Shown: positions 1-64,000 of the stretch, piece after piece
Position numbering within the stretch: position 1 is the first letter of the stretch
How the letters are laid out: each line of letters begins with the position of its first letter
Source: Pantoea sp. Lij88
Lineage (GTDB): Bacteria > Pseudomonadota > Gammaproteobacteria > Enterobacterales > Enterobacteriaceae
DNA: 64,000 bases
Assembly: GCF_030062155.1 (NCBI RefSeq)
Contig: NZ_CP118267.1
Span: forward strand, 248,001 to 312,000
Reading direction: 5' to 3'
Notes under the pieces: model-generated
Database searches by the model: none
Told to the model about the DNA's origin: nothing
The model's input: only the letters and a program-made list of their open reading frames with translations
Program-made: the position numbers and the translations under genes

Positions 1-1776
1 ACTCTCCGCCGGTGCCAGGCTCGCCAGCGCCGCAAATGACACGGCCCGGTCGCTGCGCTGATTATGCTGCACCCCGTCGCCTTTCAGCGTCAGCTGGGAC
101 ACGGGCGTTCCCTGCAGCGGCGACTGTGGCAGCTCACTGGCCAGCTTCAGTAGATGGTCCCGCATACGTTTAGCGGTGTCGTCTACCGCAGCGGTTACGT
201 TGCCCGCCAGCTGCGATCCCCCTGCCACACCCGCTCGCGGCAGCTCGGTATCACCCAGCTGAACCTCAATGGTGGTGGAGGCGACGCCCAGAATGTCGGC
301 GGCGGTCTGCGCCAGAATGGTATAGGTGCCGGTGCCGATATCTGCACCGCCGCACTGCACCACAAAGGTTCCCTGCGGCGTCAGGATGATCTTCGCCTCG
401 GCGGGCAGTTTGTTGACCGGATAGGTGCCGGAAGCCATACCCCAGCCAATCAGTTCACGCCCTTCGCGCATCGACCGTGGCGTCATGATCCGCTGGTCCC
501 AGCCAAAGGCTTCCGCCCCTTTCTGATAGGCCTCTTTAAGACGTCGTGAACTCCACGGCAGATCGAGCTGATAATCTTTATCTGCCCAGTTGCGCAGGCG
601 CAGTTCCAGCGGATCGATGTTCAGGGCATAGGCCATCTCATCCATCGCGACTTCCAGCCCAAAGGCGCTGGGGTTTTCACCTGGCGCGCGCATCCAGCCT
701 GGCGTGACGGTGTTGATCGGCCTGATCTGATGCTGAGCGGAGACGTTCTCTACCGCATACATACGGGCGGTCACTTTGCTGCAGTTCTCGGCGAACACGT
801 CGATGAGTGACGTTTCACTGAAACTGCGCTGGATAATCGCCTGGATTTTGCCGTCACGGGATGCGCCCAGCTCCAGCTGCTGCGAGGTGGCAGCACGTCC
901 GCCGAGGCCGGTAAAGGTCTGCGGACGGGTCAGCGACACTTTAATCGGGCGGTTGAGCGCCCGCGACGCCACACTCGCCAGCGCGACGTGGGTGTAAGGC
1001 ACCGGCTTGGAGCCAAATCCGCCGCCGACATAAGGCGAGATGATGCGCACGTCTTCAACGTCAATGCCCATCCACTCGGCGATTTCCACCTGCGCGCCCG
1101 CTACCCACTGGCTCGGCTCCCAGACGGTGATGCGTCCATTCTGCCACTGCGCCACACAGGCATGCGGTTCCATCGGCATGTTGTATTCACGCGGTGTGGT
1201 GTAGCGCTGGCTCAGACGCACTTCGGCCTGCTGCATCGCTACCTGCGCGTCGCCCATATCGATATCCTGCTTCGGGAGCGGTTTCGGCTCGACGCCCTCA
1301 TCGGTAGCAAAAATCAGCGCGGGTGAGGTTTCATAGTCAATTTCCACCAGCGAGGCGGCATAGGTCGCCTGCTCAAACGTTTCTGCGACAACCAGACCGA
1401 TGTTCTGACCGTTGTGAATTATCACATCGTCCTGAATCGGGGTGTAGGTTGTCTGCGCCGCGCCGCCGTCGGCAATCGCGGTGGGTTTGTTAATCTTCAG
1501 CGTGTTCAGATGGGTATAAACCGCCAGCACGCCTGAGGCCTGCTGCGCCTTTTCTGTCGACATCCGGCTGATACGACCGCTGGCGACAGTAGACTGAATC
1601 ACCACGCCATAGAGCGGATTTTCCGGCTGATGTTCAAGCGCATAACGCGCTTCACCGGTGACTTTCACTTTGCCGTCGCCACGCGAGCGTGCGGCGCCCA
1701 GCCCTTCAATGGGTTGTTCTGCTGCTGAGTTCACCGTCTGAACATCCGGACGCGCCTTGTCGTTTACGTCACTCAT
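1..1776 (-). CDS. Molybdopterin-binding subunit of xanthine dehydrogenase/aldehyde oxidase family (partial)
   Basis: Large subunit of a three-part molybdenum hydroxylase; it holds the molybdenum cofactor and oxidises the substrate. The start is at 1776 and the gene runs off the left edge, so only the first 592 codons are here; the E. coli relative PaoC (YagR) has a little over 700. The family's glycine-rich cofactor loop is visible as GGGFGSKP near residue 250. Its ATG overlaps the stop of the FAD-subunit gene, so the three genes form one coupled operon in the order FeS, FAD, Mo. The substrate, probably an aldehyde or N-heterocycle, is not determined by the sequence. A maturation gene of the XdhC/PaoD type may lie beyond the window. 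Confidence 0.9.
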   Translation of the reverse strand, partial: MSDVNDKARPDVQTVNSAAEQPIEGLGAARSRGDGKVKVTGEARYALEHQPENPLYGVVIQSTVASGRISRMSTEKAQQASGVLAVYTHLNTLKINKPTAIADGGAAQTTYTPIQDDVIIHNGQNIGLVVAETFEQATYAASLVEIDYETSPALIFATDEGVEPKPLPKQDIDMGDAQVAMQQAEVRLSQRYTTPREYNMPMEPHACVAQWQNGRITVWEPSQWVAGAQVEIAEWMGIDVEDVRIISPYVGGGFGSKPVPYTHVALASVASRALNRPIKVSLTRPQTFTGLGGRAATSQQLELGASRDGKIQAIIQRSFSETSLIDVFAENCSKVTARMYAVENVSAQHQIRPINTVTPGWMRAPGENPSAFGLEVAMDEMAYALNIDPLELRLRNWADKDYQLDLPWSSRRLKEAYQKGAEAFGWDQRIMTPRSMREGRELIGWGMASGTYPVNKLPAEAKIILTPQGTFVVQCGGADIGTGTYTILAQTAADILGVASTTIEVQLGDTELPRAGVAGGSQLAGNVTAAVDDTAKRMRDHLLKLASELPQSPLQGTPVSQLTLKGDGVQHNQRSDRAVSFAALASLAPAES

Positions 1777-2765
1777 GCGGTTTCTCCTGCTGCCATCAGC
1801 GCGCGGGCAATCACACGCGGCGCCAGTTTGACTTTATAGGCGTTATGCGTCAGCGCCTGCGTTTCCTGAGTAATCCGTTCTGCGGCCTGGAACACCGTCT
1901 CTTCATTGAACGGCTGGCCTTCGAGCGCCTGCTCCACTGACCTGACCCGCCAGGGTTTGGTCGCCACACCGCCCAGCGCGATATGCACCTGACGCATCAC
2001 ACCGTTTTCCAGCGTGAAGCCTGCGGCTGCGCTGGCTGCAGCAAACTCATAGGAGCTGCGGTCGCGGACTTTGAGATAGTGAGAGTGACGGAGTGATTCG
2101 GTTTGCGGCACTTCAATGGCTACAATGATTTCGTCGTCGCGCAGATCGTGTTCACGATCGGGCGTGTCACCTGGCAGCAGGAAGAAATCATCAATAGCGA
2201 TGCGGCGCGTTTCGCCCTGCTGATTCTGCAGGACCACGATGGCATCAAACGCCACCAGCGCGACCGCAAGATCGCCGGGATAGACTGCGATGCAGCTGTC
2301 GCTGGCACCCAGAATGGCATGGTTGCTGTTAACGCCATCCAGTGCAGCGCAGCCGGAGCCCGGATTGCGTTTATTGCAGGCGCTAAAGGTCGCCGGATCG
2401 CGGTAATAGGCACAACGGGTGCGCTGACGTAAATTACCGCCCAGCGACGCCATGTTACGAATCTGTGGAGAGGCGGCCTGCCAAAGGCTGCCATAAATGG
2501 CTGGTGCTCGCTGCTGGCAGTCGGGATGATCCGCCAGCTGGCTCATGGTGACCAGCGCGCCGGCCGTGATTTTATCCTCGTCAAACTGCAGATTTTTCAG
2601 CTCCGTTAATCCGCTGATGCCGATTAACTGCGGTGGCGTGAAGACGCCACACTTCATCAAGTCGAGCTGCGTGGTGCCGCCTGCCAGCAACTGGCTGCCT
2701 GACTGCTGTTTCAGGGATGCGGCCTGCTGAGGAGACTGCGCGACTTTCCAGCTGAATTCATTCAT
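1773..2765 (-). CDS. FAD-binding subunit of molybdenum hydroxylase, with extra Fe-S cysteines
   Basis: Middle subunit of the molybdenum hydroxylase, passing electrons from the [2Fe-2S] subunit to FAD. It has 330 residues, near the length of E. coli PaoB (YagS). The N-terminal FAD loop LLAGGTTQLD lies at residues 27-36 and SLGGNLRQ at about 107-114. Just after this come cysteines C118, C130, C139 and C158, including the CNKRNPGSGC stretch. That pattern matches the insertion which binds a [4Fe-4S] cluster in PaoB-type and 4-hydroxybenzoyl-CoA reductase-type flavoproteins; cluster binding here is inferred. Translation is coupled at both ends by ATGA-type overlaps with its neighbours. Confidence 0.92.
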   Translation of the reverse strand: MNEFSWKVAQSPQQAASLKQQSGSQLLAGGTTQLDLMKCGVFTPPQLIGISGLTELKNLQFDEDKITAGALVTMSQLADHPDCQQRAPAIYGSLWQAASPQIRNMASLGGNLRQRTRCAYYRDPATFSACNKRNPGSGCAALDGVNSNHAILGASDSCIAVYPGDLAVALVAFDAIVVLQNQQGETRRIAIDDFFLLPGDTPDREHDLRDDEIIVAIEVPQTESLRHSHYLKVRDRSSYEFAAASAAAGFTLENGVMRQVHIALGGVATKPWRVRSVEQALEGQPFNEETVFQAAERITQETQALTHNAYKVKLAPRVIARALMAAGETA

Positions 2766-3250
2766 GCGGACTCCTTCGCCATCTCTGCTGCGGCCTGTTT
2801 AATCGCATCGACGATGTGGGGATAAGCCCCACAACGGCAGAGATTGCCGCTCATGTATTCGCGGATCTCATCGTCTGAACCGGCATGACCTTCTTTGATG
2901 CAGGCGACGGCGGACATAATCTGTCCCGGCGTGCAGTAGCCACACTGGAAGGCATCATTTTCCATAAAGCAGCGCTGCACCGGATGCAGTTCACCCTCGG
3001 TGGAGGCCAGCCCTTCAATGCTGGTGACTTCAGCGCCATCCGCCTGTGCCGCCAGCGTCAGGCAACTCAGTACCCGCTGACCATTGATCAGCACCGTACA
3101 GGCACCACACTGCCCCTGATCACACCCTTTTTTGGTGCCGGTCAGGTTCAGATGCTCGCGCAGCGCGTCGAGCAGCGTGACACGCGGATCGACATGCATC
3201 TGCTTCGACTGGCCATTAACCTGCATTGTTAGCGATATTTTTTCCGACAT
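2762..3250 (-). CDS. [2Fe-2S] iron-sulfur subunit of molybdenum hydroxylase
   Basis: Small electron-transfer subunit with two [2Fe-2S] clusters, 162 residues. The plant-ferredoxin-like first cluster is seen as C43, C48, C51 (CDQGQCGAC) and C63. The second is in the helical domain, as CGYCTPG followed by CRCG. It is the first gene of the operon. E. coli PaoA is longer because it carries a Tat export signal; this protein starts directly with the ferredoxin fold and shows no twin-arginine leader, so the enzyme is probably cytoplasmic. That is why no pao gene symbol is given, although the FAD subunit resembles PaoB. Confidence 0.93.
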   Translation of the reverse strand: MSEKISLTMQVNGQSKQMHVDPRVTLLDALREHLNLTGTKKGCDQGQCGACTVLINGQRVLSCLTLAAQADGAEVTSIEGLASTEGELHPVQRCFMENDAFQCGYCTPGQIMSAVACIKEGHAGSDDEIREYMSGNLCRCGAYPHIVDAIKQAAAEMAKESA

Positions 3251-3744
3251 TGTCTGCTTCCCATTGTTGTGGGCTAAAAGATGAATTTTTATTGGTATTT
3301 TTGACGGGAGTTAAATCGGGGAAAATTTTGATAACCCTAATCTTTACGCGCGTATCTCTGCCTTTAGGTTTAGCAGCTTTTTGGGGATCTGGTGGGGAAG
3401 TCGGGAAAAGTCAGCGTTATCTGAGGTGGAAACCGAGATTAATGGCAAAAAATGGGGGCGGGCTTTGACATTAAGATATTGATTAGATTATGTTTACCCC
3501 GTGTATTTATGACTGTGACCTCCTAAAGGCTGAAATGCCCGTCTCATAAGGCATGCGGTGAAAAGCACAGCGTTCATAGTGAATATCAGGTTTGATGCCA
3601 CGCCGGACAGCGAATCGGCAGGTAATCCAACATTTCGTTGGCTATACTCCGCACATTCTGTACTGGACAAATGCTTACGTTGTAAAAAATTGGCACAATA
3701 ACCTCTTAGAGAACCTCCTGGAGCAAATAAAGATCTATCTCAAA
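3251..3744. other. Intergenic stretch upstream of the molybdenum hydroxylase operon
   Basis: About 490 bases with no ORF I would defend. It must hold the promoter of the minus-strand molybdenum hydroxylase operon near 3251-3400. Base composition turns AT-rich from about 3270, which marks entry into the accessory patch that follows. Confidence 0.5.
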
Positions 3745-4104
3745 ATGTCGATAACCATCCTGAAAACAGATAAATCCCGGCACTTAAATCATTGGAAAAG
3801 TAAATTGAGATTTTTAACACTATTTATACTACTTTTTGCTATTACTTCACATGCTGAAGAGAATGATTTTGGTCCACCAATCGCCTTATGCCTTAACAAA
3901 CATACTATTCCATATATCAATACAACGTCTCCTGCTGAGAATATTGTTAATGATGCTTACAAAGCGTGCAAGGGTGCTGTTGATGACTGGAACAAAGAGC
4001 GAGCATCTTTACCCAGAGAAATGGTAATCAAGCAGAATAAGGAGTTTCGGGACATGTATATCAGGATGATTGAGATCCGTCGTAAACAGATCCAAAAAAA
4101 ATAA
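3745..4104 (+). CDS. Small secreted protein of unknown function
   Basis: I do not recognise this family. A hydrophobic segment (LRFLTLFILLFAITSHA) is followed by AEEN, a plausible signal peptide ending at an A-x-A type site, so the mature protein should be periplasmic, about 83 residues and rich in lysine and arginine at its end. Two cysteines in the mature part (in ALCLNK and YKACKG) could pair. The start is uncertain. The ATG at 3745 has no clear ribosome site, whereas a TTG at 3805 is preceded by GGAAAAG at good spacing and would give a compact 17-residue signal peptide. An ATG at 3592 seems too far upstream. Low GC suggests an acquired gene. Confidence 0.5.
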   Translation: MSITILKTDKSRHLNHWKSKLRFLTLFILLFAITSHAEENDFGPPIALCLNKHTIPYINTTSPAENIVNDAYKACKGAVDDWNKERASLPREMVIKQNKEFRDMYIRMIEIRRKQIQKK

Positions 4105-4225
4105 GTAGATGATTATTCAAGGCTCATTCAGCGTATACGACATCGGCTGATTAGATGTAAGAAGTCATCGTTGATAACCGGGATATTTCCGGAAGAAGAC
4201 AGCGATAAAATAAATTGGAGAAAAC

Positions 4226-4530
4226 ATGTTTACCCAAGAATTCATAAATGAAGAAGGTAATAAGTTTATCCTTATAGCCAGCCACAGTCTGGAATTAACG
4301 CAATCTGTAAAATTCAGCAATGAGTATATGCTTGCCAGAATATCCTACGGACGATCATAGCTTCCACCTCACTTTAGAACGTGCAGAGTCATCTATGATA
4401 TCAGTGGACAATCGTTCGCTGATGTTGTACTGGCTGAGAATAATCGCGCGCTTAAGCAGGTGGCCATTATGGAGTCCAAACACTGATAGCCTTACAGTTA
4501 ATTCTGAATGAAGACCTTAAAAAGATATAG
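4226..4530 (+). pseudogene. Broken small gene (in-frame amber stop and a frameshift)
   Basis: An ATG at 4226 preceded by GGAG opens a frame of 44 codons that ends at TAG (4358-4360). The same frame stays open beyond that stop to 4486 and reads like protein (CRVIYDISGQSF, then ALKQVAIMESKH). A one-base shift there recovers LIALQLILNEDLKKI and a natural end at 4530. The simplest reading is a gene of about 100 codons with one nonsense mutation and one frameshift. I do not recognise the family; small proteins of this kind near other debris are often orphan immunity or effector-associated genes, but that is only a guess. Confidence 0.45.
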
Positions 4531-4719
4531 AGTGTGTTGGGATCACTCGTATCTGAATGTAAACTTTACAGTGTTCAAGGGCTTTATTGGTATTTCGATT
4601 CCGGAACAATATATTTCTTTAATGGGTGAGGACGTTATTAAAAAAAAATTAAAAAACTGAAACATTTTGACCTATGGCAGGGATCATGGCAACAGGCTGA
4701 ACGAAGCTGGTTGTGGTGA
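4531..4719 (+). pseudogene. C-terminal remnant of a second small gene
   Basis: Directly after the previous remnant, protein-like text appears in pieces across frames: VSECKLYSVQGLYWYFDSGT (about 4550-4610), then GEDVIKKKLK, then KLKHFDLWQGSWQQ ending RSWLW and TGA at 4717-4719. The breaks sit at 4625-4630 and in the A-tracts at 4645-4665, which are typical slippage sites. This looks like the decayed 3' end of a gene lost by frameshifts. The family is not recognised. Confidence 0.35.
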
Positions 4720-4867
4720 AATGTTGCCTCTTGCGATTAGCCGAAATCTTTTAGTAGCTTGAAAATCAGCAAAATTATAAATAAGGAGATCATCGCCCTG
4801 TTTAAAACTGGTCACCTCGCTTTAACTCGCCAATGAAGCGGCTATTTACCTCGTAATTTACTGGATT

Positions 4868-5305
4868 TTATAATGATTTTCTCATAAATATCCGGCTTGT
4901 TCCCTCAGGCTCGCAGTCAATACGTCCAAACTCTTCCCAGCCGTTCTTTTTGTAAAAATCAGGAGCCTGAAAGCTTATTGTGTATAAAAAAGCTGCAGTA
5001 CACCCTCTTCTTCGACCTTCATTCTCGAAACGATTAAGGATATCTGTACCAAGCCCCATTTTCCGCAACTCTGGAGGAAGAAAGAAAAGATCAATGAAAA
5101 GGAGACCCAGTGACGAACGCCCCTGCATTCCTCCAAGTACTTCACCCGTTTTAGTTGATTTTATTAATACAGACAATGGTTTACGGTCATTAATTCCCGT
5201 CATTAAATCGTTGAAAGCATTAAGTCCTTCTTCAATAGCCAATGATTTTTCTGTATCCATATTTTCACAAATTTCGAAATTTAACTTACTATCACTGCTA
5301 TTCAT
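4868..5305 (-). CDS. GNAT family N-acetyltransferase
   Basis: A 145-residue single-domain GNAT enzyme, which transfers an acetyl group from acetyl-CoA to an amine. The acetyl-CoA pyrophosphate loop is visible as LRKMGLGTDIL around residues 95-105, preceded by the beta-strand LLFIDLFFLPPE, and the C-terminal FYKKNGWEEFGR is the usual 'F-Y-x-x-x-G-F/W' end of the fold. The substrate cannot be told from sequence; small GNATs of this size include toxin-like, antibiotic-modifying and metabolic types. It stands alone on the minus strand in an AT-rich patch, which suggests transfer. Confidence 0.85.
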   Translation of the reverse strand: MNSSDSKLNFEICENMDTEKSLAIEEGLNAFNDLMTGINDRKPLSVLIKSTKTGEVLGGMQGRSSLGLLFIDLFFLPPELRKMGLGTDILNRFENEGRRRGCTAAFLYTISFQAPDFYKKNGWEEFGRIDCEPEGTSRIFMRKSL

Positions 5306-5581
5306 TTCAAAGATCCTATTTAGTCGTACAAATCACTGTCTGAATATACAGATAAAGGTCCTTGTTTCCAGCCTTATTTTTCTGTTTTGTCTGCTATTTG
5401 CGCTAATGTGGCTCAATGTCTCCTTTTGGTACGAAGCAGGCGTGTACTTCAGGGCTATTAGTGCGCTACGAGCAAGAAGGGACATGATTATCTGCAATTT
5501 TGGTCGAGAATCTATGCTCTTAGAAAACTATCGCCGCCTAAGCGTCCAGATTTACCTTTTGTTATAAAGGAAGTAACACTA

Positions 5582-6022
5582 ATGAATATAAATATCAGAC
5601 CCGCTCAATTATCCGATGTTGAGAGTATTTTCACTGTCAGAACATCTGTTAACGAAAATCACCTGGGCCGTGAAGAGATGCGGAAGATGGGCATCACTGA
5701 AAGTAGCGTGGGGGATATGATCGAAAAGAGTTATTGCACATGGGTTGCAACAAATGATGAAGAAGTGGTCGGTTTTTCGATGATTTTAACGGAGAAAGGC
5801 TGTCTTTATGGTCTTTTTGTTCTGCCTGCCTATGAAGGCAGAGGCATCGGACGCAGACTGACCCTGCTGGCGGAACAGGAGTTGTTCAGACATCACGACA
5901 TTGCCTGGCTGGAAACGGATGGAAATAGCCGCGCCGCGAAATTCTATATGCAACTCGGCTGGGGCAATAAGACAAAGATAGATGGCGATTTTATCCGGTT
6001 AGAGAAGCATCGGGATGCCTGA
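5582..6022 (+). CDS. GNAT family N-acetyltransferase
   Basis: A 146-residue acetyl-CoA-dependent N-acetyltransferase. The N-terminus IRPAQLSDVESIF is the classic opening of the fold. The cofactor loop is YEGRGIGRRLTLLAE (about residues 84-98), and the end AAKFYMQLGWGNK is the standard last helix and strand. A ribosome site (AAGGAAG) sits 8 bases before the ATG. It is transcribed away from the minus-strand GNAT gene at 4868-5305, but the two proteins are clearly different subfamilies and not a recent duplication. Substrate unknown. Confidence 0.87.
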   Translation: MNINIRPAQLSDVESIFTVRTSVNENHLGREEMRKMGITESSVGDMIEKSYCTWVATNDEEVVGFSMILTEKGCLYGLFVLPAYEGRGIGRRLTLLAEQELFRHHDIAWLETDGNSRAAKFYMQLGWGNKTKIDGDFIRLEKHRDA

Positions 6023-6384
6023 ATTTCTTCCACACTCATCGGGTTTCACTTCAGGCCCCAGTAAGCTTAACGTATTTGTCCTGAGGCAAAATATGTCATT
6101 GCCAGTTTGAATGACGAGACGTAAAAAGGATTATTTCAAAGGCTATCCATATTTTGCTGGAGGTTTTATAAATCCTCACCCAATCATGATGTCAGCGATA
6201 TTAGGCGCTTAGTCATAATTAGATAAACGTGACAAAATTACAGGGATATTTGAATGGTGATGAGCTTCCACCGATAAGATGTTGCTTCACTGAACTCACA
6301 ACACTCATTTCACGATTACCACAGACTGAAAAATCGCGATAGCCCATTACAGCCATGAATCCCTGATGCCCTGCTCGTTTTACA
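6023..6384. other. Intergenic, no gene seen
   Basis: About 360 AT-rich bases between convergent genes. I see no ORF with a ribosome site and no strong hairpin followed by a T-run. Confidence 0.5.
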
Positions 6385-7638
6385 TTACGCATCCTGCAGA
6401 CGCGCGAGCATGCGGTTTCTGTAAGCGTAGATGATTGCGCATAGCAACAGGCTGAGCAACGCAGTACAGATAAAGACTCCTGCCCCGGTCATCGCCAGCA
6501 TCACTCCACCGATTAACGGCCCGACAGCGATCCCCAGTGTCGATAGCATAGAGGCACCCAGGTAGGCGCCACGATGCTCTGCCGGGGCCAGCTGATCGAG
6601 CAAAATGTTCAGGTTTGGCATCAGAATCGCTTCTCCCACACTGAACACACTGGTCACGGTAAGCCAAAGCCAGATCTCCGTTGAACGTGTACAAAAAAAG
6701 CAGATCTGCGATAGCGCGAAAATAAATCCACCGATAAGAATGCGTTTCGGCAGGGAAATGGCGGCAAGAAACCGCATGATAAACGTCTGAAACACCAGAA
6801 CGGTGCAGGCATTTGTCACCAGTATCAGTGTAATCAGCTTAATCGCAGCGTTGCCATTAAGTAACAGGAGGTATTGCGGCAGAATGGCTTCGTAGTGGAT
6901 AAAAATCACACTGCACAAAATGCTGCACAGTAGCGCCGCAATATAAATTTTATCTCTCGCAATGATGCCAATGACCTGATGCAGTTTAACCGTTACCCCG
7001 CTCCCATCCTGCGGCTCATTCAGCAGTTTTCCTGCGGGGATAAACAGCAGCACATAAACGAAAAAAGGAATATAGGTCAGCCCGGTGATCAGAAAGGTGC
7101 CCTTTTGTGAGGTCAGGCCAAATGCAATTCCGACCAGCGGACCGAATACCGCCGCGACGTTAATAAGGTAATAGCGCATTTGCAGGGCAAGCGCACGGCG
7201 ACGGCGGTCCACCAGCAAATCACTCATCAGTGCGCGCAGCGGCGGATCAACCCATGCAAAGGAAACGCCAATAACCATCAGGCCAGTAATAAACAGCCCC
7301 ATCCCGTCGGCCTGCGCAAGAAGACTATATCCCAGAGCTGAAAACCCGCAGCCCAGCATAAGAATGACGCGTCGTCCCAGTCTGTCTGAAATCTGCCCAC
7401 CGTACATGCCGAGCACCACCGAGAACAGTGCGCTGCTGGTCATTGCCACGCCAATGGCGATCGGCGACATATGATAATTCTGCGTCATGATTACGGCGAT
7501 AAATGGCCAGGCCATGAAATAGCTGAAGCGTATGACCAGCGTAAAAAAGAGCAGCGCATGGACTGTCGCCGGAAAAGATTTCAGCGTCCGGAATAATCCC
7601 GATTCCGGACACTCCTCAGCGGCAGGTCTGGTAGTCAT
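6385..7638 (-). CDS. Major facilitator superfamily transporter, drug-efflux type
   Basis: A 417-residue inner-membrane transporter with twelve predicted hydrophobic segments. The loop between helices 2 and 3 carries the MFS signature GGQISDRLGRRVI (about residues 80-92). WVDPPLRALMSDLL after helix 4 resembles the MdtH/drug:H+ antiporter group, which makes efflux of a small compound the likeliest role. I do not assign a symbol because similarity to MdtH is only general. It stands alone with about 420 bases of non-coding DNA upstream, so it has its own promoter. No adjacent regulator is apparent. Confidence 0.85.
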   Translation of the reverse strand: MTTRPAAEECPESGLFRTLKSFPATVHALLFFTLVIRFSYFMAWPFIAVIMTQNYHMSPIAIGVAMTSSALFSVVLGMYGGQISDRLGRRVILMLGCGFSALGYSLLAQADGMGLFITGLMVIGVSFAWVDPPLRALMSDLLVDRRRRALALQMRYYLINVAAVFGPLVGIAFGLTSQKGTFLITGLTYIPFFVYVLLFIPAGKLLNEPQDGSGVTVKLHQVIGIIARDKIYIAALLCSILCSVIFIHYEAILPQYLLLLNGNAAIKLITLILVTNACTVLVFQTFIMRFLAAISLPKRILIGGFIFALSQICFFCTRSTEIWLWLTVTSVFSVGEAILMPNLNILLDQLAPAEHRGAYLGASMLSTLGIAVGPLIGGVMLAMTGAGVFICTALLSLLLCAIIYAYRNRMLARLQDA

Positions 7639-8059
7639 AAAATATCCTTATTCTGTTCCTGTGGATGCACTGGACTGCGTCAGCGCATAACTCATTAAAT
7701 AGTAATAAGATTATTCCTCATGACGCGCAACCCAAATGTTAATTAATTGTTTAATTCCCCAGCTTGTAAGGTAAAGGCCCCTGTTCGAAGAGCAATATAA
7801 GGAAAACAGTAAAGCAGGGAATTAAATGCGGAGGTTACTGCTGAGAGTAAAAGTGATCCGTAACCGGAGCAGGTCTGGTGAGCTTTTAATCTCACTTTCA
7901 GACGTCTGTACGGTGAAGAAATGTGAAAAATGGTGATGACCGAAAATAGCGTGGGCGAGATTAAAAAGGGATGTTGCGGATTTATACGCGAGAGACAGGT
8001 GCAGTAAACGCAATGCGGAGTTAATCCCATCCGCATTGCGTTACCGCGTATTAACACGC
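7639..8059. other. Intergenic, no gene seen
   Basis: Upstream of the MFS gene and downstream of the DUF1471 gene. An open frame at 7743-8057 on the minus strand has cysteine-rich unlikely composition and no ribosome site, so I leave it out. Confidence 0.45.
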
Positions 8060-8317
8060 TTATTTATAAATATCAGCAGTGCCAGACAGAACGTTATTGC
8101 CACCCATTGCCACGATACGGTAACTGCTGGCCCCCGCCGCCTGTGCTTTAGCTGCCAGGTTAGCGTTAAGTTCGCAAAGTGTAGTCGAGCCGCTGCTGTC
8201 AGAAATGCGACCGATAAGGGTCTTACCTTGTGACATGGTGGTTTCCATTGCTGCAAAGCTGGATACAGAAACGGAACCAGGAATGACTGATGCCAGAATC
8301 ATTTTCACGTTTTTCAT
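8060..8317 (-). CDS. DUF1471 (BhsA/McbA/YdgH-like) periplasmic stress protein
   Basis: An 85-residue protein with a signal peptide (MKNVKMILASVIPGSVSVSS then FAAM) and one DUF1471 domain. The family ending is clear: TLCELNANLAAKAQAAGASS followed by YRIVAMGGNN and GTADIYK. Members are small secreted proteins made under envelope, acid, oxidative or copper stress and linked to biofilm control. The gene lies 162 bases downstream of the sensor kinase gene on the same strand, far enough for its own promoter. A link to that two-component system is possible but not shown. Confidence 0.88.
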   Translation of the reverse strand: MKNVKMILASVIPGSVSVSSFAAMETTMSQGKTLIGRISDSSGSTTLCELNANLAAKAQAAGASSYRIVAMGGNNVLSGTADIYK

Positions 8318-8479
8318 ATGTCACCTCAGAGAGTGAAATTCGCCGGGGGAAGCAAGCATCAACCGTTGCTGCCCGATGTAAGAATTACACCACCGCAATG
8401 TATCGGTAACATATCGACCAGGGGGGAAAAGTGTACCAGGGTTTTCGCTTTTTACCGCTATTGCACACTGCGATACAAA

Positions 8480-9796
8480 TCAGTGACTGATATCCGGCAA
8501 CGTCACGGTTACCCGCAGACCGCCCTGCCTGCGGTTCGCCAGCGTCAGCTCACCGCTTAATGACGCAACCAGTTGCTGGGCGATGGCTAAACCCAGTCCG
8601 GTTCCGCCGGTGGCCCGATTACGTGAATTTTCGACCCGGTAAAAAGGCTGCATCACCGCATACATCTCTTCCGGCGGGATACCGGGGCCGCGATCCAGTA
8701 CCGCTATAGTGACCTGACCCGCCTCCTGTCTGACCACCACCTCCGCGCTGCCTGAGAACTTCAGCGCATTATCGATCAGGTTACTGAGCGTTCTGCGCAG
8801 CGCGTGCGGTTTGGTACTTAGCGATCCGCTGAGTTTTCCCTGCAGCGTAACCTGCTGCCCCGTGTCCTGATAATCGCAGACAAGACTGTCTATAAAGGCG
8901 TGCGGCTGAATACGACACAGCTTTTCATCGCTGCTTTCACGGGTGCGCGCATACGCCACGCCCTCCCGAATCAGCCGCGTCATCTCCTCAAGATCCTGCA
9001 ACAGTTTGCTCCTGATTTCGGTCTCGCTCATCATTTCCGAACGCAGCCGGATACGCGTAATCGGCGTTTGCAGATCGTGGGAAATCGCCGCCAGAATTTG
9101 CATACGCTCTTTCAGATACGCGCTAATCCGCTCCTGCATGGCATTAAAGGCGCGCGCCGCATTGCGCACTTCAACCGGCCCCTCTTCCGACAGGCGGACC
9201 GTATTATTTGAATCGGGATGGAGCATTTCTGCTGCCCGGGTCAAATCCGTCAGAGGCCGGACCGCACTGCGCACCGCAAGCCAGGCGGAGCCCAGCAACA
9301 GCACAAACTGGGCTACCAGGACAATCGGCAGCCAGCGGGCAAACGGCATATTGCGAGGCGCCAGATCAATACTGAGCGGGCTGCCATCGCTTAAGCGCAG
9401 GTGCGCCATCATCTGTGCACTGTTATCCGGGTTGACGCTGAAGCTCAGGGGATAGCGCGGGCCAAGCGCCCGCGTCAGAGCACTGGCCGTATCCTGCAGG
9501 CGTTTAGTCTGCGGAGGCTGACCCGATGGCGTAGCGTGCAACAGATAGTGATGATTACTGCGATCGAGACGTGTCGCCCAAGCAGCGCGTTCATTGGCGG
9601 GGAGGCGATCGAGAATCGCCACGCTGGTGGCCACGTCATATTCCAGATTGCCCATCATCATGGCTTTGGCACTTTGCGCCCGCTCCAGCAGCAGCAATCC
9701 CAGGGTTAAGCCATTCGCCAGCAGCAACCCAAGCAGCAGGATCAGCATCAGCCGCGAGGCCAGCCGTTTAGGCCACCACTGCATCAGACGTTTCAC
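8480..9796 (-). CDS. Two-component sensor histidine kinase
   Basis: A 438-residue membrane kinase. Two transmembrane segments (about residues 12-30 and 155-175) bracket a periplasmic sensor domain of some 120 residues. A HAMP linker follows, then the H-box AAISHDLQTPITRIRLR (phosphorylated His near residue 240), the N-box LSNLIDNALKF, and the ATP lid motifs DRGPGIPPEE and GGTGLGLAIAQQL. The gene overlaps its regulator gene by four bases (ATGA), so the pair is co-translated. The architecture is that of the EnvZ/OmpR group, but the periplasmic domain gives no clue to the signal. The genes transcribed divergently from the pair (DUF305 and beta-propeller proteins) are the best candidate targets. 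Confidence 0.93.
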   Translation of the reverse strand: MKRLMQWWPKRLASRLMLILLLGLLLANGLTLGLLLLERAQSAKAMMMGNLEYDVATSVAILDRLPANERAAWATRLDRSNHHYLLHATPSGQPPQTKRLQDTASALTRALGPRYPLSFSVNPDNSAQMMAHLRLSDGSPLSIDLAPRNMPFARWLPIVLVAQFVLLLGSAWLAVRSAVRPLTDLTRAAEMLHPDSNNTVRLSEEGPVEVRNAARAFNAMQERISAYLKERMQILAAISHDLQTPITRIRLRSEMMSETEIRSKLLQDLEEMTRLIREGVAYARTRESSDEKLCRIQPHAFIDSLVCDYQDTGQQVTLQGKLSGSLSTKPHALRRTLSNLIDNALKFSGSAEVVVRQEAGQVTIAVLDRGPGIPPEEMYAVMQPFYRVENSRNRATGGTGLGLAIAQQLVASLSGELTLANRRQGGLRVTVTLPDISH

Positions 9797-10533
9797 GCGT
9801 CAGCCTCACGCAGTTCCACCGGCATCGCAAACACGTAGCCTTCGCTGCGCACCGTTTTGATATAGAAAGGTTCACGGGCATCGTCGTTTAAGCGCTGACG
9901 TAAACGGCTGACCAGCAGATCGATTGAGCGCTCGAATAACTCGGCGTCCCGCCCCTGCGTCAGATTAAGCAACTGGTCGCGATTAAGTACGCGTTGAGGA
10001 TGATCAACAAACACCCGCAGCAGGCGATACTCCGCGCCACTGAGTGCCACCATCACGCCCTCTTTATCCACCAGGTTACGCGAGGTGGTATCCAGGGCCC
10101 ATTCGCCAAACGCCACAATCCGCGCCGCTTCTGAAATAACCAGATTGGGCGGCATCATTCGCGTGCGGCGTAACACCGCTTTGATCCGGGCAAGCAGTTC
10201 ACGCGGCACAAAGGGTTTCACCAGATAATCATCTGCCCCCATTTCAAGACCGATGATGCGGTCAGTGTCTTCACTCCGTGCCGTTAACATCAGCACCGGC
10301 GTGCCTTTATGCTTACCGCTGCGCAGTTCGCGGCATAGCGTGAGGCCATCATCACCGGGCATCATCACATCCAGCACGATCAAATCGACAGGCATGCTAT
10401 CGAGAAAGCTACGCATTTGCCGCCCATCGGCGACTTCTGTCGTACGCAGACCGTTCTTTTTCAGGTATTCCGCAATCAGGCTACGAATTTCACGATCGTC
10501 ATCCACGATCAAAATGTGATCGACATGTTCCAC
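9793..10533 (-). CDS. OmpR-family response regulator
   Basis: A 246-residue DNA-binding response regulator. The receiver domain shows the acidic pocket DDD at residues 11-13, the phospho-acceptor D55 in LIVLDVMMPG and the conserved lysine in LVKPF. The C-terminal half is a winged helix ending in FERSIDLLVSRLRQRL and TVRSEGYVF, typical of OmpR/PhoB proteins. It is the first gene of the operon with the kinase downstream. The 270-base divergent intergenic region towards the DUF305 gene should hold both promoters. I do not recognise a specific named ortholog. Confidence 0.93.
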   Translation of the reverse strand: MEHVDHILIVDDDREIRSLIAEYLKKNGLRTTEVADGRQMRSFLDSMPVDLIVLDVMMPGDDGLTLCRELRSGKHKGTPVLMLTARSEDTDRIIGLEMGADDYLVKPFVPRELLARIKAVLRRTRMMPPNLVISEAARIVAFGEWALDTTSRNLVDKEGVMVALSGAEYRLLRVFVDHPQRVLNRDQLLNLTQGRDAELFERSIDLLVSRLRQRLNDDAREPFYIKTVRSEGYVFAMPVELREADA

Positions 10534-10805
10534 AGCGCAATCCTTCTTTTAAAGGGGGCTAACCGCTGTCAGCTTATCGCAGTTGTTTCTTTAAAGTTGC
10601 GGGCTTTGTACCGGAGTGTATCTCCCTTCCCAGCCGATGATGCGCCACCACCAGGACTGGCAGGGAACTCTGCCAGAAACGTTCCGTCATCCTGCTACAT
10701 AACAATACAAATCTCCCACACCCGAAAACAGTCCCGATACTTGGTTTTGCTTTTATAAGCCCATGAAAGGCCAGTCCGGCCTTTGTTATCCGGTAAGGGC
10801 TTGCT

Positions 10806-11234
10806 ATGAACCGTACTCTTCGCTGTTTCCTGATTGCTAATAGCCTGCTGGCAGTGAGCCAGAGTGCAGGTGCGCACGATCACCCCAGCGCGAATGCACC
10901 TGCCGTTGTCCGGGAACAGGGCTTCTGGAAAGAAAATGAACAGGCTATGGACACCATGATGTCCCGCATGGCGATCGATCCCTCCGGCAATGTCGATGAA
11001 GACTTTGTTGCCATGATGACGCCACACCATCAGGGCGCCATAGATATGGCCGTCGCTGAGTTGCGCTACGGCAAAAACGAACAGCTTAAGCGCATTGCAC
11101 AGGAAATCATTGTGACCCAGCAGCAGGAGATCGTCGCGATGTATCAGGCGCTGGGTAAACCTCTGCCTCCAGCCGCGCCGGCCCCCGATCAGGTCCAGTC
11201 AGAATCTGCGCCTGCGACTCCGCAGGGAAAATAA
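10806..11234 (+). CDS. DUF305 (CopM-like) secreted protein
   Basis: A 142-residue exported protein with a signal peptide ending near SAGAHDH. The DUF305 core is unmistakable: MDTMMSRM, then VDEDFVAMMTPHHQGAIDMA and a helix ending QQQEIVAM. The methionine- and histidine-rich helices resemble copper-binding CopM and related ferritin-like four-helix proteins, so a role in periplasmic copper handling is likely from the family but not proven. The tail is proline/alanine-rich and probably disordered. It lies 48 bases before the beta-propeller gene, forming a probable operon, and diverges from the two-component system. Confidence 0.88.
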   Translation: MNRTLRCFLIANSLLAVSQSAGAHDHPSANAPAVVREQGFWKENEQAMDTMMSRMAIDPSGNVDEDFVAMMTPHHQGAIDMAVAELRYGKNEQLKRIAQEIIVTQQQEIVAMYQALGKPLPPAAPAPDQVQSESAPATPQGK

Positions 11235-11282
11235 GCCACACCCTGTGGCCGTTATAACCACTGACATTAAAAGGGATACATC

Positions 11283-12740
11283 ATGACAAGACCATTCTTA
11301 TGCCCGGCACTTGCGGTAACAGTGGCGCTGGCGTCGTCATTTGCCTTGGCGGGACAAGCGCCTTATGCCGCGTCTGCGGCGGACATCAGCGTGAGTCATC
11401 GCGATCGCGTATACGCGGCAGAGCAGTTCTCCAATACCGTTTCTGTTACCGATCCCGCCAGCAATACGCTGCTCGGCGTAATTAAACTGGGTGATGCGCA
11501 GCCTGCCAACCTTAGCCCGCTCTATAAGGGCCAGGTGCTGGTGCATGGCATGGGCTTTTCCCCCGATGGTAAAACCCTGGCCGTTGTTTCGATTGGCTCC
11601 AACTCTGTCAGCCTGATTGATACCGCGACCAACGCGGTGAAACATGTGACCTATGTAGGCCGTTCACCGCATGAGGCGTTTTACACCCCGGACGGCAAAG
11701 AAATCTGGGTTACCGTGCGCGGTGAAGATTATGTCGCGGTGCTTGATGGCACCAGCGGCGAAGAGAAAACGCGGATTAAAGTGCCAGGCGGTCCGGGTAT
11801 GCAGATTTTCTCACCGGACGGCCAATACGGTTACGTCTGCTCCTCCTTCAACCCTGAAACGGTGGTGGTGGATGTTAAAGAGCATAAAATTATCGGCAGC
11901 ATCAAACAGGCCAGCCCGTTCTGTCCCAACATAGCCGCCACGCCTGATGGCAGGCAGGTATGGTTCACGCTTAAAGATGTCGGTAAAGTGCAGGTGTTCG
12001 ACGCACGTCCACCCTTTACGCTGCTGAAAACCATTGATAGCGGTCCGATCACTAACCACGTCAATATCGTGCATAACGCCAAAGGCACCTTTGCTTACGT
12101 CACCATCGGTGGCCTGAACAAAGTGAACGTTTACCGCACCGATGATTTCAGTCAGGTCGCGACCATTCCGGTGGGCAATCTGCCACACGGCGTCTGGCCG
12201 TCAGGTGACGGCAGTCGTGTCTATGTCGGTCTTGAAAACGCCGACGCCTTAACGGCGATTGATACCCTGAGCAATAAAGTGATCGCAACCATTCCCATTG
12301 GTCAGGCGCCGCAGGCGGTGGTCTATGTCCCCAATGCCGTGCCGCAGGGCGACGGTAAGCAGAACCTGGTGCCGTTGGGCCTGGCAGGTTTTGCCGCCCA
12401 CCTGACGCTGAAAGCGGTTAATGCCGCGAAAGGGGCGCAGCCTGCAACCACGCTGACCCTGTTCGATCAGGGGCTGACCCAGGTGTTGCAGGCGTCTGCC
12501 ACCGGCCTGGAACCGAAGCAGGCTTATCTACTGGCGCTGTCGTCAAATGCTGAAGGAAAAGGTGAGCTGGAGCCACTGGCGCAATTTATGACCAACCCGG
12601 CCGGTGCAGCCATCGTCAATGCTGTCGGTCCGATTCGTCAGGTGGTGGATAGCCATCATGCAGATGAACGCCGCTACCTGGTGATTTTGGAAGGCACCGT
12701 CGATCAGCACGGCAAACCGGTGCAGGTTCAGATGCGTTAA
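11283..12740 (+). CDS. YncE-like periplasmic beta-propeller protein
   Basis: A 485-residue secreted protein: a signal peptide (VALASSFALAG), then about seven YVTN-type propeller blades up to residue 350. Repeated blade motifs are visible, such as FSPDGKTLAVVS, YTPDGKEIWVT, FSPDGQYGYV and VWPSGDGSRVYVG. E. coli YncE is about 350 residues, so this protein carries an extra C-terminal domain of some 130 residues of unknown role. Such proteins sit in the periplasm and often accompany DUF305 proteins and metal-responsive two-component systems, as here. Its biochemical function is not known. A terminator follows the gene. Confidence 0.87.
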   Translation: MTRPFLCPALAVTVALASSFALAGQAPYAASAADISVSHRDRVYAAEQFSNTVSVTDPASNTLLGVIKLGDAQPANLSPLYKGQVLVHGMGFSPDGKTLAVVSIGSNSVSLIDTATNAVKHVTYVGRSPHEAFYTPDGKEIWVTVRGEDYVAVLDGTSGEEKTRIKVPGGPGMQIFSPDGQYGYVCSSFNPETVVVDVKEHKIIGSIKQASPFCPNIAATPDGRQVWFTLKDVGKVQVFDARPPFTLLKTIDSGPITNHVNIVHNAKGTFAYVTIGGLNKVNVYRTDDFSQVATIPVGNLPHGVWPSGDGSRVYVGLENADALTAIDTLSNKVIATIPIGQAPQAVVYVPNAVPQGDGKQNLVPLGLAGFAAHLTLKAVNAAKGAQPATTLTLFDQGLTQVLQASATGLEPKQAYLLALSSNAEGKGELEPLAQFMTNPAGAAIVNAVGPIRQVVDSHHADERRYLVILEGTVDQHGKPVQVQMR

Positions 12741-12758
12741 CCCCGCTTTGCCGCTGTA

Positions 12759-12789
12759 AGCCAGATTCACATAGGGGATCTGGCTTTTT
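12759..12789 (+). terminator. Rho-independent terminator after beta-propeller gene
   Basis: The 8-bp arms AGCCAGAT and ATCTGGCT with an 11-base loop are followed directly by a T-run. This ends the DUF305/beta-propeller operon and faces the convergent DUF6886 gene. Confidence 0.85.
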
Positions 12790-12822
12790 ATTGTCACGCT
12801 ATCCTGCTCATCAGTCATAAGT

Positions 12823-13404
12823 TTATACGATCACTGGGCGGCCCGGCTTCGAATGCGTCCACCCCGGTTTGCCCCAGTCCTGTGCATTTCTCAATCTGAT
12901 GCCGCTGGCGTGAAGTGATGACTGCCAGATACTTTTGAGTGGCGTAAGCCTGTCCATTACACGAAGCGTGATATTTCGTAATGCCAGCTCTGCATCTAGG
13001 CTGGAAATCACCCTGACGTCAGTCGGGACAACATTTTTTCGCGATACCCACATACCGACCTCACCGGTTGGTTCAAAGTCCTGTACTGGCATTTCATATC
13101 TGTAAACTTTTCCACTTTGAAAGCGTGAAAGCCATGCGTGCTCAATACAGGCAATGGCAGTGGCATGGGAGTGGCTGCCCATCCATCGTTCCAGGTCTGA
13201 AAGGTTCGTGTCCGGCAGAGACCAGGACACGATACGAGGGCACTCACGGGGGAAAAGATAAAGTAATTCGTGCGCTTCATCCGTAGCCCATACGAGTGAC
13301 CCGTTTAGCCACTCCAGCCCCGCTGGCCTCTCGACATGAATCCTTATCGGGCGGGGTTTGAATAGTGAGATATCAGGACTATCGCTGAAATGGAAAAGAC
13401 GCAC
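12823..13404 (-). CDS. DUF6886 family protein
   Basis: A 193-residue cytoplasmic protein. The opening MRLFHFSDSPDISLFKPRP is characteristic of the DUF6886 family, whose members begin with this 'phone-book' motif (LxHFSD) and have no assigned reaction; the fold recalls ADP-ribosyl-transferase-like RES/RolB proteins but I cannot show that here. Later parts include LVWATDEAHELLYLFP and FEPTGEVGMWVS. It stands alone, converging with the beta-propeller operon. A homolog search against DUF6886 would settle the call. Confidence 0.75.
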   Translation of the reverse strand: MRLFHFSDSPDISLFKPRPIRIHVERPAGLEWLNGSLVWATDEAHELLYLFPRECPRIVSWSLPDTNLSDLERWMGSHSHATAIACIEHAWLSRFQSGKVYRYEMPVQDFEPTGEVGMWVSRKNVVPTDVRVISSLDAELALRNITLRVMDRLTPLKSIWQSSLHASGIRLRNAQDWGKPGWTHSKPGRPVIV

Positions 13405-13659
13405 TCAAGGCTCCCTTAAAATGTGTCCAACACGCCGAAAAGATCATCCTGATTAAATAAAGTTTCAACTATATGAATGATCGCTTAGCGTGTTTTTGTT
13501 GCAGGTCGTCACTGTACCTGTGCTAAGCAAAATGCGGGTGAGGCCCGCTGCAGGATCAAAGCAGTCTTTAACGCAGGCTCAAGTCCCCTCTGAGCAAAAA
13601 GGGAATTGCCGCAGACAACCCCGGTAAATCAAGAGTTGCAATAAACCCGGATTGATTTC

Positions 13660-14130
13660 TTATAGATTACTAATTACAAACTCAGGCTCATAATGGACCG
13701 GGAAGTTTACCGATCTCGCTATAAAGCAGACTTTATGTATTTCATGATGAATAGCCATTGCTGACTCCAGGTTAGTATCTTCTGGTATTGTGATTTTAGG
13801 TCTCAGTACAGCCGACAGAAATCGACCCGCGCCGCCTTTTAAAACCTCCCCCGTCGCTATCGGTGAATCTTCATATTCCAGAACGGTAATCCCGGCGTCT
13901 GAGGCAAGATGCAGATACCAGAGCATGTGGCATGCAGAAAGCGAGGATATCAGGAGGTCTTCAGGATTCATTTTACTGGAGTCGCCCCCCAGTAGCGGAT
14001 CATTGGAGCAATGGATGATTTGTTTGCCGCTTATAGCGATGTCCCATGTCCTCGCATAGTCTTTATATCCCGATGTGCCCGTGCCCAGATTTCCGGTCCA
14101 GAATATGCGCGATGTATATTGATGTTCCAT
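13660..14130 (-). CDS. OsmC family protein
   Basis: A 156-residue OsmC/Ohr-fold protein; members reduce organic hydroperoxides with a pair of cysteines. The first conserved cysteine is in LISSLSACHMLWYLHLA (about residue 67) and the second in IHKVCFIARSVNFPV near the end, both at the expected places. The N-terminal WDIAISGKQIIHCSNDPLLG matches the OsmC-like subgroup (YhfA-distant). It is monocistronic. The family fold is certain; actual peroxidase activity is inferred from the two cysteines. Confidence 0.9.
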   Translation of the reverse strand: MEHQYTSRIFWTGNLGTGTSGYKDYARTWDIAISGKQIIHCSNDPLLGGDSSKMNPEDLLISSLSACHMLWYLHLASDAGITVLEYEDSPIATGEVLKGGAGRFLSAVLRPKITIPEDTNLESAMAIHHEIHKVCFIARSVNFPVHYEPEFVISNL

Positions 14131-14513
14131 GTCGCTGACTCACTTTTTTATGATAAAAGCCGGCTCTCACAATATGAGAGGGTTAAGTCGCATCTGTATT
14201 ACCCAGGCAACATTATCCTGACTGATAAAACAGCACAATCGCACCTGATGCATGTCAGCTTCTGGCACAAAGCAGAAAGTGGCTGGTCAGGTCCGCCAGG
14301 ATGGCGATCGGGACGCTGCAGCGGAAATGTTATGACGCTCAGCTGGGGGCATATTCACACCCTGACCGCCTGATGATGCCCTGACAGGGGCAGAGGGAGA
14401 GAGAAAGAGCACGACGTACTGCGCCGGGAAGTTAACCGGCCGTTCTATCGCTCGTATGAATCAGAGACGGCAAAACTCCTGTCTCCTGTGAGCGATGACC
14501 TGGTATGCAGTTG
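14131..14513. other. Intergenic, no gene seen
   Basis: About 380 bases between the OsmC-family gene start and the end of the LysR gene. No ORF here has both a ribosome site and protein-like content. Confidence 0.5.
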
Positions 14514-15416
14514 TCAATCGAGCGGCTCAGGCGGTTCCTGAACTTCTTTAAGAAAATCCACAAAAGCGCGCAAAGGCGCTGACATAAAGCGGCTGGGGAA
14601 GTAGAGCCAGGGACCTTCAAATTCGGGCCACCAGTCCGGAAGCACCGGCTGCAGTTCACCCGTCGTAAAACAGGGCTGCAACCAGTTTTCAAAGACGGCA
14701 ATAATGCCCTGACCTTTTTTTGCCAGCTCAATTGCGCCTGATGCGCCATTGACGCCGATAGTCAGACGACCAGCAGGATTGACGCTGACGATTTCCCCGT
14801 TGCGTTCAAATTCCCAGGGTATCAGCGCGCCGCTGGAATACTTAAGGCGGATGCAGCGATGTTCGGCCAGGGCGGTCGGATGAAAAGGAAGACCGTGGTC
14901 AGCAAGGTAGCCGGGAGCCGCTGCCAGCGCCAGACGCTGCCGCCGCGGGCCGACAGGAACGGCTACACTGTCCTGGGCCAGATGTTCGCCATAGCGAATG
15001 CCTGCATCGCAGCCTTCTGCCGTGGCATCAATCAGGCGATCGTCCACCATAATCTCTACCCGAAGTAACGGATGTTGATCGAGAAATTGCTCCAGCAGAG
15101 GCGGCAGAATATCGACCATCACCGCGCCCGTCACGTTCAGCCTGAGCAGCCCGCGCACCTCCCGCTGCGAACTTGCTACGTCATTCATCACCGATCTCAT
15201 TTCACTCAGCAGAGGTGCCATGCGCTCGGCCAGCATCCGGCCAGCCTCAGTGGGCGTTACGCTCCGGGTTGTGCGGATAAACAGCGGAACCCCCAGACTC
15301 TCCTCCAGCGCGGTGACCCTCTCACTCACCGTTGAGGGCGCCAGGCCTAACGTCTTAGCTGCGGCCCGGAAACCCTGGCCTCTGAACACAGCAAGAAATA
15401 TCGCGACATCATCCAT
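14514..15416 (-). CDS. LysR-family transcriptional regulator
   Basis: A 300-residue LysR regulator. The N-terminal winged helix-turn-helix reads FRAAAKTLGLAPSTVSERVTA, and the C-terminal half is the periplasmic-binding-like effector domain (RLNVTGAVMVDILPPLLEQF onwards). It belongs to the CrgA/DsdC-like group often paired with dehydrogenases. I chose the ATG at 15416 because GAGGGAAG lies just before it; an upstream ATG at 15431 lacks a ribosome site and would overlap the operator palindrome. It is divergent from the SDR gene at 15535, which it most likely controls. Confidence 0.9.
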   Translation of the reverse strand: MDDVAIFLAVFRGQGFRAAAKTLGLAPSTVSERVTALEESLGVPLFIRTTRSVTPTEAGRMLAERMAPLLSEMRSVMNDVASSQREVRGLLRLNVTGAVMVDILPPLLEQFLDQHPLLRVEIMVDDRLIDATAEGCDAGIRYGEHLAQDSVAVPVGPRRQRLALAAAPGYLADHGLPFHPTALAEHRCIRLKYSSGALIPWEFERNGEIVSVNPAGRLTIGVNGASGAIELAKKGQGIIAVFENWLQPCFTTGELQPVLPDWWPEFEGPWLYFPSRFMSAPLRAFVDFLKEVQEPPEPLD

Positions 15417-15430
15417 CTCAACTTCCCTCA

Positions 15431-15450
15431 CTGTTCGCTTTTCCGAACAG
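15431..15450. promoter_or_regulatory. Inverted repeat, candidate LysR operator
   Basis: Perfect 7-bp arms CTGTTCG and CGAACAG separated by 6 bases, in the short divergent region between the LysR gene and the SDR gene. Position and symmetry suit an autoregulatory LysR site. Confidence 0.45.
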
Positions 15451-15534
15451 CGTATTCGTATTGCGACCTCTTATCAAACAGCCCGGTGAGATTTATAACT
15501 CAGAGACACCTGCATAAATCACTGAGGCAACGTC

Positions 15535-16260
15535 ATGAAGAAGAGAACAGTATTAATTACCGGCGCAAACAAGAGTATTGGCTTTGAAACGGCCAGGGAG
15601 ATGGGGAAATTCGGATATAAGATCTGGCTGGGATGCCGCGACGCGGCGCGCGGTCAGGATGCTGTCAGCCTGTTGCTGTCGGAAGGTATTGAAGTGCGGC
15701 TGGCTATTATTGACGTGACAGACCAGGAAAGTATTGACGCGGCCGTCGGGCAAATTAAGTCAGAAGATGGAAAACTTGATGTGCTGATTAACAATGCGGG
15801 TATTCCCGGCACCTGGCCTATCGCGCCAGAGGCGCAGAGCATCAGCGATATCATGACGATTTATAACACCAACGTTTTTGGCGTCATCAGGGTAACGCAG
15901 ACTTTTCTGCCGCTGCTCAAATCAGGCGAAGAACCCCGGATCATCATGGTCAGCAGCGGACTGGGATCGCTGGAGTGGGTTTCTGATCGGTCGCATCCCT
16001 ACTCTCAGGTAGCGGCACTGGGCTATACAAGTTCCAAAACGGCGTTAAATGGCGTTACGGTGGCATTTGCCAACGCGCTGTCTGAGTATGGCATCAGCGT
16101 AAACGCGGTTGATCCGGGATATACGGCCACTGATTTTAACGGACATACCGGTCACAGAACGGTATCCGAGGCGGCCAGGGGGATCGTCTGGCTTGCGGCG
16201 GAAGCATCCCAGACAATGACGGCAGGCTTCTATTTCGATAGGAAGCGTGCGCCCTGGTGA
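15535..16260 (+). CDS. Short-chain dehydrogenase/reductase
   Basis: A 241-residue classical SDR, an NAD(P)-dependent oxidoreductase. The cofactor motif TGANKSIG is at residues 8-15, the structural NNAG at about 87-90, the catalytic serine in MVSSGLG and the catalytic Tyr/Lys in YTSSK. The basic residues after the glycine motif (GCRDAARG) suggest NADPH. It diverges from a LysR gene, a very common arrangement in which the regulator activates the reductase in response to a reactive carbonyl or other effector. The actual substrate is not indicated. A strong hairpin follows the gene. Confidence 0.92.
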   Translation: MKKRTVLITGANKSIGFETAREMGKFGYKIWLGCRDAARGQDAVSLLLSEGIEVRLAIIDVTDQESIDAAVGQIKSEDGKLDVLINNAGIPGTWPIAPEAQSISDIMTIYNTNVFGVIRVTQTFLPLLKSGEEPRIIMVSSGLGSLEWVSDRSHPYSQVAALGYTSSKTALNGVTVAFANALSEYGISVNAVDPGYTATDFNGHTGHRTVSEAARGIVWLAAEASQTMTAGFYFDRKRAPW

Positions 16261-16280
16261 ATCAGGTTTAAAAACACAAT

Positions 16281-16310
16281 CAGCCTGCCCCGGATCGGGC
16301 AGGCTGTCTT
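16281..16310 (+). terminator. Terminator hairpin after SDR gene
   Basis: Perfect 10-bp arms CAGCCTGCCC and GGGCAGGCTG with a 6-base loop, then TCTT. The T-run is poor but the stem is very strong. Confidence 0.7.
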
Positions 16311-16733
16311 GCCGGGTTGAGGCAGAACGCTTTGGGTGTTGAGCGCGATGCGAGTTCAGATATGACTGAATCATCACTTAACCGATCTTAATGTCCTGAA
16401 AGACCACTTGTATTGTCATTTGGACTAAGCTTTTACTGTGTTTTCCGCTATCACTTCGCCAAATACTGAGCTAAATGATTGTCTCTATCAGTTGATAGAG
16501 ATTATGAATGTTAAGAAAGGGCTACTTAATGATGACCTTCTTAATGAAGCTGGAAGGACTGCCTATAGTTTACCGCCGAAAATACTCTTCCAGCTAAACA
16601 CCCGATTATCCGCCCCCCTATTTAAGACAACGCCAAAATTTTTTGTTAAAATCTATAGCCTGTAAGGTGTATCAGATAGCATAGCTTTAGGGCATTACTG
16701 AACGATCTATTTATTGAAATTAAGGAGGATTGC
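16311..16733. other. Intergenic upstream of effector gene
   Basis: AT-rich stretch of about 420 bases. A GTG-initiated frame at 16438-16665 (75 codons) has no ribosome site and no recognisable content, so I do not call it; it could be a remnant of a gene once upstream of the effector. The end holds the effector's ribosome site AAGGAGG. Confidence 0.4.
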
Positions 16734-17264
16734 ATGAGTGATAATGAAGGGAGTCAGAGGCTCCTGACACTAGGAGAAATAGCGTTAGCAAAATCGATAT
16801 TCGGAAGCTCTATTGTCTATTCTCGCGTCTGGATTCATCATGCGAGTTACTTTCCCTTCAAGCTTCAGGGAAGGAATACCGCAATGAGCCCCAATGGCGA
16901 GTTATATTTTCGGGACTGGTATTGCCAGGATTTTTCAACTCAGTCATTTCAATTCCAACATCTTTTCATCCATGAGATGTCACATGTCTGGCAGTATCAA
17001 CGGGGCATATGGGTACGAATGAGAGGTCTTGTTAGTGGTTTTGTTAGTTATGAATACTCATTTGAAGAAAACAAAAAGTTACTTGATTACAGATTAGAAC
17101 AACAAGCACAAATCATTGCTGATTATTTTTTGCTTTCTAAATTTGGCATTAAGATGTGGCTGGCAAGGCGCGGAAAAGACGGTGAAGTTTCTTATGTTGG
17201 ATCTGTAGACGAGCAGATTTATGCAAAATATCAAAAAGTTCTTGAGGGTTTCCCAGTCAAATGA
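16734..17264 (+). CDS. Putative secreted effector with HExxH metallopeptidase motif (Rhs/T6SS-associated type)
   Basis: A 176-residue protein with no signal peptide. The zincin motif HEMSHVWQYQ (about residues 82-91) has the two zinc histidines and the catalytic glutamate; a downstream acidic/amide-rich stretch (LEQQAQIIADYF) could provide the third ligand. From memory, very similar proteins, sharing LTLGEIALAKSIFG-like and SPNGELYFRDW-like segments, are annotated near VgrG/Rhs genes as type VI secretion cargo. Its four-base overlap with a lipoprotein gene looks like an effector-immunity pair. There is no VgrG, PAAR or Hcp gene nearby, so it is an orphan. Low GC relative to flanks suggests transfer. 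The toxin role is inferred from context. Confidence 0.7.
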   Translation: MSDNEGSQRLLTLGEIALAKSIFGSSIVYSRVWIHHASYFPFKLQGRNTAMSPNGELYFRDWYCQDFSTQSFQFQHLFIHEMSHVWQYQRGIWVRMRGLVSGFVSYEYSFEENKKLLDYRLEQQAQIIADYFLLSKFGIKMWLARRGKDGEVSYVGSVDEQIYAKYQKVLEGFPVK

Positions 17265-17686
17265 ATATTTTAACTAAAACTTTAATCCCTGTGTTTTTTC
17301 TTTTGAATGGTTGCACGCTGGGCGAAAACCTCGACAATCGATATACTAAAGAAATACCCGTTACTGCCCACGTCCAGAACAGCGATGTATGTGTTTCTAT
17401 ACCAATACAAAATGATGAAAAGATTGTATCCGCGTTAACTTACAATGTGAAAGAACCTTCAAAACAGATTGTTTATCCTGCTGACAAGCAACCCAAAGCG
17501 GGTCTTTTTTGCATTCAGCCAGAAGAAATAAAGTTTGAAGATGGGCAAACATACCTCGTTTTTATTGAAGTGAACAAGAGAGCAGAAAGTGAGAATAACA
17601 AGGCAACAAGAAAAGCCTTTGTCTCCACCTTCCAGGTTGTACAACGAGGTAACAATCTTACTATTACCCAACCCGTAAATAGATAA
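17261..17686 (+). CDS. Putative T6SS immunity periplasmic lipoprotein
   Basis: A 141-residue lipoprotein: MNILTKTLIPVFFLLNGC is a signal peptide with a lipobox (LLNGC), cysteine at residue 18, so the protein should be anchored in a membrane facing the periplasm. The mature part is beta-rich with two further cysteines (DVCVSIP and GLFCIQP) that may pair. Size, lipobox and coupling to the HExxH gene (ATGA overlap) fit the small periplasmic immunity lipoproteins found beside type VI effectors. If so, the toxin acts in the periplasm and this protein protects the producer. Role inferred from context. Confidence 0.68.
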   Translation: MNILTKTLIPVFFLLNGCTLGENLDNRYTKEIPVTAHVQNSDVCVSIPIQNDEKIVSALTYNVKEPSKQIVYPADKQPKAGLFCIQPEEIKFEDGQTYLVFIEVNKRAESENNKATRKAFVSTFQVVQRGNNLTITQPVNR

Positions 17687-17785
17687 ATTACAAACCCGCA
17701 TATTTTGTATGCGGGTTAATTTACCTGATTACAGCTGATCAATACCCCCCCCAAACGAGCCATCTTAGCCAAACTGATCACCCCC

Positions 17786-18637
17786 TCACCCCGCCCTGCC
17801 GCCTTCGCGAAGTTTAAGCCGCTCCAGCCGCCGGGTTTTGCGCCCTGCGATCACCATCGCCACAACAAACACCAGCGCAAACAACACGACGATAGTCGGC
17901 GCAGGCGCGCTGTCGATAAAGAATGAGAGATAAACGCCGCTCAGCGATACCAGCACTGACACCACAACCGCCACCAGCAGCGCATGTGAAAAGCGTCGGG
18001 TGAGAAGCACTGCGATAGCGCCAGGCGCGATCAGCAGGGAAATGGACAGGATGATTCCCACCGCTTTCAGCGTCGCCACAATGGTCAGCGAGACCATACA
18101 GAGCAGCCCGTAGTGCAGCAAACGAGCCGGTAAGCCGGAGACTTGTGCCTGCTGCGGATCGAAGCTGAACAGCATAAAATCACGCCACTTCACTGCAATC
18201 ACCAGGACGATCACGGCGGCGATAATCGCTGTCTGAATAATATCCGCACCAGTAATGCCCAGCATATCGCCGAACAGAATATGATCCAGATGAACTTCCG
18301 GTTTCACGGCGATGTAGAGGATCAGCCCCACCGCGAACATGCCAGAGAAGACAATGCCCAGCACCGTATCCTGTTTAATACGGCTGTTGTCCTGCAGAAA
18401 ACCACTGGCGATGGCGCAGAACAGACCCGCAACGAATGCGCCCACCGCAAGCGGCAATCCCACCATCCAGGCGAGCACGATGCCAGGGAACACCGCATGG
18501 CTCATGGCATCGCCCATCAGCGCCCAGCCTTTTAGCACCAGAAACACCGAAAGCAGCGCACAGGGGATTGCCACCACCAGCGCGATAAGCAGGGCACTGT
18601 TCATAAACGCGAAATGGAAAGGTTCAAGGATCCACAT
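17786..18637 (-). CDS. sitD: Mn/Fe ABC transporter permease SitD
   Basis: A 283-residue ABC-3 family permease with about eight membrane helices, the fourth gene of sitABCD. Family text is clear: LKGWALMGDAMSHAVFPGIV near the N-terminus and ITGADIIQTAIIAAVIVLV in the middle. With SitC it forms the inner-membrane channel through which SitB drives Mn(II) or Fe(II) delivered by SitA. Its start overlaps the SitC stop by one base, and it ends the operon. The basic tail after residue 262 is typical. Confidence 0.95.
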   Translation of the reverse strand: MWILEPFHFAFMNSALLIALVVAIPCALLSVFLVLKGWALMGDAMSHAVFPGIVLAWMVGLPLAVGAFVAGLFCAIASGFLQDNSRIKQDTVLGIVFSGMFAVGLILYIAVKPEVHLDHILFGDMLGITGADIIQTAIIAAVIVLVIAVKWRDFMLFSFDPQQAQVSGLPARLLHYGLLCMVSLTIVATLKAVGIILSISLLIAPGAIAVLLTRRFSHALLVAVVVSVLVSLSGVYLSFFIDSAPAPTIVVLFALVFVVAMVIAGRKTRRLERLKLREGGRAG

Positions 18638-19497
18638 CAGCCAGGCTCCTTCTCGGGGTGCTGACGGCCACGACGCCGGTTAGCCAGCAGGCCATGTTTC
18701 GGTGCAAAGACAAACGCCAGCAGGAACAGCAACGTCTGCGCCACCACGATGATGCCGCCCGTTGCACCATCCAGGTAGTAACTCGCCCAGGCACCGAAAA
18801 AACTGGTGATGCTGCCAATGGCGACCGCAATCATCAGCAGACGCGGAAAGCGATCGGTGAGCAGCCAGGCCGTCGCGCCGGGCGTCACCACCAGACAGAT
18901 CACCAGAAATGCGCCGACGGTTTGCAGCGCCGCCACGGTTGAAACCGCCAGCAGAGTAAAGAACAGCACTTTCAGGCGTTCGGGTCGCAGACCGATGGCA
19001 CGCGCGTGGTTCTCGTCAAAGAAAGTGACCATCAGATCTTTCCACTTAAACAGCAGAATGATGATCGACAGCCCGCCAATCAGCGCCAGCTGGAGGATAT
19101 CAGCGGGTGCTATCGCCAGAATATTGCCCAGCACAATGGTCTGAATGTTCACTGCAGTCGGGTTAAGCGACACCATAAACAGACCGAGACCAAAGAAAGA
19201 GGAGAAAATCAGGCCGATGATCGCGTCTTCCTTTAAGCGCGTTCGCTGATTCAGCAACAGCATACTGCCCGCCGCCAGACCACCGGAGAGAAAAGCCCCC
19301 AGCGCAAAGGGCAGACCCAGCATGTAGGCACCCGCTACGCCCGGCACGATGGAGTGTGAAAGTGCATCACCAATCAGCGACCAGCCTTTGAGCATCAGGT
19401 AACAGGAGAGAAACGCGCAGAGTCCACCCACCATCGCGGAAACCCACATCGCGTTGAGCATATAGTGATAACCGAAGGGTTCCAGTAACAGTTCCAT
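18637..19497 (-). CDS. sitC: Mn/Fe ABC transporter permease SitC
   Basis: A 286-residue ABC-3 permease, paralogous to SitD: LKGWSLIGDALSHSIVPGVA is the same element as in SitD, and VTPGATAWLLTDRFPRLL carries the ATPase-coupling region. It forms the second half of the inner-membrane pore. It follows SitB by two bases and overlaps SitD by one, so the operon is translated as a unit. Order and lengths match sitABCD/yfeABCD of enterobacteria. Confidence 0.95.
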   Translation of the reverse strand: MELLLEPFGYHYMLNAMWVSAMVGGLCAFLSCYLMLKGWSLIGDALSHSIVPGVAGAYMLGLPFALGAFLSGGLAAGSMLLLNQRTRLKEDAIIGLIFSSFFGLGLFMVSLNPTAVNIQTIVLGNILAIAPADILQLALIGGLSIIILLFKWKDLMVTFFDENHARAIGLRPERLKVLFFTLLAVSTVAALQTVGAFLVICLVVTPGATAWLLTDRFPRLLMIAVAIGSITSFFGAWASYYLDGATGGIIVVAQTLLFLLAFVFAPKHGLLANRRRGRQHPEKEPG

Positions 19498-19499
19498 GG

Positions 19500-20306
19500 T
19501 TAACAGCCCTCTTCCCGTGCGGCCCGTGGCGCAATTTCATCATCGGTGATGATCTGATCGTCAAGCCCTTTAACCATCACATGACGCAGCACGCCGCTGA
19601 ACGCGCGCTCAAGATTGGCAGCGGTAAAGGTGCTCCGGGTCGGGCCGCTGGCCAGAACGGTGCCTTTAACCATCACGGTGTAATCGCAGAACGTTGTGAC
19701 TGACCCCAGATTATGCGTTGAGACCAGCATGGTCTTGCCTTCATCGCGTAGCTCACCCAGCAGGCTGATGATTCTGGCCTCGGTCTGTACATCCACGCCA
19801 GTAAACGGCTCGTCCAGCAGGATGACGCTACCCTGCTGGGCAATCGCACGCGCCAGAAACACCCTTTTCTTCTGTCCGCCAGAGAGTTCGCCGATCTGGC
19901 GATGGCGATAATCCAGCATATCGACCCGCGTGAGCGCCTTACTGACAATCTGCTGGTCGTGCGGTTCAGGCCGGCGCAGCAGGCCCATGTGACCGTAGCG
20001 CCCCATCATCACCACATCTTCTACCAGCACCGGAAATGACCAGTCCACCTCTTCCGATTGCGGCACATAAGCGACAAGGCTTTTACGCAGCGCCTGGCGC
20101 GTTGGCATGCCCAGCACCGAGATACTGCCGCTGGCGAGACGGACAAAACCCATCAGCGCTTTGAACAGCGTTGACTTGCCTGATCCATTCACGCCCACCA
20201 GGGCAGCAATCGATCCGCCCGGCACGCTGAAACTGGCGTCGTGCAGCGCGGTATGCCCGTTGCGATAGGTGACGGTGACGTCGGAAACCACGATAGTGTC
20301 TGTCAT
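19500..20306 (-). CDS. sitB: Mn/Fe ABC transporter ATP-binding protein SitB
   Basis: A 268-residue ABC ATPase. Walker A is GVNGSGKST (about residues 38-46), the signature is [15 protein letters not shown], and Walker B is [12 protein letters not shown], followed by the H-loop histidine in LVSTHNLGS. It powers SitCD. Its start overlaps the end of sitA (ATGA) and sitC begins two bases after its stop. Expected to respond to manganese and iron through the operator upstream of sitA. Confidence 0.96.
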
Positions 20307-21217
20307 TGTGCTTTCTCTCCCGTTTTGATGCCCTGCACCAGCGTTTCAGTGGTGACGCGGAGCAGATCAAGGTAGGTCGGCACCGGTCCCTGAGCGTTGC
20401 TTAAGGAATCGACATAAAGCACGCCACCGTAGTGCGCACCGGTTTCCCGTGCGACCTGACGGGCGGGTTTATCCGACACCGTGCTCTCACTGAACACAGC
20501 CGGAATAGCATTTTTCTTCACCTGATCGATCACTTTTCTCACCTGCTGCGGCGTGCCCTGCTGGTCCGCATTGATCGGCCACAGATAAAGCTCTTTCATC
20601 CCCAGGTCACGTGCCAGATAGGAGAAGGCGCCTTCGCTGGTCACCATCCAGCGTTTATCCTCCGGGATGTCTGCAATCTGCTGACGTAACGGGTCCAGCG
20701 CGGCGGTAATTTTTTGTTTATAGGCGGCGGCGTTCTGACGATAGGTGTCTGCATGAGCCGGGTCATATTTCACCAGCGCATCGCGAATGTTATCGACGTA
20801 GATCAGCGCATTGTCGGGTGACATCCAGGCGTGCGGGTTCGGTTTACCGTTGTACGGTCCCTCACCTATGCCCATGGGTTTGATTCCCGCCGAGACAATC
20901 ACTTCCGGCACCCCGTCCAGATGCTGATAAAAGCGCTGAAACCAGAGTTCCAGATTGAGCCCGTTCGCCATGATCAACTGCGCGCCCTGCGCCCGCTTGA
21001 TATCGCCGGGTGTCGGCTGATATTCGTGTATTTCAGCCCCCGGTTTGGTGATGGAGGTGACCTCTGCGGCATCGCCCGCCACGTTCTTTGCCATATCAGC
21101 AATCACGGTAAAGGTCGTCACTACCTTAAATTTTTCTGCTGCATAACTGCTGGCTGTCATCAGGGTTGTCAGCAGCGCACTGAGTAACAGGGTGGTGATT
21201 TTTTTTATCGGCACCAT
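20303..21217 (-). CDS. sitA: Mn/Fe ABC transporter periplasmic binding protein SitA
   Basis: A 304-residue cluster A-I metal-binding protein, first gene of the operon. The signal peptide ends at ASSYAAEKF. Metal ligands of the family are at the expected places: the His in [13 protein letters not shown], the His in [11 protein letters not shown], the Glu in [11 protein letters not shown] and the Asp in LYVDSLSN. This His-His-Glu-Asp set fits Mn(II)/Fe(II) rather than zinc, whose carriers have a His-rich loop that is absent here. Two MntR-like boxes lie 37-72 bases upstream of its start. Confidence 0.95.
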
Positions 21218-21253
21218 CGGGCGATCTCCAGAGGCGATTAAAAAGAGAACATA

Positions 21254-21289
21254 AATAGCACAGGCTATTTTTTATAGCACAGGCTATAC
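21254..21289 (-). promoter_or_regulatory. Two tandem MntR-type operators in the sitABCD promoter
   Basis: Two perfect inverted repeats with the same core: arms AAATAGC/GCTATTT around ACAG at 21254-21271, and TATAGC/GCTATA around ACAG at 21274-21289. The shared core TAGCACAGGCTA matches the known enterobacterial MntR box (ATAGCA-nn-GGCTAT type). Centres are 19 bp apart, so two dimers could bind the same face of the helix at about two turns. This predicts repression by manganese. Confidence 0.8.
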
Positions 21290-21674
21290 CTTTGCGACAG
21301 AGCAGGGTTGTGAAGTTTATTCAGCGTGATGAGCCGGGTGTGAAGTTTTGTAAATCGTGGTGGTTAATTATTGATGTGTAACGATTTTAATTTACTGATA
21401 AATAACAGCAGCAAAGGGATGGGCACGGCTTCACCCCCATTTCACAGCCCTTAAGACTCCGGCGAGGTCGGTTGCAGAAGCGGGAACAGGATTAAAAGGA
21501 GCCTGGCCACGGCTGCCGTTCAGGGGAAGAGAATCTGTTGCCGGTTTACACCTGCGTCTGGTGTACAGAAGTTCGACAATTAAAATAATCTTATTGATAG
21601 GCTGAATTGATTAAGCTTCGTGAATTTTTTTGCTACAGTTAATGTTACTTACCGCAATCACCCAGGAGGATAAT

Positions 21675-21968
21675 TTGTATTTTTCCAGCGACGAAAAAGC
21701 GAATGTCATCATTGGCGAAGCCGCAATGAACCTGTTTAATGCCGGTCAGGAAGTTAATGTTGAACTGCTGATTAAAGAGCTACAGGTTATGGCAGAGTCT
21801 GAAGTAAATGAGCATCGTCTTGAGCTAATGCAGCATGCGCGTCAATGGCTGATGGGGTTCAAAACCATCGGTTCGCGTAGCACCGCCCCGGCAAACTGGC
21901 TTTCCAGTACTTTTGGCACAGAGCCGGTTGCGCCTGTCTCTGCTGATGACATCTTTTTTAAACACTGA
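21675..21968 (+). CDS. AriR/YmgA-like small regulatory protein 1
   Basis: A 97-residue protein of the AriR/YmgA (YmgB) type, small all-helical dimers that act as connectors on two-component phosphorelays and affect biofilm and acid resistance. I chose the TTG at 21675 because AGGAGG lies five bases before it, and because the resulting start (MYFSSDEK) lines up with the MYRSEDEK start of the paralog at 22658; the ATG at 21630 lacks a ribosome site. The family core is IIGEAAMNLFNAGQEVNVEL then LIKELQVMAESE and RLELMQHARQWLM. A C-terminal tail of about 35 residues is extra. A hairpin overlaps the stop codon. Confidence 0.7.
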   Translation: MYFSSDEKANVIIGEAAMNLFNAGQEVNVELLIKELQVMAESEVNEHRLELMQHARQWLMGFKTIGSRSTAPANWLSSTFGTEPVAPVSADDIFFKH

Positions 21969-21983
21969 TCCGAGTGTTTAATC
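21960..21983 (+). terminator. Probable terminator overlapping a stop codon
   Basis: Arms AAACACT and AGTGTTT around GATCCG, followed by AATC, with the TGA stop at the top of the left arm. A second near-palindrome (CCTGAATATTCAGG core, 21989-22010) follows. Confidence 0.5.
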
Positions 21984-22161
21984 CCCTGCCGGCCTGAATA
22001 TTCAGGTCGGAGCGTCCGGGGAGCTGTTAAAGATTCAAAAATCTGGTACAATTTTCACCTCGCACTAACCCCCTCGTAACACCCTGTTTTAAAAGCAATA
22101 GCATTTTTTGCACCAAAAAAATTATCCCAAAAATCCAAAATCCTGTACAAGTTTTGAAAAG

Positions 22162-22194
22162 ATGTATAACTTGCGCTACCAGAGCGCTATACAT
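22162..22194. promoter_or_regulatory. Nested inverted repeat upstream of AriR-like gene 2
   Basis: Arms ATGTATA (22162-22168) and TATACAT (22188-22194) enclose a second pair GCGCT/AGCGC. It lies 24-56 bases before the start codon in an AT-rich promoter region. Candidate operator or 5' UTR hairpin; the regulator is unknown. In E. coli the ycgZ-ymgA-ariR genes are repressed by BluR, but I cannot show the same site here. Confidence 0.35.
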
Positions 22195-22217
22195 TTTAAC
22201 CTCCTGAGGACAACAAG

Positions 22218-22463
22218 ATGCGTCAGAACGGACAAGCCCCGGAAACGATCAGCGATATTGCCCGTTACTTCAATCAGGCCAGCTCCCCTTTGCAACAGGA
22301 GACGCTGGGCACGGTTGTTGTTGAAATTCTGCGCGCAGGTCACAGCCTCAGTCGTAAAACGATTTGCAGCAAGCTGTTGCGCCGCCTCGAACTGGCAGAA
22401 ACGCCAGAAGAAGAGAGCCACCTGCAGGATTTAATCGCGATGCTGTTCCGTCGCGAAGAGTGA
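22218..22463 (+). CDS. AriR/YmgA-like small regulatory protein 2
   Basis: An 81-residue AriR-like protein. It opens with ISDIARYFNQASSPLQQETL, comparable to the ALASYFRSSG-type opening of E. coli AriR, and the core continues GTVVVEILRAGHSLSRKTIC, then KLLRRLELAETPEEE and LQDLIAMLF. The start has CCTGAGGA just upstream. The protein should be a cytoplasmic helical dimer without its own DNA-binding motif. It is one of five related genes in 2.3 kb, each with its own spacing, so they are probably separate transcription units. Confidence 0.75.
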   Translation: MRQNGQAPETISDIARYFNQASSPLQQETLGTVVVEILRAGHSLSRKTICSKLLRRLELAETPEEESHLQDLIAMLFRREE

Positions 22464-22657
22464 TATCCCCCACGGCCGTAAGTGTTTTCAGGACGCCTGC
22501 TTTACGCTTTCACCCAGGAAGATCGACCTAAGTTCTACCCAGGCCTTACCGTAATAAAAGCCCAGTACTGCTTTCCCGTATCCGGTGCGCGAAGTCGCAC
22601 CCGCTGACGTATACGGACCCGCAGCATGGCCATTGATTCGCAATCAGAGAAGCCAGT

Positions 22658-22951
22658 ATGTACAGAAGTGAAGATGAGAAACTGACAGATGTCATGATCG
22701 GCGAAGCCGTTCTGACATTGCTCAAGTCAGACAAGCCGGTATCCAGCGATGCCTTAATCACACAGCTCGAACTGATGGCAGCGGAGGCGGATGATGACAG
22801 TAAAGTCTCCGTCATACGCAAAGCCATCACTGAAGTCCGAAACGGCATGGTCGCCGCGCGGAAGCGCGTGCAGGGTGACGGCGCTGAACGTGATAAGCAG
22901 ACTCATCGTATGAACAGTGATGGACCGCCAGAGGGTTCCAAGAAGCACTGA
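22658..22951 (+). CDS. AriR/YmgA-like small regulatory protein 3
   Basis: A 97-residue member of the same family. The core VMIGEAVLTLLKSDKPVSSD, then ALITQLELMAAEADDD and VSVIRKAITEVRNG aligns along its length with the protein encoded at 21675 (shared MYxSxDEK start, IGEA, L-ELMAE), so these two are the closest pair in the cluster. The tail (about residues 70-97) is charged and probably disordered. The ribosome site is only moderate (AGAGAAG). Confidence 0.72.
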   Translation: MYRSEDEKLTDVMIGEAVLTLLKSDKPVSSDALITQLELMAAEADDDSKVSVIRKAITEVRNGMVAARKRVQGDGAERDKQTHRMNSDGPPEGSKKH

Positions 22952-23120
22952 CTGAGCGGGCTGCATGCCTGTTAAGCGCGGCTGACTATAAGCGAAGCGG
23001 CAGAACTGAACAGAATTTTTTTAGGCTGGCTGGGCAAAACGAAAACAGCGTCTACACTCGTTTTTGACTTCAACCATTAACCATTGCGTCTGACCCCTTT
23101 TCCTCAGAGAAAGAAAAATC

Positions 23121-23375
23121 ATGCAACATTCTTCATCAGATTCTTCAATCATTGATTATTTTCGCAGCGCAGGTGATCAGCTTGCTCCGGAAACCGAACT
23201 GCTGGGCGCAGTGATTCGTGACATTGTGGCTGACCAGGGACGTGTAACCAACAAAGCGATCATCCTCTATCTGATCGCAGAACTGGAATGCACTTCCGAT
23301 GAGGTCAGACTGGACCTGTTGCGCAGGACGCTGGAAATCGTCGTGGGTCGTACCCCGGACGATACCGGCATCTGA
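23121..23375 (+). CDS. ariR: AriR (YmgB) homolog, small regulatory protein 4
   Basis: An 84-residue protein and the one most like E. coli AriR/YmgB: IIDYFRSAGDQL near the start, ETELLGAVIRDIV, VTNKAIILYLIAELECTSDE, and the end DLLRRTLEIVVGRTPDD matches the VIRKTLEIVLRYTADDM ending of AriR almost position by position. AriR is a dimeric connector that influences biofilm formation and acid resistance. The start has GAGAAAGAAAAATC upstream. A 13-bp hairpin follows the stop. The symbol is given on overall similarity and could be shared by paralogs. Confidence 0.78.
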   Translation: MQHSSSDSSIIDYFRSAGDQLAPETELLGAVIRDIVADQGRVTNKAIILYLIAELECTSDEVRLDLLRRTLEIVVGRTPDDTGI

Positions 23376-23381
23376 TCCCTC

Positions 23382-23410
23382 ATCCTGCGCTATCCGCGAT
23401 AGCGCAGGAT
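23382..23410 (+). terminator. Strong hairpin after ariR-like gene
   Basis: Perfect 13-bp arms (ATCCTGCGCTATC and its complement) around CGC, 7 bases after the stop codon. A TTTT run follows only 10 bases later. Confidence 0.6.
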
Positions 23411-23768
23411 ACTCTCCCGCTTTTAAAGCGTCTTAAATTTCCGCGTTAATTAGCACAGAGATGAGCTCTTTATAAAACTCTGCCACAGGCGACTGATATT
23501 GCTGACATTAAGAATAGTGTGGATGCAATAAGGTGAGAGACTAAAATTAACTACTCTGCCTGAAATGTTCGTTATCAATATTTCATCATGACCTGTCAGG
23601 CACATCATCTCCTGTCCCGAAAATAAAATTCAGCATGCTTAAAATAAGCAGAAGTTAATGCGCGTCAGTATTATTCAATGCGTCTTATTCTCAGACAGAG
23701 TCAGGGATTGAGGGGGGATGTTCCGGGGTTGAGGTTCAGGATGGCGCCCGCCATCGGCGCCATCAACC
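23411..23768. other. Intergenic, with a hairpin at its right end
   Basis: About 330 AT-rich bases without a supported ORF. At 23740-23764 the 9-bp arms GATGGCGCC and GGCGCCATC form a stem 5 bases beyond the stop of the minus-strand gene and may act as its terminator, though there is no T-run. Confidence 0.45.
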
Positions 23769-23963
23769 TTAATGCATTTTGCGGATGAAAAAGCCTATCG
23801 CTTCCTGACACAATGCTTTCAGTCTGCTATCACGCGTCTCTTCGCTCAGGCGAAACAGGGCGTCCGTAATGTCGTGAAAATGAACCGGCTCTCCTGCCTT
23901 GATCAAATCACTGACCACCGCACCAACCAGCGCACGGATCTCGTTATCGTTGTCGTACTTCAC
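23769..23963 (-). CDS. AriR/YmgA-like small regulatory protein 5
   Basis: A 64-residue member of the family on the opposite strand. The core EIRALVGAVVSDLIKAGEPV then DITDALFRLSEET and LKALCQEAIGFFI aligns with the other four proteins (LGxxVxxLxxAG, then two short helices). I chose the GTG at 23963 because GGGAGG lies four bases before it; the ATG at 23987 would add MHTPSGGR, which is just the translated ribosome site. It is the shortest of the five and lacks the N-terminal extension. Confidence 0.68.
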   Translation of the reverse strand: MKYDNDNEIRALVGAVVSDLIKAGEPVHFHDITDALFRLSEETRDSRLKALCQEAIGFFIRKMH

Positions 23964-24334
23964 ACGACCTCCCGATGGTGTATGCATATACAGTCTATCA
24001 TTAGCGGGAACTAAAAAACAAAAAAGCCGTTGCCGCGTAAATATAAGCGAAGCGGCAAAGAGGTTATTAATTGTACTGGCCCGGAATATTATCCGGATTT
24101 ATTTCAGCCCGGATTATCACCTGCCCGATAAATAACAAAAATAGTGGAATAACCGCTGCCATTTTTTTTGTTGTGAAAGGTAAACCGGACCGTTTAATAG
24201 TGTGATTAATTCCCCCTTCAGGGCAGATTTAAAACCCACGTTTTAAACCCTTCTGCATTCCTGATCCGCACGCCAGACAGCACCGCCAGCAGTATGATAA
24301 AACTGTCGTTATCCTCTGATGTCGCGAGTCGCGC
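23964..24334. other. Divergent intergenic region, contains repeated 16-mer
   Basis: Shared upstream region of the fifth AriR-like gene and the LacI gene. It holds TATAAGCGAAGCGGCA at 24042-24057, identical to 22987-23002 upstream of ariR-like gene 4, here as part of a GCCGC/GCGGC stem. Otherwise AT-rich with no ORF. Confidence 0.5.
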
Positions 24335-25351
24335 ATGGCTAAATTCACCCTGAAACAGATCGCTGCCCAGTCGGGCCTCAGCCTGGCCACCATCGATCGT
24401 GCCCTGCATCAGCGAGGCAACGTGCATGCCCGCACGCAGCACCGCATCCAGCAGGCGATAGCGGACCTGGAACTGATGCAAAAAGCGGGGCTGGCCAGGG
24501 GAAGAACGCTTTACTTCGACGTCATCATGCATACCCCGGACCGCTTTCAGCCACTGATACGTGAGGCGCTCAGCAGTCAGATTGCCAGCTTTGCGGCCTT
24601 CAGACTTCAGCTGCGTTTCCACTTCGGCGCGCATCTCACCGCGGAAGCGATCAATGCGCTGCTGAACAAAAAAGCGTTTCACAGTCACGGCGTCATTCTG
24701 AAAGCGGCCTGTTGCGGCGAGCTTAACCCCACGATTGAGTCACTGCTGAAACAACGTGTTCCGGTGGTCACCATGATGAGCGATTTACCCGACAGCGCAC
24801 GCCTGCGCTATATCGGCATGGATAATTTTGATGCCGGTAAGGTGGCGGCATTTCTGATGTCTAAATGGCTGCGGGTGAGCCGGTCGCATATCGTGGCAGT
24901 AACCGGCAGTCGCGATTTCATTGGCGAACAGGAGAGGATTGAGGGTTTTCAGCGAGCGATGAAGCAGTTTGCCCCCCAGCATCAGGTGAGTGTGGTAGCA
25001 GGCGGGTATGGCATTGATGAGCGGATGCATCAGTCGGTATCGCAGTTTCTGCAGAGCCATCCGGATGTGGATGCGGTCTATACGGTCGGCGGCGGCAATC
25101 CCGGCATACTGCGCGCGTTTGCTGAACAAAAGCGCCAGGTGCATGCCTGCATCGGTCACGATCTCGATCAGGAGAATTGTGCCCTGCTGCAGTCCGGTAA
25201 AATTGATGCGCTCATCGAGCATAATTTACAGCTCGATGCGCTGCACGCCTTCAGAACGCTGCTGGAGTTTCATGGCTTTCTGCCTGCATCAGAACCGCCT
25301 GCGCCCTACTCCAAAATCAACATCATCACCCGATACAACATGACGGCCTGA
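24335..25351 (+). CDS. LacI-family transcriptional regulator
   Basis: A 338-residue repressor. The N-terminal helix-turn-helix reads FTLKQIAAQSGLSLATIDRA, with the LacI hinge helix region following less clearly. The rest is a type-1 periplasmic-binding fold for a sugar-like effector: VILKAACCGELN, then YIGMDNFDAGKVAAFLMSKW and VYTVGGGNPGI are typical elements. The group with AARGxx-poor hinge and PBP4-type effector domain usually senses polyols or sugars. The neighbouring cupin gene 85 bases downstream on the same strand may be co-transcribed, but no sugar genes are adjacent, so the target is unknown. Confidence 0.88.
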   Translation: MAKFTLKQIAAQSGLSLATIDRALHQRGNVHARTQHRIQQAIADLELMQKAGLARGRTLYFDVIMHTPDRFQPLIREALSSQIASFAAFRLQLRFHFGAHLTAEAINALLNKKAFHSHGVILKAACCGELNPTIESLLKQRVPVVTMMSDLPDSARLRYIGMDNFDAGKVAAFLMSKWLRVSRSHIVAVTGSRDFIGEQERIEGFQRAMKQFAPQHQVSVVAGGYGIDERMHQSVSQFLQSHPDVDAVYTVGGGNPGILRAFAEQKRQVHACIGHDLDQENCALLQSGKIDALIEHNLQLDALHAFRTLLEFHGFLPASEPPAPYSKINIITRYNMTA

Positions 25352-25436
25352 AACGCGCACAGATCACTAAACCGGGTTAATCCCTCTCCGGCCCGCAGGC
25401 TACACTTCAACTCATCCTTAGCAGCAGGAGTCAGTT

Positions 25437-25832
25437 ATGAAAATTATCGCCAGCGGTTCGCAACCTTCCCGTAAAGGGCCAGCAGACTATTTTACCGGCA
25501 CGGTCAGGATTGATGCACCCTTCCAGGCAACAGAGCCTGCCCGCGTGGGTGGGGCGACGGTGACCTTTGAACCGGGCGCCCGAACCGCCTGGCATACTCA
25601 TCCGCTGGGGCAGACCCTGATCATCACGCAGGGTCAGGGCTGGATCCAGTGTGAGGGTGAGGCCATTCAGGTGATGAATACCGGAGACATCGTCTGGATC
25701 CCGGAGAATGTGAAGCACTGGCATGGCGCAACGCCGGATAACGCCATGACGCACATTGCTATCGCTGAGTCACTGAATGGCTCGCCGGTTGACTGGCTGG
25801 AGCACGTCACCGATCAGCAATATCAGCGCTGA
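25437..25832 (+). CDS. Cupin-domain protein similar to bacterial hydroxynitrile lyase-like cupins
   Basis: A 131-residue single-domain cupin. The first cupin motif is [20 protein letters not shown] (two His and a Gln ligand, residues about 51-60) and the second is KHWHGATP (His near 92). Sequence and length closely follow the manganese cupin hydroxynitrile lyase described from Granulicella tundricola ([13 protein letters not shown] near the start and the [11 protein letters not shown] end). Most such proteins are annotated only as carboxymuconolactone decarboxylase-associated cupins, and cyanohydrin cleavage may be a side activity. Function in this organism is open. Confidence 0.85.
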
Positions 25833-25854
25833 TTAGCAGAGCATTCTGCCCTCT

Positions 25855-26739
25855 TCACAGCCTGACGTGATCGATCAGCGCCCTTAGCTTTGGGGCCAGG
25901 TTTTTACGGCTGGGGAAATAGAGATAGAACCCGGCGAAGGCGGGCAGCCACTCATCCAGTAAAGTCACCAGTTCGCCACGCGCAATATACGGCTGGAAAG
26001 TTTCTTCCATGCCAAAACTGATGCCGCCTCCCGCGCAGGCGGTGCGAATCATCACCCCCATGTCATTGGTGGTGAGCTGCGGATTGACGGCGACATCAAA
26101 CTCACGTCCTCGCTCCGCGAACTCCCAGCGATAAGGCGCCAGGCCCGGACCTTTTCGCCAGCCGATGCAGCGATGATTCACCAGCTCTTCGGGATGGTGC
26201 GGCGTGCCTGCCCGCGCCAGATAGGCAGGGGACGCCACCGCGACCTGACGCTGCGCGGTGGAAACCGGCACCGCAATCATATCCTGCGCAATCACTTCGC
26301 CCAGCCGCACGCCCGCGTCATAGCCCTGCCCGACAATATCAAATTCCTCATCGGTGACGGTGATATCCAGCTCCACCTGCGGATAAGCGGTAATAAAGCT
26401 CGCCAGCAGCTCTCCCCCCAGCATCCGCTCCGCAATTGAGGAGATCGCCAGCCGCAGCTGGCCGCGCGGCTCAGCCGCCAGTTCCGCGATATCGGTGACG
26501 GCGCGGTTGAGCTGGCTGATAGCTGGCGCCACCTCGGCATAGAGCTGCTGTCCGGCTTCGGTCAGCTGCACCGAGCGCGTGGTGCGCTGCATCAGCGTGA
26601 TGTTCAGCCGGTCTTCCAGCCGCCGCAGACTCTGACTGATCGCCGGACGCGTGACGCCCAGCTGTTCTGCTGCCAGCCGGAAATTTCGGGTCTGCGCCAC
26701 AATCACAAAAACTTCGAGAGCATTTTTATCGGTATTCAT
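25855..26739 (-). CDS. LysR-family transcriptional regulator
   Basis: A 294-residue LysR regulator. The helix-turn-helix is FRLAAEQLGVTRPAISQSLR, followed by the conserved ITLMQRTTRSVQLTEAGQQL. The effector domain (RGQLRLAISSIAERMLGG onwards) is of the same CrgA/DsdC-like type as the regulator at 14514. It is divergent from the SDR gene at 26839, with only 99 bases between the two starts, so both promoters and operator must overlap. The SDR is the likely target. Confidence 0.92.
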   Translation of the reverse strand: MNTDKNALEVFVIVAQTRNFRLAAEQLGVTRPAISQSLRRLEDRLNITLMQRTTRSVQLTEAGQQLYAEVAPAISQLNRAVTDIAELAAEPRGQLRLAISSIAERMLGGELLASFITAYPQVELDITVTDEEFDIVGQGYDAGVRLGEVIAQDMIAVPVSTAQRQVAVASPAYLARAGTPHHPEELVNHRCIGWRKGPGLAPYRWEFAERGREFDVAVNPQLTTNDMGVMIRTACAGGGISFGMEETFQPYIARGELVTLLDEWLPAFAGFYLYFPSRKNLAPKLRALIDHVRL

Positions 26740-26776
26740 TGGTCAGATTCAGTTACTAGTCCGTGAAGCGTTTGGT

Positions 26777-26794
26777 GGATTATCTTTATAATCC
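26777..26794. promoter_or_regulatory. Inverted repeat in LysR/SDR divergent promoter
   Basis: Perfect 7-bp arms GGATTAT and ATAATCC around CTTT, midway between the two divergent start codons. TATAAT within it could also be a -10 element for the SDR gene. Confidence 0.45.
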
Positions 26795-26838
26795 AGCCGC
26801 CGTATGATCGCCAGTGACAACCTGACTGGAGAAACAAA

Positions 26839-27564
26839 ATGACTCAGAAAGTGATTTTAATTACCGGCGCATCAAGCGGTATTGGTGCTGGCATCGCACG
26901 TGAACTGGCCAAAACGGATGCCATTCTGCTGCTGGGCGCGCGGCGCGAAAACCGTCTGGCCGCGCTGGCTGAAGAGCTGCGTTTCAGTGGCTCGGAAGTG
27001 GCAATTAAAGCGCTGGATGTCACGCGACGCGACGATGTGGCGCTGTTCGTGGATTATGCGCTGGAGAAATGGGGCCGGGTGGATGTGATGATCAACAACG
27101 CAGGCATTATGCCCCTGTCACCGATGGCGTCGCTGCGGGTGGAAGAGTGGGATCAGATGATCGATGTGAACATCAAAGGGGTGCTCTATGGCATCGCGGC
27201 AGTGCTGCCGGCCATGCTGGCCCACCAGCGCGGTCACATCATCAATATCGCTTCCATCGGGGCGCTGGCGGTCTCGCCCACTGCGGCCGTTTACTGCGCC
27301 ACCAAGTTTGCGGTACGGGCAATTTCCGACGGCCTGCGGCAGGAGAACAGCCAGCTGCGGGTGACCTGTGTTCATCCCGGTGTGGTCGAGAGCGAGCTGG
27401 CGTCCACGATTACCGATCCGACAGCTGCCGAGGCAATGCAGCATTATCGCGCCATTGCGCTGCAGCCGGACGCCATCGGTCGCGCCGTCCGCTACGCCAT
27501 AGAGCAGCCTGAAGAGGTGGATGTGAATGAAATCGTGGTGCGGCCAACCCGCACGCAGCAGTAA
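26839..27564 (+). CDS. Short-chain dehydrogenase/reductase
   Basis: A 241-residue classical SDR. The cofactor motif TGASSGIG is at residues 8-15, GARRENR after the second strand indicates NADP preference, NNAG is at about 84-87, the catalytic Ser is in NIASIGALA and the Tyr/Lys in YCATK. The C-terminal CVHPGVVESELASTI is typical of the YdfG/clavulanate-dehydrogenase-like cluster acting on small hydroxy or keto compounds. A GGAG ribosome site precedes the ATG. It is controlled most likely by the divergent LysR. Confidence 0.93.
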   Translation: MTQKVILITGASSGIGAGIARELAKTDAILLLGARRENRLAALAEELRFSGSEVAIKALDVTRRDDVALFVDYALEKWGRVDVMINNAGIMPLSPMASLRVEEWDQMIDVNIKGVLYGIAAVLPAMLAHQRGHIINIASIGALAVSPTAAVYCATKFAVRAISDGLRQENSQLRVTCVHPGVVESELASTITDPTAAEAMQHYRAIALQPDAIGRAVRYAIEQPEEVDVNEIVVRPTRTQQ

Positions 27565-27569
27565 GTGAA

Positions 27570-27594
27570 GGCCCGATGCGCGCTGCATCGGGCC
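27570..27594. terminator. Bidirectional hairpin between convergent genes
   Basis: Perfect 10-bp arms GGCCCGATGC and GCATCGGGCC around a 5-base loop, 6 bases after the SDR stop and 7 bases before the end of the minus-strand YoaK-type gene. Poor T-runs on both sides. Confidence 0.6.
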
Positions 27595-27600
27595 GTTCGA

Positions 27601-28389
27601 TCAGTAGAGGCTTCGGCGGGTGCGCTGGACGGTGACGGCAATAGCCGTCAGTGCCACCAGCATCAGAAACACACCCAGACCCACCATCGCGTTAAAGCCA
27701 TAGGCTTTAAACAGCAGCAGACCGGCAATACAGCCGCTCAGGAAGGAGAATACTGTCGTCAGATGGGTATGAAGGACCTTCTGGAAGAAGCGACGGTCAT
27801 CGGTTTCAAGATGCACAGCGTGCGACGTGTGAGCAAAGATCCAGGAACCCAGCGCAATGCCCGCATCGGTCAGCGTGCCGGTGATGTGCGTCGATCTGAC
27901 ACGGCCATTGGAGAGCTGCGTCGAGGTTGCATTGTGAATGCCCATTAAAAAGCCCAGCATCACCAGCACTTCCCCGTTGAAACTCGGCCGGTAGAACACG
28001 AGCTCAAAGATCGAGGCCGCCGTGAGCGCCGCGCCTTCGGCCAGAATGATCAGACAGAATATGGTGCGTAACTTATGTCTGATCCCCACCACCACCGCCA
28101 GTCGGGCAACGGTACAGCCCAGCACAAAGGCAATAATCAGTGCCATTAAAAACAGCATGGTGTGAAGGTCGCTGGTCGTCACTTCCTGGGAGATCTGCGA
28201 GGTATTCCCTGTCATATGCGACGGGAAAAATCCAAACGCGCCCAGCGCCATGGCATTAAGGATGCCGGCCGTGGTGGCCAGCACCAGCGCCAGCAGTCGG
28301 TCTTCGGTATGCGAACGAACTTTCTTCTTTTTTATCAGCACAGGCTTCCCCACATCAGGTGAATGCAAAACGATCTTATAAGGCTTCAA
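27601..28389 (-). CDS. YoaK/DUF1275 family membrane protein
   Basis: A 262-residue inner-membrane protein of the DUF1275 (YoaK) family, function unknown. About six hydrophobic helices are visible. Family markers are TAGILNAMALGAFGFFPSHM then TGNTSQISQE near residue 60 and GIHNATSTQLSNGRVRSTHI then TGTLTDAG near 160, each containing the conserved H-x-TG element that recurs as an internal repeat. The N-terminal 28 residues are basic and cytoplasmic. It converges with the SDR gene and is probably monocistronic. Confidence 0.88.
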   Translation of the reverse strand: MKPYKIVLHSPDVGKPVLIKKKKVRSHTEDRLLALVLATTAGILNAMALGAFGFFPSHMTGNTSQISQEVTTSDLHTMLFLMALIIAFVLGCTVARLAVVVGIRHKLRTIFCLIILAEGAALTAASIFELVFYRPSFNGEVLVMLGFLMGIHNATSTQLSNGRVRSTHITGTLTDAGIALGSWIFAHTSHAVHLETDDRRFFQKVLHTHLTTVFSFLSGCIAGLLLFKAYGFNAMVGLGVFLMLVALTAIAVTVQRTRRSLY

Positions 28390-28552
28390 GCATACAACCT
28401 GATGGAAATTATTCCTGTCAGAACCAGATAACTCTGATGAAATAAGCCATTAATTTTGCTGATTTTTATAAAGCAGATTCAGTTTACTTTTAAAAGTGTC
28501 AACGACGCGATGATTCACCAGTGGATGACCACAATCCAGGTGGAGAGTGAAA

Positions 28553-28882
28553 TCAGTCAACAATAAAGAGCTGCGCGCCGGTGGGAGTAAATGAACGATG
28601 CGGTTCCGCATCGTCTGCCACCTGATAGCTGACACCGGGCGTGAGTACGAAACGGCGGCCATCCGCCAGTTCCGTATGTAACTCACCCGCCATGCAGAGT
28701 AAAATATGGCCTTTGGTACACCGGTGATCGGCCACATAGCCCGGTGAGTAGTCAACCATCCGAACCCGGATATCGTTAAATTTCACGGTTCGCCACGTCG
28801 CCTGTCCCTGGTCACCGGGATGAATCGTCTCTTCAACCTGATCCCACTGCGTCAGACCAAACGGCAGATTGTCTATTTTCAT
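28553..28882 (-). CDS. DHCW-motif-type cupin-fold protein
   Basis: A 109-residue small cupin. The core YSPGYVADHRCTKGHILLCM then GELHTELADGRRFVL and the end GAQLFIVD match the family NCBI calls 'DHCW motif cupin fold protein'; here the motif reads DHRC, so the tryptophan is not in the usual place. Potential metal ligands are His and Cys in DHRC and His in KGHI. The reaction is not known. It lies 25 bases downstream of the ygeA-like gene on the same strand and may share its transcript. Confidence 0.75.
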   Translation of the reverse strand: MKIDNLPFGLTQWDQVEETIHPGDQGQATWRTVKFNDIRVRMVDYSPGYVADHRCTKGHILLCMAGELHTELADGRRFVLTPGVSYQVADDAEPHRSFTPTGAQLFIVD

Positions 28883-28907
28883 GCAATTCCCTTATTGAAG
28901 ATGAGCG

Positions 28908-29600
28908 TTAAGACAGGGCCTGAATAACCGCCTCTTCCGCGTGGATCAGCGTGGTATCAAACAGCGGCACGCTGGCATCGGTGGCATCAACCAGCAGGGT
29001 GATTTCGGTGCAGCCGAGAATAATGGCCTCGGCCCCCTGCGTCACCAGCGTCTGCATGATCTCCCTGTAACGATGGCGCGAGGCGGGATTGATCTCGCCC
29101 AGGCAAAGCTCGTGGTAAATCACCTCATGCACAAACAGCCGATCCGCTTCATCAGGTGTGATCACCTCCAGACCGAACTGCTGCTGAAGTCGCCCGCGGT
29201 AAAAATCCTGTTCCATGGTGAACCGCGTCGCCAGTAATCCGACCTTACGCACGCCAGCCTGCTGAATGCGACGTCCGGTGGCGTCGGCGATATGCAGCAG
29301 CGGGATGTCTGTAGCGGCGCTGATTTGCGCGGCCACTTTATGCATGGTGTTAGTACAAAGCACGATGAACTGCGCGCCAGCCCGCTCCAGATTACGTGCC
29401 GCTTCAGCCAGGATTTCGCTCGCCTCCTGCCACTCGCCCGCCGCCTGAAGCTGTTCGATGCGCTGAAAATCGACGCTATAAAGCACCAGCTCCGCCGAGT
29501 GCAGGCCACCCAGCTGCTGCTTAACCTGCTGATTGAGAATGCGGTAGTAGAGCGCGGTAGACTCCCACGACATGCCGCCTAACAGACCAATGACTTTCAC
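28908..29600 (-). CDS. ygeA: Aspartate/glutamate racemase family protein (YgeA, amino-acid racemase)
   Basis: A 230-residue PLP-independent racemase, the same length as E. coli YgeA, which racemises homoserine and other amino acids. The first catalytic cysteine is in IVLCTNTMHKVA (about residue 80) and the second in IILGCTEITLLV (about 195), with the strongly conserved starts IGLLGGMSWEST and RFTMEQDFYRGRL. I chose the GTG at 29600 because CGGAG lies seven bases upstream and the length then matches; an ATG at 29648 would add 16 unrelated residues. It contributes D-amino-acid supply or metabolism in the cytoplasm. Confidence 0.93.
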   Translation of the reverse strand: MKVIGLLGGMSWESTALYYRILNQQVKQQLGGLHSAELVLYSVDFQRIEQLQAAGEWQEASEILAEAARNLERAGAQFIVLCTNTMHKVAAQISAATDIPLLHIADATGRRIQQAGVRKVGLLATRFTMEQDFYRGRLQQQFGLEVITPDEADRLFVHEVIYHELCLGEINPASRHRYREIMQTLVTQGAEAIILGCTEITLLVDATDASVPLFDTTLIHAEEAVIQALS

Positions 29601-29667
29601 ATTGCACTCCGGGTTAAAGGATTTACCTTCAGCATGCCAGATCGCCATTGATCGGCAACGGCTTTAT

Positions 29668-30828
29668 TCAGGCTGCGCTGTTCTGCGGTCTGAAGCGCCA
29701 GGCAATCATCATCAGCACCACCACGCCAGCGCTCATGATCAGCCAGGCCTGATTCAGAGACGCGCCGCTGTCACGCACCCAGCCCGCCACCAGCGGCATC
29801 AATGCCGCAATCAGATATCCGCCACCCTGCACTCTGGACAGCAGAATCCCCGCCTCTCTGGCGCTGCGCGCATGGTCCAGCGTGACGATCAGCGACAGCG
29901 GAAAGAGTGCGCCGATGCCGGTACCCAGTAACAGCGCGGAAAGCACCGGCATCGTGTCCGGATAAAACACCAGGCTCAGCAGCCCCGTCAGCAGCAGGAC
30001 CAGCACGCCGAGCAGCAGCGGTCGGCGATCGGGAAAGCGATGTAATGTCGCCGAGACGATGAATCCCGCCGCCACTTCGGTTAAGGTCAGCGCAGCGAGC
30101 AGATAGCCGCTGTGGCGCGCACTCCAGCCCAGCTGAATATAGAATGGCGGCAGCCAGGCCAGCACCAGCGTGTAGGCGCCGGTGCCAATGCCGAAAAAGA
30201 TCATCAGCAGCAGGGTCCGCTGCACAGGTAACGTCGCCGCATTCGGTGCCGCACTCACCTGCGTTGATCGCCTGACTGAGGTCAGCCAGATCAGCAGCGT
30301 CACCAGGGCCAGTGCGCCGGAGATCGCCAGCGCGGGTTGCAGGCCCAGCCATGAGAACAGCGGTTCGGCACTGGCAGCGGTCAGTGCCGCGCCCGCCATA
30401 ATGCCGGTGCTGAACAGCGCCATCAGCGTCGCCGCAGCTTCAGCGAAACGTTGCCGAATCAGGGCGGGCATCAGCGCCTGTATCACACCAATCCCTGCAC
30501 CTCCCGCCAGCGCGGTGAGCATCAGCTGAGCGGAGGTCAGGCTAACACCGCGCCACAGGCAGGCCGCCGTCAGACAAAGCAACCCAGCGGCGATGCCCCT
30601 CACCGATCCGATGCGGGCGATGAGCCACGGGCCGGAGAGTGCCGCCAGGCCCATCATCGCCACCGGCAGCGTGGTCAGCAGGCTGAACGAGGTGGCTGAC
30701 AGCCCGGCCTGCTGTTGCAACACCGGAAACAGCGGCCCGATAATAGCCAGCATCGGGCGCAGGTTCAGCCCGATAAAAAAAGCGATCACGGCAAACAGAA
30801 TGGGGAACAACACTTTTTCTTTCATCAT
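29668..30828 (-). CDS. CynX/NimT (YeaN)-family MFS transporter
   Basis: A 386-residue inner-membrane transporter with twelve helices. The opening FFIGLNLRPMLAIIGPLFPV is diagnostic of the CynX/NimT group, whose E. coli members are linked to cyanate and 2-nitroimidazole export. I chose the ATG at 30828 (MMKEKVLF) with CAGGGCG before it rather than an ATG 15 codons upstream. It is divergent from a MarR-family gene with a perfect 24-bp palindrome between them, so regulation by that MarR protein is very likely; in E. coli nimT is instead paired with an AraC-type regulator. Confidence 0.9.
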   Translation of the reverse strand: MMKEKVLFPILFAVIAFFIGLNLRPMLAIIGPLFPVLQQQAGLSATSFSLLTTLPVAMMGLAALSGPWLIARIGSVRGIAAGLLCLTAACLWRGVSLTSAQLMLTALAGGAGIGVIQALMPALIRQRFAEAAATLMALFSTGIMAGAALTAASAEPLFSWLGLQPALAISGALALVTLLIWLTSVRRSTQVSAAPNAATLPVQRTLLLMIFFGIGTGAYTLVLAWLPPFYIQLGWSARHSGYLLAALTLTEVAAGFIVSATLHRFPDRRPLLLGVLVLLLTGLLSLVFYPDTMPVLSALLLGTGIGALFPLSLIVTLDHARSAREAGILLSRVQGGGYLIAALMPLVAGWVRDSGASLNQAWLIMSAGVVVLMMIAWRFRPQNSAA

Positions 30829-30874
30829 CGACGCCCTGTCAGAAGATTGACGATGACAGCACCGGGCTGCCACT

Positions 30875-30898
30875 ATTTATCTTAACGTTAAGATAAAT
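30875..30898. promoter_or_regulatory. Perfect 24-bp palindrome, MarR-family operator
   Basis: Arm ATTTATCTTAAC followed directly by its exact complement, in the divergent region between the MFS gene (start 30828) and the MarR gene (start 30963). Size and symmetry match a MarR dimer site; it probably represses both genes until a ligand is bound. Confidence 0.8.
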
Positions 30899-30962
30899 TA
30901 TGCCCGCTGTTAAGAGGGTGAGCACAACCCGACAACATAACCCCAGCATCTACAGGTGATTT

Positions 30963-31463
30963 ATGCACGACCATATTGATTTCGTTGTCAGCCAGTGGGA
31001 CAGCGCGATGCCCGATCTTGATGCCTCATCCATGCGTATCTTTGGCAGAGTGCTGCGTCTGATGAAACATCTGGCGAAAGCGCGCAGTCAGGCGCTGGAA
31101 CCGTTTGGTTTTCAGGAGGGGGAATTTGATGTGCTGGCGACACTGCGACGGGCGGGTTCGCCTTATCGCCTGTCGCCTACGCAGCTCTACCAGGCGCTGC
31201 TGGTGACCTCCGGCGCGATGACAAATCGTCTCAACCGGCTGGAGCAGCAGCAGCTGATTGAACGTGTTGCCGCGCCGGATGATAAGCGGAGCATTCTGGT
31301 GGGGCTGACGCCGCACGGGCAGCAACAGATTGAGAATGCACTCCGCGTTCATACTGCCACGCAGGAGGCGGTGCTGGCCCCGCTGGCTGCGTCAGAGCGA
31401 GCTGATCTGGAGAGGCTGCTGAAGACTCTGCTGCTGGAATTTCCCGGCGAAGCTGCAGACTAG
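30963..31463 (+). CDS. MarR-family transcriptional regulator
   Basis: A 166-residue winged-helix regulator. The DNA-binding core is LSPTQLYQALLVTSGAMTNR with the wing LIERVAAPDDKRSILVGLTP, exactly the MarR pattern (recognition helix then D-x-R/K in the wing). Dimer helices are at both ends. It is divergent from the CynX/NimT-type exporter, and the perfect palindrome between the genes is its probable operator. Ligand unknown, presumably a compound exported by the transporter. Confidence 0.93.
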   Translation: MHDHIDFVVSQWDSAMPDLDASSMRIFGRVLRLMKHLAKARSQALEPFGFQEGEFDVLATLRRAGSPYRLSPTQLYQALLVTSGAMTNRLNRLEQQQLIERVAAPDDKRSILVGLTPHGQQQIENALRVHTATQEAVLAPLAASERADLERLLKTLLLEFPGEAAD

Positions 31464-31468
31464 CGCCG

Positions 31469-32071
31469 TCAGCGCTGCAGTTCGGCCACCGTCATGGTGA
31501 AGATAACCGGCTGATCGTCGGCACTGGCATAGGCATGGGGCATATCGGTTCGTGCCACCGCCGCACAGGCCTGATGCACCACCAGAGTCTGCTCACCCAC
31601 GGTTAATGCCAGCGTGCCCTGCTCGACGTGCAGCAGTTCCAGCGTACCGGACGAGTGGCCGGTGGAACTGAATAGTTCGCCCGGAAACATCTGCCAGCGC
31701 CATAGCTCGATCATATCCGGCCCGCGCGTACCGGCGAGCATCTGCGCACTTCCGCCCTGTTCGCCCTGCCACAACACCGGCATTTCGCTGTTTTCGATCA
31801 GCCAGGCGTCTGGCGCATGTGAAACGTTAACGATATCCGCCACCGAAACGCCCAGCGCGGCCGCCACTTTACAGAGGATGGCAATACTGGGATTAGCCGC
31901 GCCCTTTTCGATCTCGACCAGCATCCCTTTACTGACACCGGCGCGGCGGGACAACTCGTCCAGCGAGAGTTTCTGACGTTTACGCCAGCTTTTAATACTG
32001 TCTGAAACAGCCTGATTGACGCTGGCGACATCGGCACCTGCATCGGTCGTTATATTGACTTTATTGGTCAT
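31469..32071 (-). CDS. XRE-family regulator with C-terminal cupin domain
   Basis: A 200-residue protein: an XRE helix-turn-helix at residues 30-85 (LSLDELSRRAGVSKGMLVEI and the following PSIAILCKVAAALGVS) joined to a cupin sensor domain at 125-195 (GHSSGTLELLHVEQGTLALT). This is the SutR/PuuR-like architecture, in which a small metabolite bound by the cupin changes DNA binding. It converges with the MarR gene and diverges from the B3/4-domain gene at 32115, with only 43 bases between starts, so it almost certainly controls that gene and itself. Confidence 0.92.
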   Translation of the reverse strand: MTNKVNITTDAGADVASVNQAVSDSIKSWRKRQKLSLDELSRRAGVSKGMLVEIEKGAANPSIAILCKVAAALGVSVADIVNVSHAPDAWLIENSEMPVLWQGEQGGSAQMLAGTRGPDMIELWRWQMFPGELFSSTGHSSGTLELLHVEQGTLALTVGEQTLVVHQACAAVARTDMPHAYASADDQPVIFTMTVAELQR

Positions 32072-32114
32072 CGGTCATTACTATAAAATAAATTAGTCAC
32101 TGAGAGAGTATCCA

Positions 32115-32810
32115 ATGTTATCTGTTGATCCGTCAATCGATCCCGCCGTTTTCGCGCTTGCGCCTGGCTTTCGTGCCATGAGTATTGTGGTGGAGGCGAC
32201 ACCGATTACCCGATCTGAGATCGCCAGCGACGCTCTGAAAAGCGCGTGCCAGCAGGTGATAAATGATGATGTGCCCTGGGCTGACGCGCATCTTGTCGCC
32301 TGGGCTGAGGTGTTTAAAGCTTTTGGTGCCAAAGCGAAACGCACGCCCTGTTCGGCTGAAGCATTACGCAAGCGCGTGCTGCGGGATGGCGAATTGCCTG
32401 CTATCGATCCGGTTGTCGATCTCTATAACGCCATCAGCATTCGATACGCCCTGCCGGTCGGTGGTGAGAATATCGCGGCATATGCGGGCGAGCCGCGTCT
32501 GGTGATTGCTGACGGCAGTGAACGTTTCGATACCGTCAAAGAGGGCGAGGTGGTTTACGAGTCACCGGAACCGGGCGAGGTGATCTGGCGTGACGATGAG
32601 GGCGTGACCTGCCGCCGCTGGAACTGGCGTCAGGGCGTGCGGACCCGACTGGATGCCAGTGCGCGTCAGATGTGGTTCATCCTGGAAAGCCTGCCAGCGA
32701 TGCCGCTCACCGCACTGCAACAGGCCAGCGACGATCTTGTCTCAGGATTACAGCAGATGATGCCAGGCGCGCAGATTACGACGACGCTCATTGAAGCGCC
32801 CGGAGTCTGA
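32115..32810 (+). CDS. B3/B4 tRNA-binding-domain-like protein
   Basis: A 231-residue stand-alone B3/4 domain, the fold otherwise found in the beta subunit of phenylalanyl-tRNA synthetase, where it has an editing role. Family text includes VDLYNAISIRYALPVGGENI (about residues 100-120) and EVVYESPEPGEVIWRDDEGV. Stand-alone copies may hydrolyse mischarged tRNA or bind an amino-acid-like ligand; none is well studied. The tight divergent pairing with an XRE-cupin regulator is conserved in many bacteria as far as I recall, suggesting the pair forms a small ligand-responsive module. Confidence 0.83.
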   Translation: MLSVDPSIDPAVFALAPGFRAMSIVVEATPITRSEIASDALKSACQQVINDDVPWADAHLVAWAEVFKAFGAKAKRTPCSAEALRKRVLRDGELPAIDPVVDLYNAISIRYALPVGGENIAAYAGEPRLVIADGSERFDTVKEGEVVYESPEPGEVIWRDDEGVTCRRWNWRQGVRTRLDASARQMWFILESLPAMPLTALQQASDDLVSGLQQMMPGAQITTTLIEAPGV

Positions 32811-32925
32811 ACATGGCCTCAACAGCGGGTGATCGGGGTTAACGATGAGCGTTATCTGTGGCAGGATACGCGCCCTGCGTCTGGCCATTCCCGGCTGACT
32901 TAACTGCATACAACCGGTGATTCTC

Positions 32926-33246
32926 ATGGCGAAAGTAAAATATATCCTCCCTCTGCTGCTGCTACTTATTCTGGCTGGCTGGTGGTTGATCCCGAACGAC
33001 AGTGATGAAGATAAGGCGTATTACGTCGCGGTATTCTGCGCGATTGATCAAAACAGTGCGCAGCCGCTCGACCAGCAGATGCAAAATGTCATTGAAGGCG
33101 GTAATTCTGACTATGCGCTGCAAAAAATAGCGTATAAAGCGGGACTGGGCCGCAGCGTGATTAGCCGCTGGCAGCAACTGACCCTCGATGAGCAGCAGCG
33201 CGCCGCACAGGATGACCATGCCTGCCAGCAATTGCTGAAGCGCTGA
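32926..33246 (+). CDS. Small membrane-anchored protein of unknown function (intact copy)
   Basis: A 106-residue protein with one N-terminal membrane helix (YILPLLLLLILAGWWLI, residues 6-22) and a soluble helical domain. I chose the ATG at 32926; a GTG at 32917 is possible. The family is not recognised. The last 182 bases of the gene recur nearly exactly at 39769-39950, where the N-terminal part is missing. The intact copy thus lies at the left edge of the island and the truncated one at the right, with the likely native downstream gene (ridA-like) beyond the right copy. Confidence 0.7.
   Translation: MAKVKYILPLLLLLILAGWWLIPNDSDEDKAYYVAVFCAIDQNSAQPLDQQMQNVIEGGNSDYALQKIAYKAGLGRSVISRWQQLTLDEQQRAAQDDHACQQLLKR
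33059..33240 (+). repeat. Left copy of 182-bp direct repeat bounding an island
   Basis: Direct repeat of 39769-39950 with 4 mismatches in 182 bases by eye. It covers the 3' part of the small membrane-protein gene. See the right copy. Confidence 0.95.
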
Positions 33247-33284
33247 TTTCTGGTGAGCGTGTTTATCTTATTATTCTATTGATT

Positions 33285-33541
33285 TCGCGCTGGCCGTTAT
33301 TATTGCTGCGCCCGTCTTACCTTATTCCTCAGCACCTGAAATCAGCGTGGGTTTACCGTTTACGGCTGAAAGAGATGCATTAAAAATAGTGTCAGAAGAT
33401 ATTGATGGTGCTGAAAGCAGTCTCATTATGACGGTATACCGTTTCACCAATAAGCCGACTGCGGCGGTGCTGGCTGGAGTGAAGCTTCAGCCGCGAGCTC
33501 GGCGACTGGCGCAGGGGAATGAAAGTCGTGATTATCGCTGA
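33285..33541 (+). pseudogene. Phospholipase D-like nuclease, N-terminal remnant
   Basis: Protein-like text ALAVIIAAPVLPYSSAPE (signal-peptide-like) then VSEDIDGAESSLIMTVYRFT and NKPTAAVLAGV corresponds to the start of PLD-family EndA/Nuc-type nucleases found on conjugative elements, where a secretion signal precedes the first strand and A-x-SxTSKPVAxAL helix. The frame is lost near 33490, but another frame resumes the fold with RRGMKVVIIAETE. No HKD catalytic motif is present, so the gene is dead: only the first 80 or so codons survive. Confidence 0.5.
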
Positions 33542-33626
33542 AACAGAGCCGCCGGAAACATCGTTCAGGCAAATAGACGAGCGTAGCCGGCCGTCCTGCT
33601 GCAGCACAGTGATCGATGTAGCGCTG

Positions 33627-33944
33627 ATGATGGTCAGCCCACGCTTTATTCCGCTGGATTCAGGCTATGGGGGGGCTGTGGAAGAAAAACTGTGGCAGGA
33701 AAAAAGCGCCTTTGTCAAGCCTCTGCGCTACGACGGTGAAGAAGATGTGTTTCCGAATTTTGTGCTCAAGGACGTTCCTGGCGTGGATGCGCTGCCGATG
33801 GAAGTTTTTGGCATGAACACGCCTGAGTACCTGCTGCGTATGCAGGAAAAAACCTCTTATTATGAGGCGGAATATGGGGTCGGCCATTGGTGGTCCTGGA
33901 ACGCTGTAGAGAAGTCAGATATGCCGGCATTTCCTTCCGTCTGA
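33627..33944 (+). pseudogene. DUF1173 protein, C-terminal remnant
   Basis: A 105-codon open stretch (PRFIPLDSGYGGAVEEKLWQ, AFVKPLRYDGEEDVFPNFVL, and GVGHWWSWNAVEK) that matches the last quarter of DUF1173 proteins, large proteins of about 400 residues carried by plasmids and integrative elements. The upstream three quarters are absent; the frame instead continues back into the PLD remnant, so a deletion has joined two mobile-element genes. The ATG at 33519 or 33627 need not be used. Confidence 0.6.
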
Positions 33945-34068
33945 AACGGATATTGTTTACCCGCAGGGAGATACGGCTGAATTACCGTATCTTGTTATCC
34001 TGTCACTGACCGTCAGGTTGTCAGGCCTGAACGCGGGAGGTATTGTTTAAGAAGCGTCAGGACGATAA

Positions 34069-34554
34069 ATGAAGCTGAACCTGCAGGAGCTGGCAGTGGA
34101 CACGACTGAAGAACTCAATAACACTTATTTCTACGCAGGCAGACCCAACCTTACCGCTGGTGAGCTCTTTTTCATAATTTTCTGTGAAGAAGTTGCTGAA
34201 CAGCTGGGGGTTGATGACTTCGGCGCGATCGTGGCCATCCTGTCCGGACGTAATGTCCTGACTACCCGCACCAAACCGCGCGATGCTCTAAAGGGAACCT
34301 CCTATGCCTCACGGGCAGCGCGCAGAGTATTTCCGAAAGCCAAATTTCCCTTCGGCATAAAGCTCCCCACCATCGTAGGGGGATACCCGCCCCGGACCGC
34401 GCGTATTCTCTTTACGCATAAGCTCAGCACCTTTGTCGGACGAGCGATACCCTTCGTGGGCTGGGTGATTCTGGCCAGAGACGTTGCCGATATCAGTTTC
34501 AATTCGGTCAGACTGTACAATGCCATCGCCCGCGGGGAGGATAAGATATGGTAG
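34069..34554 (+). CDS. STM2901-family protein
   Basis: A 161-residue protein. VDTTEELNNTYFYAGRPNLT then AGELFFIIFCEEVAEQLGVD, followed by FGAIVAILSGRNVL, is the hallmark of the STM2901 family, first named from a Salmonella gene near SPI-1. A hydrophobic segment AIPFVGWVILARDVADI (about residues 128-145) is also conserved. Function unknown; family members typically sit with DUF1493 genes in genomic islands, as here, where the next gene overlaps by seven bases. Possibly part of an effector or defence module, but nothing in the sequence proves it. Confidence 0.78.
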   Translation: MKLNLQELAVDTTEELNNTYFYAGRPNLTAGELFFIIFCEEVAEQLGVDDFGAIVAILSGRNVLTTRTKPRDALKGTSYASRAARRVFPKAKFPFGIKLPTIVGGYPPRTARILFTHKLSTFVGRAIPFVGWVILARDVADISFNSVRLYNAIARGEDKIW

Positions 34555-34841
34555 ACGACACCCAGTCACGCGTAATGGCACTCATCGAGCCGTGGAACGG
34601 CCGCTCCCTGCTGACGTTCCGGAAAAAAACTCTCACGCCAGAGATGTCGCTCAATCTGGACATGGAGCTGGACCCGGAGGACGCTGCGGAATGCCTTCAG
34701 AACGTCTTCGATGCGTTTGGAATGGATTCTGACCAGGTGACATTCAGCCTCTACTATCCGAAAAACCCGCGCGATGCCATCCCTCTCACTATCGGGATGC
34801 TGATCGAGTCAGTACGTGCCAGACGATGGTGCTATGACTGA
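34548..34841 (+). CDS. DUF1493 family protein
   Basis: A 97-residue acidic protein of the DUF1493 family, small acyl-carrier-like or regulatory proteins of unknown role common in enterobacterial islands. Recognisable parts are LDMELDPEDAAECLQNVFDA and FSLYYPKNPRDAIPLTIGML. It overlaps the STM2901-type gene upstream and the short ORF downstream, so all three are translated together. Confidence 0.78.
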   Translation: MVDDTQSRVMALIEPWNGRSLLTFRKKTLTPEMSLNLDMELDPEDAAECLQNVFDAFGMDSDQVTFSLYYPKNPRDAIPLTIGMLIESVRARRWCYD

Positions 34842-34941
34842 TAAGTCCAGCGAGCAACAGCAGCGTGCGAACGCAGACGCATTAATGGCCGCGCTGGACA
34901 CCATTAATCGCTCGGGGAAGGGTAAAGTGTTTTGTGGTTAA
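34834..34941 (+). CDS. Short ORF coupled to DUF1493 gene
   Basis: An open frame of 35 codons (MTDKSSEQQQRANADALMAA onward) that starts 8 bases before the DUF1493 stop and ends at TAA 34939-34941. It is predicted to be hydrophilic and helical. It could be a genuine small protein or the 5' stub of a third operon gene truncated when the island decayed. Low confidence. Confidence 0.35.
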   Translation: MTDKSSEQQQRANADALMAALDTINRSGKGKVFCG

Positions 34942-35512
34942 GGGAGAAAACAATAGTGTCTTGCAGATAAACCGTGAAATGAAAAGCTGAGAATATTGAA
35001 GGTTTAGTTTCTATATAGGCAGTATAACATTACACTTATAGCAATAACCTCTAAGATAAAAATGATTCTATTGGAATTCATTCGTGCAAGCCAGTTATTA
35101 GATCGCTCTCTTTCATCAGCTTCCCTGATGGCTTTATCGTTATCATCATTCATAAATTACTCTTCCATAGAAATTTTTTATTCTTTCGAATGTTGTATGC
35201 CAAGCCTGTTGGAGTCTTGTAAAACTGAGCTTGATATACTTAAAAATAATAATGCTTTCACCACGCTTTACAACGAGGTTTAAAGATATACTGCTGATTA
35301 ATCGAAGTTGCAGTGTGACATAAAAATATCAAAAGCACTATGAAACATTGTCAGCCATTTCAGGTCTGCATTCTCGCCAGTTTCAATCTGCATTAAGTAC
35401 CGCTTTACAACAACCTGCAGAAAACCTGGCAACTAATCATCTGACAGCTACCAGCCGGTTTTACACACTCTCCACACGGTCCGCAAGATTGCACCTTCTG
35501 ACCGGTAGTTAT
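34942..35512. other. AT-rich spacer in island
   Basis: About 570 bases. An open frame at 35062-35283 (73 codons) has no ribosome site and low-complexity Ser/Leu content, so I do not call it. I see no hairpins or repeats of note. Confidence 0.45.
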
Positions 35513-35803
35513 TTAACGATTCGTTATAGAAATAAAAATTATTGCCAGCCCGGTAAACAGGATTGCAAATATCTTTGTCCTGTTTGCCTGTGTCTCTTTG
35601 ACGGATATATATTTCTTAAGGTCTCTATCCAGCTGGGATTGTTCAGTCTGGGATGGGTCGTCAAACCATAGTCTGTCTTTGAGCTGTGACTGCAGGTCCT
35701 TTATAATACGCGTAATAAAAAACAGATAACCCCAGAACATCAAGGCTATTATAATAGGTATCACTACGCGAATAATGTCTAAAATTGTTGTGGCCTGATT
35801 CAC
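35513..35803 (-). CDS. Small membrane protein of unknown function
   Basis: A 96-residue protein with two membrane helices (IIRVVIPIIIALMFWGYLFF, residues 10-29, and IFAILFTGLAIIFISI, about 78-93) around a charged, coiled central region (LQSQLKDRLWFDDPSQ). It begins with a GTG preceded by AAAGGTAAAAT. I do not recognise the family. Its two-helix hairpin with a cytoplasmic coil is seen in accessory proteins of mobile elements and phages. It lies alone between remnants. Confidence 0.5.
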   Translation of the reverse strand: MNQATTILDIIRVVIPIIIALMFWGYLFFITRIIKDLQSQLKDRLWFDDPSQTEQSQLDRDLKKYISVKETQANRTKIFAILFTGLAIIFISITNR

Positions 35804-35963
35804 ATTTTACCTTTGGAGTTTTGCAGTTCATAAAGGCAATAATAACACCGCTGCTGCTATATAGCACCCTGCCGCTGGCCGGCATCGATAAGGCGTTCAG
35901 GGTAATCGACAGTAAGCGCAGTCTGCCATGCGAACCCTGTAATCCGTCTGACCGCTGCCATAC

Positions 35964-36143
35964 TCAGGATAACGGAATTACGCCACAGAAATATCTGTCA
36001 TGTCCCCGGCCCCCGGTTAATCCGGCAGGTCCCTGTATCTGTACTCGGATGATTTCGAGTTCGCTCACTCCTTCAAAATCCATGTCACGAGGAAGACGAA
36101 TGGCGCGATTGTTGCCGTTTTTAAAAATGTATACGGTTCTCAT
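35964..36143 (-). pseudogene. vapB: VapB antitoxin, 5' fragment
   Basis: The first 33 codons after the ATG at 36143 (RTVYIFKNGNNRAIRLPRD, then FEGVSELEII) match the AbrB-type DNA-binding half of enterobacterial VapB antitoxins (family sequence RTVSIFKNGNNRAIRLPRDL). A perfect ribosome site GGAAGGAG precedes it. After ELEIIR the sequence departs from VapB and soon hits a stop; the toxin-binding tail and the vapC toxin gene are missing. The DNA-binding half might still be made. Confidence 0.65.
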
Positions 36144-36236
36144 GGTTACTCCTTCCGGTCGGATTTCCGACACTGTGCCGATACCGGCTATTTTTTGTGG
36201 CAGAACAGTGCTGCATAGATAAAGCATATCCATTAT

Positions 36237-36302
36237 ATATGCAGATTTAAAGCATATGCATCTGTTAAGTATATGCAGATGCAGGACATATGTATCTGCA
36301 TA
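36237..36302. repeat. Cluster of ATATGCAGAT-type repeats upstream of vapB fragment
   Basis: Direct copies of ATATGCAGAT at 36237 and 36271, with inverted relatives ATGCATCTG at 36256-36264 and ATCTGCATA at 36294-36302, plus GCATAT elements between. Placed 94-160 bases before the vapB start, they look like the antitoxin operator array or leftover plasmid iterons. Confidence 0.5.
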
Positions 36303-36719
36303 ATATATCCTGATTTATCTCTTTTTATCGAAGATCCGAAAAAAGTAATTTTAGAAAGTAATTCCGTCTGTTAATGATGTCAGGATTCTAGCAGGATCTC
36401 GCGATACGGAGCCTCAATGCAAAAAAGCGATGATAAACAGTTTTAAAAGATAAATTATATAATTTTTCTCTGACAAAATAACATGATTTATTCAGTATCT
36501 AACCGAGGCGCCGTTATAAAACGTACAGAAAAAAACACACAAAATATTTAATAAAAATATGTCAAAAAAATTACCCATAATCGCAAAAAGTTATCACAGC
36601 ATTGCGACATAAATATGAATGTTTAATAAAATTTTATGAAGGCATAAATTAATATTGACCTTTATGTCTCCAGACATCAAAAATCACCCTACCTAAATTA
36701 AAAGAACACAGGGAAAACA
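36303..36719. other. Very AT-rich leader before epimerase remnant
   Basis: About 415 bases with many A/T-runs and no ORF. The AT content is far above the flanks and would suit H-NS silencing of foreign DNA. It presumably holds the promoter for the epimerase-aminotransferase-NUDIX-EamA run. Confidence 0.5.
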
Positions 36720-37193
36720 ATGGAAAAGATACTGGTTACAGGTGGTGCAGGTTATATAGGAAGTCATGTTGTAGAAATTTTACTTCAGAATAACAAACAA
36801 GTCCGGGTGCTGGACAATGGCATGTTTGGACTCGGGTCGCTTTATCCCTTTTATGAAAATACTCATTTTGATTTAATAAAGGGTGACCTGAGAAATATGT
36901 CTGATCTTAAAAAATCACTTAAAAATGTTGAGGGTGTGATTCATCTCGGAGGGATTGTTGGTAATCCTGCGTGTAGCTTCGACAAATTAACCTGCCAGGA
37001 TGTCAATGTGACAGCCACAGAACGCCTTGCCGGTGCATCAGCAGAAGCCGGCATCAGCAGGTTTGTATTTGCATCAAGCTGCAGTGTTTACGGTTATGGG
37101 GATAATCTTTTTACAGAAGAGTCCGAACTTAACCCAGTAGACTATTACGCAGAGAGTAAAATTTCTGGTGAGGAACCGTTCCTGACAATGTGA
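36720..37193 (+). pseudogene. NAD-dependent sugar epimerase, 3'-truncated
   Basis: The first 157 codons of an extended SDR (GalE/RfbB type, usually 300 or more residues). The Rossmann motif TGGAGYIGSHVVEILLQ is at residues 7-23, the catalytic serine pair in FASSCSVYGYG and the Tyr-Lys pair in YYAESK near the end. The nucleotide-sugar binding half is absent: four codons after the YxxxK helix the frame stops within a junction to an aminotransferase tail. It is therefore a deletion remnant, not a functional enzyme. Confidence 0.8.
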
Positions 37194-37480
37194 AAACCAC
37201 TTATAAAGACCTGTCGATCGCTGTCGATGCAAATCGCTTCGGCTGCAACAGGGACAAACTGGCTGAAGTACTGCTGGACATGGGAATTCCCACGCGAAAA
37301 TACTTCTATCCGGCGCTGCATGAAATGAAAGCTTTCCGTAAGTACTCCCACACGCCTCTCCCCGTCACGGAAAGTATAGCGAGGAGTATCCTTTGTCTTC
37401 CTTTATATCCTGATCTTTCAACAGAGGATGCCGAAAAGGTGGCCCGAGCAATACGTACGGTTCAGGAACATCATTCATAA
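37190..37480 (+). pseudogene. DegT/DnrJ/EryC1/StrS aminotransferase, C-terminal fragment
   Basis: An open stretch whose 90 residues match the end of sugar aminotransferases: FGCNRDKLAEVLLDMGIPTR then KYFYPALHEMKAF, followed by LPVTESIARSILCLPLYPDL. The PLP-lysine domain (about 280 residues) is missing. It abuts the truncated epimerase exactly, so one deletion removed the end of the epimerase gene and the beginning of this one, and any genes between. Together they indicate a former amino-sugar pathway. Confidence 0.8.
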
Positions 37481-37493
37481 CTACGGGTACAGC

Positions 37494-37943
37494 ATGTCAT
37501 ACGTAAAACATATCAGAAGCATGATAGGCCATCAGCTTCTGCTTTTGGCAGGAGCTAACGTTATTATCCTGGACAAGCATCAACATGTGCTGCTGCAACT
37601 TCGCACAGACGGAAGCTGGGGACTTCCTGGCGGACTGCTTGAACCAGGAGAATCACTGGAACAGACGGCAATCCGTGAGGTAAAAGAAGAAACCAACATC
37701 GATATTCATGAGTTGCATCACCTGAATGTGTTTTCTGGCCCTGAATATACCTTTACTCTGAAAAATAAAGATGTGATTAATGTCATTACCTCTCTTTATT
37801 ATTCAGCAGACTGGTCCGGAGAAATAATCAACGATCCGGAAGAGGGCCAAGCGCTTGAATTTTTCAGTCTGAATAACCTCCCGGATACCATGGATGATGA
37901 GTATTTACACTATCTGCGATATTATCTGGAAAGGAAATGTTAA
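37494..37943 (+). CDS. NUDIX hydrolase
   Basis: A 149-residue NUDIX protein, which hydrolyses a nucleoside diphosphate linked to another group. The NUDIX box is complete: G in GGLLEPGESLEQTAIREVKEE with both catalytic glutamates. I chose the ATG at 37494 (MSYVKHIRSMIGH). The N-terminal YVKHIRSMIGHQLLLLAGAN and the end LPDTMDDEYLHYLRYYLE resemble the MutT-type proteins next to natural-product or surface-sugar genes. It lies 13 bases after the aminotransferase fragment and 1 base before the EamA gene, so it was part of that operon and is still intact. Confidence 0.88.
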   Translation: MSYVKHIRSMIGHQLLLLAGANVIILDKHQHVLLQLRTDGSWGLPGGLLEPGESLEQTAIREVKEETNIDIHELHHLNVFSGPEYTFTLKNKDVINVITSLYYSADWSGEIINDPEEGQALEFFSLNNLPDTMDDEYLHYLRYYLERKC

Positions 37944-37944
37944 A

Positions 37945-38826
37945 ATGGATCAGTCTGAATCGCATTCTGACGATTTATTGATACGGGCTTCGGCCCGTTT
38001 TACATCAAAAAATTCGACCTTATTCATCGCTTTGCTTTCGTTATTTCTGTACATGGGGTCTGACTTTCTATCAAAATTGCTTCTAAGCAACGTTTCTATT
38101 GCATGGATAGCACTTTTCCGTTTTAGCTACGGGTTGCCTCTTTTGTTTTTTTGCAAACGAGATGCTTTTAAAAGCTGTAAAGCTTTAACTTTCGCAGGCG
38201 CTAACGTAATCAATTCCGTATGCGGAGTTTATGCCATTGTAGCAGGCAGTCTGTCGGGCTTTGCACTGGCGGGACAATTAAGGCCCGTTTTCCTGATTTT
38301 ATTTAGCGCAATTATTTTTAAAGTGAGTTACAGTTCAAAGTCCTGGCTATTATTCCTTTTGATAATGTCAATCAGTTTTTTGATATTCAGTATGGATAAT
38401 AACATTGGCCTCTACGCAAATTACATTTACATCCTTAGCGTGGCCTTACAGGCATTTGTTTTCGCTGGATTAAGCCGTGAAAAAGATAGTCTCATTAGTT
38501 ATCTTGCAGTTTATAATTTTTGCGGATTTATTCTGACTTTTATTTATATTTTGTATAATCAAATCCCGGCTCCGGACGCGATTAAATTTAACTGGATGGC
38601 TGTCAGTGGGGCGCTGGCAATGGCCGCGAGCATTCTCAATATTATTTCCCTCTCAACATCATTCAGGCTTGAAGTTAGCTCAGTTAGTTATATCAGGCTT
38701 CCTCTGACACTCCTTCTTTCAGGTCTGTTTATGGGGGAGGAAATTCTGTCATTAACATGGCTATGCTGTATATCTGTTCTCTGTCTCGTATATTTACTGA
38801 GCAAAACTTCAGCCAGGAATCAGTAA
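37945..38826 (+). CDS. EamA (DMT superfamily) transporter
   Basis: A 293-residue inner-membrane protein with ten predicted helices and the internal two-fold repeat of drug/metabolite transporters (FLYMGSDFLSKLLLSNVSIA at the first repeat, AMAASILNIISLSTSF in the second). I chose the ATG at 37945, one base after the NUDIX stop. The N-terminal 20 residues are hydrophilic (MDQSESHSDDLLIRASARF). Low GC like the rest of the island. It may export the product of the broken amino-sugar pathway, an inference from position only. Confidence 0.85.
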   Translation: MDQSESHSDDLLIRASARFTSKNSTLFIALLSLFLYMGSDFLSKLLLSNVSIAWIALFRFSYGLPLLFFCKRDAFKSCKALTFAGANVINSVCGVYAIVAGSLSGFALAGQLRPVFLILFSAIIFKVSYSSKSWLLFLLIMSISFLIFSMDNNIGLYANYIYILSVALQAFVFAGLSREKDSLISYLAVYNFCGFILTFIYILYNQIPAPDAIKFNWMAVSGALAMAASILNIISLSTSFRLEVSSVSYIRLPLTLLLSGLFMGEEILSLTWLCCISVLCLVYLLSKTSARNQ

Positions 38827-38840
38827 GCCCGGTTCGCTGT

Positions 38841-38874
38841 GTAACCCTGGTACTGAACAAAGTGTCAGGGTTAC
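38841..38874 (+). terminator. Probable terminator after EamA gene
   Basis: Perfect 9-bp arms GTAACCCTG and CAGGGTTAC with a 16-base loop, 15 bases after the stop codon, followed by GCTCTTTAG. It would end the epimerase-to-EamA transcript. Confidence 0.5.
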
Positions 38875-39768
38875 GCTCTTTAGTACTGGTAGTGATTCAG
38901 TGGCACTTTTTACGTCACTTTAAGTTCAGAATTTCAAGTAGCAGATGAGCAATCGCTTAAGTCATCTTAAATTATATCAGCTACTAATACCTGTGATGTG
39001 TCAGCGCAGTGTGCCCGCTACTCGCTTACATTGGCAATTTTTTCAGACGCCCTATATATCTGATTGTTAGTTGCCGGGTTTGCGTAAGCCAATTTTCTGC
39101 CTGCGCGCAGTTATCGGGACTTGCACGGTTTTATCACAGAAACACACCTCTGGATCTTCTAAGCTATTTTATTGCCGTCATACACCTTTTCTGCCTGCAG
39201 GCTGACTTTTTGTCTTATCCACTGCGTTAAGCAACATTTTGTTTGTTAATTCTCAGAGTTCCGGAAAGTACCAGAACCGAATCTCAGGGTACTGGCGGCG
39301 CTTTTCTGCGCAGGTCACTATCTGTAGTGACTATGTCAGTTGTTCTGGCTACCAGATGTAGGGTTCTGGCTGCGGAGGGGCTCTGACAAAGCGGGCTTTG
39401 ACCCGCCCCGCCGCCGTGCTGTGCTTCCGGTTACTGCCGTATCGGTAAGAAGTCGGATCATGCCGGTAAGGGCGTCCGATAATTGCGAGTAGGTTATATA
39501 AGCAGCCTATTGGGTAACCAGAGGTAAAATAATCACGCTCCTATTAGCTTTCATCAATTTTTACTTACATTAAGTAATTCAGCCTTTATGTAAGGACGCT
39601 ATGAATTCTCCAGAGGATAGTTACGTTAGAATCTATGAAAGCTCATAATGATTTCAGCTCCGCGCTGGAGAAGATTCGGAACGCCGTCGCATCATCCCGA
39701 AAGGAGGGATACAGAGTTCGCGAAAGACACGGCGCTGAACATTCTCAGCCGTAAGTATGCGCAGTTTC
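38875..39768. other. Non-coding right arm of island
   Basis: About 890 bases without a supported gene. Composition shifts from AT-rich to a GC-richer block at 39280-39500. A 39-codon frame at 39635-39754 (KAHNDFSSALEKIRNAVASS and on) abuts the repeat and may be a fragment of another gene cut at the repeat boundary. No integrase, transposase or terminal inverted repeat was seen. Confidence 0.45.
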
Positions 39769-39950
39769 CGCAGCCGCTCGACCAGCAGATGCAAAATGTC
39801 ATTGAAGGCGGTAATTCTGACTATGCGCTGCAAAAAATAGCGTATAAAGCGGGACTGGGCCGCAGCGTGATTAGCCGCTGGCAGCAACTGACGCCCGATG
39901 AGCAGCAGCGCGCCGCGCAGGATGACAATGCCTGCCAGCAATTGCTGAAG
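39769..39950 (+). repeat. Right copy of 182-bp direct repeat bounding an island
   Basis: Near-identical to 33059-33240 (4 substitutions, no gaps by eye). It contains codons for the last 60 residues of the small membrane protein, still open and ending at the natural stop (39954-39956), but without the membrane helix. The 5' junction is abrupt. Confidence 0.95.
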
Positions 39951-39998
39951 CACTAAGCGATGGCGGAACTTGTTCATTCAAATAGTGAAGGAGAAAAT

Positions 39999-40376
39999 AT
40001 GACCCTGCCAGAACGCAAAAATTATCCGCAACTGGGCGAAGTCAAAGCGCCGTATGTCCATGCCGTTAAACATGGCGCGACGCTGTATGTCTCCGGGCTG
40101 ACGGCCTTCGGGACAGCAGCTCAGCAGGGCGATATCGCTGAACAGGCAGAAGCCATCTTTTAACAACTCAAGTCTGTTGCCGCAGCTGAAAATACGTCAC
40201 TCGCAGCGCTGCTGAAGGTCACGATATTTATTACCTCTTTCACAGAGATCACCGCGCTGCGGGAAGTACTTTATCGCCATTATGGCGAACATCTGCCCGC
40301 CAGCTCGCTGGTTCAAATCAGCGGACTTTTCTCCGCTGACCTGCGCATTGAGATCGAGGCAATTTTTGCCCTTTGA
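39999..40376 (+). pseudogene. RidA-family (YjgF/Rid) gene with in-frame nonsense codon
   Basis: A 125-codon RidA-like gene (2-iminobutanoate deaminase fold). The start has GAAGGAG upstream; VHAVKHGATLYVSGLTAFGT and the end SSLVQISGLFSADLRIEIEA IFAL match Rid proteins, including the late IEIEA that carries the catalytic region. At 40161-40163 the codon is TAA where CAA (Gln) would fit (EAIF-stop-QLKSVAAAEN), with the rest of the frame fully intact. One C-to-T change explains it. So this is a recent pseudogene, or a sequencing error. Confidence 0.8.
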
Positions 40377-40401
40377 TTAGCAGACCGCGATCTCCCCGCG
40401 A

Positions 40402-40929
40402 CTACAGCCGGAGATCTGAAGCCGCTGAACCGCGCGCCAGATAACCGATGCGATAGACCTCAGGCTCGCCGGAGGGTCGCTGCTGCAATGCGTCAATGTT
40501 TACGCCCTGCCAGCGGGTCAGATCCCAGGCGCTTAAGCCTGCTGTTGTTGGCAGGGCTGCAAGGTCAGAATGCGGTGCAATCGTCCAGCGGCTCAGGGTC
40601 AAAAAGCGGGCTTCGGCCAGGTCCGGGAGGTGGGTCTGCCCTTCCAGCGCCAGCCAGCTTTCGATGATCGGCCAGCCAAAATCCCTGACCAGCGTCGCGA
40701 AGCCAGGACTTTGCAGGAATCGCTGCAGGCCACTCGCGTCCCGCCAGAAATAAATTGGGGCATAACGATTTTCATTCGGTCCGCCATCTTCACGGCAGGC
40801 GAAGAGATATGCCTTGGCCACCAGCCCCGGAAAGCCATCAAGCCGCGCACCGTTCAGCCTGATACGCTGTTCAATGATGCCCATGTCGTAGTCAGCGGGC
40901 AGAGTAAAACGATAGTGCATGATGATCAT
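40402..40929 (-). CDS. DUF4865 family protein
   Basis: A 175-residue protein of the DUF4865 family (MHYRFTLPADYDMGIIEQRI at the start, GLVAKAYLFACREDGGPNEN and YAPIYFWRDASGLQRFLQSP inside). The dimeric alpha/beta-barrel-like N-half recalls monooxygenase (ABM) folds, but no reaction is known. It is third in a translationally coupled operon with a tautomerase and a carboxymuconolactone decarboxylase-like gene (four-base overlap at 40926), all divergent from a LysR gene. The set is probably a small detoxification pathway for a reactive carbonyl or aromatic compound. Confidence 0.85.
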   Translation of the reverse strand: MIIMHYRFTLPADYDMGIIEQRIRLNGARLDGFPGLVAKAYLFACREDGGPNENRYAPIYFWRDASGLQRFLQSPGFATLVRDFGWPIIESWLALEGQTHLPDLAEARFLTLSRWTIAPHSDLAALPTTAGLSAWDLTRWQGVNIDALQQRPSGEPEVYRIGYLARGSAASDLRL

Positions 40930-41315
40930 AACGCCTCCTGTGCCAGCATCCGGCCGCCGCTAAAACTCCACTCTTCCGTGCTGTTGAACTGAATAATGAT
41001 CATTACATCGTCAGGATCGATCGCCATCTCCGTCTGAAGCGCCGCGCAGAGTGAATGATAAAACCGTTGCTTCTGATGCCGGGATCGCGGTCGGCCGGCC
41101 AGCACCTGAAACAGCACGAAATTATCGCTGCGCCCGCCGCTGAGATAGTGACGATCAAACACCCGCTGACCGGCAGGAAGCATCTCAATCACCTGAAAGC
41201 AATCATGCTCAGGCACGTCAAACTCCGCCACCAACGCCTGCTGAAGCAGCGCCGAGAGCTGATGCAGGGCCGCCTCGCTATACCCCTGACGCAACGTAAT
41301 TCGGGTGAACGGCAT
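40926..41315 (-). CDS. Tautomerase family protein
   Basis: A 129-residue member of the tautomerase superfamily (4-oxalocrotonate tautomerase/MIF fold). The catalytic proline follows the initiator Met (MPFTRITLRQGYS), and the internal second beta-alpha-beta unit (FVLFQVLAGRPRSRHQKQRF onwards) is present. Family members interconvert keto and enol forms or dehalogenate small acids in the cytoplasm. It starts one base after, and overlaps with, the CMD gene, and overlaps the DUF4865 gene. Substrate unknown. Confidence 0.9.
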   Translation of the reverse strand: MPFTRITLRQGYSEAALHQLSALLQQALVAEFDVPEHDCFQVIEMLPAGQRVFDRHYLSGGRSDNFVLFQVLAGRPRSRHQKQRFYHSLCAALQTEMAIDPDDVMIIIQFNSTEEWSFSGGRMLAQEAL

Positions 41316-41620
41316 CAGTGGTTCTCCTCCAGATAGCTCAGCGCGGTAACGGCGGCGGGCCAGCCTGCGTAAAACGCCAGATGGGTGAAGCTCTCTGCCA
41401 GCTCATCCTGCGTCAGCCCATTCTGGCGGGCGAATTCGATGTGCCACGGCAACTGCTGGACGCGCCCCAGCGCTGTTAAGGTTGCCAGCGTCAGCAGGCT
41501 GCGTTCGCGGGGTGACAGTCCATCGCGCTGCCAGATATCGTCAAACAGCACCTGCTGTGTCAGTTCAGCCAGTTTTGGCGCGCGCTGCGCCAGTGTTTCC
41601 CGATCCAGTGATTTTTTCAT
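41315..41620 (-). CDS. Carboxymuconolactone decarboxylase (CMD)-family protein
   Basis: A 101-residue all-helical CMD-family protein, first gene of the operon. The family core is LSPRERSLLTLATLTALGRV then LPWHIEFARQNGLTQDELAE, and the C-terminal LAFYAGWPAAVTAL. The Cys pair of AhpD-type peroxidases is absent, so it is of the CMD/YurZ type with an unknown reaction. I chose the ATG at 41620 (GGAG upstream) over an ATG 11 codons earlier. It shares a 96-base divergent promoter region with the LysR gene. Confidence 0.9.
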   Translation of the reverse strand: MKKSLDRETLAQRAPKLAELTQQVLFDDIWQRDGLSPRERSLLTLATLTALGRVQQLPWHIEFARQNGLTQDELAESFTHLAFYAGWPAAVTALSYLEENH

Positions 41621-41716
41621 TGCACACTCCTCAGTCGTCAGAGAGAGTGTCACTCAGGACATCAGTCCTGAAAATCAAATTAATCAGCACTTACCATCCG
41701 CTTTTACAGGACGCTT

Positions 41717-42598
41717 ATGAACAGGCTACCGGAGTCACTCGATATGGATGCGCTGCGCAGTTTCGTGGCGGGCATTGACGCGGGCAGCTTTGCTCTGGCC
41801 GCACAGCATCTGTGCCGGTCAACCTCGGCCGTCAGTGCGCAGCTCAAAAAACTTGAGCAGCAGTGTGGAACGGCGCTGGTGATGAAAAAAGGGCGGCATC
41901 TGCAGCTGACCCGCAGCGGTGAACAGCTGATGAGCTACGCCAGACGTCTGTTGTCGCTGAACGATGAAACATTGCGGGCAGTGAAAGGCGAGGCGTTGCA
42001 GGGTGAAATACGCATCGGGATGCAGGAGGATTTTGGCGAAGCGTTAATGCCTGCCATTCTCGGCGCGTTTAACCGTCAGCATCCGGATGTGATGCTCACC
42101 GCGCGCGTCGACAGAAACCTGCCACTGCTGACGGCGCTGGCCCGTCATGAACTGGATTTGGCGCTGCTGTGGCAGGCAGAACAGCAGGCGGGAACACAAT
42201 TAATTGGTCAGTGTCCGTTAGCCTGGATTCAGCATCCGGCGTTTGATCTGGCGGGGGTTCTGCAGCGCGGCGAACCGCTGCCGCTGGTGGCGTTTGATGC
42301 GCCCTGTGTGATGCGATCGCGCGCCACTGAGGCGCTGGATCGGGCAGGCATTCCGTGGCGTATTGTCTTTACCAGCCACAGTCTTAGCGGAATCTGGGCG
42401 GCATTACAGGCCGGACTGGGGATTACGCTGCGCACCCGCGCGGGGTTGCCGGAGACGCTGGTCACTGAATCACAGCGACTGCCACAACCCGGCTATCTGG
42501 GTATCGCGCTGGCCCGCTCAGATCAGGGCGACGATCCGGCGCGTGCGCTGTTGCAGCATCTGATCACCGAAGCTGCCCTGCCCTTTGTTCAGCGCTGA
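41717..42598 (+). CDS. LysR-family transcriptional regulator
   Basis: A 293-residue LysR regulator. The helix-turn-helix is FALAAQHLCRSTSAVSAQLK, with the typical linker LVMKKGRHLQLTRSGEQLMS. The effector domain begins at GEIRIGMQEDFGEALMPAIL. It diverges from the CMD-tautomerase-DUF4865 operon, the most probable target. Its stop is only 1 base from the end of the convergent TetR gene. Confidence 0.93.
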   Translation: MNRLPESLDMDALRSFVAGIDAGSFALAAQHLCRSTSAVSAQLKKLEQQCGTALVMKKGRHLQLTRSGEQLMSYARRLLSLNDETLRAVKGEALQGEIRIGMQEDFGEALMPAILGAFNRQHPDVMLTARVDRNLPLLTALARHELDLALLWQAEQQAGTQLIGQCPLAWIQHPAFDLAGVLQRGEPLPLVAFDAPCVMRSRATEALDRAGIPWRIVFTSHSLSGIWAALQAGLGITLRTRAGLPETLVTESQRLPQPGYLGIALARSDQGDDPARALLQHLITEAALPFVQR

Positions 42599-42599
42599 T

Positions 42600-43145
42600 T
42601 TAAAATTCCCGCTGAATCAGCGAAGAACAGTATTGCGCTGAGACGTCGCGGTCACTGAACAGAATATGGAACATGACGGGCGCCACGACGCCATCGACAA
42701 TGCGATCAACATCAAAGCCCGATTCACCGCGTGCGATGGCCCGGTTGTTGATAGTCTCAAGATGCTGATAAGTGAACCTGCAGCATTTCTGGCTGGCTTC
42801 TTCAGCATGACTGCCAATCACATCGGCCAGCATTTCGCGACCCACTTTCGAGGACATCTCTTCAGCATACTGCTGGATAAACAACGTCAGATCGCCAGTC
42901 ATCGATCCGGTATCTTCCGGGTCCGCAATCGGCCGCATCCGCGCGACGGCCACATCTGCCAGTAACTGGGCCAGATCGCCCCAGCGTCGATAGATCGTGG
43001 AGGGCGTGACACCTGCCTGTTCGGCGATCATCGGGACAGTAATGGCGGAACGGTCGAGCGTCTCCAGCAACCGGTTAACGGTGGTATGCACTTCCGCCTG
43101 AATCCGTGCGCTGCGCCCACCCTGACGAATCATCTCCTTTGCCAT
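42600..43145 (-). CDS. TetR/AcrR-family repressor
   Basis: A 181-residue TetR-type regulator. The N-terminal helix-turn-helix reads ITVPMIAEQAGVTPSTIYRRW (recognition helix TPSTIYRRWG), and the C-terminal part is the TetR_C_11-like ligand domain. Thirty-one bases upstream of its start lies an inverted repeat that recurs almost exactly before the MFS gene at 47372, about 4 kb away. It therefore most likely represses its own gene and that transporter. It converges with the LysR gene. Confidence 0.93.
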   Translation of the reverse strand: MAKEMIRQGGRSARIQAEVHTTVNRLLETLDRSAITVPMIAEQAGVTPSTIYRRWGDLAQLLADVAVARMRPIADPEDTGSMTGDLTLFIQQYAEEMSSKVGREMLADVIGSHAEEASQKCCRFTYQHLETINNRAIARGESGFDVDRIVDGVVAPVMFHILFSDRDVSAQYCSSLIQREF

Positions 43146-43175
43146 CTCTCACTCCTGCTATTATTCGCGTCATAG

Positions 43176-43198
43176 TTAATGCAAATTCGTTGCTTTAA
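43176..43198. promoter_or_regulatory. TetR operator, autoregulatory copy
   Basis: Inverted repeat TTAATGCAA-N5-TTGCTTTAA, 31-53 bases upstream of the TetR start. On the other strand it reads TTAAAGCAA-N5-TTGCATTAA, the same as the site at 47292-47314. Confidence 0.75.
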
Positions 43199-43265
43199 CA
43201 GATTGCGGCAGTGTACCGCATCTCTCGCTGAACAGGCGCTAAAGTGTGCTATCCGGCAAATGACA

Positions 43266-43397
43266 TTAAGGCTGCAGTTTGCTCAGAACCGACTTAACCG
43301 GCTCTGCGGTGAGATGAGACGAACGGTTATCTGATGCGCCGATCCATAAAAGACTGACTGCCATGACTGCTGAAATAAAAATTGTACGAATATCCAT
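43266..43397 (-). CDS. Small membrane or secreted protein, 43 residues
   Basis: A short gene with a very good ribosome site (GGAGGA, 3 bases before ATG at 43397). The product begins MDIRTIFISAVMAVSLLWIG, one hydrophobic segment of about 16 residues, then a polar tail (SDNRSSHLTAEPVKSVLSK). It could be a single-pass small membrane protein or have a signal peptide cleaved after IGAS. I do not recognise the family. The quality of the ribosome site and the length of the hydrophobic run are the only support. Confidence 0.45.
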   Translation of the reverse strand: MDIRTIFISAVMAVSLLWIGASDNRSSHLTAEPVKSVLSKLQP

Positions 43398-43532
43398 AAA
43401 TCCTCCCCGGAATAAGGTGGATAAAGTAATTCATACAGCGGGAAGTTAATCGCGGGATAAGAGACGCTTTAACGGGGTTAAACGCGAAAAAGTGGCGCAG
43501 ATTTCGCCACGCCTGAGTTATCAGTGAAAAGA

Positions 43533-44087
43533 TCAGAAGCAGGCGTTTACGGTGTTGCCAGCCGCAAGCCAATCGCGCCGGCTAAGGGTAAACATCAGGT
43601 GAGGCGGTCCACCTTCGGCATCCTCGACCTTCTTCAAAAAGGTTAAGCCCGCTTTTTCCAGTACGCGCCGCGAAGCAAGGTGGTTTTCGCGCGTCACACC
43701 CGTGATGACACTCAGTCCGGCCTCCTCGAATCCATAGCGGATGGCTCTGCGGGAAAGCTCGGTCGCATACCCTTTGCCCCACGCCGCGGGTTCAAAACGG
43801 TATCCGAGATTGTTGGTCTGACGGCCATCGAACTGGCTTCGGAATACGCCCCCAAAGCCGATGATTTTATCCGGATGGGCTTTCTCAAATACGGTCCAGT
43901 CGCCAAAGCCCTGATCTTTGTAGAGATGCAGCGTGCGTTCCATCGACTGAACAGCATGTTCCCTGTCAGGCCATGGGCCTCGCGGGTTGAATTTATGCGT
44001 TTCGGGGTCGCTGTAGATTCTGAAGAGGTCATCAAGATCCTCACGAACGGTATATCTGTAGAGCAACCGCTCTGATTCCCAAATCAT
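43533..44087 (-). CDS. GNAT family N-acetyltransferase (RimJ/RimL type)
   Basis: A 184-residue acetyltransferase of the RimJ/RimL-like group (Acetyltransf_3). It opens IWESERLLYRYTVREDLDDL, typical of that group, and the acetyl-CoA loop is AAWGKGYATELSRRAIRYG (about residues 103-121), followed by VTRENHLASRRVLEKAGL. Substrates in the group range from ribosomal protein N-termini to aminoglycosides; the neighbours give no hint. It is monocistronic on the minus strand. Confidence 0.9.
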   Translation of the reverse strand: MIWESERLLYRYTVREDLDDLFRIYSDPETHKFNPRGPWPDREHAVQSMERTLHLYKDQGFGDWTVFEKAHPDKIIGFGGVFRSQFDGRQTNNLGYRFEPAAWGKGYATELSRRAIRYGFEEAGLSVITGVTRENHLASRRVLEKAGLTFLKKVEDAEGGPPHLMFTLSRRDWLAAGNTVNACF

Positions 44088-44198
44088 CCTGTGCTCCTGT
44101 AGGGTACTGATCCGATACCCCTTTATAGCAGCAGCCTCTCATGACTCCAACACTGGCTTTTCGGCTAACCGCTGATTCGCTGAGGCTAACTTAGCCGC

Positions 44199-44231
44199 AA
44201 AAAAACGGACGCGCCTGTGGCTCGCGTCCGT
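44199..44231 (-). terminator. Rho-independent terminator of chemoreceptor gene
   Basis: On the minus strand, 9-bp arms ACGGACGCG and CGCGTCCGT with a 9-base loop are followed by TTTTTTT. It lies 23 bases past the chemoreceptor stop. Confidence 0.88.
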
Positions 44232-44253
44232 TCACGTCTGTTGCATCTGCCGG

Positions 44254-45807
44254 TTAAGCTGCGCTGTGCACCTTAAACGAATCAACCATGCCACGCAGCG
44301 CGTGTGCCTGCTCAGACAGCGACTGAGAAGCCGATGAAGACTCTTCCACCAGCGCGGCGTTGTTTTGCGTTACCCCATCCATCTGACTGACAGCGATGCT
44401 GACCTGCGAAATGCCCTGCATCTGTTCGGATGAAGAGAGAGAAAGATTGTCCATCGCGACGGCCAGCTCACTGACCATACCGACAATTTTCAGAATGCTG
44501 TGGCCGGTTCCGGCCGCTACCGAGACGCCCTGCTCTACCTGTCCGACAGTCTGCTCAATCAGCGATTTGATATCCCGGGCTGCGGTTGCGCTTCGCTGCG
44601 CCAGCGAGCGAACTTCACCCGCAACAACGGCAAATCCACGTCCCTCTTCTCCGGCCCTTGCGGCTTCAACCGCCGCGTTAAGCGCCAGGATATTGGTCTG
44701 GAAGGCGATCCCCTCGATCACGCTGGTGATGTCGCGGATTTTTGCGGCGCTGAGTGAGATGCCATTCATGGTCTCGGACATGCGGTGGACATCATTTTCG
44801 CCGCTGCGCGCCAGCGAGGCGGTTTCACGGGCTGAACCCGCCGTCTGCTTCGCGCCCAGGGTGTTGCTCTTCACAGTGGCGGTAAGCTGCTCCATGCTGG
44901 CTGCCGTTTCCTGCAGCGCAGACGCCTGCTCTTCAGTGCGCGACGACAACTCGGTGTTACCTCGCGAAATTTCATCCGCCGCCAGCGCCACGGAACCCGC
45001 TGCCTCTTTAATGCCGGAAACCAGTACACGCAGGCTGGCCTGCATACCTTCCAGTGAAGCCAACAGGCTGCGGGTATCACCCTTTCTTAATGCGATGGTC
45101 GTTGTCAGGTCGCCAGAAGCGATAGCCGCAGCCAGTGCCTGAGCCTGAGACGGTTCGCCTCCCAGCTGACGCATCAGCGTGCGCACGGTAAACAGGCAGG
45201 TCGCCAGAGCCATGAGTATAGAAATACATACCAGGGTCATCAGCGTGAAGCGGGTTCGCGTCGATGATTCACTATTCATCGTCACGGCTTTCTGGCTTTC
45301 CGCACTCTGAACAGCGGCAAGGGCGTTGATCGCCTCCAGCAGACTACGCTGAGCCGGACGCGTCACGGTCAGCAGATAGGTAGTCGCTTCCTGCGGGCGG
45401 TGATCGAGAGCCAGACGGCCAGCCTGTTCCAGCGAATCGAGCGTGGCTTTTTCCACCGACAACCCTTTGCTGAAAGCCTCACGAGCGGCAGGTGTGGCAT
45501 CATCCATCATGCGGGCCAGCTTCTCACGGGTAGTGATAAAAAGCGCCTTCTGGGTCTGCAAGCGTTTCCACTCCGGCTCCATCGCTTTGGCATCAGTCAG
45601 CAGGGCCATATTGCGCACGGCAATAGCCATATCACGCAGGCTGCCACGCATATCGAGCACCAGCTGATAGCGTTTCATCTTCACATTAACCACATCGTTC
45701 ATGCCATCACGGGCACTATTCAGCGCGTGAAAGGCAATACCACTGCAAAGAACAAACAGCAGAATGAGCAGGCCAAAGCCAGCATACAGTCGGGTTGAAA
45801 TTTTCAC
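44254..45807 (-). CDS. Methyl-accepting chemotaxis protein
   Basis: A 517-residue chemoreceptor. Two membrane helices (about residues 8-28 and 190-212) flank a periplasmic four-helix ligand domain of the Tar/Tsr type ([20 protein letters not shown] within). A HAMP domain follows, then the signalling hairpin with its highly conserved tip [20 protein letters not shown] (about residue 380). It signals through CheA/CheW to bias the flagellar motor. The usual C-terminal pentapeptide that recruits CheR (NWETF type) is absent; the protein ends SFKVHSAA, so it probably depends on other receptors for adaptation. Ligand unknown. Confidence 0.94.
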
Positions 45808-46060
45808 TGGCGAGTCTCATTGGTTGTAATCAGGTTGTAATGTGCTCCTGCTATCGGCATAAACGGGAAAAGATGTAGTCACGTCCGGTAAGAAACTGTT
45901 TCGACAGTCATACAAAGCCGTCCATGCGAGGTCATTATCACAAAGGGCCACGTTCCGGATCTGAATCTGAAGTTTATGATGGTAGAGTTTTGCTAAAACT
46001 GGCGTGGCGGATGTGGCGTCCCCACGCCCTGGGATCTGCTAATGAAGGGAAAGTGCAAAC

Positions 46061-46678
46061 ATGGCTGAACAAAGCAGCATAATCACTGAACTGACTGAAC
46101 TTGAGGGTCTTTATGGCACGGTTGCCCGCCCCTCTATCGCTAAAGTGACCGATCATATCCATCCCGCCTATCGTCCGTTTATCGCCGCCTCGCCTTTTGT
46201 CGCGCTGGCAACGTCGGGGCCGGAGGGACTGGATGTTTCACCGCGCGGCGATCCGGCCGGATTTATCGAAATCGAAGATGATAAAACCCTGCTATTGCCC
46301 GACAGACGCGGCAATAATCGCATCGACAGCCTGCGTAATATTCTGCATGACAATCGGGTCGCGCTGCTTTTTCTCATTCCTGGCATTGGAGAAACGTTAC
46401 GCATCAACGGCACGGCGGCGATCAGCACCGACCCGGCGCTGCTTGAACGCTTCGCCATCAACAATCAGCTGCCCAAAACCGTGCTGCGTATCAGCGTGCA
46501 AAGTGTTTTCTTTCAGTGCAGCCGGGCGATTATCCGTTCGGGATTGTGGAATGTTGAAACGCAAATCGCGCGGCAGTCTCTGCCCAGCACCGGCTCGATT
46601 CTCAAACAGATTGCGGAGATTGATGGCGAGGCCTACGACAAAGCGCTGCCTGAGCGATTAAAGAACTCGCTCTACTGA
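46061..46678 (+). CDS. Pyridoxamine 5'-phosphate oxidase-like FMN-binding protein (MSMEG_1061 type)
   Basis: A 205-residue split-barrel flavoprotein. Family markers are FIAASPFVALATSGPEGLDV then SPRGDPAGF (about residues 46-74), LLLPDRRGNNRIDSLRNILH and RINGTAAIS. This group of stand-alone PNPOx-like proteins binds FMN or F420 and reduces small molecules; it is not the vitamin B6 enzyme PdxH. Start at 46061 with GGGAAAG upstream. No functional link with neighbours is evident. Confidence 0.87.
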   Translation: MAEQSSIITELTELEGLYGTVARPSIAKVTDHIHPAYRPFIAASPFVALATSGPEGLDVSPRGDPAGFIEIEDDKTLLLPDRRGNNRIDSLRNILHDNRVALLFLIPGIGETLRINGTAAISTDPALLERFAINNQLPKTVLRISVQSVFFQCSRAIIRSGLWNVETQIARQSLPSTGSILKQIAEIDGEAYDKALPERLKNSLY

Positions 46679-46737
46679 TCGCCATTCGGGACCTGCAGGT
46701 CGCGGATCATCCTGCACCTGCAGGCACTGTCCTGGCG

Positions 46738-47133
46738 TTAGGCAATGCTCTCCAGTATCTGCTTTGCCTGAAGATAGTCGTAAGAGGTCACTTCAATTTT
46801 ATTGTTACTAAGGTCGTTGAAATAGACGGACATCGACACGTCGTGGTCACTGACGCTGAAAGGGATTTCATGCTTACTGAGGATCGGAATAAGTTCGTTA
46901 AAAGATGATGCTGCTACCCCGAAAGCTACCGTGTGACCTGGAGGCTGGGATTTTCTAAGAAAAAGAGAAAGTGATGCCCGGTTATTTCTGATGACCAGCG
47001 GCCCACCCTGTTCAAACCAGAAGTACAGCGCGTTGTCCCGGGAAAAGCCCAAAACCTCGTTATACCACTTTTCTGCCTGCTCAATATTTTCAACATAGAG
47101 ATGGATATGATCGATCTCAGCTATTTTCATCAT
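46738..47133 (-). CDS. VOC-family (glyoxalase/bleomycin-resistance fold) protein
   Basis: A 131-residue VOC protein with two beta-alpha-beta-beta-beta modules. IDHIHLYVENIEQAEKWYNE then VLGFSRD starts module one with the metal-ligand His, and NKIEVTSYDY near the end carries the usual Glu ligand. Such proteins are glyoxalases, dioxygenases or drug-binding proteins; the sequence does not say which. It ends near an unusual CCTGCAGG-containing inverted repeat (46692-46724), which may terminate both convergent genes. Confidence 0.87.
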   Translation of the reverse strand: MMKIAEIDHIHLYVENIEQAEKWYNEVLGFSRDNALYFWFEQGGPLVIRNNRASLSLFLRKSQPPGHTVAFGVAASSFNELIPILSKHEIPFSVSDHDVSMSVYFNDLSNNKIEVTSYDYLQAKQILESIA

Positions 47134-47291
47134 CTGACCTCCTGACTCTTAATAACGGAGAGACTGGCCGAAACAGTGTTGACAGACAACCCGCAGGGCA
47201 CATGGCAATACGGCATTTACCATAATTCTTACGGCACAGCGATTACCGATATCACCTCGTATTAACCCCCCAGTCTCCACCGCAATAAACG

Positions 47292-47314
47292 TTAAAGCAA
47301 AGAAGTTGCATTAA
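47292..47314. promoter_or_regulatory. TetR operator upstream of MFS gene, site 1
   Basis: TTAAAGCAA-N5-TTGCATTAA, matching the site before the TetR gene (43176-43198 reversed) in both 9-base arms. It lies 58-80 bases before the MFS start. Confidence 0.75.
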
Positions 47315-47338
47315 CATGCTATCCGCCGTATACCTTAT

Positions 47339-47361
47339 TAAAAGCTAATTCTTTGCATTAA
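47339..47361. promoter_or_regulatory. TetR operator upstream of MFS gene, site 2 (degenerate)
   Basis: A perfect right arm TTGCATTAA (47353-47361) with a weaker left arm TAAAAGCTA at the same 5-base spacing, immediately before the ribosome site. Centre-to-centre distance to site 1 is 47 bp. Confidence 0.5.
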
Positions 47362-47371
47362 GGTGATTTCC

Positions 47372-48565
47372 ATGAACCCCATACTGACGCCTCAGGCCGC
47401 GAGCCGCACGACGCTTTTCAGCTTCACCGGTGCAGCGCTGATCTCCGCCACCAGCAGTGCGCCGACTCCGCTGTACCCACTTTATCGCAATCTGTTTCAT
47501 CTGACGCCGACCATGCTGACGCTGATTTTTGGCGCCTATGCTTTCGCGTTGCTGGCTGCGCTGCTGACGGTGGGTAAAGTGTCTGACTATACCGGCCGCC
47601 GCCCGCTGATGCTGCTGGCGCTGGCGATCAATGCGATCGCGCTGGTGATTTTCATGACTGCCAGTTCTGCCACCACCTTAATCGCCGCCCGATTGGTTCA
47701 GGGTTTCGCTACCGGCATTGCCTTGCCGACCTTTGGTGCCAGCCTGATTGATGCCAGTAAAACCCGCGGGCCACTGCTGAACTCCTTCACCGCGTTTCTG
47801 GGAATGACGCTGGGCACGCTCACGGGCGGTATTCTGGTCAGCTTTGCACCGTTTCCTACGGTGACGATCTACGCACTGCTGCTGTTACTGATGCTGGTGG
47901 CAATGGCGCTGTTACCGCTGATACCTGAAACCATTGCGCCTCAGCCCGGTGTCCTTGCCGCGCTGCGACCTCAGGTCTGCATCCCGCGACGCGCGCTGGG
48001 TCCGTTGCTTAAGGTCACGCCGGTGAACATCGCAACCTGGATGCTGGGCGGGTTTTACCTGTCACTGATGCCGATGATGGTGGCAAACGCAACCGGCCTG
48101 ACATCACCGTTTATCGGCGGTTCGATTGTGGCAACGCTGATGCTAAGCGCCACGGCAGCGGTCTTCCTCTTTCGCCCTTTACACCCCGCGCGGGCATTGG
48201 TTATCGGTACGCTGATGCTGATGGCGGGCGTCAGTGTCACCCTGACAGGTCTTTCTCTGCACAGTGTGGCCTTGCTCTATCTGGGCACCGCCATTGCGGG
48301 TCAGGGGTTTGGTTCGATTTTCTCCAGCGTGCTGAAAATCATTATGCAGTTAGCCGAAAGTCATGAGCGCGCCGGGCTGTTTTCGGCCTTTCTGATCAAA
48401 AGCTATCTCGCTTTTGCCCTGCCTGCGATTGCGGCTGGCATTGCCGCACCCCATCTCGGTCTGAACCAGACTGCCTGGTATTATGGGATGACGATTATCG
48501 TGCTGGCGCTGGTGTCGCTGCTGGCGGTCCGGGGTCGTGCTTTAGCCGGAGCGGCCAGTACCTGA
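47372..48565 (+). CDS. Major facilitator superfamily transporter
   Basis: A 397-residue inner-membrane transporter with twelve helices. The signature loop is GKVSDYTGRRPLMLLAL (about residues 67-83), and LIAARLVQGFATGIALPTFG is motif B/C-like, as in drug:H+ antiporters. I chose the ATG at 47372 with AAGG upstream; a GTG at 47363 lies inside that ribosome site. Two copies of the TetR operator precede the gene, so it is probably induced when the TetR protein at 42600-43145 binds its ligand. Likely an efflux pump for that ligand. Confidence 0.9.
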   Translation: MNPILTPQAASRTTLFSFTGAALISATSSAPTPLYPLYRNLFHLTPTMLTLIFGAYAFALLAALLTVGKVSDYTGRRPLMLLALAINAIALVIFMTASSATTLIAARLVQGFATGIALPTFGASLIDASKTRGPLLNSFTAFLGMTLGTLTGGILVSFAPFPTVTIYALLLLLMLVAMALLPLIPETIAPQPGVLAALRPQVCIPRRALGPLLKVTPVNIATWMLGGFYLSLMPMMVANATGLTSPFIGGSIVATLMLSATAAVFLFRPLHPARALVIGTLMLMAGVSVTLTGLSLHSVALLYLGTAIAGQGFGSIFSSVLKIIMQLAESHERAGLFSAFLIKSYLAFALPAIAAGIAAPHLGLNQTAWYYGMTIIVLALVSLLAVRGRALAGAAST

Positions 48566-48669
48566 ATCCGGGACGCGGTCAGATTTCGGCCGCGTCATCC
48601 ACAAACAGTGATTTTCACATACACTCAACGGATAAATTTCAGGCGCAGTTGCTGCGCGTTGCCGTGAGT

Positions 48670-51600
48670 ATGATGTCAAAATCCCAATCTGATGCGGTTT
48701 TAGCCCGTTTTTCACCCGCTACCCGACGCTGGTTTTCTGCCGCCTTTGCTGAGCCGACGCCGGTGCAAAGCGCGGCCTGGAACGCCATCGCCAGCGGAGA
48801 GCATGCGCTGGTGATCGCCCCTACCGGCTCCGGGAAAACGCTGGCGGCTTTTCTCACCGCCATCGACACGCTGTTTCAGGTCAGAACCGACCAGCCTGCT
48901 CCCACGCGTGAAACCACCACCCGTATTCTCTACATATCCCCGGTTAAGGCGCTGGCTGCCGACGTGCAGCGCAACCTGAATCTGCCGCTGGCAGGCGTTT
49001 ACGCCGAACGGCAGATGCTGAATGAGCCAGAAATCACCCTGAACATCGGAATGCGTTCCGGCGATACCCCCAGCGCGGAGCGCGCCAGATTATTGCGTCG
49101 TCCGCCCGATATCCTGATCACCACACCTGAATCGCTGTTTCTGATGCTGACCTCAAAAGCGCGCACGACACTGCAGGGCGTGACCACGGTGATTGTCGAT
49201 GAGGTGCATGCGGTGGCGGGATCGAAGCGTAGTTCCCAGCTGGCGCTGAGCCTGGAGCGGCTGGATGCACTGCTGCCACAACCTGCCCAGCGTATCGGGC
49301 TGTCCGCCACGGTGCGGCCGGTTGAGCGGGTAGCGGCCTTCCTCGGCGGCTGTCAGCCGGTACAGGTGGTTAATCCCGCTGCTAATCGCACGCTGCACCT
49401 GACAATTGAGGTGCCGGTTGAGGATATGACCGATATTGCCAGCGCCGATGATCTGACCGGTGAAGCCACCTCTGCCAGCGGATCGATCTGGCCGCATATT
49501 GAAGCGCGCATTCTGCAGCAGGTTATGGCGCATCGCGCCACGCTGGTATTTGTGAACTCGCGTGGCCTGGCGGAGAAACTGACTGCGCGGCTTAATGCCC
49601 GATATCTGGCGCAGCAGACAACCGCTGGGGATGAAGAGCAGGCTGAAGACGACGATCTTATTGCCCGCTCGCACCACGGTTCTGTCTCGAAGGAGCAGCG
49701 AGGCGAGATTGAAGCCGCCCTGAAACAGGGCAGGCTGCGCTGTGTGGTGGCGACCTCCAGTCTGGAACTGGGCATTGATATGGGGCCGGTGGATCTGGTG
49801 ATCCAGGTAGGCGCACCACTGTCAGTCGCCAGCGCCCTGCAGCGGGTGGGACGTGCCGGACATCAGGTCGGCGGCATCTCCACCGGCATCCTGTTTCCCC
49901 GCACCCGGCGCGATTTGCTGGATTCAGCCGTGATCGTACAGTCGATGCGGGCAGGTCAGCTCGATGCGCTGGCGCCGCCACGCAACCCGCTCGATATTCT
50001 GGCACAGCAGACGCTGGCCGCCGTGGCAATGGATCCCCTGCAGGTCGATGCGTGGTACGCGCAGGTCTGCCGGGCCGATCCGTTCCGCAGTCTGTCGCGT
50101 CGTCTGTTTGAAGCCACGCTCGATATGCTGGCGGGTAAGTTTCCGTCAGACGGCTTTGCTCAGCTGCGGCCACAGCTGGTGTGGGACAGAGAAAGCGGAC
50201 TGCTTACGGCGCGACCTGGCGCGCAGCATCTGGCCGTCACCAGCGGCGGCACCATTTTGGATCGTGGCATGTTCAGCGTCATACTGCCGGAAGGCGAAGA
50301 GCAGGCAGGTTCACGTCGGGTCGGCGAACTGGATGAAGAGATGGTTTATGAGTCGCGGGTCAACGACATCATTACGCTGGGCGCAACGTCGTGGCGGATT
50401 CAGCAGATCACTCACGATCAGGTGCTGGTGGTGCCTGCGCCGGGCCGTCCGGCTCGTCTGCCCTTCTGGCGTGGAGAAGGCGTTGGCCGTTCGGCGGATT
50501 CCGGTGCCAGCCTCGGATTGTTTCTGCGCCAGCTGAATGCAGCTTCACCGGACGATGCGCAGCAACAGCTGCGCGCGCTGGGACTGGATAGCCGGGCGGT
50601 CACCAATCTGCTGGCTTTGCTGGCTGAACAGCGTGCCGCCACCGGCGTATTGCCGGACGATCGCACGTTGCTGATAGAACGCTGCCGTGACGAAATCGGC
50701 GACTGGCGGGTGATCCTGCACTCGCCATGGGGAAAGCGGATCAATGCGCCCTGGGCGCTGGCGATTGCCGCCCGTATTCAGCAACGCATGGGCATTGATG
50801 CTTCTGTGGCGGCCAGCGATGACGGCATCGTGGCCCGCTTTCCTGCCAGCGAGGGGCTGTTACCCGGCGCTGAGCTGTTCATGTTTGACGCCGACCAACT
50901 GACCCAGGAAGTGACCGCGAGCGTCGGCCAGTCGGCACTGTTTGCCGCCCGCTTTCGGGAATGTGCCTCTCGCGCTCTGCTGCTGCCGAGGCGGAATCCC
51001 GGCAAGCGTTCGCCGCTCTGGCAGCAGCGGTTGCGGGCCGGTCAGTTGCTGGAAGTCGCCCGTCAGTTTGACGATTTCCCTGTCCTGATCGAAACCGCCC
51101 GCGAATGTCTGCAGGATGTCTACGATTTGCCCGCGCTGCACCAGCTGATGGAACAACTGGCTCAGGGTAACGTAAAAATGGTTGAGGTGACGACCGACCA
51201 GCCCTCCCCTTTCGCTGCGCCGCTACTGTTCGGCTATGTCGCCGAGTTTATTTACGCCAGCGATGCGCCTCAGGCAGAACGGCGTGCCTCACTGCTGGCG
51301 CTCGACAGCAATCTGCTGGGTGAACTGCTCGGCCAGACCAGCAAGCGGGATTTACTGGCACCTGACGTCGTTGAGCAGGTCGGACAGGAACTTCAGCGCA
51401 TTGATGCCCGCTATCAGGCACAGCATGCGGAAGGCATTATCGATCTTCTGCGCGACCTCGGCCCGCTCTCCATTACTGACATTGCAGCACGCTTTAGCGG
51501 CAACGACCCGCAGATCGCAGAAGCCGTGGCACAGTTCTCTGCCGCCCGGCGAATCATTCCGCTCACCCTCGCGGGTGAAGAGCGCTGGGCGGTGATAGAA

Positions 51601-53196
51601 GATGCGGCCCGTCTGCGCGATGCGCTGGCTATCGTGTTACCTGACGATCTGCCCGCAACGTTTCTGGCGTCGCAGGCCGATCCACTGCGCGATCTGGTTA
51701 ACCGCTTCGCCCGGACCCATACCCTGTTCACCGCCCGACAGCTGGCCATGCATTTTGGACTGGGTGTGGCCGTGGTGAATGAGGTGCTGCTTTCCCTGCA
51801 TCAGCAGGGCAGCCTGCTGAATATGGGCACGGGAGCGGGCGAATCGGAGACGCCGTGGGTTTCAGCAGAGATCTTCAAAAGGCTGCGCTTACGTTCACTG
51901 CAATCAGCACGCGAGGCAACCCGTCCAGTGCCACCCGCCGCCTGGGTCAGCCTGATGCTGGAGCGCCACGGTCTGCTTAACACGCAGCGTGAAGAACTGG
52001 CGGGTACAGACGGACTTCTGCGGGTCATCGAGCAACTGGCGGGCGTGCCGTTACCGGCTTCGCTGTGGGAGTCACAAATCCTGCGCGCCAGGATAGCCGA
52101 CTATCAGCCTGCGATGCTCGACGAACTGTTGGCCCGTGGCGAGGTGATCTGGTGCGGGCATAAAGCGCTGGGCCAGAATGATGGTTTAATCTCGCTTCAC
52201 CTCACTGAATTTGCCGCGGAAACGCTGCCGGTCATAGACACCCCCCAGCCTCTTACGTCCATACAGCAGGCAGTTATCGATGCACTGAGCCGCGGTGGCT
52301 CGTGGTTCGTACATGAGATCACGGCGCAGATTGAAGCCGCTGAGACGCAGCCCACTGAAATCTATGACGCCCTGTGGCAGCTGGTCTGGCAGGGCTATGT
52401 CAGCGCCGACAGCTGGATTGCGGTGCGTGGCTTGCTGACCACGCCAGGCGTGACCCGTTCACGTCCGGCACGCACGCTGCGCACCCGCTTTGGTCAGCGT
52501 TTCTCGCCTGGCGCTCTGCCCGCACGCCGACCGGCGGTCAACACGCTGGCTGGCCGCTGGTCACGGGTTGAGCGACCGGATATTGCGCCTGCCCGGCTGG
52601 CCCTTTCACTGGTTGAAAATCTGCTCGACCGTTATGGCGTGATCACGCGAGGTTGCGCGATATCGGAACAAATCCCCGGCGGATTTCCGGCGTTGCAGCC
52701 GGTGTTACGTGGCATGGAAGATGCCGGTCGGCTGCTGCGCGGCCGTTTTGTGGCCGGTGCAGGCGGTGCGCAGTTTGCCGACCATCTGACCATTGAACGG
52801 CTGCGGGTGCTGGCAGATAACCCGGAAGCCGCAACAGAGGCGGTGGCACTGGCGGCGCCTGACCCGGCGAATCCGTTTGGTGCAATGCTGAGCTGGCCGG
52901 TGCATGCCAGCGGGATTCGCCCGACCCGTCGTCAGGGTGCGCGGGTCGTGATCGCTGGCGGCGCGCTGATGCTTTATCTGACGCCAGCAGGCAAAGAGTT
53001 GCTGACATTCAGCGACGATTCCGCACAGCTTGAGGCAGCGGTGGCGGCGCTGGGCGTGGCGCTGAAACGGGAGAAGTCGGCGAGTTTTACACTGGAAACG
53101 GTGGATGGAGAATCAGTGACGCAGTCACCGCTGCTCAACGTCCTGCGACACGCCGGTTTTTCCCGGGTTCCGCAGGGATTTAGCTGGTACAGCTGA
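48670..53196 (+). CDS. lhr: Large helicase-related protein Lhr
   Basis: A superfamily 2 ATP-dependent 3'-5' helicase of about 1508 residues, close to the 1538 of E. coli Lhr. Walker A is LVIAPTGSGKT (about residue 50), the DEVH box is VIVDEVHAVAGSKR (about 175), motif III is GLSATVRP, and motif VI is QRVGRAGHQVGG near 400. Beyond residue 850 lies the long C-terminal extension unique to Lhr, recently linked to uracil-DNA glycosylase activity in E. coli. The start is uncertain: ATGs at 48670 and 48673 or a TTG at 48649, none with a strong ribosome site. It acts in DNA repair in the cytoplasm. Confidence 0.95.
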   Translation: MMSKSQSDAVLARFSPATRRWFSAAFAEPTPVQSAAWNAIASGEHALVIAPTGSGKTLAAFLTAIDTLFQVRTDQPAPTRETTTRILYISPVKALAADVQRNLNLPLAGVYAERQMLNEPEITLNIGMRSGDTPSAERARLLRRPPDILITTPESLFLMLTSKARTTLQGVTTVIVDEVHAVAGSKRSSQLALSLERLDALLPQPAQRIGLSATVRPVERVAAFLGGCQPVQVVNPAANRTLHLTIEVPVEDMTDIASADDLTGEATSASGSIWPHIEARILQQVMAHRATLVFVNSRGLAEKLTARLNARYLAQQTTAGDEEQAEDDDLIARSHHGSVSKEQRGEIEAALKQGRLRCVVATSSLELGIDMGPVDLVIQVGAPLSVASALQRVGRAGHQVGGISTGILFPRTRRDLLDSAVIVQSMRAGQLDALAPPRNPLDILAQQTLAAVAMDPLQVDAWYAQVCRADPFRSLSRRLFEATLDMLAGKFPSDGFAQLRPQLVWDRESGLLTARPGAQHLAVTSGGTILDRGMFSVILPEGEEQAGSRRVGELDEEMVYESRVNDIITLGATSWRIQQITHDQVLVVPAPGRPARLPFWRGEGVGRSADSGASLGLFLRQLNAASPDDAQQQLRALGLDSRAVTNLLALLAEQRAATGVLPDDRTLLIERCRDEIGDWRVILHSPWGKRINAPWALAIAARIQQRMGIDASVAASDDGIVARFPASEGLLPGAELFMFDADQLTQEVTASVGQSALFAARFRECASRALLLPRRNPGKRSPLWQQRLRAGQLLEVARQFDDFPVLIETARECLQDVYDLPALHQLMEQLAQGNVKMVEVTTDQPSPFAAPLLFGYVAEFIYASDAPQAERRASLLALDSNLLGELLGQTSKRDLLAPDVVEQVGQELQRIDARYQAQHAEGIIDLLRDLGPLSITDIAARFSGNDPQIAEAVAQFSAARRIIPLTLAGEERWAVIEDAARLRDALAIVLPDDLPATFLASQADPLRDLVNRFARTHTLFTARQLAMHFGLGVAVVNEVLLSLHQQGSLLNMGTGAGESETPWVSAEIFKRLRLRSLQSAREATRPVPPAAWVSLMLERHGLLNTQREELAGTDGLLRVIEQLAGVPLPASLWESQILRARIADYQPAMLDELLARGEVIWCGHKALGQNDGLISLHLTEFAAETLPVIDTPQPLTSIQQAVIDALSRGGSWFVHEITAQIEAAETQPTEIYDALWQLVWQGYVSADSWIAVRGLLTTPGVTRSRPARTLRTRFGQRFSPGALPARRPAVNTLAGRWSRVERPDIAPARLALSLVENLLDRYGVITRGCAISEQIPGGFPALQPVLRGMEDAGRLLRGRFVAGAGGAQFADHLTIERLRVLADNPEAATEAVALAAPDPANPFGAMLSWPVHASGIRPTRRQGARVVIAGGALMLYLTPAGKELLTFSDDSAQLEAAVAALGVALKREKSASFTLETVDGESVTQSPLLNVLRHAGFSRVPQGFSWYS

Positions 53197-53346
53197 TTTT
53201 TTTTCGCGTCCAGCGTCGATAACGGCCTGAAGCGGCGCCGTTATCAGACGCCGATCGTTGTAGCAGAGCCAGGGACCGGAGAACGCCGGATAGTTGCGCA
53301 GCTAAATCACCGTTACAATTGATCTACATTCACGCAGGAGGTTTTC

Positions 53347-54201
53347 ATGTCAGACACCACCATGACTTTTACGTTAGGCGATCGTGAAGTAAACCGTCTC
53401 GGCTATGGCGCTATGCAGCTGGCCGGCCCTAGCGTGTTCGGCCCGGTGAAAGATGAAGCGCGGGCTATACAGGTTTTACGCGACGCCATCGCGGCAGGCG
53501 TCAATCATATCGACACCAGCGACTTTTATGGGCCGCATGAAACCAATCAGTTAATAAAAAAAGCGCTCCATCCTTATCCGCAGGATCTCTGCATTGTGAC
53601 CAAAGTGGGTGCCCGCCGCGACGTCAAAGGCGGCTGGCTCGCGGCGATGGAACCGGAGGCGCTGACGCAGGCGGTGGAAGATAACCTGCGCAACCTGGGG
53701 CTGGACGTGATTGAAGTGGTGAACCTTCGCAGCATGCTGCATCCGGCTAAACCTAAAGAAGGCTCTCTGGCGCCACAGCTGGAAGCACTACTGGAATTAC
53801 AGGCGCGCGGGCTGATTCGGCATATTGGCCTGAGCAACGTTACTGCCACGCAAATCGCAGAAGCGCAGGCGATGACGCCGATCGTCTGCGTGCAGAATAT
53901 GTATAACCTCGCGCATCGGCAGGATGATGAACTGGTGGATCAGCTTGCGCAGCAGGGTATCGCTTACGTGCCGTTTTTCCCGCTGGGCGGTTTCTCTCCG
54001 CTGCAATCGGATCGACTTAATGAAGTGGCTGCGGCGCTGAATGCCACGCCGATGCAGGTTGCACTGGCGTGGCTGCTGCGGCGCTCGCCTAATATTCTGT
54101 TGATTCCCGGCACCTCTTCGCCGGAACACCTCAAAGAGAATCTTGCCAGCGCTAAGCTGCACCTGTCGGATGAGGTGATGGAAAAGCTGAATACCCTTTA
54201 A
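53347..54201 (+). CDS. pdxI: Pyridoxal reductase PdxI (YdbC-type aldo/keto reductase)
   Basis: A 284-residue aldo/keto reductase, nearly the length of E. coli PdxI/YdbC (286). The catalytic tetrad is visible: Asp and Tyr in HIDTSDFYGPHETN (residues about 55-68), Lys in CIVTKVGARRD (83-93), with the His position altered as usual in this subgroup (VEVVNLRSM). The NADPH site is at the end (LIPGTSSPEHLKENLASA). It reduces pyridoxal to pyridoxine in vitamin B6 salvage. A GCAGGAGG ribosome site precedes the ATG. A bidirectional hairpin follows. Confidence 0.92.
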   Translation: MSDTTMTFTLGDREVNRLGYGAMQLAGPSVFGPVKDEARAIQVLRDAIAAGVNHIDTSDFYGPHETNQLIKKALHPYPQDLCIVTKVGARRDVKGGWLAAMEPEALTQAVEDNLRNLGLDVIEVVNLRSMLHPAKPKEGSLAPQLEALLELQARGLIRHIGLSNVTATQIAEAQAMTPIVCVQNMYNLAHRQDDELVDQLAQQGIAYVPFFPLGGFSPLQSDRLNEVAAALNATPMQVALAWLLRRSPNILLIPGTSSPEHLKENLASAKLHLSDEVMEKLNTL

Positions 54202-54204
54202 CAT

Positions 54205-54227
54205 CAGGCCCGCATAAAGCGGGCCTG
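54205..54227. terminator. Bidirectional terminator between pdxI and hydrolase gene
   Basis: Perfect 9-bp arms CAGGCCCGC and GCGGGCCTG around ATAAA, followed by ACTCTTTC on the plus strand. It separates convergent genes. Confidence 0.75.
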
Positions 54228-54240
54228 ACTCTTTCACGTT

Positions 54241-55740
54241 TCAGAAGCTGTTGAGGCAGGCCGCCAGCTTTGGCCTGTCACTGCAACCGATGTGGTGATC
54301 GATTCGGCTAATCATGTACGGGTAAAACGGGTTGGAGGTGGCGCGCATAATCGAGTCCAGCCCGACAATCAGCACCGCACTCTCACCACGCAGTGACAAC
54401 GTACCAAAACTGATCCCAAACTCATTCTTCTTCGCGGGTGCACTGCCATAGAGACCATCCTCCGCCGGAAACGGTATGGCAACGTGTGACAGCGAGTAGA
54501 GCCCCGCCGGATAGTTAATGGCCAGCGGCTGAATCCGTTCCTGAGTCTCTCCGGCGGGCACGCTTTTGGTCACCATTTGCAGCGAGGTGGCGGAAGCATT
54601 GGTGATGACCGTCGAGGCATAATTGCGACGGGTTGCAGGCAGCAGCTGATTTACCGCCGTGTATGAGGAGTGCCGGAATAGCGGACTGACGGTGACGGCC
54701 TGATTGATATCGAACAGTACCAGCTCACTGCCATTCTCCGGCAAAAAATTGTACAACGAGCGGATTACCGAAGGCGTGCTGACGGTAGAATCCATCACCG
54801 ACTGAAAAGTCAGTACCGGCGGAAAGCCAGATAGCTGCTGATTACGCGCGTAGTGCTGGATCTCTTTCTGCAGCGCCTGTGTCAGTAAATAGGTCTGGCG
54901 GGCAGCGTGAACCGGAAAAGAGTTATATTTAAACGGATTAAACTCCGGCACGATGTTCAGCCACGCGGTTTTTGAGAAGGCCGGAAAAACAGAGGGCAGA
55001 CCGGCGATGCCAGCGAAGCGGGCAAATCTCGTCACACCGATCATCGGAGATAACAGAATCAGCTGTTGTGGACGACGCAGCGAGTCATCGCCCAGGCTGT
55101 CGAGCGCATATTTTACTGCCAGCGCCCCGCCGTTCGAGAAACCGACCAGATGCAGCGGCGTCTGCGTGCCTGCCAGACGGGTTGCTTCCCGCACCGCCAG
55201 ACGCGTAGCAGCCATCCAGTCCTGCCATTCAACATCCGTTAAACCTGCGGGCACCGTGCCGTGACCCGGTAACCTTATCGCCACCGCCACAAAGCCCCGC
55301 TGACGATAAGTCTCTGCTACATGACGCAGACTGTAAGGGCTGTCCGTCAGCCCATGCAACAGCACGACCGCACCGCGCGGCGTGCCTGTCGGGCGCAGAA
55401 TGTAGGAGCGGTTCCAGTCCTGATCAAAATGGCCCGGATAGATCATGCTGCCAGCGTAATATCGGTTGAGCGGGGTTTTATCTTCGGCTTCAAGTTGGTT
55501 GCTGACCTGCTGCTTCATCTCGTCAAACAGCTGATTTTCGGCAGTGAGGTAATCGGCATAACTGGCTTTATCGAGTTGTGCCACGGTCAGTTCATGGGGG
55601 ATCCAGGTGTGCCAGCGATGTAGATCCGGTCCGCGCTCTGCTTCATAGATTCGGATGATCAGTATCAGCAGTAAAAGCACCCCGACCACTATCACCAGCC
55701 GCCAGAGTCTGCGTTTAATTGTTTTCCATTTCCGGGTCAT
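54241..55740 (-). CDS. Membrane-anchored alpha/beta hydrolase
   Basis: A 499-residue protein with one N-terminal membrane helix (VIVVGVLLLLILIIRI, about residues 17-32) and a large alpha/beta-hydrolase domain, probably periplasmic. The oxyanion strand is VVLLHGLTDSPYSLRHVAE (about 125) and the nucleophile elbow is LVGFSNGGALAVKYALDSLG (Ser near 208), of the serine-aminopeptidase/lysophospholipase type. The C-terminal third is of unknown role. It lies 18 bases downstream of pagP on the same strand, so the two are probably co-transcribed, which suggests an envelope-lipid or detoxification job; this is inference. Confidence 0.87.
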   Translation of the reverse strand: MTRKWKTIKRRLWRLVIVVGVLLLLILIIRIYEAERGPDLHRWHTWIPHELTVAQLDKASYADYLTAENQLFDEMKQQVSNQLEAEDKTPLNRYYAGSMIYPGHFDQDWNRSYILRPTGTPRGAVVLLHGLTDSPYSLRHVAETYRQRGFVAVAIRLPGHGTVPAGLTDVEWQDWMAATRLAVREATRLAGTQTPLHLVGFSNGGALAVKYALDSLGDDSLRRPQQLILLSPMIGVTRFARFAGIAGLPSVFPAFSKTAWLNIVPEFNPFKYNSFPVHAARQTYLLTQALQKEIQHYARNQQLSGFPPVLTFQSVMDSTVSTPSVIRSLYNFLPENGSELVLFDINQAVTVSPLFRHSSYTAVNQLLPATRRNYASTVITNASATSLQMVTKSVPAGETQERIQPLAINYPAGLYSLSHVAIPFPAEDGLYGSAPAKKNEFGISFGTLSLRGESAVLIVGLDSIMRATSNPFYPYMISRIDHHIGCSDRPKLAACLNSF

Positions 55741-55758
55741 ACATCCTGTCCTGAAAAA

Positions 55759-56319
55759 TTAAAATGCATAGCGAAACCACGCGAATAAAACGTTGCCATT
55801 ATTGTAGGTGCCCGGAATATAAGTGAACTGCACATTCACCGCCTTATAACCGGCAGAGAACAGCGGCAAAATAATGGGGAGCGGAATGTAGTTACCAAAG
55901 TCTTCCCGTGCGGTGATCCCGGCTGTTAATCCGGCACCCAGTCGAAAGTCCTGACTCGAACCCGGATACCAGCCCTTTTCCCAGCCATAACCGACAATCG
56001 GCTGCCACTCGTTGTGCGAATCTTTAAAGGCCATCGCATAGAGCGCGCTCCAGTCGCCGCTGTCGTTGTAGCGGGAAATACCCAGACCGCCGCCCCAGGG
56101 ATTCTCGTTATAGTGATCGGTTTTTTCTTTGTCGTACATGAAGCGGGCGTGCCAGCTGATAAACGGCAGATAGAGATCGGTGTGTTGGGGATCGTTCCAT
56201 GTCTGCGCCACAGTGTCAGTGAATCCATTCCACCACGAAGAGACGGGTGTGGTTTCAGCATGCAGTGGCGCAGCGGTCAGCAGTGCAGCAACAACTGCCG
56301 TTGTAGTTGAAATTTTCAT
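55759..56319 (-). CDS. pagP: Lipid A palmitoyltransferase PagP
   Basis: A 186-residue outer-membrane beta-barrel enzyme that moves palmitate from a phospholipid to lipid A, strengthening the outer membrane against cationic peptides. The signal peptide ends at PLHAE. The catalytic triad is present: His in [12 protein letters not shown] and Asp-Ser in [13 protein letters not shown]. The N-terminal amphipathic helix ([16 protein letters not shown]) and the aromatic C-terminal residue F (LFAWFRYAF), needed for barrel insertion, are as expected. In enterobacteria it is PhoP-regulated; I cannot point to a clear PhoP box here. Confidence 0.95.
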
Positions 56320-56456
56320 TGAGCATCCCGATCAGCGTGCAGAGCAGATGGAAATTGAGTATAGCGCAGAGGCAGAAGCAATCTTTGTCAGCGGTCATGC
56401 TTCGCTTAGACGGGGGTTTCAGAAGACATTGAACAAAGGATTTTGATGCGGGGCTC

Positions 56457-56481
56457 TGGCGATTTCAGGCTGAAATCGCCA
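56457..56481. repeat. Perfect palindromic hairpin, partly repeated at 63906
   Basis: Eleven-base arms TGGCGATTTCA and TGAAATCGCCA around GGC, in the 310-base gap between pagP and the sugar porter. Its first 20 bases recur at 63906-63925, so it may belong to a short dispersed repeat. The gap holds no gene otherwise. Confidence 0.5.
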
Positions 56482-56591
56482 GAACTGTACAGAATTTGAG
56501 CATCAGACAGCACTGATTACAGTGAATGCTTTTCTAAGGGAGCAATGGATCAGGCCGGGAAGGTGTGGTCTGGAAGAATTGATCAGGCGGT

Positions 56592-56623
56592 AAAACCGGA
56601 TTCAGCCGCAGGGCTGAATCCGG
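56592..56623 (-). terminator. Rho-independent terminator of sugar porter gene
   Basis: On the minus strand, perfect 12-bp arms CCGGATTCAGCC and GGCTGAATCCGG around four bases are followed by TTTTA, 8 bases past the stop codon. Confidence 0.9.
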
Positions 56624-56630
56624 GGATGAG

Positions 56631-58082
56631 TTATAAGGCTTCAGCCTCTTTCTGCTTTTCGCCAAACTTCTCTTTCATGTGTGACTCAATCTCTTCCAGG
56701 CTCTTGCCACGCGTCTCTGGCACCATCGCCATCACGAAGATCAGCGACCCGACGTTAATCGCAGCAAAGATGAAGAAGGTCGTGCTGCCGGCATATTCCA
56801 TGACCGGCGGGAAGCCAAACGCCACCACAGCGTTAAATATCCACTGTAGTGAGACGGCGCCGCCGGTTAACACACCACGCAACTGCATCGGGAACAGCTC
56901 TGACATCATCAGCCAGTAGACCGGCGAGATGCACATCTGCATGCAGAACAGGAACAGCAGAATGCAGGCCAGGGCGAGATAGCTCTGCATCACGCTGGAG
57001 CTCATAAAGGTCAGCACGCTGCCCAGCATGATCTGTGCAGTAATCACCAGACACAAACCGGTGATCAGCATCGTACGGCGCGGGAAGCGGCTGATGGCCC
57101 AGATGCCGACAAAAGTCGCCAGAACAGAAACCACACCATTCCCGATGGTGGCCGCAATTGAAGCGCTGGTCCCCAGGCCTGTCGACTTCAGGATGATCGG
57201 CGTGTAGTACATGAAGCCGTTGACGCCGGTAAACTGTGCAACAAAGCCCAGTCCGACACCGATGACCATCAGGCGGATAACCCACTTCTCGCGGATCAGG
57301 GTTTTCGCATCCGGCCCGCGCTCTGCGGCCCTCGCCTGTTTCTTCATCTGCGCCATCTCATGACGTACCTCGCGGGGCGTTTCGCGCAGATATTTCAGAA
57401 TCTTTTTCGCCTCTTTCAGTCGCCCTTCCGCCACCAGCCAGTGAGGCGACGCGGGAACGAAGAACGTACCGATGAACAGCAGGAAGCCCGGCACCATAGC
57501 AATTGCCAGCATGTAGCGCCACAGGTGCTGATCATGCAGCAGATAGCTCAGCAGCGTACTGGCAACGTAGGCGATGAGCTGTCCGGTGACAATCATCAGC
57601 TCATTGCGGCTGACCAGCGGCGCACGCAGGCGTGGGCCGGCAATCTCGGCGATAAACACCGGTACAGTGGAAGAGCCACCGCCGACAGCAATCCCCAGCA
57701 GGAAGCGCATAGCCACCATAACGTTGACGGAGGGCGCCAGCGCGGTTCCCAGAGAACCCAGCACAAAAATGACCGCCAGGCTGCGCAGTGTAATACGGCG
57801 GCCAAAACGGTCGGAGAAGAAACCACTCAGGAAGGAACCAATAGCGGCGCCGAACACCAGCGAAGAGGCGACCAGCCCTTCTGTGAAGGAGTTCAGTCCC
57901 AGACCACCCTGATCGGGGGGTGAGGTCATATAAGGTAACGCACCCGAGATAATCCCGGTGTCATAGCCAAAAGCCAGCGCGCCCATGGTGGCAACGAGCA
58001 CCACTAAAAAGATGCGCTGGCGTACCGTATCCGCAGGCGCGTGATCGCCCGCTTCACCAGAGTCTGGTGTATTCGTACTCAT
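56631..58082 (-). CDS. Sugar porter family MFS transporter
   Basis: A 483-residue inner-membrane sugar:H+ symporter (XylE/GalP/IolT group). Diagnostic motifs are all present: GYDTGIISGALPYM in helix 1, the loop GFFSDRFGRRITL, RFLLGIAVGGGSSTVPVFIA in helix 4, QFTGVNGFMYYTPIIL in helix 7 and the end VPETRGKSLEEIE. These indicate a hexose, pentose or inositol as substrate but do not say which. No catabolic genes adjoin it directly; the sugar operon at 59.4-63.4 kb is close but has its own transporter. A strong terminator follows. Confidence 0.93.
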   Translation of the reverse strand: MSTNTPDSGEAGDHAPADTVRQRIFLVVLVATMGALAFGYDTGIISGALPYMTSPPDQGGLGLNSFTEGLVASSLVFGAAIGSFLSGFFSDRFGRRITLRSLAVIFVLGSLGTALAPSVNVMVAMRFLLGIAVGGGSSTVPVFIAEIAGPRLRAPLVSRNELMIVTGQLIAYVASTLLSYLLHDQHLWRYMLAIAMVPGFLLFIGTFFVPASPHWLVAEGRLKEAKKILKYLRETPREVRHEMAQMKKQARAAERGPDAKTLIREKWVIRLMVIGVGLGFVAQFTGVNGFMYYTPIILKSTGLGTSASIAATIGNGVVSVLATFVGIWAISRFPRRTMLITGLCLVITAQIMLGSVLTFMSSSVMQSYLALACILLFLFCMQMCISPVYWLMMSELFPMQLRGVLTGGAVSLQWIFNAVVAFGFPPVMEYAGSTTFFIFAAINVGSLIFVMAMVPETRGKSLEEIESHMKEKFGEKQKEAEAL

Positions 58083-58287
58083 AATATTCCTGCCATTAAT
58101 AAGTTAAACATCCGTTTGATTAAATTTCATACGGAATAGAAATGGAACATAGTTACCGATTGGGAAGAGAAGTGTAGACGGTATTTAAAAGTTAGCTTTA
58201 GCAATGCGATTTTTATGGCGGGGATAATTAACCGAAGAAATAAACCAGCGTAATAGTGACTCTCTGAAAGTTATTCAGCCATCAGCA

Positions 58288-59184
58288 TTACGCGTTGAGT
58301 TCCTCCTGGATCCAGCTCAGAAAATGGGCGATGCGGGGAAACTGGGCGAACCCGCGAGGGAAGACCAGATGATGGGCGCTAACAGGCAGACTCTCCTGCT
58401 CTGACAGGACCCTGACCAGTTTTCCGCTGCGCAGGTAGTCCTGAGCCAGCAACTCACTCTCAAATATCAGACCGTGACCTAACATCGCCGCTTCAAGACT
58501 CATATATGAGCGATCAAAACGAAATAACCACTCTTTATCCGGCTGAGGTAATTGCTGAGACGCAAACCACTGCGGCCATTGAATAAGCGGTGACTCGGAT
58601 AATATCAGCGCATGATGAATTAAATCAGCGGGCTTCTGAACAGGATGGTGTTCCAGATAGGCGGGAGAAGCCAGCACCGACATTTTTTCATGGCGGATGG
58701 TTTTAATTTCAAAGGCATTCCATTCCGGGAATCCGTGACGTATGGCTATATCAATATTGTCGCGACTGAAGGACAGGTTTTCGTAGGAGCAGGAGAGCGT
58801 GAGCTGGAACTCAGGATAGCTGTCACGAAATCTATGAATGCGTGGCAACAGCCACAGCAGACCGAAACTGGGTGCGCAATGGATCCTGAGGTTGCTGCGC
58901 GCTTTCTCGTTACTGATGCGCGCCGTCGCCTGCGCCAGGCCCATCAGTATCGGCCCAATCTCCCTGAGGTAATGTTCTCCCGACAGCGTCAGCACAACCC
59001 CTTTTGCCGAGCGATTGAACAGAATGCAGCCCAGCTCCCGTTCCAGTTTTGCCAGCTGATGACTGGCCGCCGAGGGGGTAATACTCAACTCTTCGGCCGC
59101 ACGCGCGACATTACCAAAATGGGCCACCTGCTCAAAAACCCGCAGTGATTTAATCGAAGGTAAGTGATCAGACTGCTTATCCAT
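58288..59184 (-). CDS. LysR-family regulator, GcvA type
   Basis: A 298-residue LysR regulator. It opens LPSIKSLRVFEQVAHFGNVA then RAAEELSITPSAASHQLAKL, the GcvA/AmpR-like variant of the helix-turn-helix. I chose the ATG at 59184, which has GGAGG five bases upstream; an ATG at 59196 lies in that ribosome site. It diverges from the SDR-transporter-transketolase operon at 59382, which it most likely activates in the presence of the substrate or an intermediate. Confidence 0.92.
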   Translation of the reverse strand: MDKQSDHLPSIKSLRVFEQVAHFGNVARAAEELSITPSAASHQLAKLERELGCILFNRSAKGVVLTLSGEHYLREIGPILMGLAQATARISNEKARSNLRIHCAPSFGLLWLLPRIHRFRDSYPEFQLTLSCSYENLSFSRDNIDIAIRHGFPEWNAFEIKTIRHEKMSVLASPAYLEHHPVQKPADLIHHALILSESPLIQWPQWFASQQLPQPDKEWLFRFDRSYMSLEAAMLGHGLIFESELLAQDYLRSGKLVRVLSEQESLPVSAHHLVFPRGFAQFPRIAHFLSWIQEELNA

Positions 59185-59261
59185 CCGCGCCTCCACTCAG
59201 GATTTTTGTGATGTATGCCCATTTTTAAATCACAGAATTGTTAACTCCATCAAACCAACAA

Positions 59262-59283
59262 ATTCATTCAGCATCAAATGAAT
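59262..59283. promoter_or_regulatory. Inverted repeat, candidate LysR site for transketolase operon
   Basis: Arms ATTCAT and ATGAAT ten bases apart (T-N-A type spacing close to the LysR consensus), in the 197-base divergent promoter region, 99 bases before the SDR start. Confidence 0.4.
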
Positions 59284-59381
59284 TTTTTTGCATTGCCAAT
59301 ATTAACCGCATTATCAATTCTGATCGTGACCCTGCCGGTAGCGATACCGAACCACTAATAATTATTCTTCTGGAGTGGACA

Positions 59382-60131
59382 ATGTTACTCGAAAACAAAG
59401 TTGCGATTATTACAGGTGCCGCCTCTCAGCGCGGCATTGGCCGGGCCACAGCCACCTGCTTTGCTCAGCAGGGTGCGCGCGTCGTGGTGCTCGATTTGGA
59501 TCTGCAGGCCGCCCAGGCCAGCGCACTGTCGTGTGGTGACGGGCATCTCGGTCTGGCAGCCGATGTCACCGATCCCCTCTCCGTTCGTCGCGCCATCGAC
59601 CAGGTCCTTGAGCACTTCGGGCGTATTGATGTGCTGGTCAATAATGCGGGGATTACTCAGCCGGTTAAGACACTGGAGATTGGCATGGAGGATTACAACC
59701 GTATTCTTGATGTCAATCTGCGCGGCACGCTGCTGATGTCTCAGGCGGTGATCCCTTCCATGCAGCAGCAGAAAGGCGGCAGCATCATCTGTCTTTCATC
59801 GGTATCGGCACAGCGCGGCGGCGGTATTTTTGGCGGTCCACACTACAGTGCAGCCAAAGCGGGCGTTCTGGGCCTGACTAAAGCGATGGCGCGCGAGTTT
59901 GGCCCCGACCAGATACGCATTAATGCCCTCACGCCCGGTCTGATTCAGACGGACATCACCGGTGGTCTGTTACAGGATGAACGCCGCCACGCCATTCTCG
60001 ACGGTATTCCGCTCGGACGCCTCGGTACCGCCAGCGATGTCGCTAACGCGGCGCTCTTCCTCGCCAGCGATCTCTCCGGTTATCTCACCGGCATCACGCT
60101 GGATGTGAACGGCGGCATGCTCATCCATTAA
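59382..60131 (+). CDS. Short-chain dehydrogenase of a catabolic operon
   Basis: A 249-residue classical SDR. The motif TGAASQRGIGRATATCF is at residues 12-28, Asp in VVLDLDLQ after the second strand indicates NAD, NNAG is at 89-92, and the catalytic residues are in CLSSVSA and YSAAK. I chose the ATG at 59382 (TGGAG upstream); a frame from 59238 exists but adds 48 untranslated-looking codons. As first gene before a transporter and a split transketolase, it probably oxidises a sugar or polyol to a ketose or ketose acid for transketolase cleavage. Confidence 0.93.
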   Translation: MLLENKVAIITGAASQRGIGRATATCFAQQGARVVVLDLDLQAAQASALSCGDGHLGLAADVTDPLSVRRAIDQVLEHFGRIDVLVNNAGITQPVKTLEIGMEDYNRILDVNLRGTLLMSQAVIPSMQQQKGGSIICLSSVSAQRGGGIFGGPHYSAAKAGVLGLTKAMAREFGPDQIRINALTPGLIQTDITGGLLQDERRHAILDGIPLGRLGTASDVANAALFLASDLSGYLTGITLDVNGGMLIH

Positions 60132-60185
60132 TCAGCGCCCTGCCCTGCCCGCACGCCCTGCGGGCTAACTTCGGGAGTGAACACC

Positions 60186-61484
60186 ATGACCACGCTTAAT
60201 CTGAGCGCAGCCTCTGCTGCGCGCGATATCACCTATCGCAAAATTGCCTGGCGCCTGATGCCCTGGCTGATGCTCTGTTACCTCTGTGCCTATCTCGATC
60301 GCGTCAATGTTGGCTTCGCTAAATTACAGATGATGGATGATTTATCACTCAGCGAAACCGTTTATGGGCTGGGTGCCGGGATCTTTTTCATCGGCTACTT
60401 CTTCTTTGAGGTGCCGAGCAACCTGATCCTGCATCGGGTCGGCGCACGTCGCTGGATTGCCCGCATTATGATTACCTGGGGCATTATCTCAGCGCTGTTC
60501 GCCTTTGTTGAAACAGCCTGGCAGTTTTACCTGCTGCGCTTTCTGCTTGGCGTCGCCGAGGCGGGTCTGGCGCCAGGTCTGCTGCTCTATCTCACCTACT
60601 GGTTTCCGTCTTATCGTCGCGCACGCATGACGGTGCTCTGGTTTATCGCTATTCCACTCTCCGGGATGATAGGTGGCCCGCTCTCTGGCTGGATTATGGG
60701 GACGTTTGCAGGTTTCCACGGCTGGGCGGGCTGGCAGTGGATGTTTATGCTGGAAGCTATCCCCACTCTTGTTATGGGTTTTGTGGTACTGAGGGTTCTG
60801 AAGGATCGGGTGGAGCAGGCGGACTGGCTGGATGACGACGAGAAACGTCGCGTGCGTGCCGATCTTGACGAGGACAACCAGCAGAAGGCCTGTCACGGAA
60901 CAGTAAAGGCCTTTGTTGCCGATCGTCGTCTCTGGCTACTGGCAGTGATCTATTTTTGTGTGGTCATGGGCCAGTATGCACTGACCTTCTGGTTACCCAC
61001 TCTGGTGAGAAACTCGGGCGTCAGTGAACCGCTGCATATCGGTCTGCTGACCAGTCTGCCTTACCTGTGTGCCATTATCTTTATGCTGCTGGCCGGGCGC
61101 AGCGGCGATCGCCATCGTGAACGTCGCTGGCACCTGATTGTTCCGATGCTGGTCGGACTCACCGGACTGACGCTGGCGACCCTGCTCAGCCATAGCGTCT
61201 CCCTGTCACTGTTTTCTCTCTGTATTGCCGCTGCGGGCATTCTTTCCGCCTCATCACTGTTCTGGATGTTACCGACCAACCTGTTGGGTGGCGTCTCTGC
61301 TGCCGCAGGCATCGCTGCGGTGAACTGTATTGCTAATCTGGCCGGGTTCTTCTCACCGTGGCTGATTGGTTCTATCACTACCGCAACCGGGTCACCGGCT
61401 TCAGGAATGTATTTTATTGCTGCCGTCCTGCTGGGTGGCGCGTTATGCGTGCTGCGCATCCGGGCAGCGGATGTTAATCGTTAA
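60186..61484 (+). CDS. Anion:cation symporter (ACS) family MFS transporter
   Basis: A 432-residue transporter of the ACS/phthalate-permease/GudP type, which imports organic anions such as sugar acids with protons. The opening LMLCYLCAYLDRVNVGFAKL and the loop YFFFEVPSNLILHRVGARRW are diagnostic. I chose the ATG at 60186 (GGGAG upstream); a GTG at 60177 is possible. Second gene of the operon. Because this family carries carboxylates, the operon's substrate is more likely a sugar acid or polyhydroxy acid than a neutral sugar. Confidence 0.92.
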   Translation: MTTLNLSAASAARDITYRKIAWRLMPWLMLCYLCAYLDRVNVGFAKLQMMDDLSLSETVYGLGAGIFFIGYFFFEVPSNLILHRVGARRWIARIMITWGIISALFAFVETAWQFYLLRFLLGVAEAGLAPGLLLYLTYWFPSYRRARMTVLWFIAIPLSGMIGGPLSGWIMGTFAGFHGWAGWQWMFMLEAIPTLVMGFVVLRVLKDRVEQADWLDDDEKRRVRADLDEDNQQKACHGTVKAFVADRRLWLLAVIYFCVVMGQYALTFWLPTLVRNSGVSEPLHIGLLTSLPYLCAIIFMLLAGRSGDRHRERRWHLIVPMLVGLTGLTLATLLSHSVSLSLFSLCIAAAGILSASSLFWMLPTNLLGGVSAAAGIAAVNCIANLAGFFSPWLIGSITTATGSPASGMYFIAAVLLGGALCVLRIRAADVNR

Positions 61485-61496
61485 TCAGGAGGTTAC

Positions 61497-62339
61497 ATGA
61501 CTGACTCTCGTCACCGTTCACACGCGCTTTCACTGCAGCAACGCGCAAGCCATATTCGCCGTCATGCCCTGTTAATGGGCCAGGTTCAGGGACAGGGCTA
61601 TATCGGTCAGGCACTGGGTGCCGCCGATTTGCTCGCCGTCAGTTATTTTCACGCATTGAATTACCGGGCGGATCAGCCCGAGTGGGAAGGTCGCGACCGT
61701 TTCTATCTGTCGATTGGTCATTACGCTATCGCCCTTTACGCCGCGCTGCTTGAAGCGGGCGTGATACCTGAGGAGGAAAGAGAAACCTATGGTGCCGATG
61801 AAAGCCGGCTACCGATGTCTGGCATGGCCGCCTATACCCCCGGCATGGAAATTACCGGCGGTTCACTGGGTCATGGCCTGGGTATTGCCGTCGGTGCCTG
61901 CCTGGGGCTGAAGCAGAAAGGCTCACAGGCGCGAATCTATAACCTGCTTTCAGACGGAGAGCTTAATGAAGGCTCCACCTGGGAAGCGGCAATGTCAGCT
62001 TCACACTGGCAGCTTGATAACCTGATCGCCATTATCGACGTCAACAATCAGCAGGCTGACGGCCACAGCAGTGAGATTCTCGCTTTTGAACCGATCGTGG
62101 ATCGCTGGCAGGCTTTTGGCTGGTATACCCAGCGGGTCGATGGCAACGATATTGCTGCTCTGCAGGACGCCTTTGACGCTGCACGCAGCTGGCCTGAACC
62201 CCAGCCGCGCGTCATCATTTGTGATACCCGAATGGGCAAAGGTGTGCCGTTCCTGGAGAGCCGTGAGAAAACTCACTTCATTCGTGTTGACGCCGATGAG
62301 TGGGACAAAGCCCTGACCGCACTTGAGCAAGGAGTCTGA
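61497..62339 (+). CDS. Transketolase, N-terminal (ThDP-binding) subunit
   Basis: A 280-residue stand-alone first half of transketolase. The thiamine-diphosphate motif is complete (LLSDGELNEGSTWEAAMSAS then IIDVNNQQADG, about residues 150-185), and the substrate/cofactor histidines appear in LSIGHYAIALYAALL and GGSLGHGLGIAVG. It works only with the C-terminal subunit encoded next, separated by one base. Split transketolases of this kind are dedicated to peripheral sugar pathways, as opposed to the full-length TktA of the pentose phosphate pathway. Confidence 0.93.
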   Translation: MTDSRHRSHALSLQQRASHIRRHALLMGQVQGQGYIGQALGAADLLAVSYFHALNYRADQPEWEGRDRFYLSIGHYAIALYAALLEAGVIPEEERETYGADESRLPMSGMAAYTPGMEITGGSLGHGLGIAVGACLGLKQKGSQARIYNLLSDGELNEGSTWEAAMSASHWQLDNLIAIIDVNNQQADGHSSEILAFEPIVDRWQAFGWYTQRVDGNDIAALQDAFDAARSWPEPQPRVIICDTRMGKGVPFLESREKTHFIRVDADEWDKALTALEQGV

Positions 62340-62340
62340 G

Positions 62341-63351
62341 ATGAGTTCACAACCGCAAAAAAAACGTCTGACCACATCCGCCATGATCGCCTCAATTGCT
62401 GCTGAGGGTCAGCCTACGGTTTCTGCTCCTTTCGGGCATGCTCTGGTCGCTCTGGCAGAGCAGCGCTCAGATGTGGTGGGCCTGACAGCAGATTTAAGTA
62501 AATACACCGATCTGCACCTGTTCGCAGAGGCTTTTCCGCAACGCTTTTATCAGATGGGGATGGCGGAACAGTTACTCATGAGTGCCGCAGCGGGAATGGC
62601 GCGGGAAGGCTTTATGCCGTTTGTCACCACGTATGCCGTGTTTGCTTCCCGTCGCGCCTATGATTTTATCTGTATGGCTATCGCCGAAGAAAATCTGAAC
62701 GTCAAAATTGCCTGTGCACTGCCTGGGCTGACGACCGGTTATGGTCCGAGTCATCAGGCGACTGACGACCTGGCTATTTTCCGGGGCATGCCGAACCTGA
62801 CAATCATCGATCCCTGTGATGCTCTGGAGATTAGCCAGGTCATTCCGGCTATCGCAGAGCATCCGGGGCCTGTCTATTTACGTCTGCTACGCGGTAAGGT
62901 TCCGCTGGTGCTGGATAAATATGACTATCACTATCAGCACGGTAAGGCTCAGCGTCTGCGAAGCGGTAAGCATGCCGTAATTATCAGTAGCGGATTGATG
63001 ACCATGCGGGCACTTGAAGCTGCTGAAGCGCTGGAGAAGCAGGGCATTGAGATCGGGGTGGTTCACTCTCCTATGATTAAACCTCTCGATGAAGAGACTA
63101 TCCTGAGGGAAGCGGGGGTGGCAGTGCAGGGTAATCAGCATGTTATCACAGCAGAGAATCATTCCATTACCGGCGGGTTAGGCGAAGCTATTGCGGCGCT
63201 GTTAATGCGAAACCAGGTCACTCCACGCTTCAAACAGATTGCCCTGCCGGATGCATTTCTTGCCGCGGGCGCATTGCCGACGCTGCATGACCGTTATGGC
63301 ATCTCAACCGATGCTATGGTTAAGCAAATCGTCAACTGGCTTGAGGCCTGA
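62341..63351 (+). CDS. Transketolase, C-terminal subunit
   Basis: A 336-residue second half of transketolase (PYR plus C-terminal domain). The catalytic glutamate is in FYQMGMAEQLLMSAAAGMA (about residue 80), which activates the ThDP bound mainly by the partner. SRRAYDFICMAIAEENLNVK and GYGPSHQATDDLAIFRGMPN are family-typical. I chose the ATG at 62341, one base after the upstream stop, with AAGGAG before it. Last gene of the operon; a clear terminator follows. Confidence 0.94.
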   Translation: MSSQPQKKRLTTSAMIASIAAEGQPTVSAPFGHALVALAEQRSDVVGLTADLSKYTDLHLFAEAFPQRFYQMGMAEQLLMSAAAGMAREGFMPFVTTYAVFASRRAYDFICMAIAEENLNVKIACALPGLTTGYGPSHQATDDLAIFRGMPNLTIIDPCDALEISQVIPAIAEHPGPVYLRLLRGKVPLVLDKYDYHYQHGKAQRLRSGKHAVIISSGLMTMRALEAAEALEKQGIEIGVVHSPMIKPLDEETILREAGVAVQGNQHVITAENHSITGGLGEAIAALLMRNQVTPRFKQIALPDAFLAAGALPTLHDRYGISTDAMVKQIVNWLEA

Positions 63352-63360
63352 TTCCTCTAA

Positions 63361-63383
63361 AAACCGGGTCATGCCCGGTTTTC
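63361..63383 (+). terminator. Rho-independent terminator of transketolase operon
   Basis: Arms ACCGGG and CCCGGT with a five-base loop, preceded by A's and followed by TTTCTTCTTT, 12 bases after the stop codon. Confidence 0.9.
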
Positions 63384-64000
63384 TTCTTTGTGCATCATTA
63401 TCTGCCCTGTAAAATCCTCCTTCATTCCCGTCTTTTTTGCTCCCTGTACGTCGGTTTACTGATTGCAGTGGTCAGCACTCTCTGCGTCTCGGCAGACTCT
63501 TTCCATGCCGCTAACACTGCTACGGTTGACGAGATTTGTTGCCGTACGAACGGATCAGGTCGATTCACTGTAAACAGCAATTCAGGCAGTTCTCCTCTTT
63601 ACCCTGATGAGCCTGCAGGTGTTTTCTCTCAGTAAGTTGATGCTGTCATCCCCTTTGCTCAATACAGTGAATCAGGTCTTTATTGCGTGATCCGTCAAAG
63701 CTGCCCCTTTTCATAGCTATCTTCAGAAAATAAATTTTATCCTGAGAAAAAGTTATCCACTTTTTCTGTGGATAAGTGAGGGATATTTTCTGAGTATCTT
63801 TTTGCGCACTCTTATCATCACGGGGTTGTCGGTGGGTTACGCTTCTTTTCTGATCGCATTTATTCAATCATCAAAGGCAAGAAGGGGATTTTTTGTCTTA
63901 AATGTTGGCGATTTCAGGCTGAAATTAATGACACTTTAGATTGTAAATCAGTAGCTTAGTTTGAATATTATGATGGCGTAAGAATTTGGCCCGGAATGGT
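63384..64000. other. Non-coding end of window
   Basis: About 610 bases with no supported gene. A GTG-initiated frame at 63390-63635 (81 codons) has a hydrophobic start but no ribosome site and decays into Ser/Gly-rich text. AT-rich from 63700 onward; contains the DnaA-box pair at 63753-63775 and a 20-base repeat of 56457-56476. Confidence 0.5.
63753..63775. promoter_or_regulatory. Inverted pair of DnaA-box-like sequences
   Basis: TTATCCACT (63753-63761, one mismatch to TTATNCACA) faces TGTGGATAA (63767-63775, a perfect reverse box). The shared arms TTATCCAC/GTGGATAA also form an 8-bp hairpin. Could be a DnaA site or chance. Confidence 0.35.

Follow-up and report, generated by a model that had tools for sequence, protein, structure and literature searches.

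A locus of five small genes on a large replicon of Pantoea sp. Lij88 is probably a five-slot version of the Escherichia coli ycgZ-ymgA-ariR operon, by which a repressor under blue-light control is connected to biofilm regulation. In the proposed reading, one BluR-type input would be passed on to many connectors, with RcsC and SpoT as their targets. The locus lies in a stretch of 64,000 nucleotides (the window), whose numbering is used throughout.

Results

The initial annotation had described five small genes of 64 to 97 codons, four on the plus strand and one on the minus strand, and the corresponding open reading frames were found between positions 21675 and 23963 (g1 to g5, Table 1). An identical set of five, with equal lengths, is annotated in RefSeq on a Pantoea agglomerans plasmid, where the product name of g1 is "hypothetical protein". 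Comparison with this plasmid gave dN/dS values of 0.25 for g1, 0.10 for g2, 0.08 for g3, 0.03 for g4 and 0.05 for g5, the last from 12 changes, 10 of them synonymous. By eye, a clear ribosome-binding sequence precedes g1, g2 and g5; those of g3 and g4 are weaker. For g5, an in-frame ATG is present upstream at 23987, and the start given by RefSeq in P. agglomerans is the GTG, as here. All five are genuine genes kept by purifying selection (dN/dS 0.03-0.25), and they are homologous by the profile comparisons described below. A 16-nt repeat was also observed at 22987 and 24042.

Table 1. Features of the locus in window coordinates, with the evidence for each assignment.
Feature	Position	Strand	Evidence
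g1, slot 1: YmgA-type, 97 aa, TTG start	21675..21968	+	slot-1 side of tree
Palindrome behind g1, stable hairpin without run of T	21989..22010	.	
Promoter-operator TGTACA-N14-GTATAA before ycgZ, putative BluR-type site	22144..22169	+	motif conservation
g2, slot 2: YcgZ, 81 aa	22218..22463	+	NCBIfam NF040640, PF10798
g3, slot 3: YmgA-type, 97 aa, positional counterpart of E. coli ymgA	22658..22951	+	order, tree
g4, slot 4: AriR/YmgB, 84 aa	23121..23375	+	PF10798, PDB 2OXL, R74-equivalent arginine
Hairpin behind ariR, perfect 13-bp stem, possible terminator	23382..23410	+	
g5, slot 5: 64 aa, unnamed subfamily, convergent to ariR, GTG start	23769..23963	-	profiles, RefSeq

When the proteins were searched with the Pfam model PF10798 (YmgB/AriR, cut-off 22.3 bits), g4 (86.9 bits, 7.9e-25) and g2 (24.8 bits) were matched, and g1, g3 and g5 were not. 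The NCBIfam model NF040640 (YcgZ, cut-off 80 bits) matched g2 with 121 bits (1.8e-35) and gave g4 only 21.4 bits, under its cut-off, and g4 matched the sequence of E. coli YmgB in PDB 2OXL at 2.7e-9. At E up to 0.01, PF10798 matched 1 of 43 YmgA-type rows and 1 of 24 g5-type rows; the YmgA-type row C3:1175k, admitted at E 0.20, is weak. By hhalign, the six pairs formed by the four subfamilies scored 21.9-86.2, against a top score of 18.8 in 60 column shuffles per pair; among 12 reversed controls, one rose to 20.9. All four subfamilies are homologous by this comparison, as the initial assignment to an AriR/YmgA-type family had it, and it is profile-profile comparison alone that places g1, g3 and g5 in the YmgB superfamily. 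The expectation that at least four of the five would fall into one family thus failed with the single Pfam model (two of five) and was borne out between profiles. The rows from which a profile was built score high with it by construction, and the shuffle and Fisher figures assume independence among sequences that are in part related: L093 is close to L096 and L087 to L088, and L037-L039 are near-copies. In a shuffle comparison with five measures, one of them, further pair types, was not above the shuffles, 277 of 500 being as high.

As proposed initially, the set exceeds that of E. coli in size and divergence, and the comparison of order and copy number in relatives revealed a fixed-order cassette rather than a loose array. 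Across 7 genomes, 10 copies keep both the orientation and the order ymgA1, ycgZ, ymgA2, ariR and then g5 facing them; Siccibacter has two of these cassettes in tandem around bluF; one further copy is present in the named record Serratia sp. M24T3. As grouped by the profiles, four homologous subfamilies fill the five slots in fixed order. In a tree of 33 rows, 8 of them long-branched, a branch supported at 96/99 separated the slot-1 (12 of 12) from the slot-3 (14 of 14) proteins, and E. coli YmgA fell on the slot-3 side together with g3. Because the YmgA-type proteins of the two slots separate on the tree, the slots are judged to be older than the cassette copies. An arginine corresponding to R74 of E. 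coli was found in 34 of 34 AriR rows, near-copies included, and it is present in g4 and in the four other AriR proteins of the Pantoea genome.

Two of 50 g3 homologues carry the UniRef name "Sigma-S stabilisation/stabilization anti-adaptor pro...", by which g3 would be an IraP-like anti-adaptor stabilising sigma-S and not an Rcs connector. We consider this hardly credible, since slot, homology and tree group g3 with E. coli YmgA and the 43 YmgA-type rows, among them the so-named P0044, matched no anti-adaptor family in Pfam at E up to 0.01.

By its position and orientation, g5 is a separate convergent slot and not a further tandem copy. All 14 of its relatives with a cassette neighbour on the 3' side face that gene, which is ariR in 12 cases. 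It is very unlikely that g5 is an unrelated small gene that stands beside ariR by chance, outside the system: although Pfam YmgB does not match it and in 4 of 18 relatives the stretch fetched holds no cassette gene 3' of the gene, its profile is homologous to those of all three other subfamilies and also picks up a YcgZ frame (0.0026) and an AriR frame (0.0095). A further match of this profile in one genome (G419), to a long frame with an internal stop, looks like chance. The best Pfam match of g5 was PF08666 (SAF), with 19.3 bits over 24 residues, and 5 of 24 relatives likewise gave a sub-threshold SAF match; an assignment of g5 as a SAF protein was rejected, the score being under the cut-off of 21. 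E. coli ymgC was likewise rejected as its counterpart, being reported by no profile (E up to 0.05) and lying on the same strand as ariR.

The ycgZ promoter carries, by its sequence, a putative BluR-type operator with the GTACA core, and its -10 element is likely TATAAC at 22165-22170. TGTACA was found upstream of 19 of 19 ycgZ genes versus 1 of 71 other cassette genes, a count whose 18 AriR rows include two pieces of one broken gene. The exact pattern TGTACA-N14-GTATAA occurs at 8 sites in the Pantoea genome versus none in the reversed control, and at 36 sites in the 12 genomes versus one. A family gene follows within 900 nt at 8 of 8 Pantoea sites (one gene being weak) and at 30 of 36 overall. 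The exact pattern was not found in three of the 12 genomes (G264, G364 and G430), of which G264 and G364 have two cassettes each with TGTACA present and a different -10 region. At this locus, the operator stands before g2, with none before g3, g4 or g5; elsewhere in the genome, it lies upstream of the remaining four clear ycgZ genes and of two ariR genes that occur solo. Since one cassette has the operator before ycgZ and this is repeated at the other ycgZ and solo ariR genes, a shared input with diversified outputs is indicated; the common motif speaks for a single input that feeds many outputs, and less for a range of sensors each with an adaptor. The earlier idea of several connectors kept for different sensors finds no support here, the five genes being slots of one conserved cassette.

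The annotation had also suggested that each gene has its own promoter and terminator, on which model the five would be separately controlled connectors, one for each sensor. The intergenic gaps are indeed long (194 nt for g2-g3 and 169 nt for g3-g4, versus 42 and 28 nt for the E. coli counterparts), so that separate starts are conceivable for g3 and g4, and one promoter-like site ahead of g1 (21562-21589) means that g1 may have its own start. However, a consensus scan of 21000-24800 returned only 2 promoter-like sites versus 4.0 expected, the strongly supported promoter-operator stands before ycgZ only, the slot order is fixed across genera, and the E. coli operon gives a single mRNA on Northern blots (PMC3509220). 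The scan returned 7 terminator-like sites versus 3.9 expected (sd 1.9), and the folded hairpins behind g1, g4, g5, g3 and g2 had -28.4, -25.9, -24.0, -20.9 and -13.9 kcal/mol, with a run of T directly after the hairpin absent at all five. A promoter and terminator for every gene was rejected on the scan, the operator distribution and the hairpins, of which those behind g1, g4 and g5 may hold as terminators, and separate control is distinctly unlikely.

About 21 family genes are present in the Pantoea genome; in the stretch from E. coli, the profiles pick up three. The genome has three BluF homologues and a single close BluR homologue (62.6% identity to BluR, 53.4% to MlrA), and neither bluF nor bluR is adjacent to the cassette. 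An RcsC domain was found in all 12 genomes examined. The half-site of E. coli BluR is GTACA, at ycgZ, and the MlrA site shares this core (PMC3509220). In E. coli, ycgZ is sigma-S dependent (PMC3509220) and its promoter is also controlled by RpoS and by MarA, which activates it (PMC6900184); therefore, the conserved site need not be read by BluR alone. The same cassette might have another reader, be it an activator resembling MlrA or the sigma-S/MarA machinery alone, with stationary phase or c-di-GMP as the input instead of light. We regard this as unlikely, though less so than separate control, since the sole close MerR homologue is nearer BluR than MlrA and BLUF and PF10798 occur together in 72 of 78 BLUF genomes, as counted without correction for relatedness.

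At two of the 8 operator sites in Pantoea, the first feature downstream is a candidate RNA gene without an Rfam match. The candidate is placed at C3:2206787-2206879 and C3:2568642-2568735. Rfam gave no match over 20000-26000 and, at six loci with or near the candidate, two matches, both below the gathering score, outside the candidate and judged to be chance; blastn of the candidate with its promoter against 20,395 E. coli records gave none.

Discussion

The preferred reading, a single BluR-type input with several connector outputs, can be set out by analogy with E. coli. The ycgZ promoter would be held down by a BluR-type MerR repressor, and BluF homologues would lift this repression in blue light and cold. 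The small helical proteins would then form mixed complexes on the RcsC kinase domain, as E. coli YcgZ, YmgA and YmgB bind one another and contact that domain (PMC6900184), and AriR would additionally drive SpoT towards ppGpp synthesis, as E. coli YmgB binds SpoT via R74 (PMC10704370). Through RcsC and SpoT, the cassette would thus switch cells from curli and biofilm to capsule and slow growth. The earlier statement that the E. coli set dampens Rcs has to be reversed, because the connector proteins activate Rcs, and curli and biofilm are lowered thereby (PMC3509220, PMC6900184). Most speculatively, slot 5 could be a counterweight that pairs with other members or is limited by convergent transcription when the cassette is on.

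A wider joint picture, which we put forward tentatively and hold to be rather unlikely as a whole, is a fan-out in which one BluR-type repressor fed by three BluF homologues would act on promoters on two contigs, controlling about 20 mutually pairing connectors and an undescribed small RNA, with the convergent fifth protein antagonising each cassette and with light and cold setting a combinatorial Rcs/ppGpp mix.

Slots that arose before the cassette was copied, together with a SpoT-contact arginine kept in every AriR row examined, suggest that the division of labour among connectors is old, and the conserved slots offer natural sets for testing the roles of the E. coli connector paralogues. 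The regulon can be defined by one 26-base pattern, each of whose sites in the Pantoea genome lies ahead of a family gene, and it brings out a candidate RNA gene missing from Rfam. For three genes annotated as hypothetical in the RefSeq record of P. agglomerans, a family and a context are now available.

The same functional unit is known outside E. coli, as bluF-bluR units with ycgZ-ymgAB-like genes occur in Klebsiella pneumoniae and Enterobacter sp. 638 (PMC3509220), and the part of that account cited here mentions neither a convergent fifth gene nor a second gene of the ymgA type, and no dispersed copies. By sequence, g4 matches both PF10798 and the E. coli YmgB of PDB 2OXL, which is a three-helix dimer, and g2 matches the Pfam model. 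The closest known system is that of E. coli K-12, ycgZ-ymgA-ariR(ymgB)-ymgC with bluR and bluF, to which g2-g3-g4 correspond in order and subfamilies and in which a TGTACA/GTACA site likewise lies about 74 nt upstream of ycgZ. The Pantoea locus differs in that it has no ymgC, its spacing is wider, and bluR and bluF are located elsewhere in the genome. E. coli K-12 retains slots 2-4, and the Pantoea locus has in addition slot 1 before ycgZ and the convergent slot 5 after ariR.

Locus structure and family membership

The five small ORFs of the initial annotation were borne out at their positions by ORF calls in the window, and the locus structure is nearly certain: g1 (slot-1 YmgA-type), g2 (YcgZ), g3 (slot-3 YmgA-type), and g4 (AriR/YmgB) are on the plus strand, and g5, encoding a 64-aa protein of an unnamed subfamily, is on the minus strand, convergent to ariR. 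RefSeq annotates the same five genes with equal lengths in the P. agglomerans plasmid NZ_CP122321.1, naming only ycgZ and ymgB/ariR and leaving the remaining three as hypothetical proteins; dN/dS values against this plasmid were 0.25, 0.10, 0.08, 0.03, and 0.05 for g1 to g5, respectively. The Lij88 genome (4.74 Mb) consists of three contigs (C1, C2, and C3), and the window is C1:248001-312000 of the 634-kb C1. By megablast, region 21400-24340 matched 71 plasmid records, every one from Pantoea, and because of these matches we read C1 as very probably a large Pantoea plasmid; the best record covered 75% of the region at 87.7%, and none of the 71 reached 80% in one place.

Pfam assigned g2 and g4 to YmgB/AriR, NCBIfam identified g2 as YcgZ, and g4 matched the YmgB structure (PDB 2OXL) at 2.7e-9; g1, g3, and g5 were recognised by neither Pfam nor NCBIfam. 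In profile searches of the Lij88 genome, g1 and g3 recovered each other and also more ORFs adjoining other ycgZ and ariR genes. Comparison by hhalign of four family alignments (YmgA-type, 9 rows; YcgZ, 5; AriR, 34; g5-type, 16) linked AriR with YcgZ (2.8e-17), g5 with YmgA (7.7e-8), YcgZ (3.3e-7), and AriR (3.8e-7), and YmgA with AriR (3.2e-6) and YcgZ (1.2e-3), the scores being 21.9-86.2 versus 18.8 at the top of column shuffles (60 per pair). One of 12 reversed controls (YcgZ versus reversed g5) scored 20.9, near the weakest real pair, and the YmgA-YcgZ link is therefore carried mainly by the other family links. The g5 profile additionally picked up, at 0.0026, a YcgZ frame from a different Pantoea, to which PF10798 gives 3.0e-6, and, at 0.0095, an AriR frame elsewhere. 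Two g5 homologues, P0083 and P0088 (64 and 72 aa), are entered in their source as 'glycogen/starch/alpha-glucan phosphorylase' and 'SAF domain-containing protein, partial', which look like misannotations.

Copy number and cassette order

PF10798 matched in 102/295 genomes of a family-level sample, with 9, 9, and 10 matches in its three Pantoea and at most 7 in every other genome, and in 6/148 genomes of an order-level sample. Once YmgA-type and g5-type genes are counted, the Lij88 genome has about 21 family genes, 12 on C1 and 9 on C3: 8 YmgA-type (that at C3:1175k weak), 5 AriR, 6 YcgZ-type (that at C3:2092.7k diverged), and 2 g5-type. A second cassette variant on the same replicon combines ycgZ-ymgA-ariR with an additional ymgA-type gene and with a g5-type ORF in convergent orientation.

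When four family profiles were run over fetched neighbourhoods (L numbers), the order ymgA-type, ycgZ, ymgA-type, ariR, and opposing g5-type gene was found in 10 copies in seven genomes. In L093 and L096, ycgZ-ymgA-ariR meets g5 and the slot-1-type gene sits on the far side; the gene opposing g5 in L085 is ycgZ; and L086, L090, L092, and L095 had no cassette gene 3' of g5 within the fetched stretch. The cassette is complete in Serratia sp. M24T3; of its genes, Mixta tenebrionis has ycgZ, ymgA, and g5, and Rouxiella silvae only g5 within the fetched stretch. Both Siccibacter genomes carry a bluF homologue (57-59% identity) flanked by their two cassettes. A 3' cassette neighbour was present for 14 of 18 g5-type genes, all 14 facing it, and was ariR in 12; the gaps were 30-172 nt, except in the window (393 nt). 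The g5 profile matched 13/295 genomes, the match in G419 probably being chance. When 33 YmgA-type proteins, 8 with long branches, were placed in a maximum-likelihood tree, slot-1 (12/12) and slot-3 (14/14) proteins fell on opposite sides of a branch (support 96/99), with E. coli YmgA among the slot-3 proteins. An exact 16-nt direct repeat, TATAAGCGAAGCGGCA, occurs upstream of g4 and of g5, with a third copy in the C2 stretch carrying two bluF homologues.

Coordinates of features (L, fetched neighbourhoods; G, compared genomes)
Feature	Location	Strand	Remark
Putative operator	window 22144..22169		ahead of ycgZ
Operator	C3:2092693-2092718		ORF behind in L130, from about 2694
Operator	L099 (G210:C1:364546-364571)		ahead of KGG-repeat ORF
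RNA candidate	L003:1274-1366 (C3:2206787-2206879)	+
RNA candidate	L001:1223-1316 (C3:2568642-2568735)	+
RNA candidate	C3:1673948-1674043	-
bluF homologues	L133 (C2:66000-84000) 5496-6725, 11650-12879
bluF homologue	L132:4802-6013
16-nt repeat	window 22987-23002, 24042-24057; L133:8320
Second cassette variant	C1:193-196k (L028 = C1:188000-200000, 5242-7683)
Five-slot order, single	window; L089 (G257); L091 (G163); L094 (G210)
Five-slot order, two copies	L083 and L084 (G097)
Five-slot order, two copies	L087 (G264, Siccibacter turicensis)		one ariR stop-split (8106-8351)
Five-slot order, two copies	L088 (G364, S. colletis)

Promoter-operator and RNA-gene candidate

TGTACA lies 55-100 nt ahead of 19/19 ycgZ genes, E. 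coli included, versus 1/71 other cassette genes (Fisher 1.4e-18, related sequences being treated as independent), the Lij88 figures being 5/5 and 0/15. The exact operator, TGTACA-N14-GTATAA, occurred 8 times in this genome versus 0 for the reversed control and 36 times versus 1 over 12 genomes, among which it was absent from G264, G364, and R. silvae (G430). All 8 Lij88 sites have a family gene within 900 nt behind, namely five ycgZ, two solo ariR, and the ORF at C3:2092.7k (YcgZ profile, 1.7e-5), a diverged YcgZ-like ORF discovered through its operator. The 36 sites lead to a family gene in 30 cases, to an RNA-gene candidate alone in 4, and to neither in 2; one of the last precedes an ORF with KGG repeats, which resembles YciG-type stress proteins. 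Because TATAAC ends 47 nt ahead of g2, transcription would be expected to start about 41 nt before g2; the sigma-70 scan output did not include this promoter-operator. According to PMC3509220, E. coli BluR protects GTACA half-sites within the ycgZ promoter, and the operon is a single mRNA starting 36 nt ahead of ycgZ.

The RNA-gene candidate, conserved and about 95 nt long, follows the operator at the two solo ariR genes and recurs at related loci elsewhere. Pairing is kept in 98.3% of cells for 18 pairs over 13 sequences, versus 93.2% in shuffles, and two helices have compensatory changes; 5 pairs changed on both sides, a count as high in 1/500 shuffles and at most 1 in slid controls, and further pair types were not above shuffles (277/500 as high). 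No Rfam or E. coli match was found for it. Its model finds 37/295 genomes, 36 of them with PF10798, the weaker matches being less sure; Lij88 accounts for three matches.

Candidate regulators and targets

One Lij88 protein is close to BluR (62.6%, and 53.4% to MlrA, these two being 48.1% identical to each other), and one is distant (21%). Three BLUF proteins are 58, 51, and 47% identical to BluF, two of their genes lying close together on the 160-kb C2. PF10798 was present in 72/78 BLUF-carrying genomes, and an RcsC domain was found in all 12 genomes examined. A shared BluR-type input is likely, and one input with many outputs is the best-supported view, the reverse of the several connectors for different sensors proposed by the initial annotation. 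Among the papers listed in literature searches, titles and abstract openings showed none that deals with these genes in Pantoea or with a convergent fifth gene, which does not establish their absence from print.

By homology only, the Pantoea proteins may act on RcsC and SpoT. In E. coli, YcgZ, YmgA, and YmgB interact mutually and make contact with the kinase domain of RcsC (PMC6900184), the Rcs action of YmgB is independent of RcsF (PMC11451591), and YmgB binds SpoT via R74, separably from Rcs (PMC10704370). No R74-equivalent arginine was seen in the g5-type rows of the family alignment, as judged by eye and uncounted; it is kept in 34/34 AriR rows.
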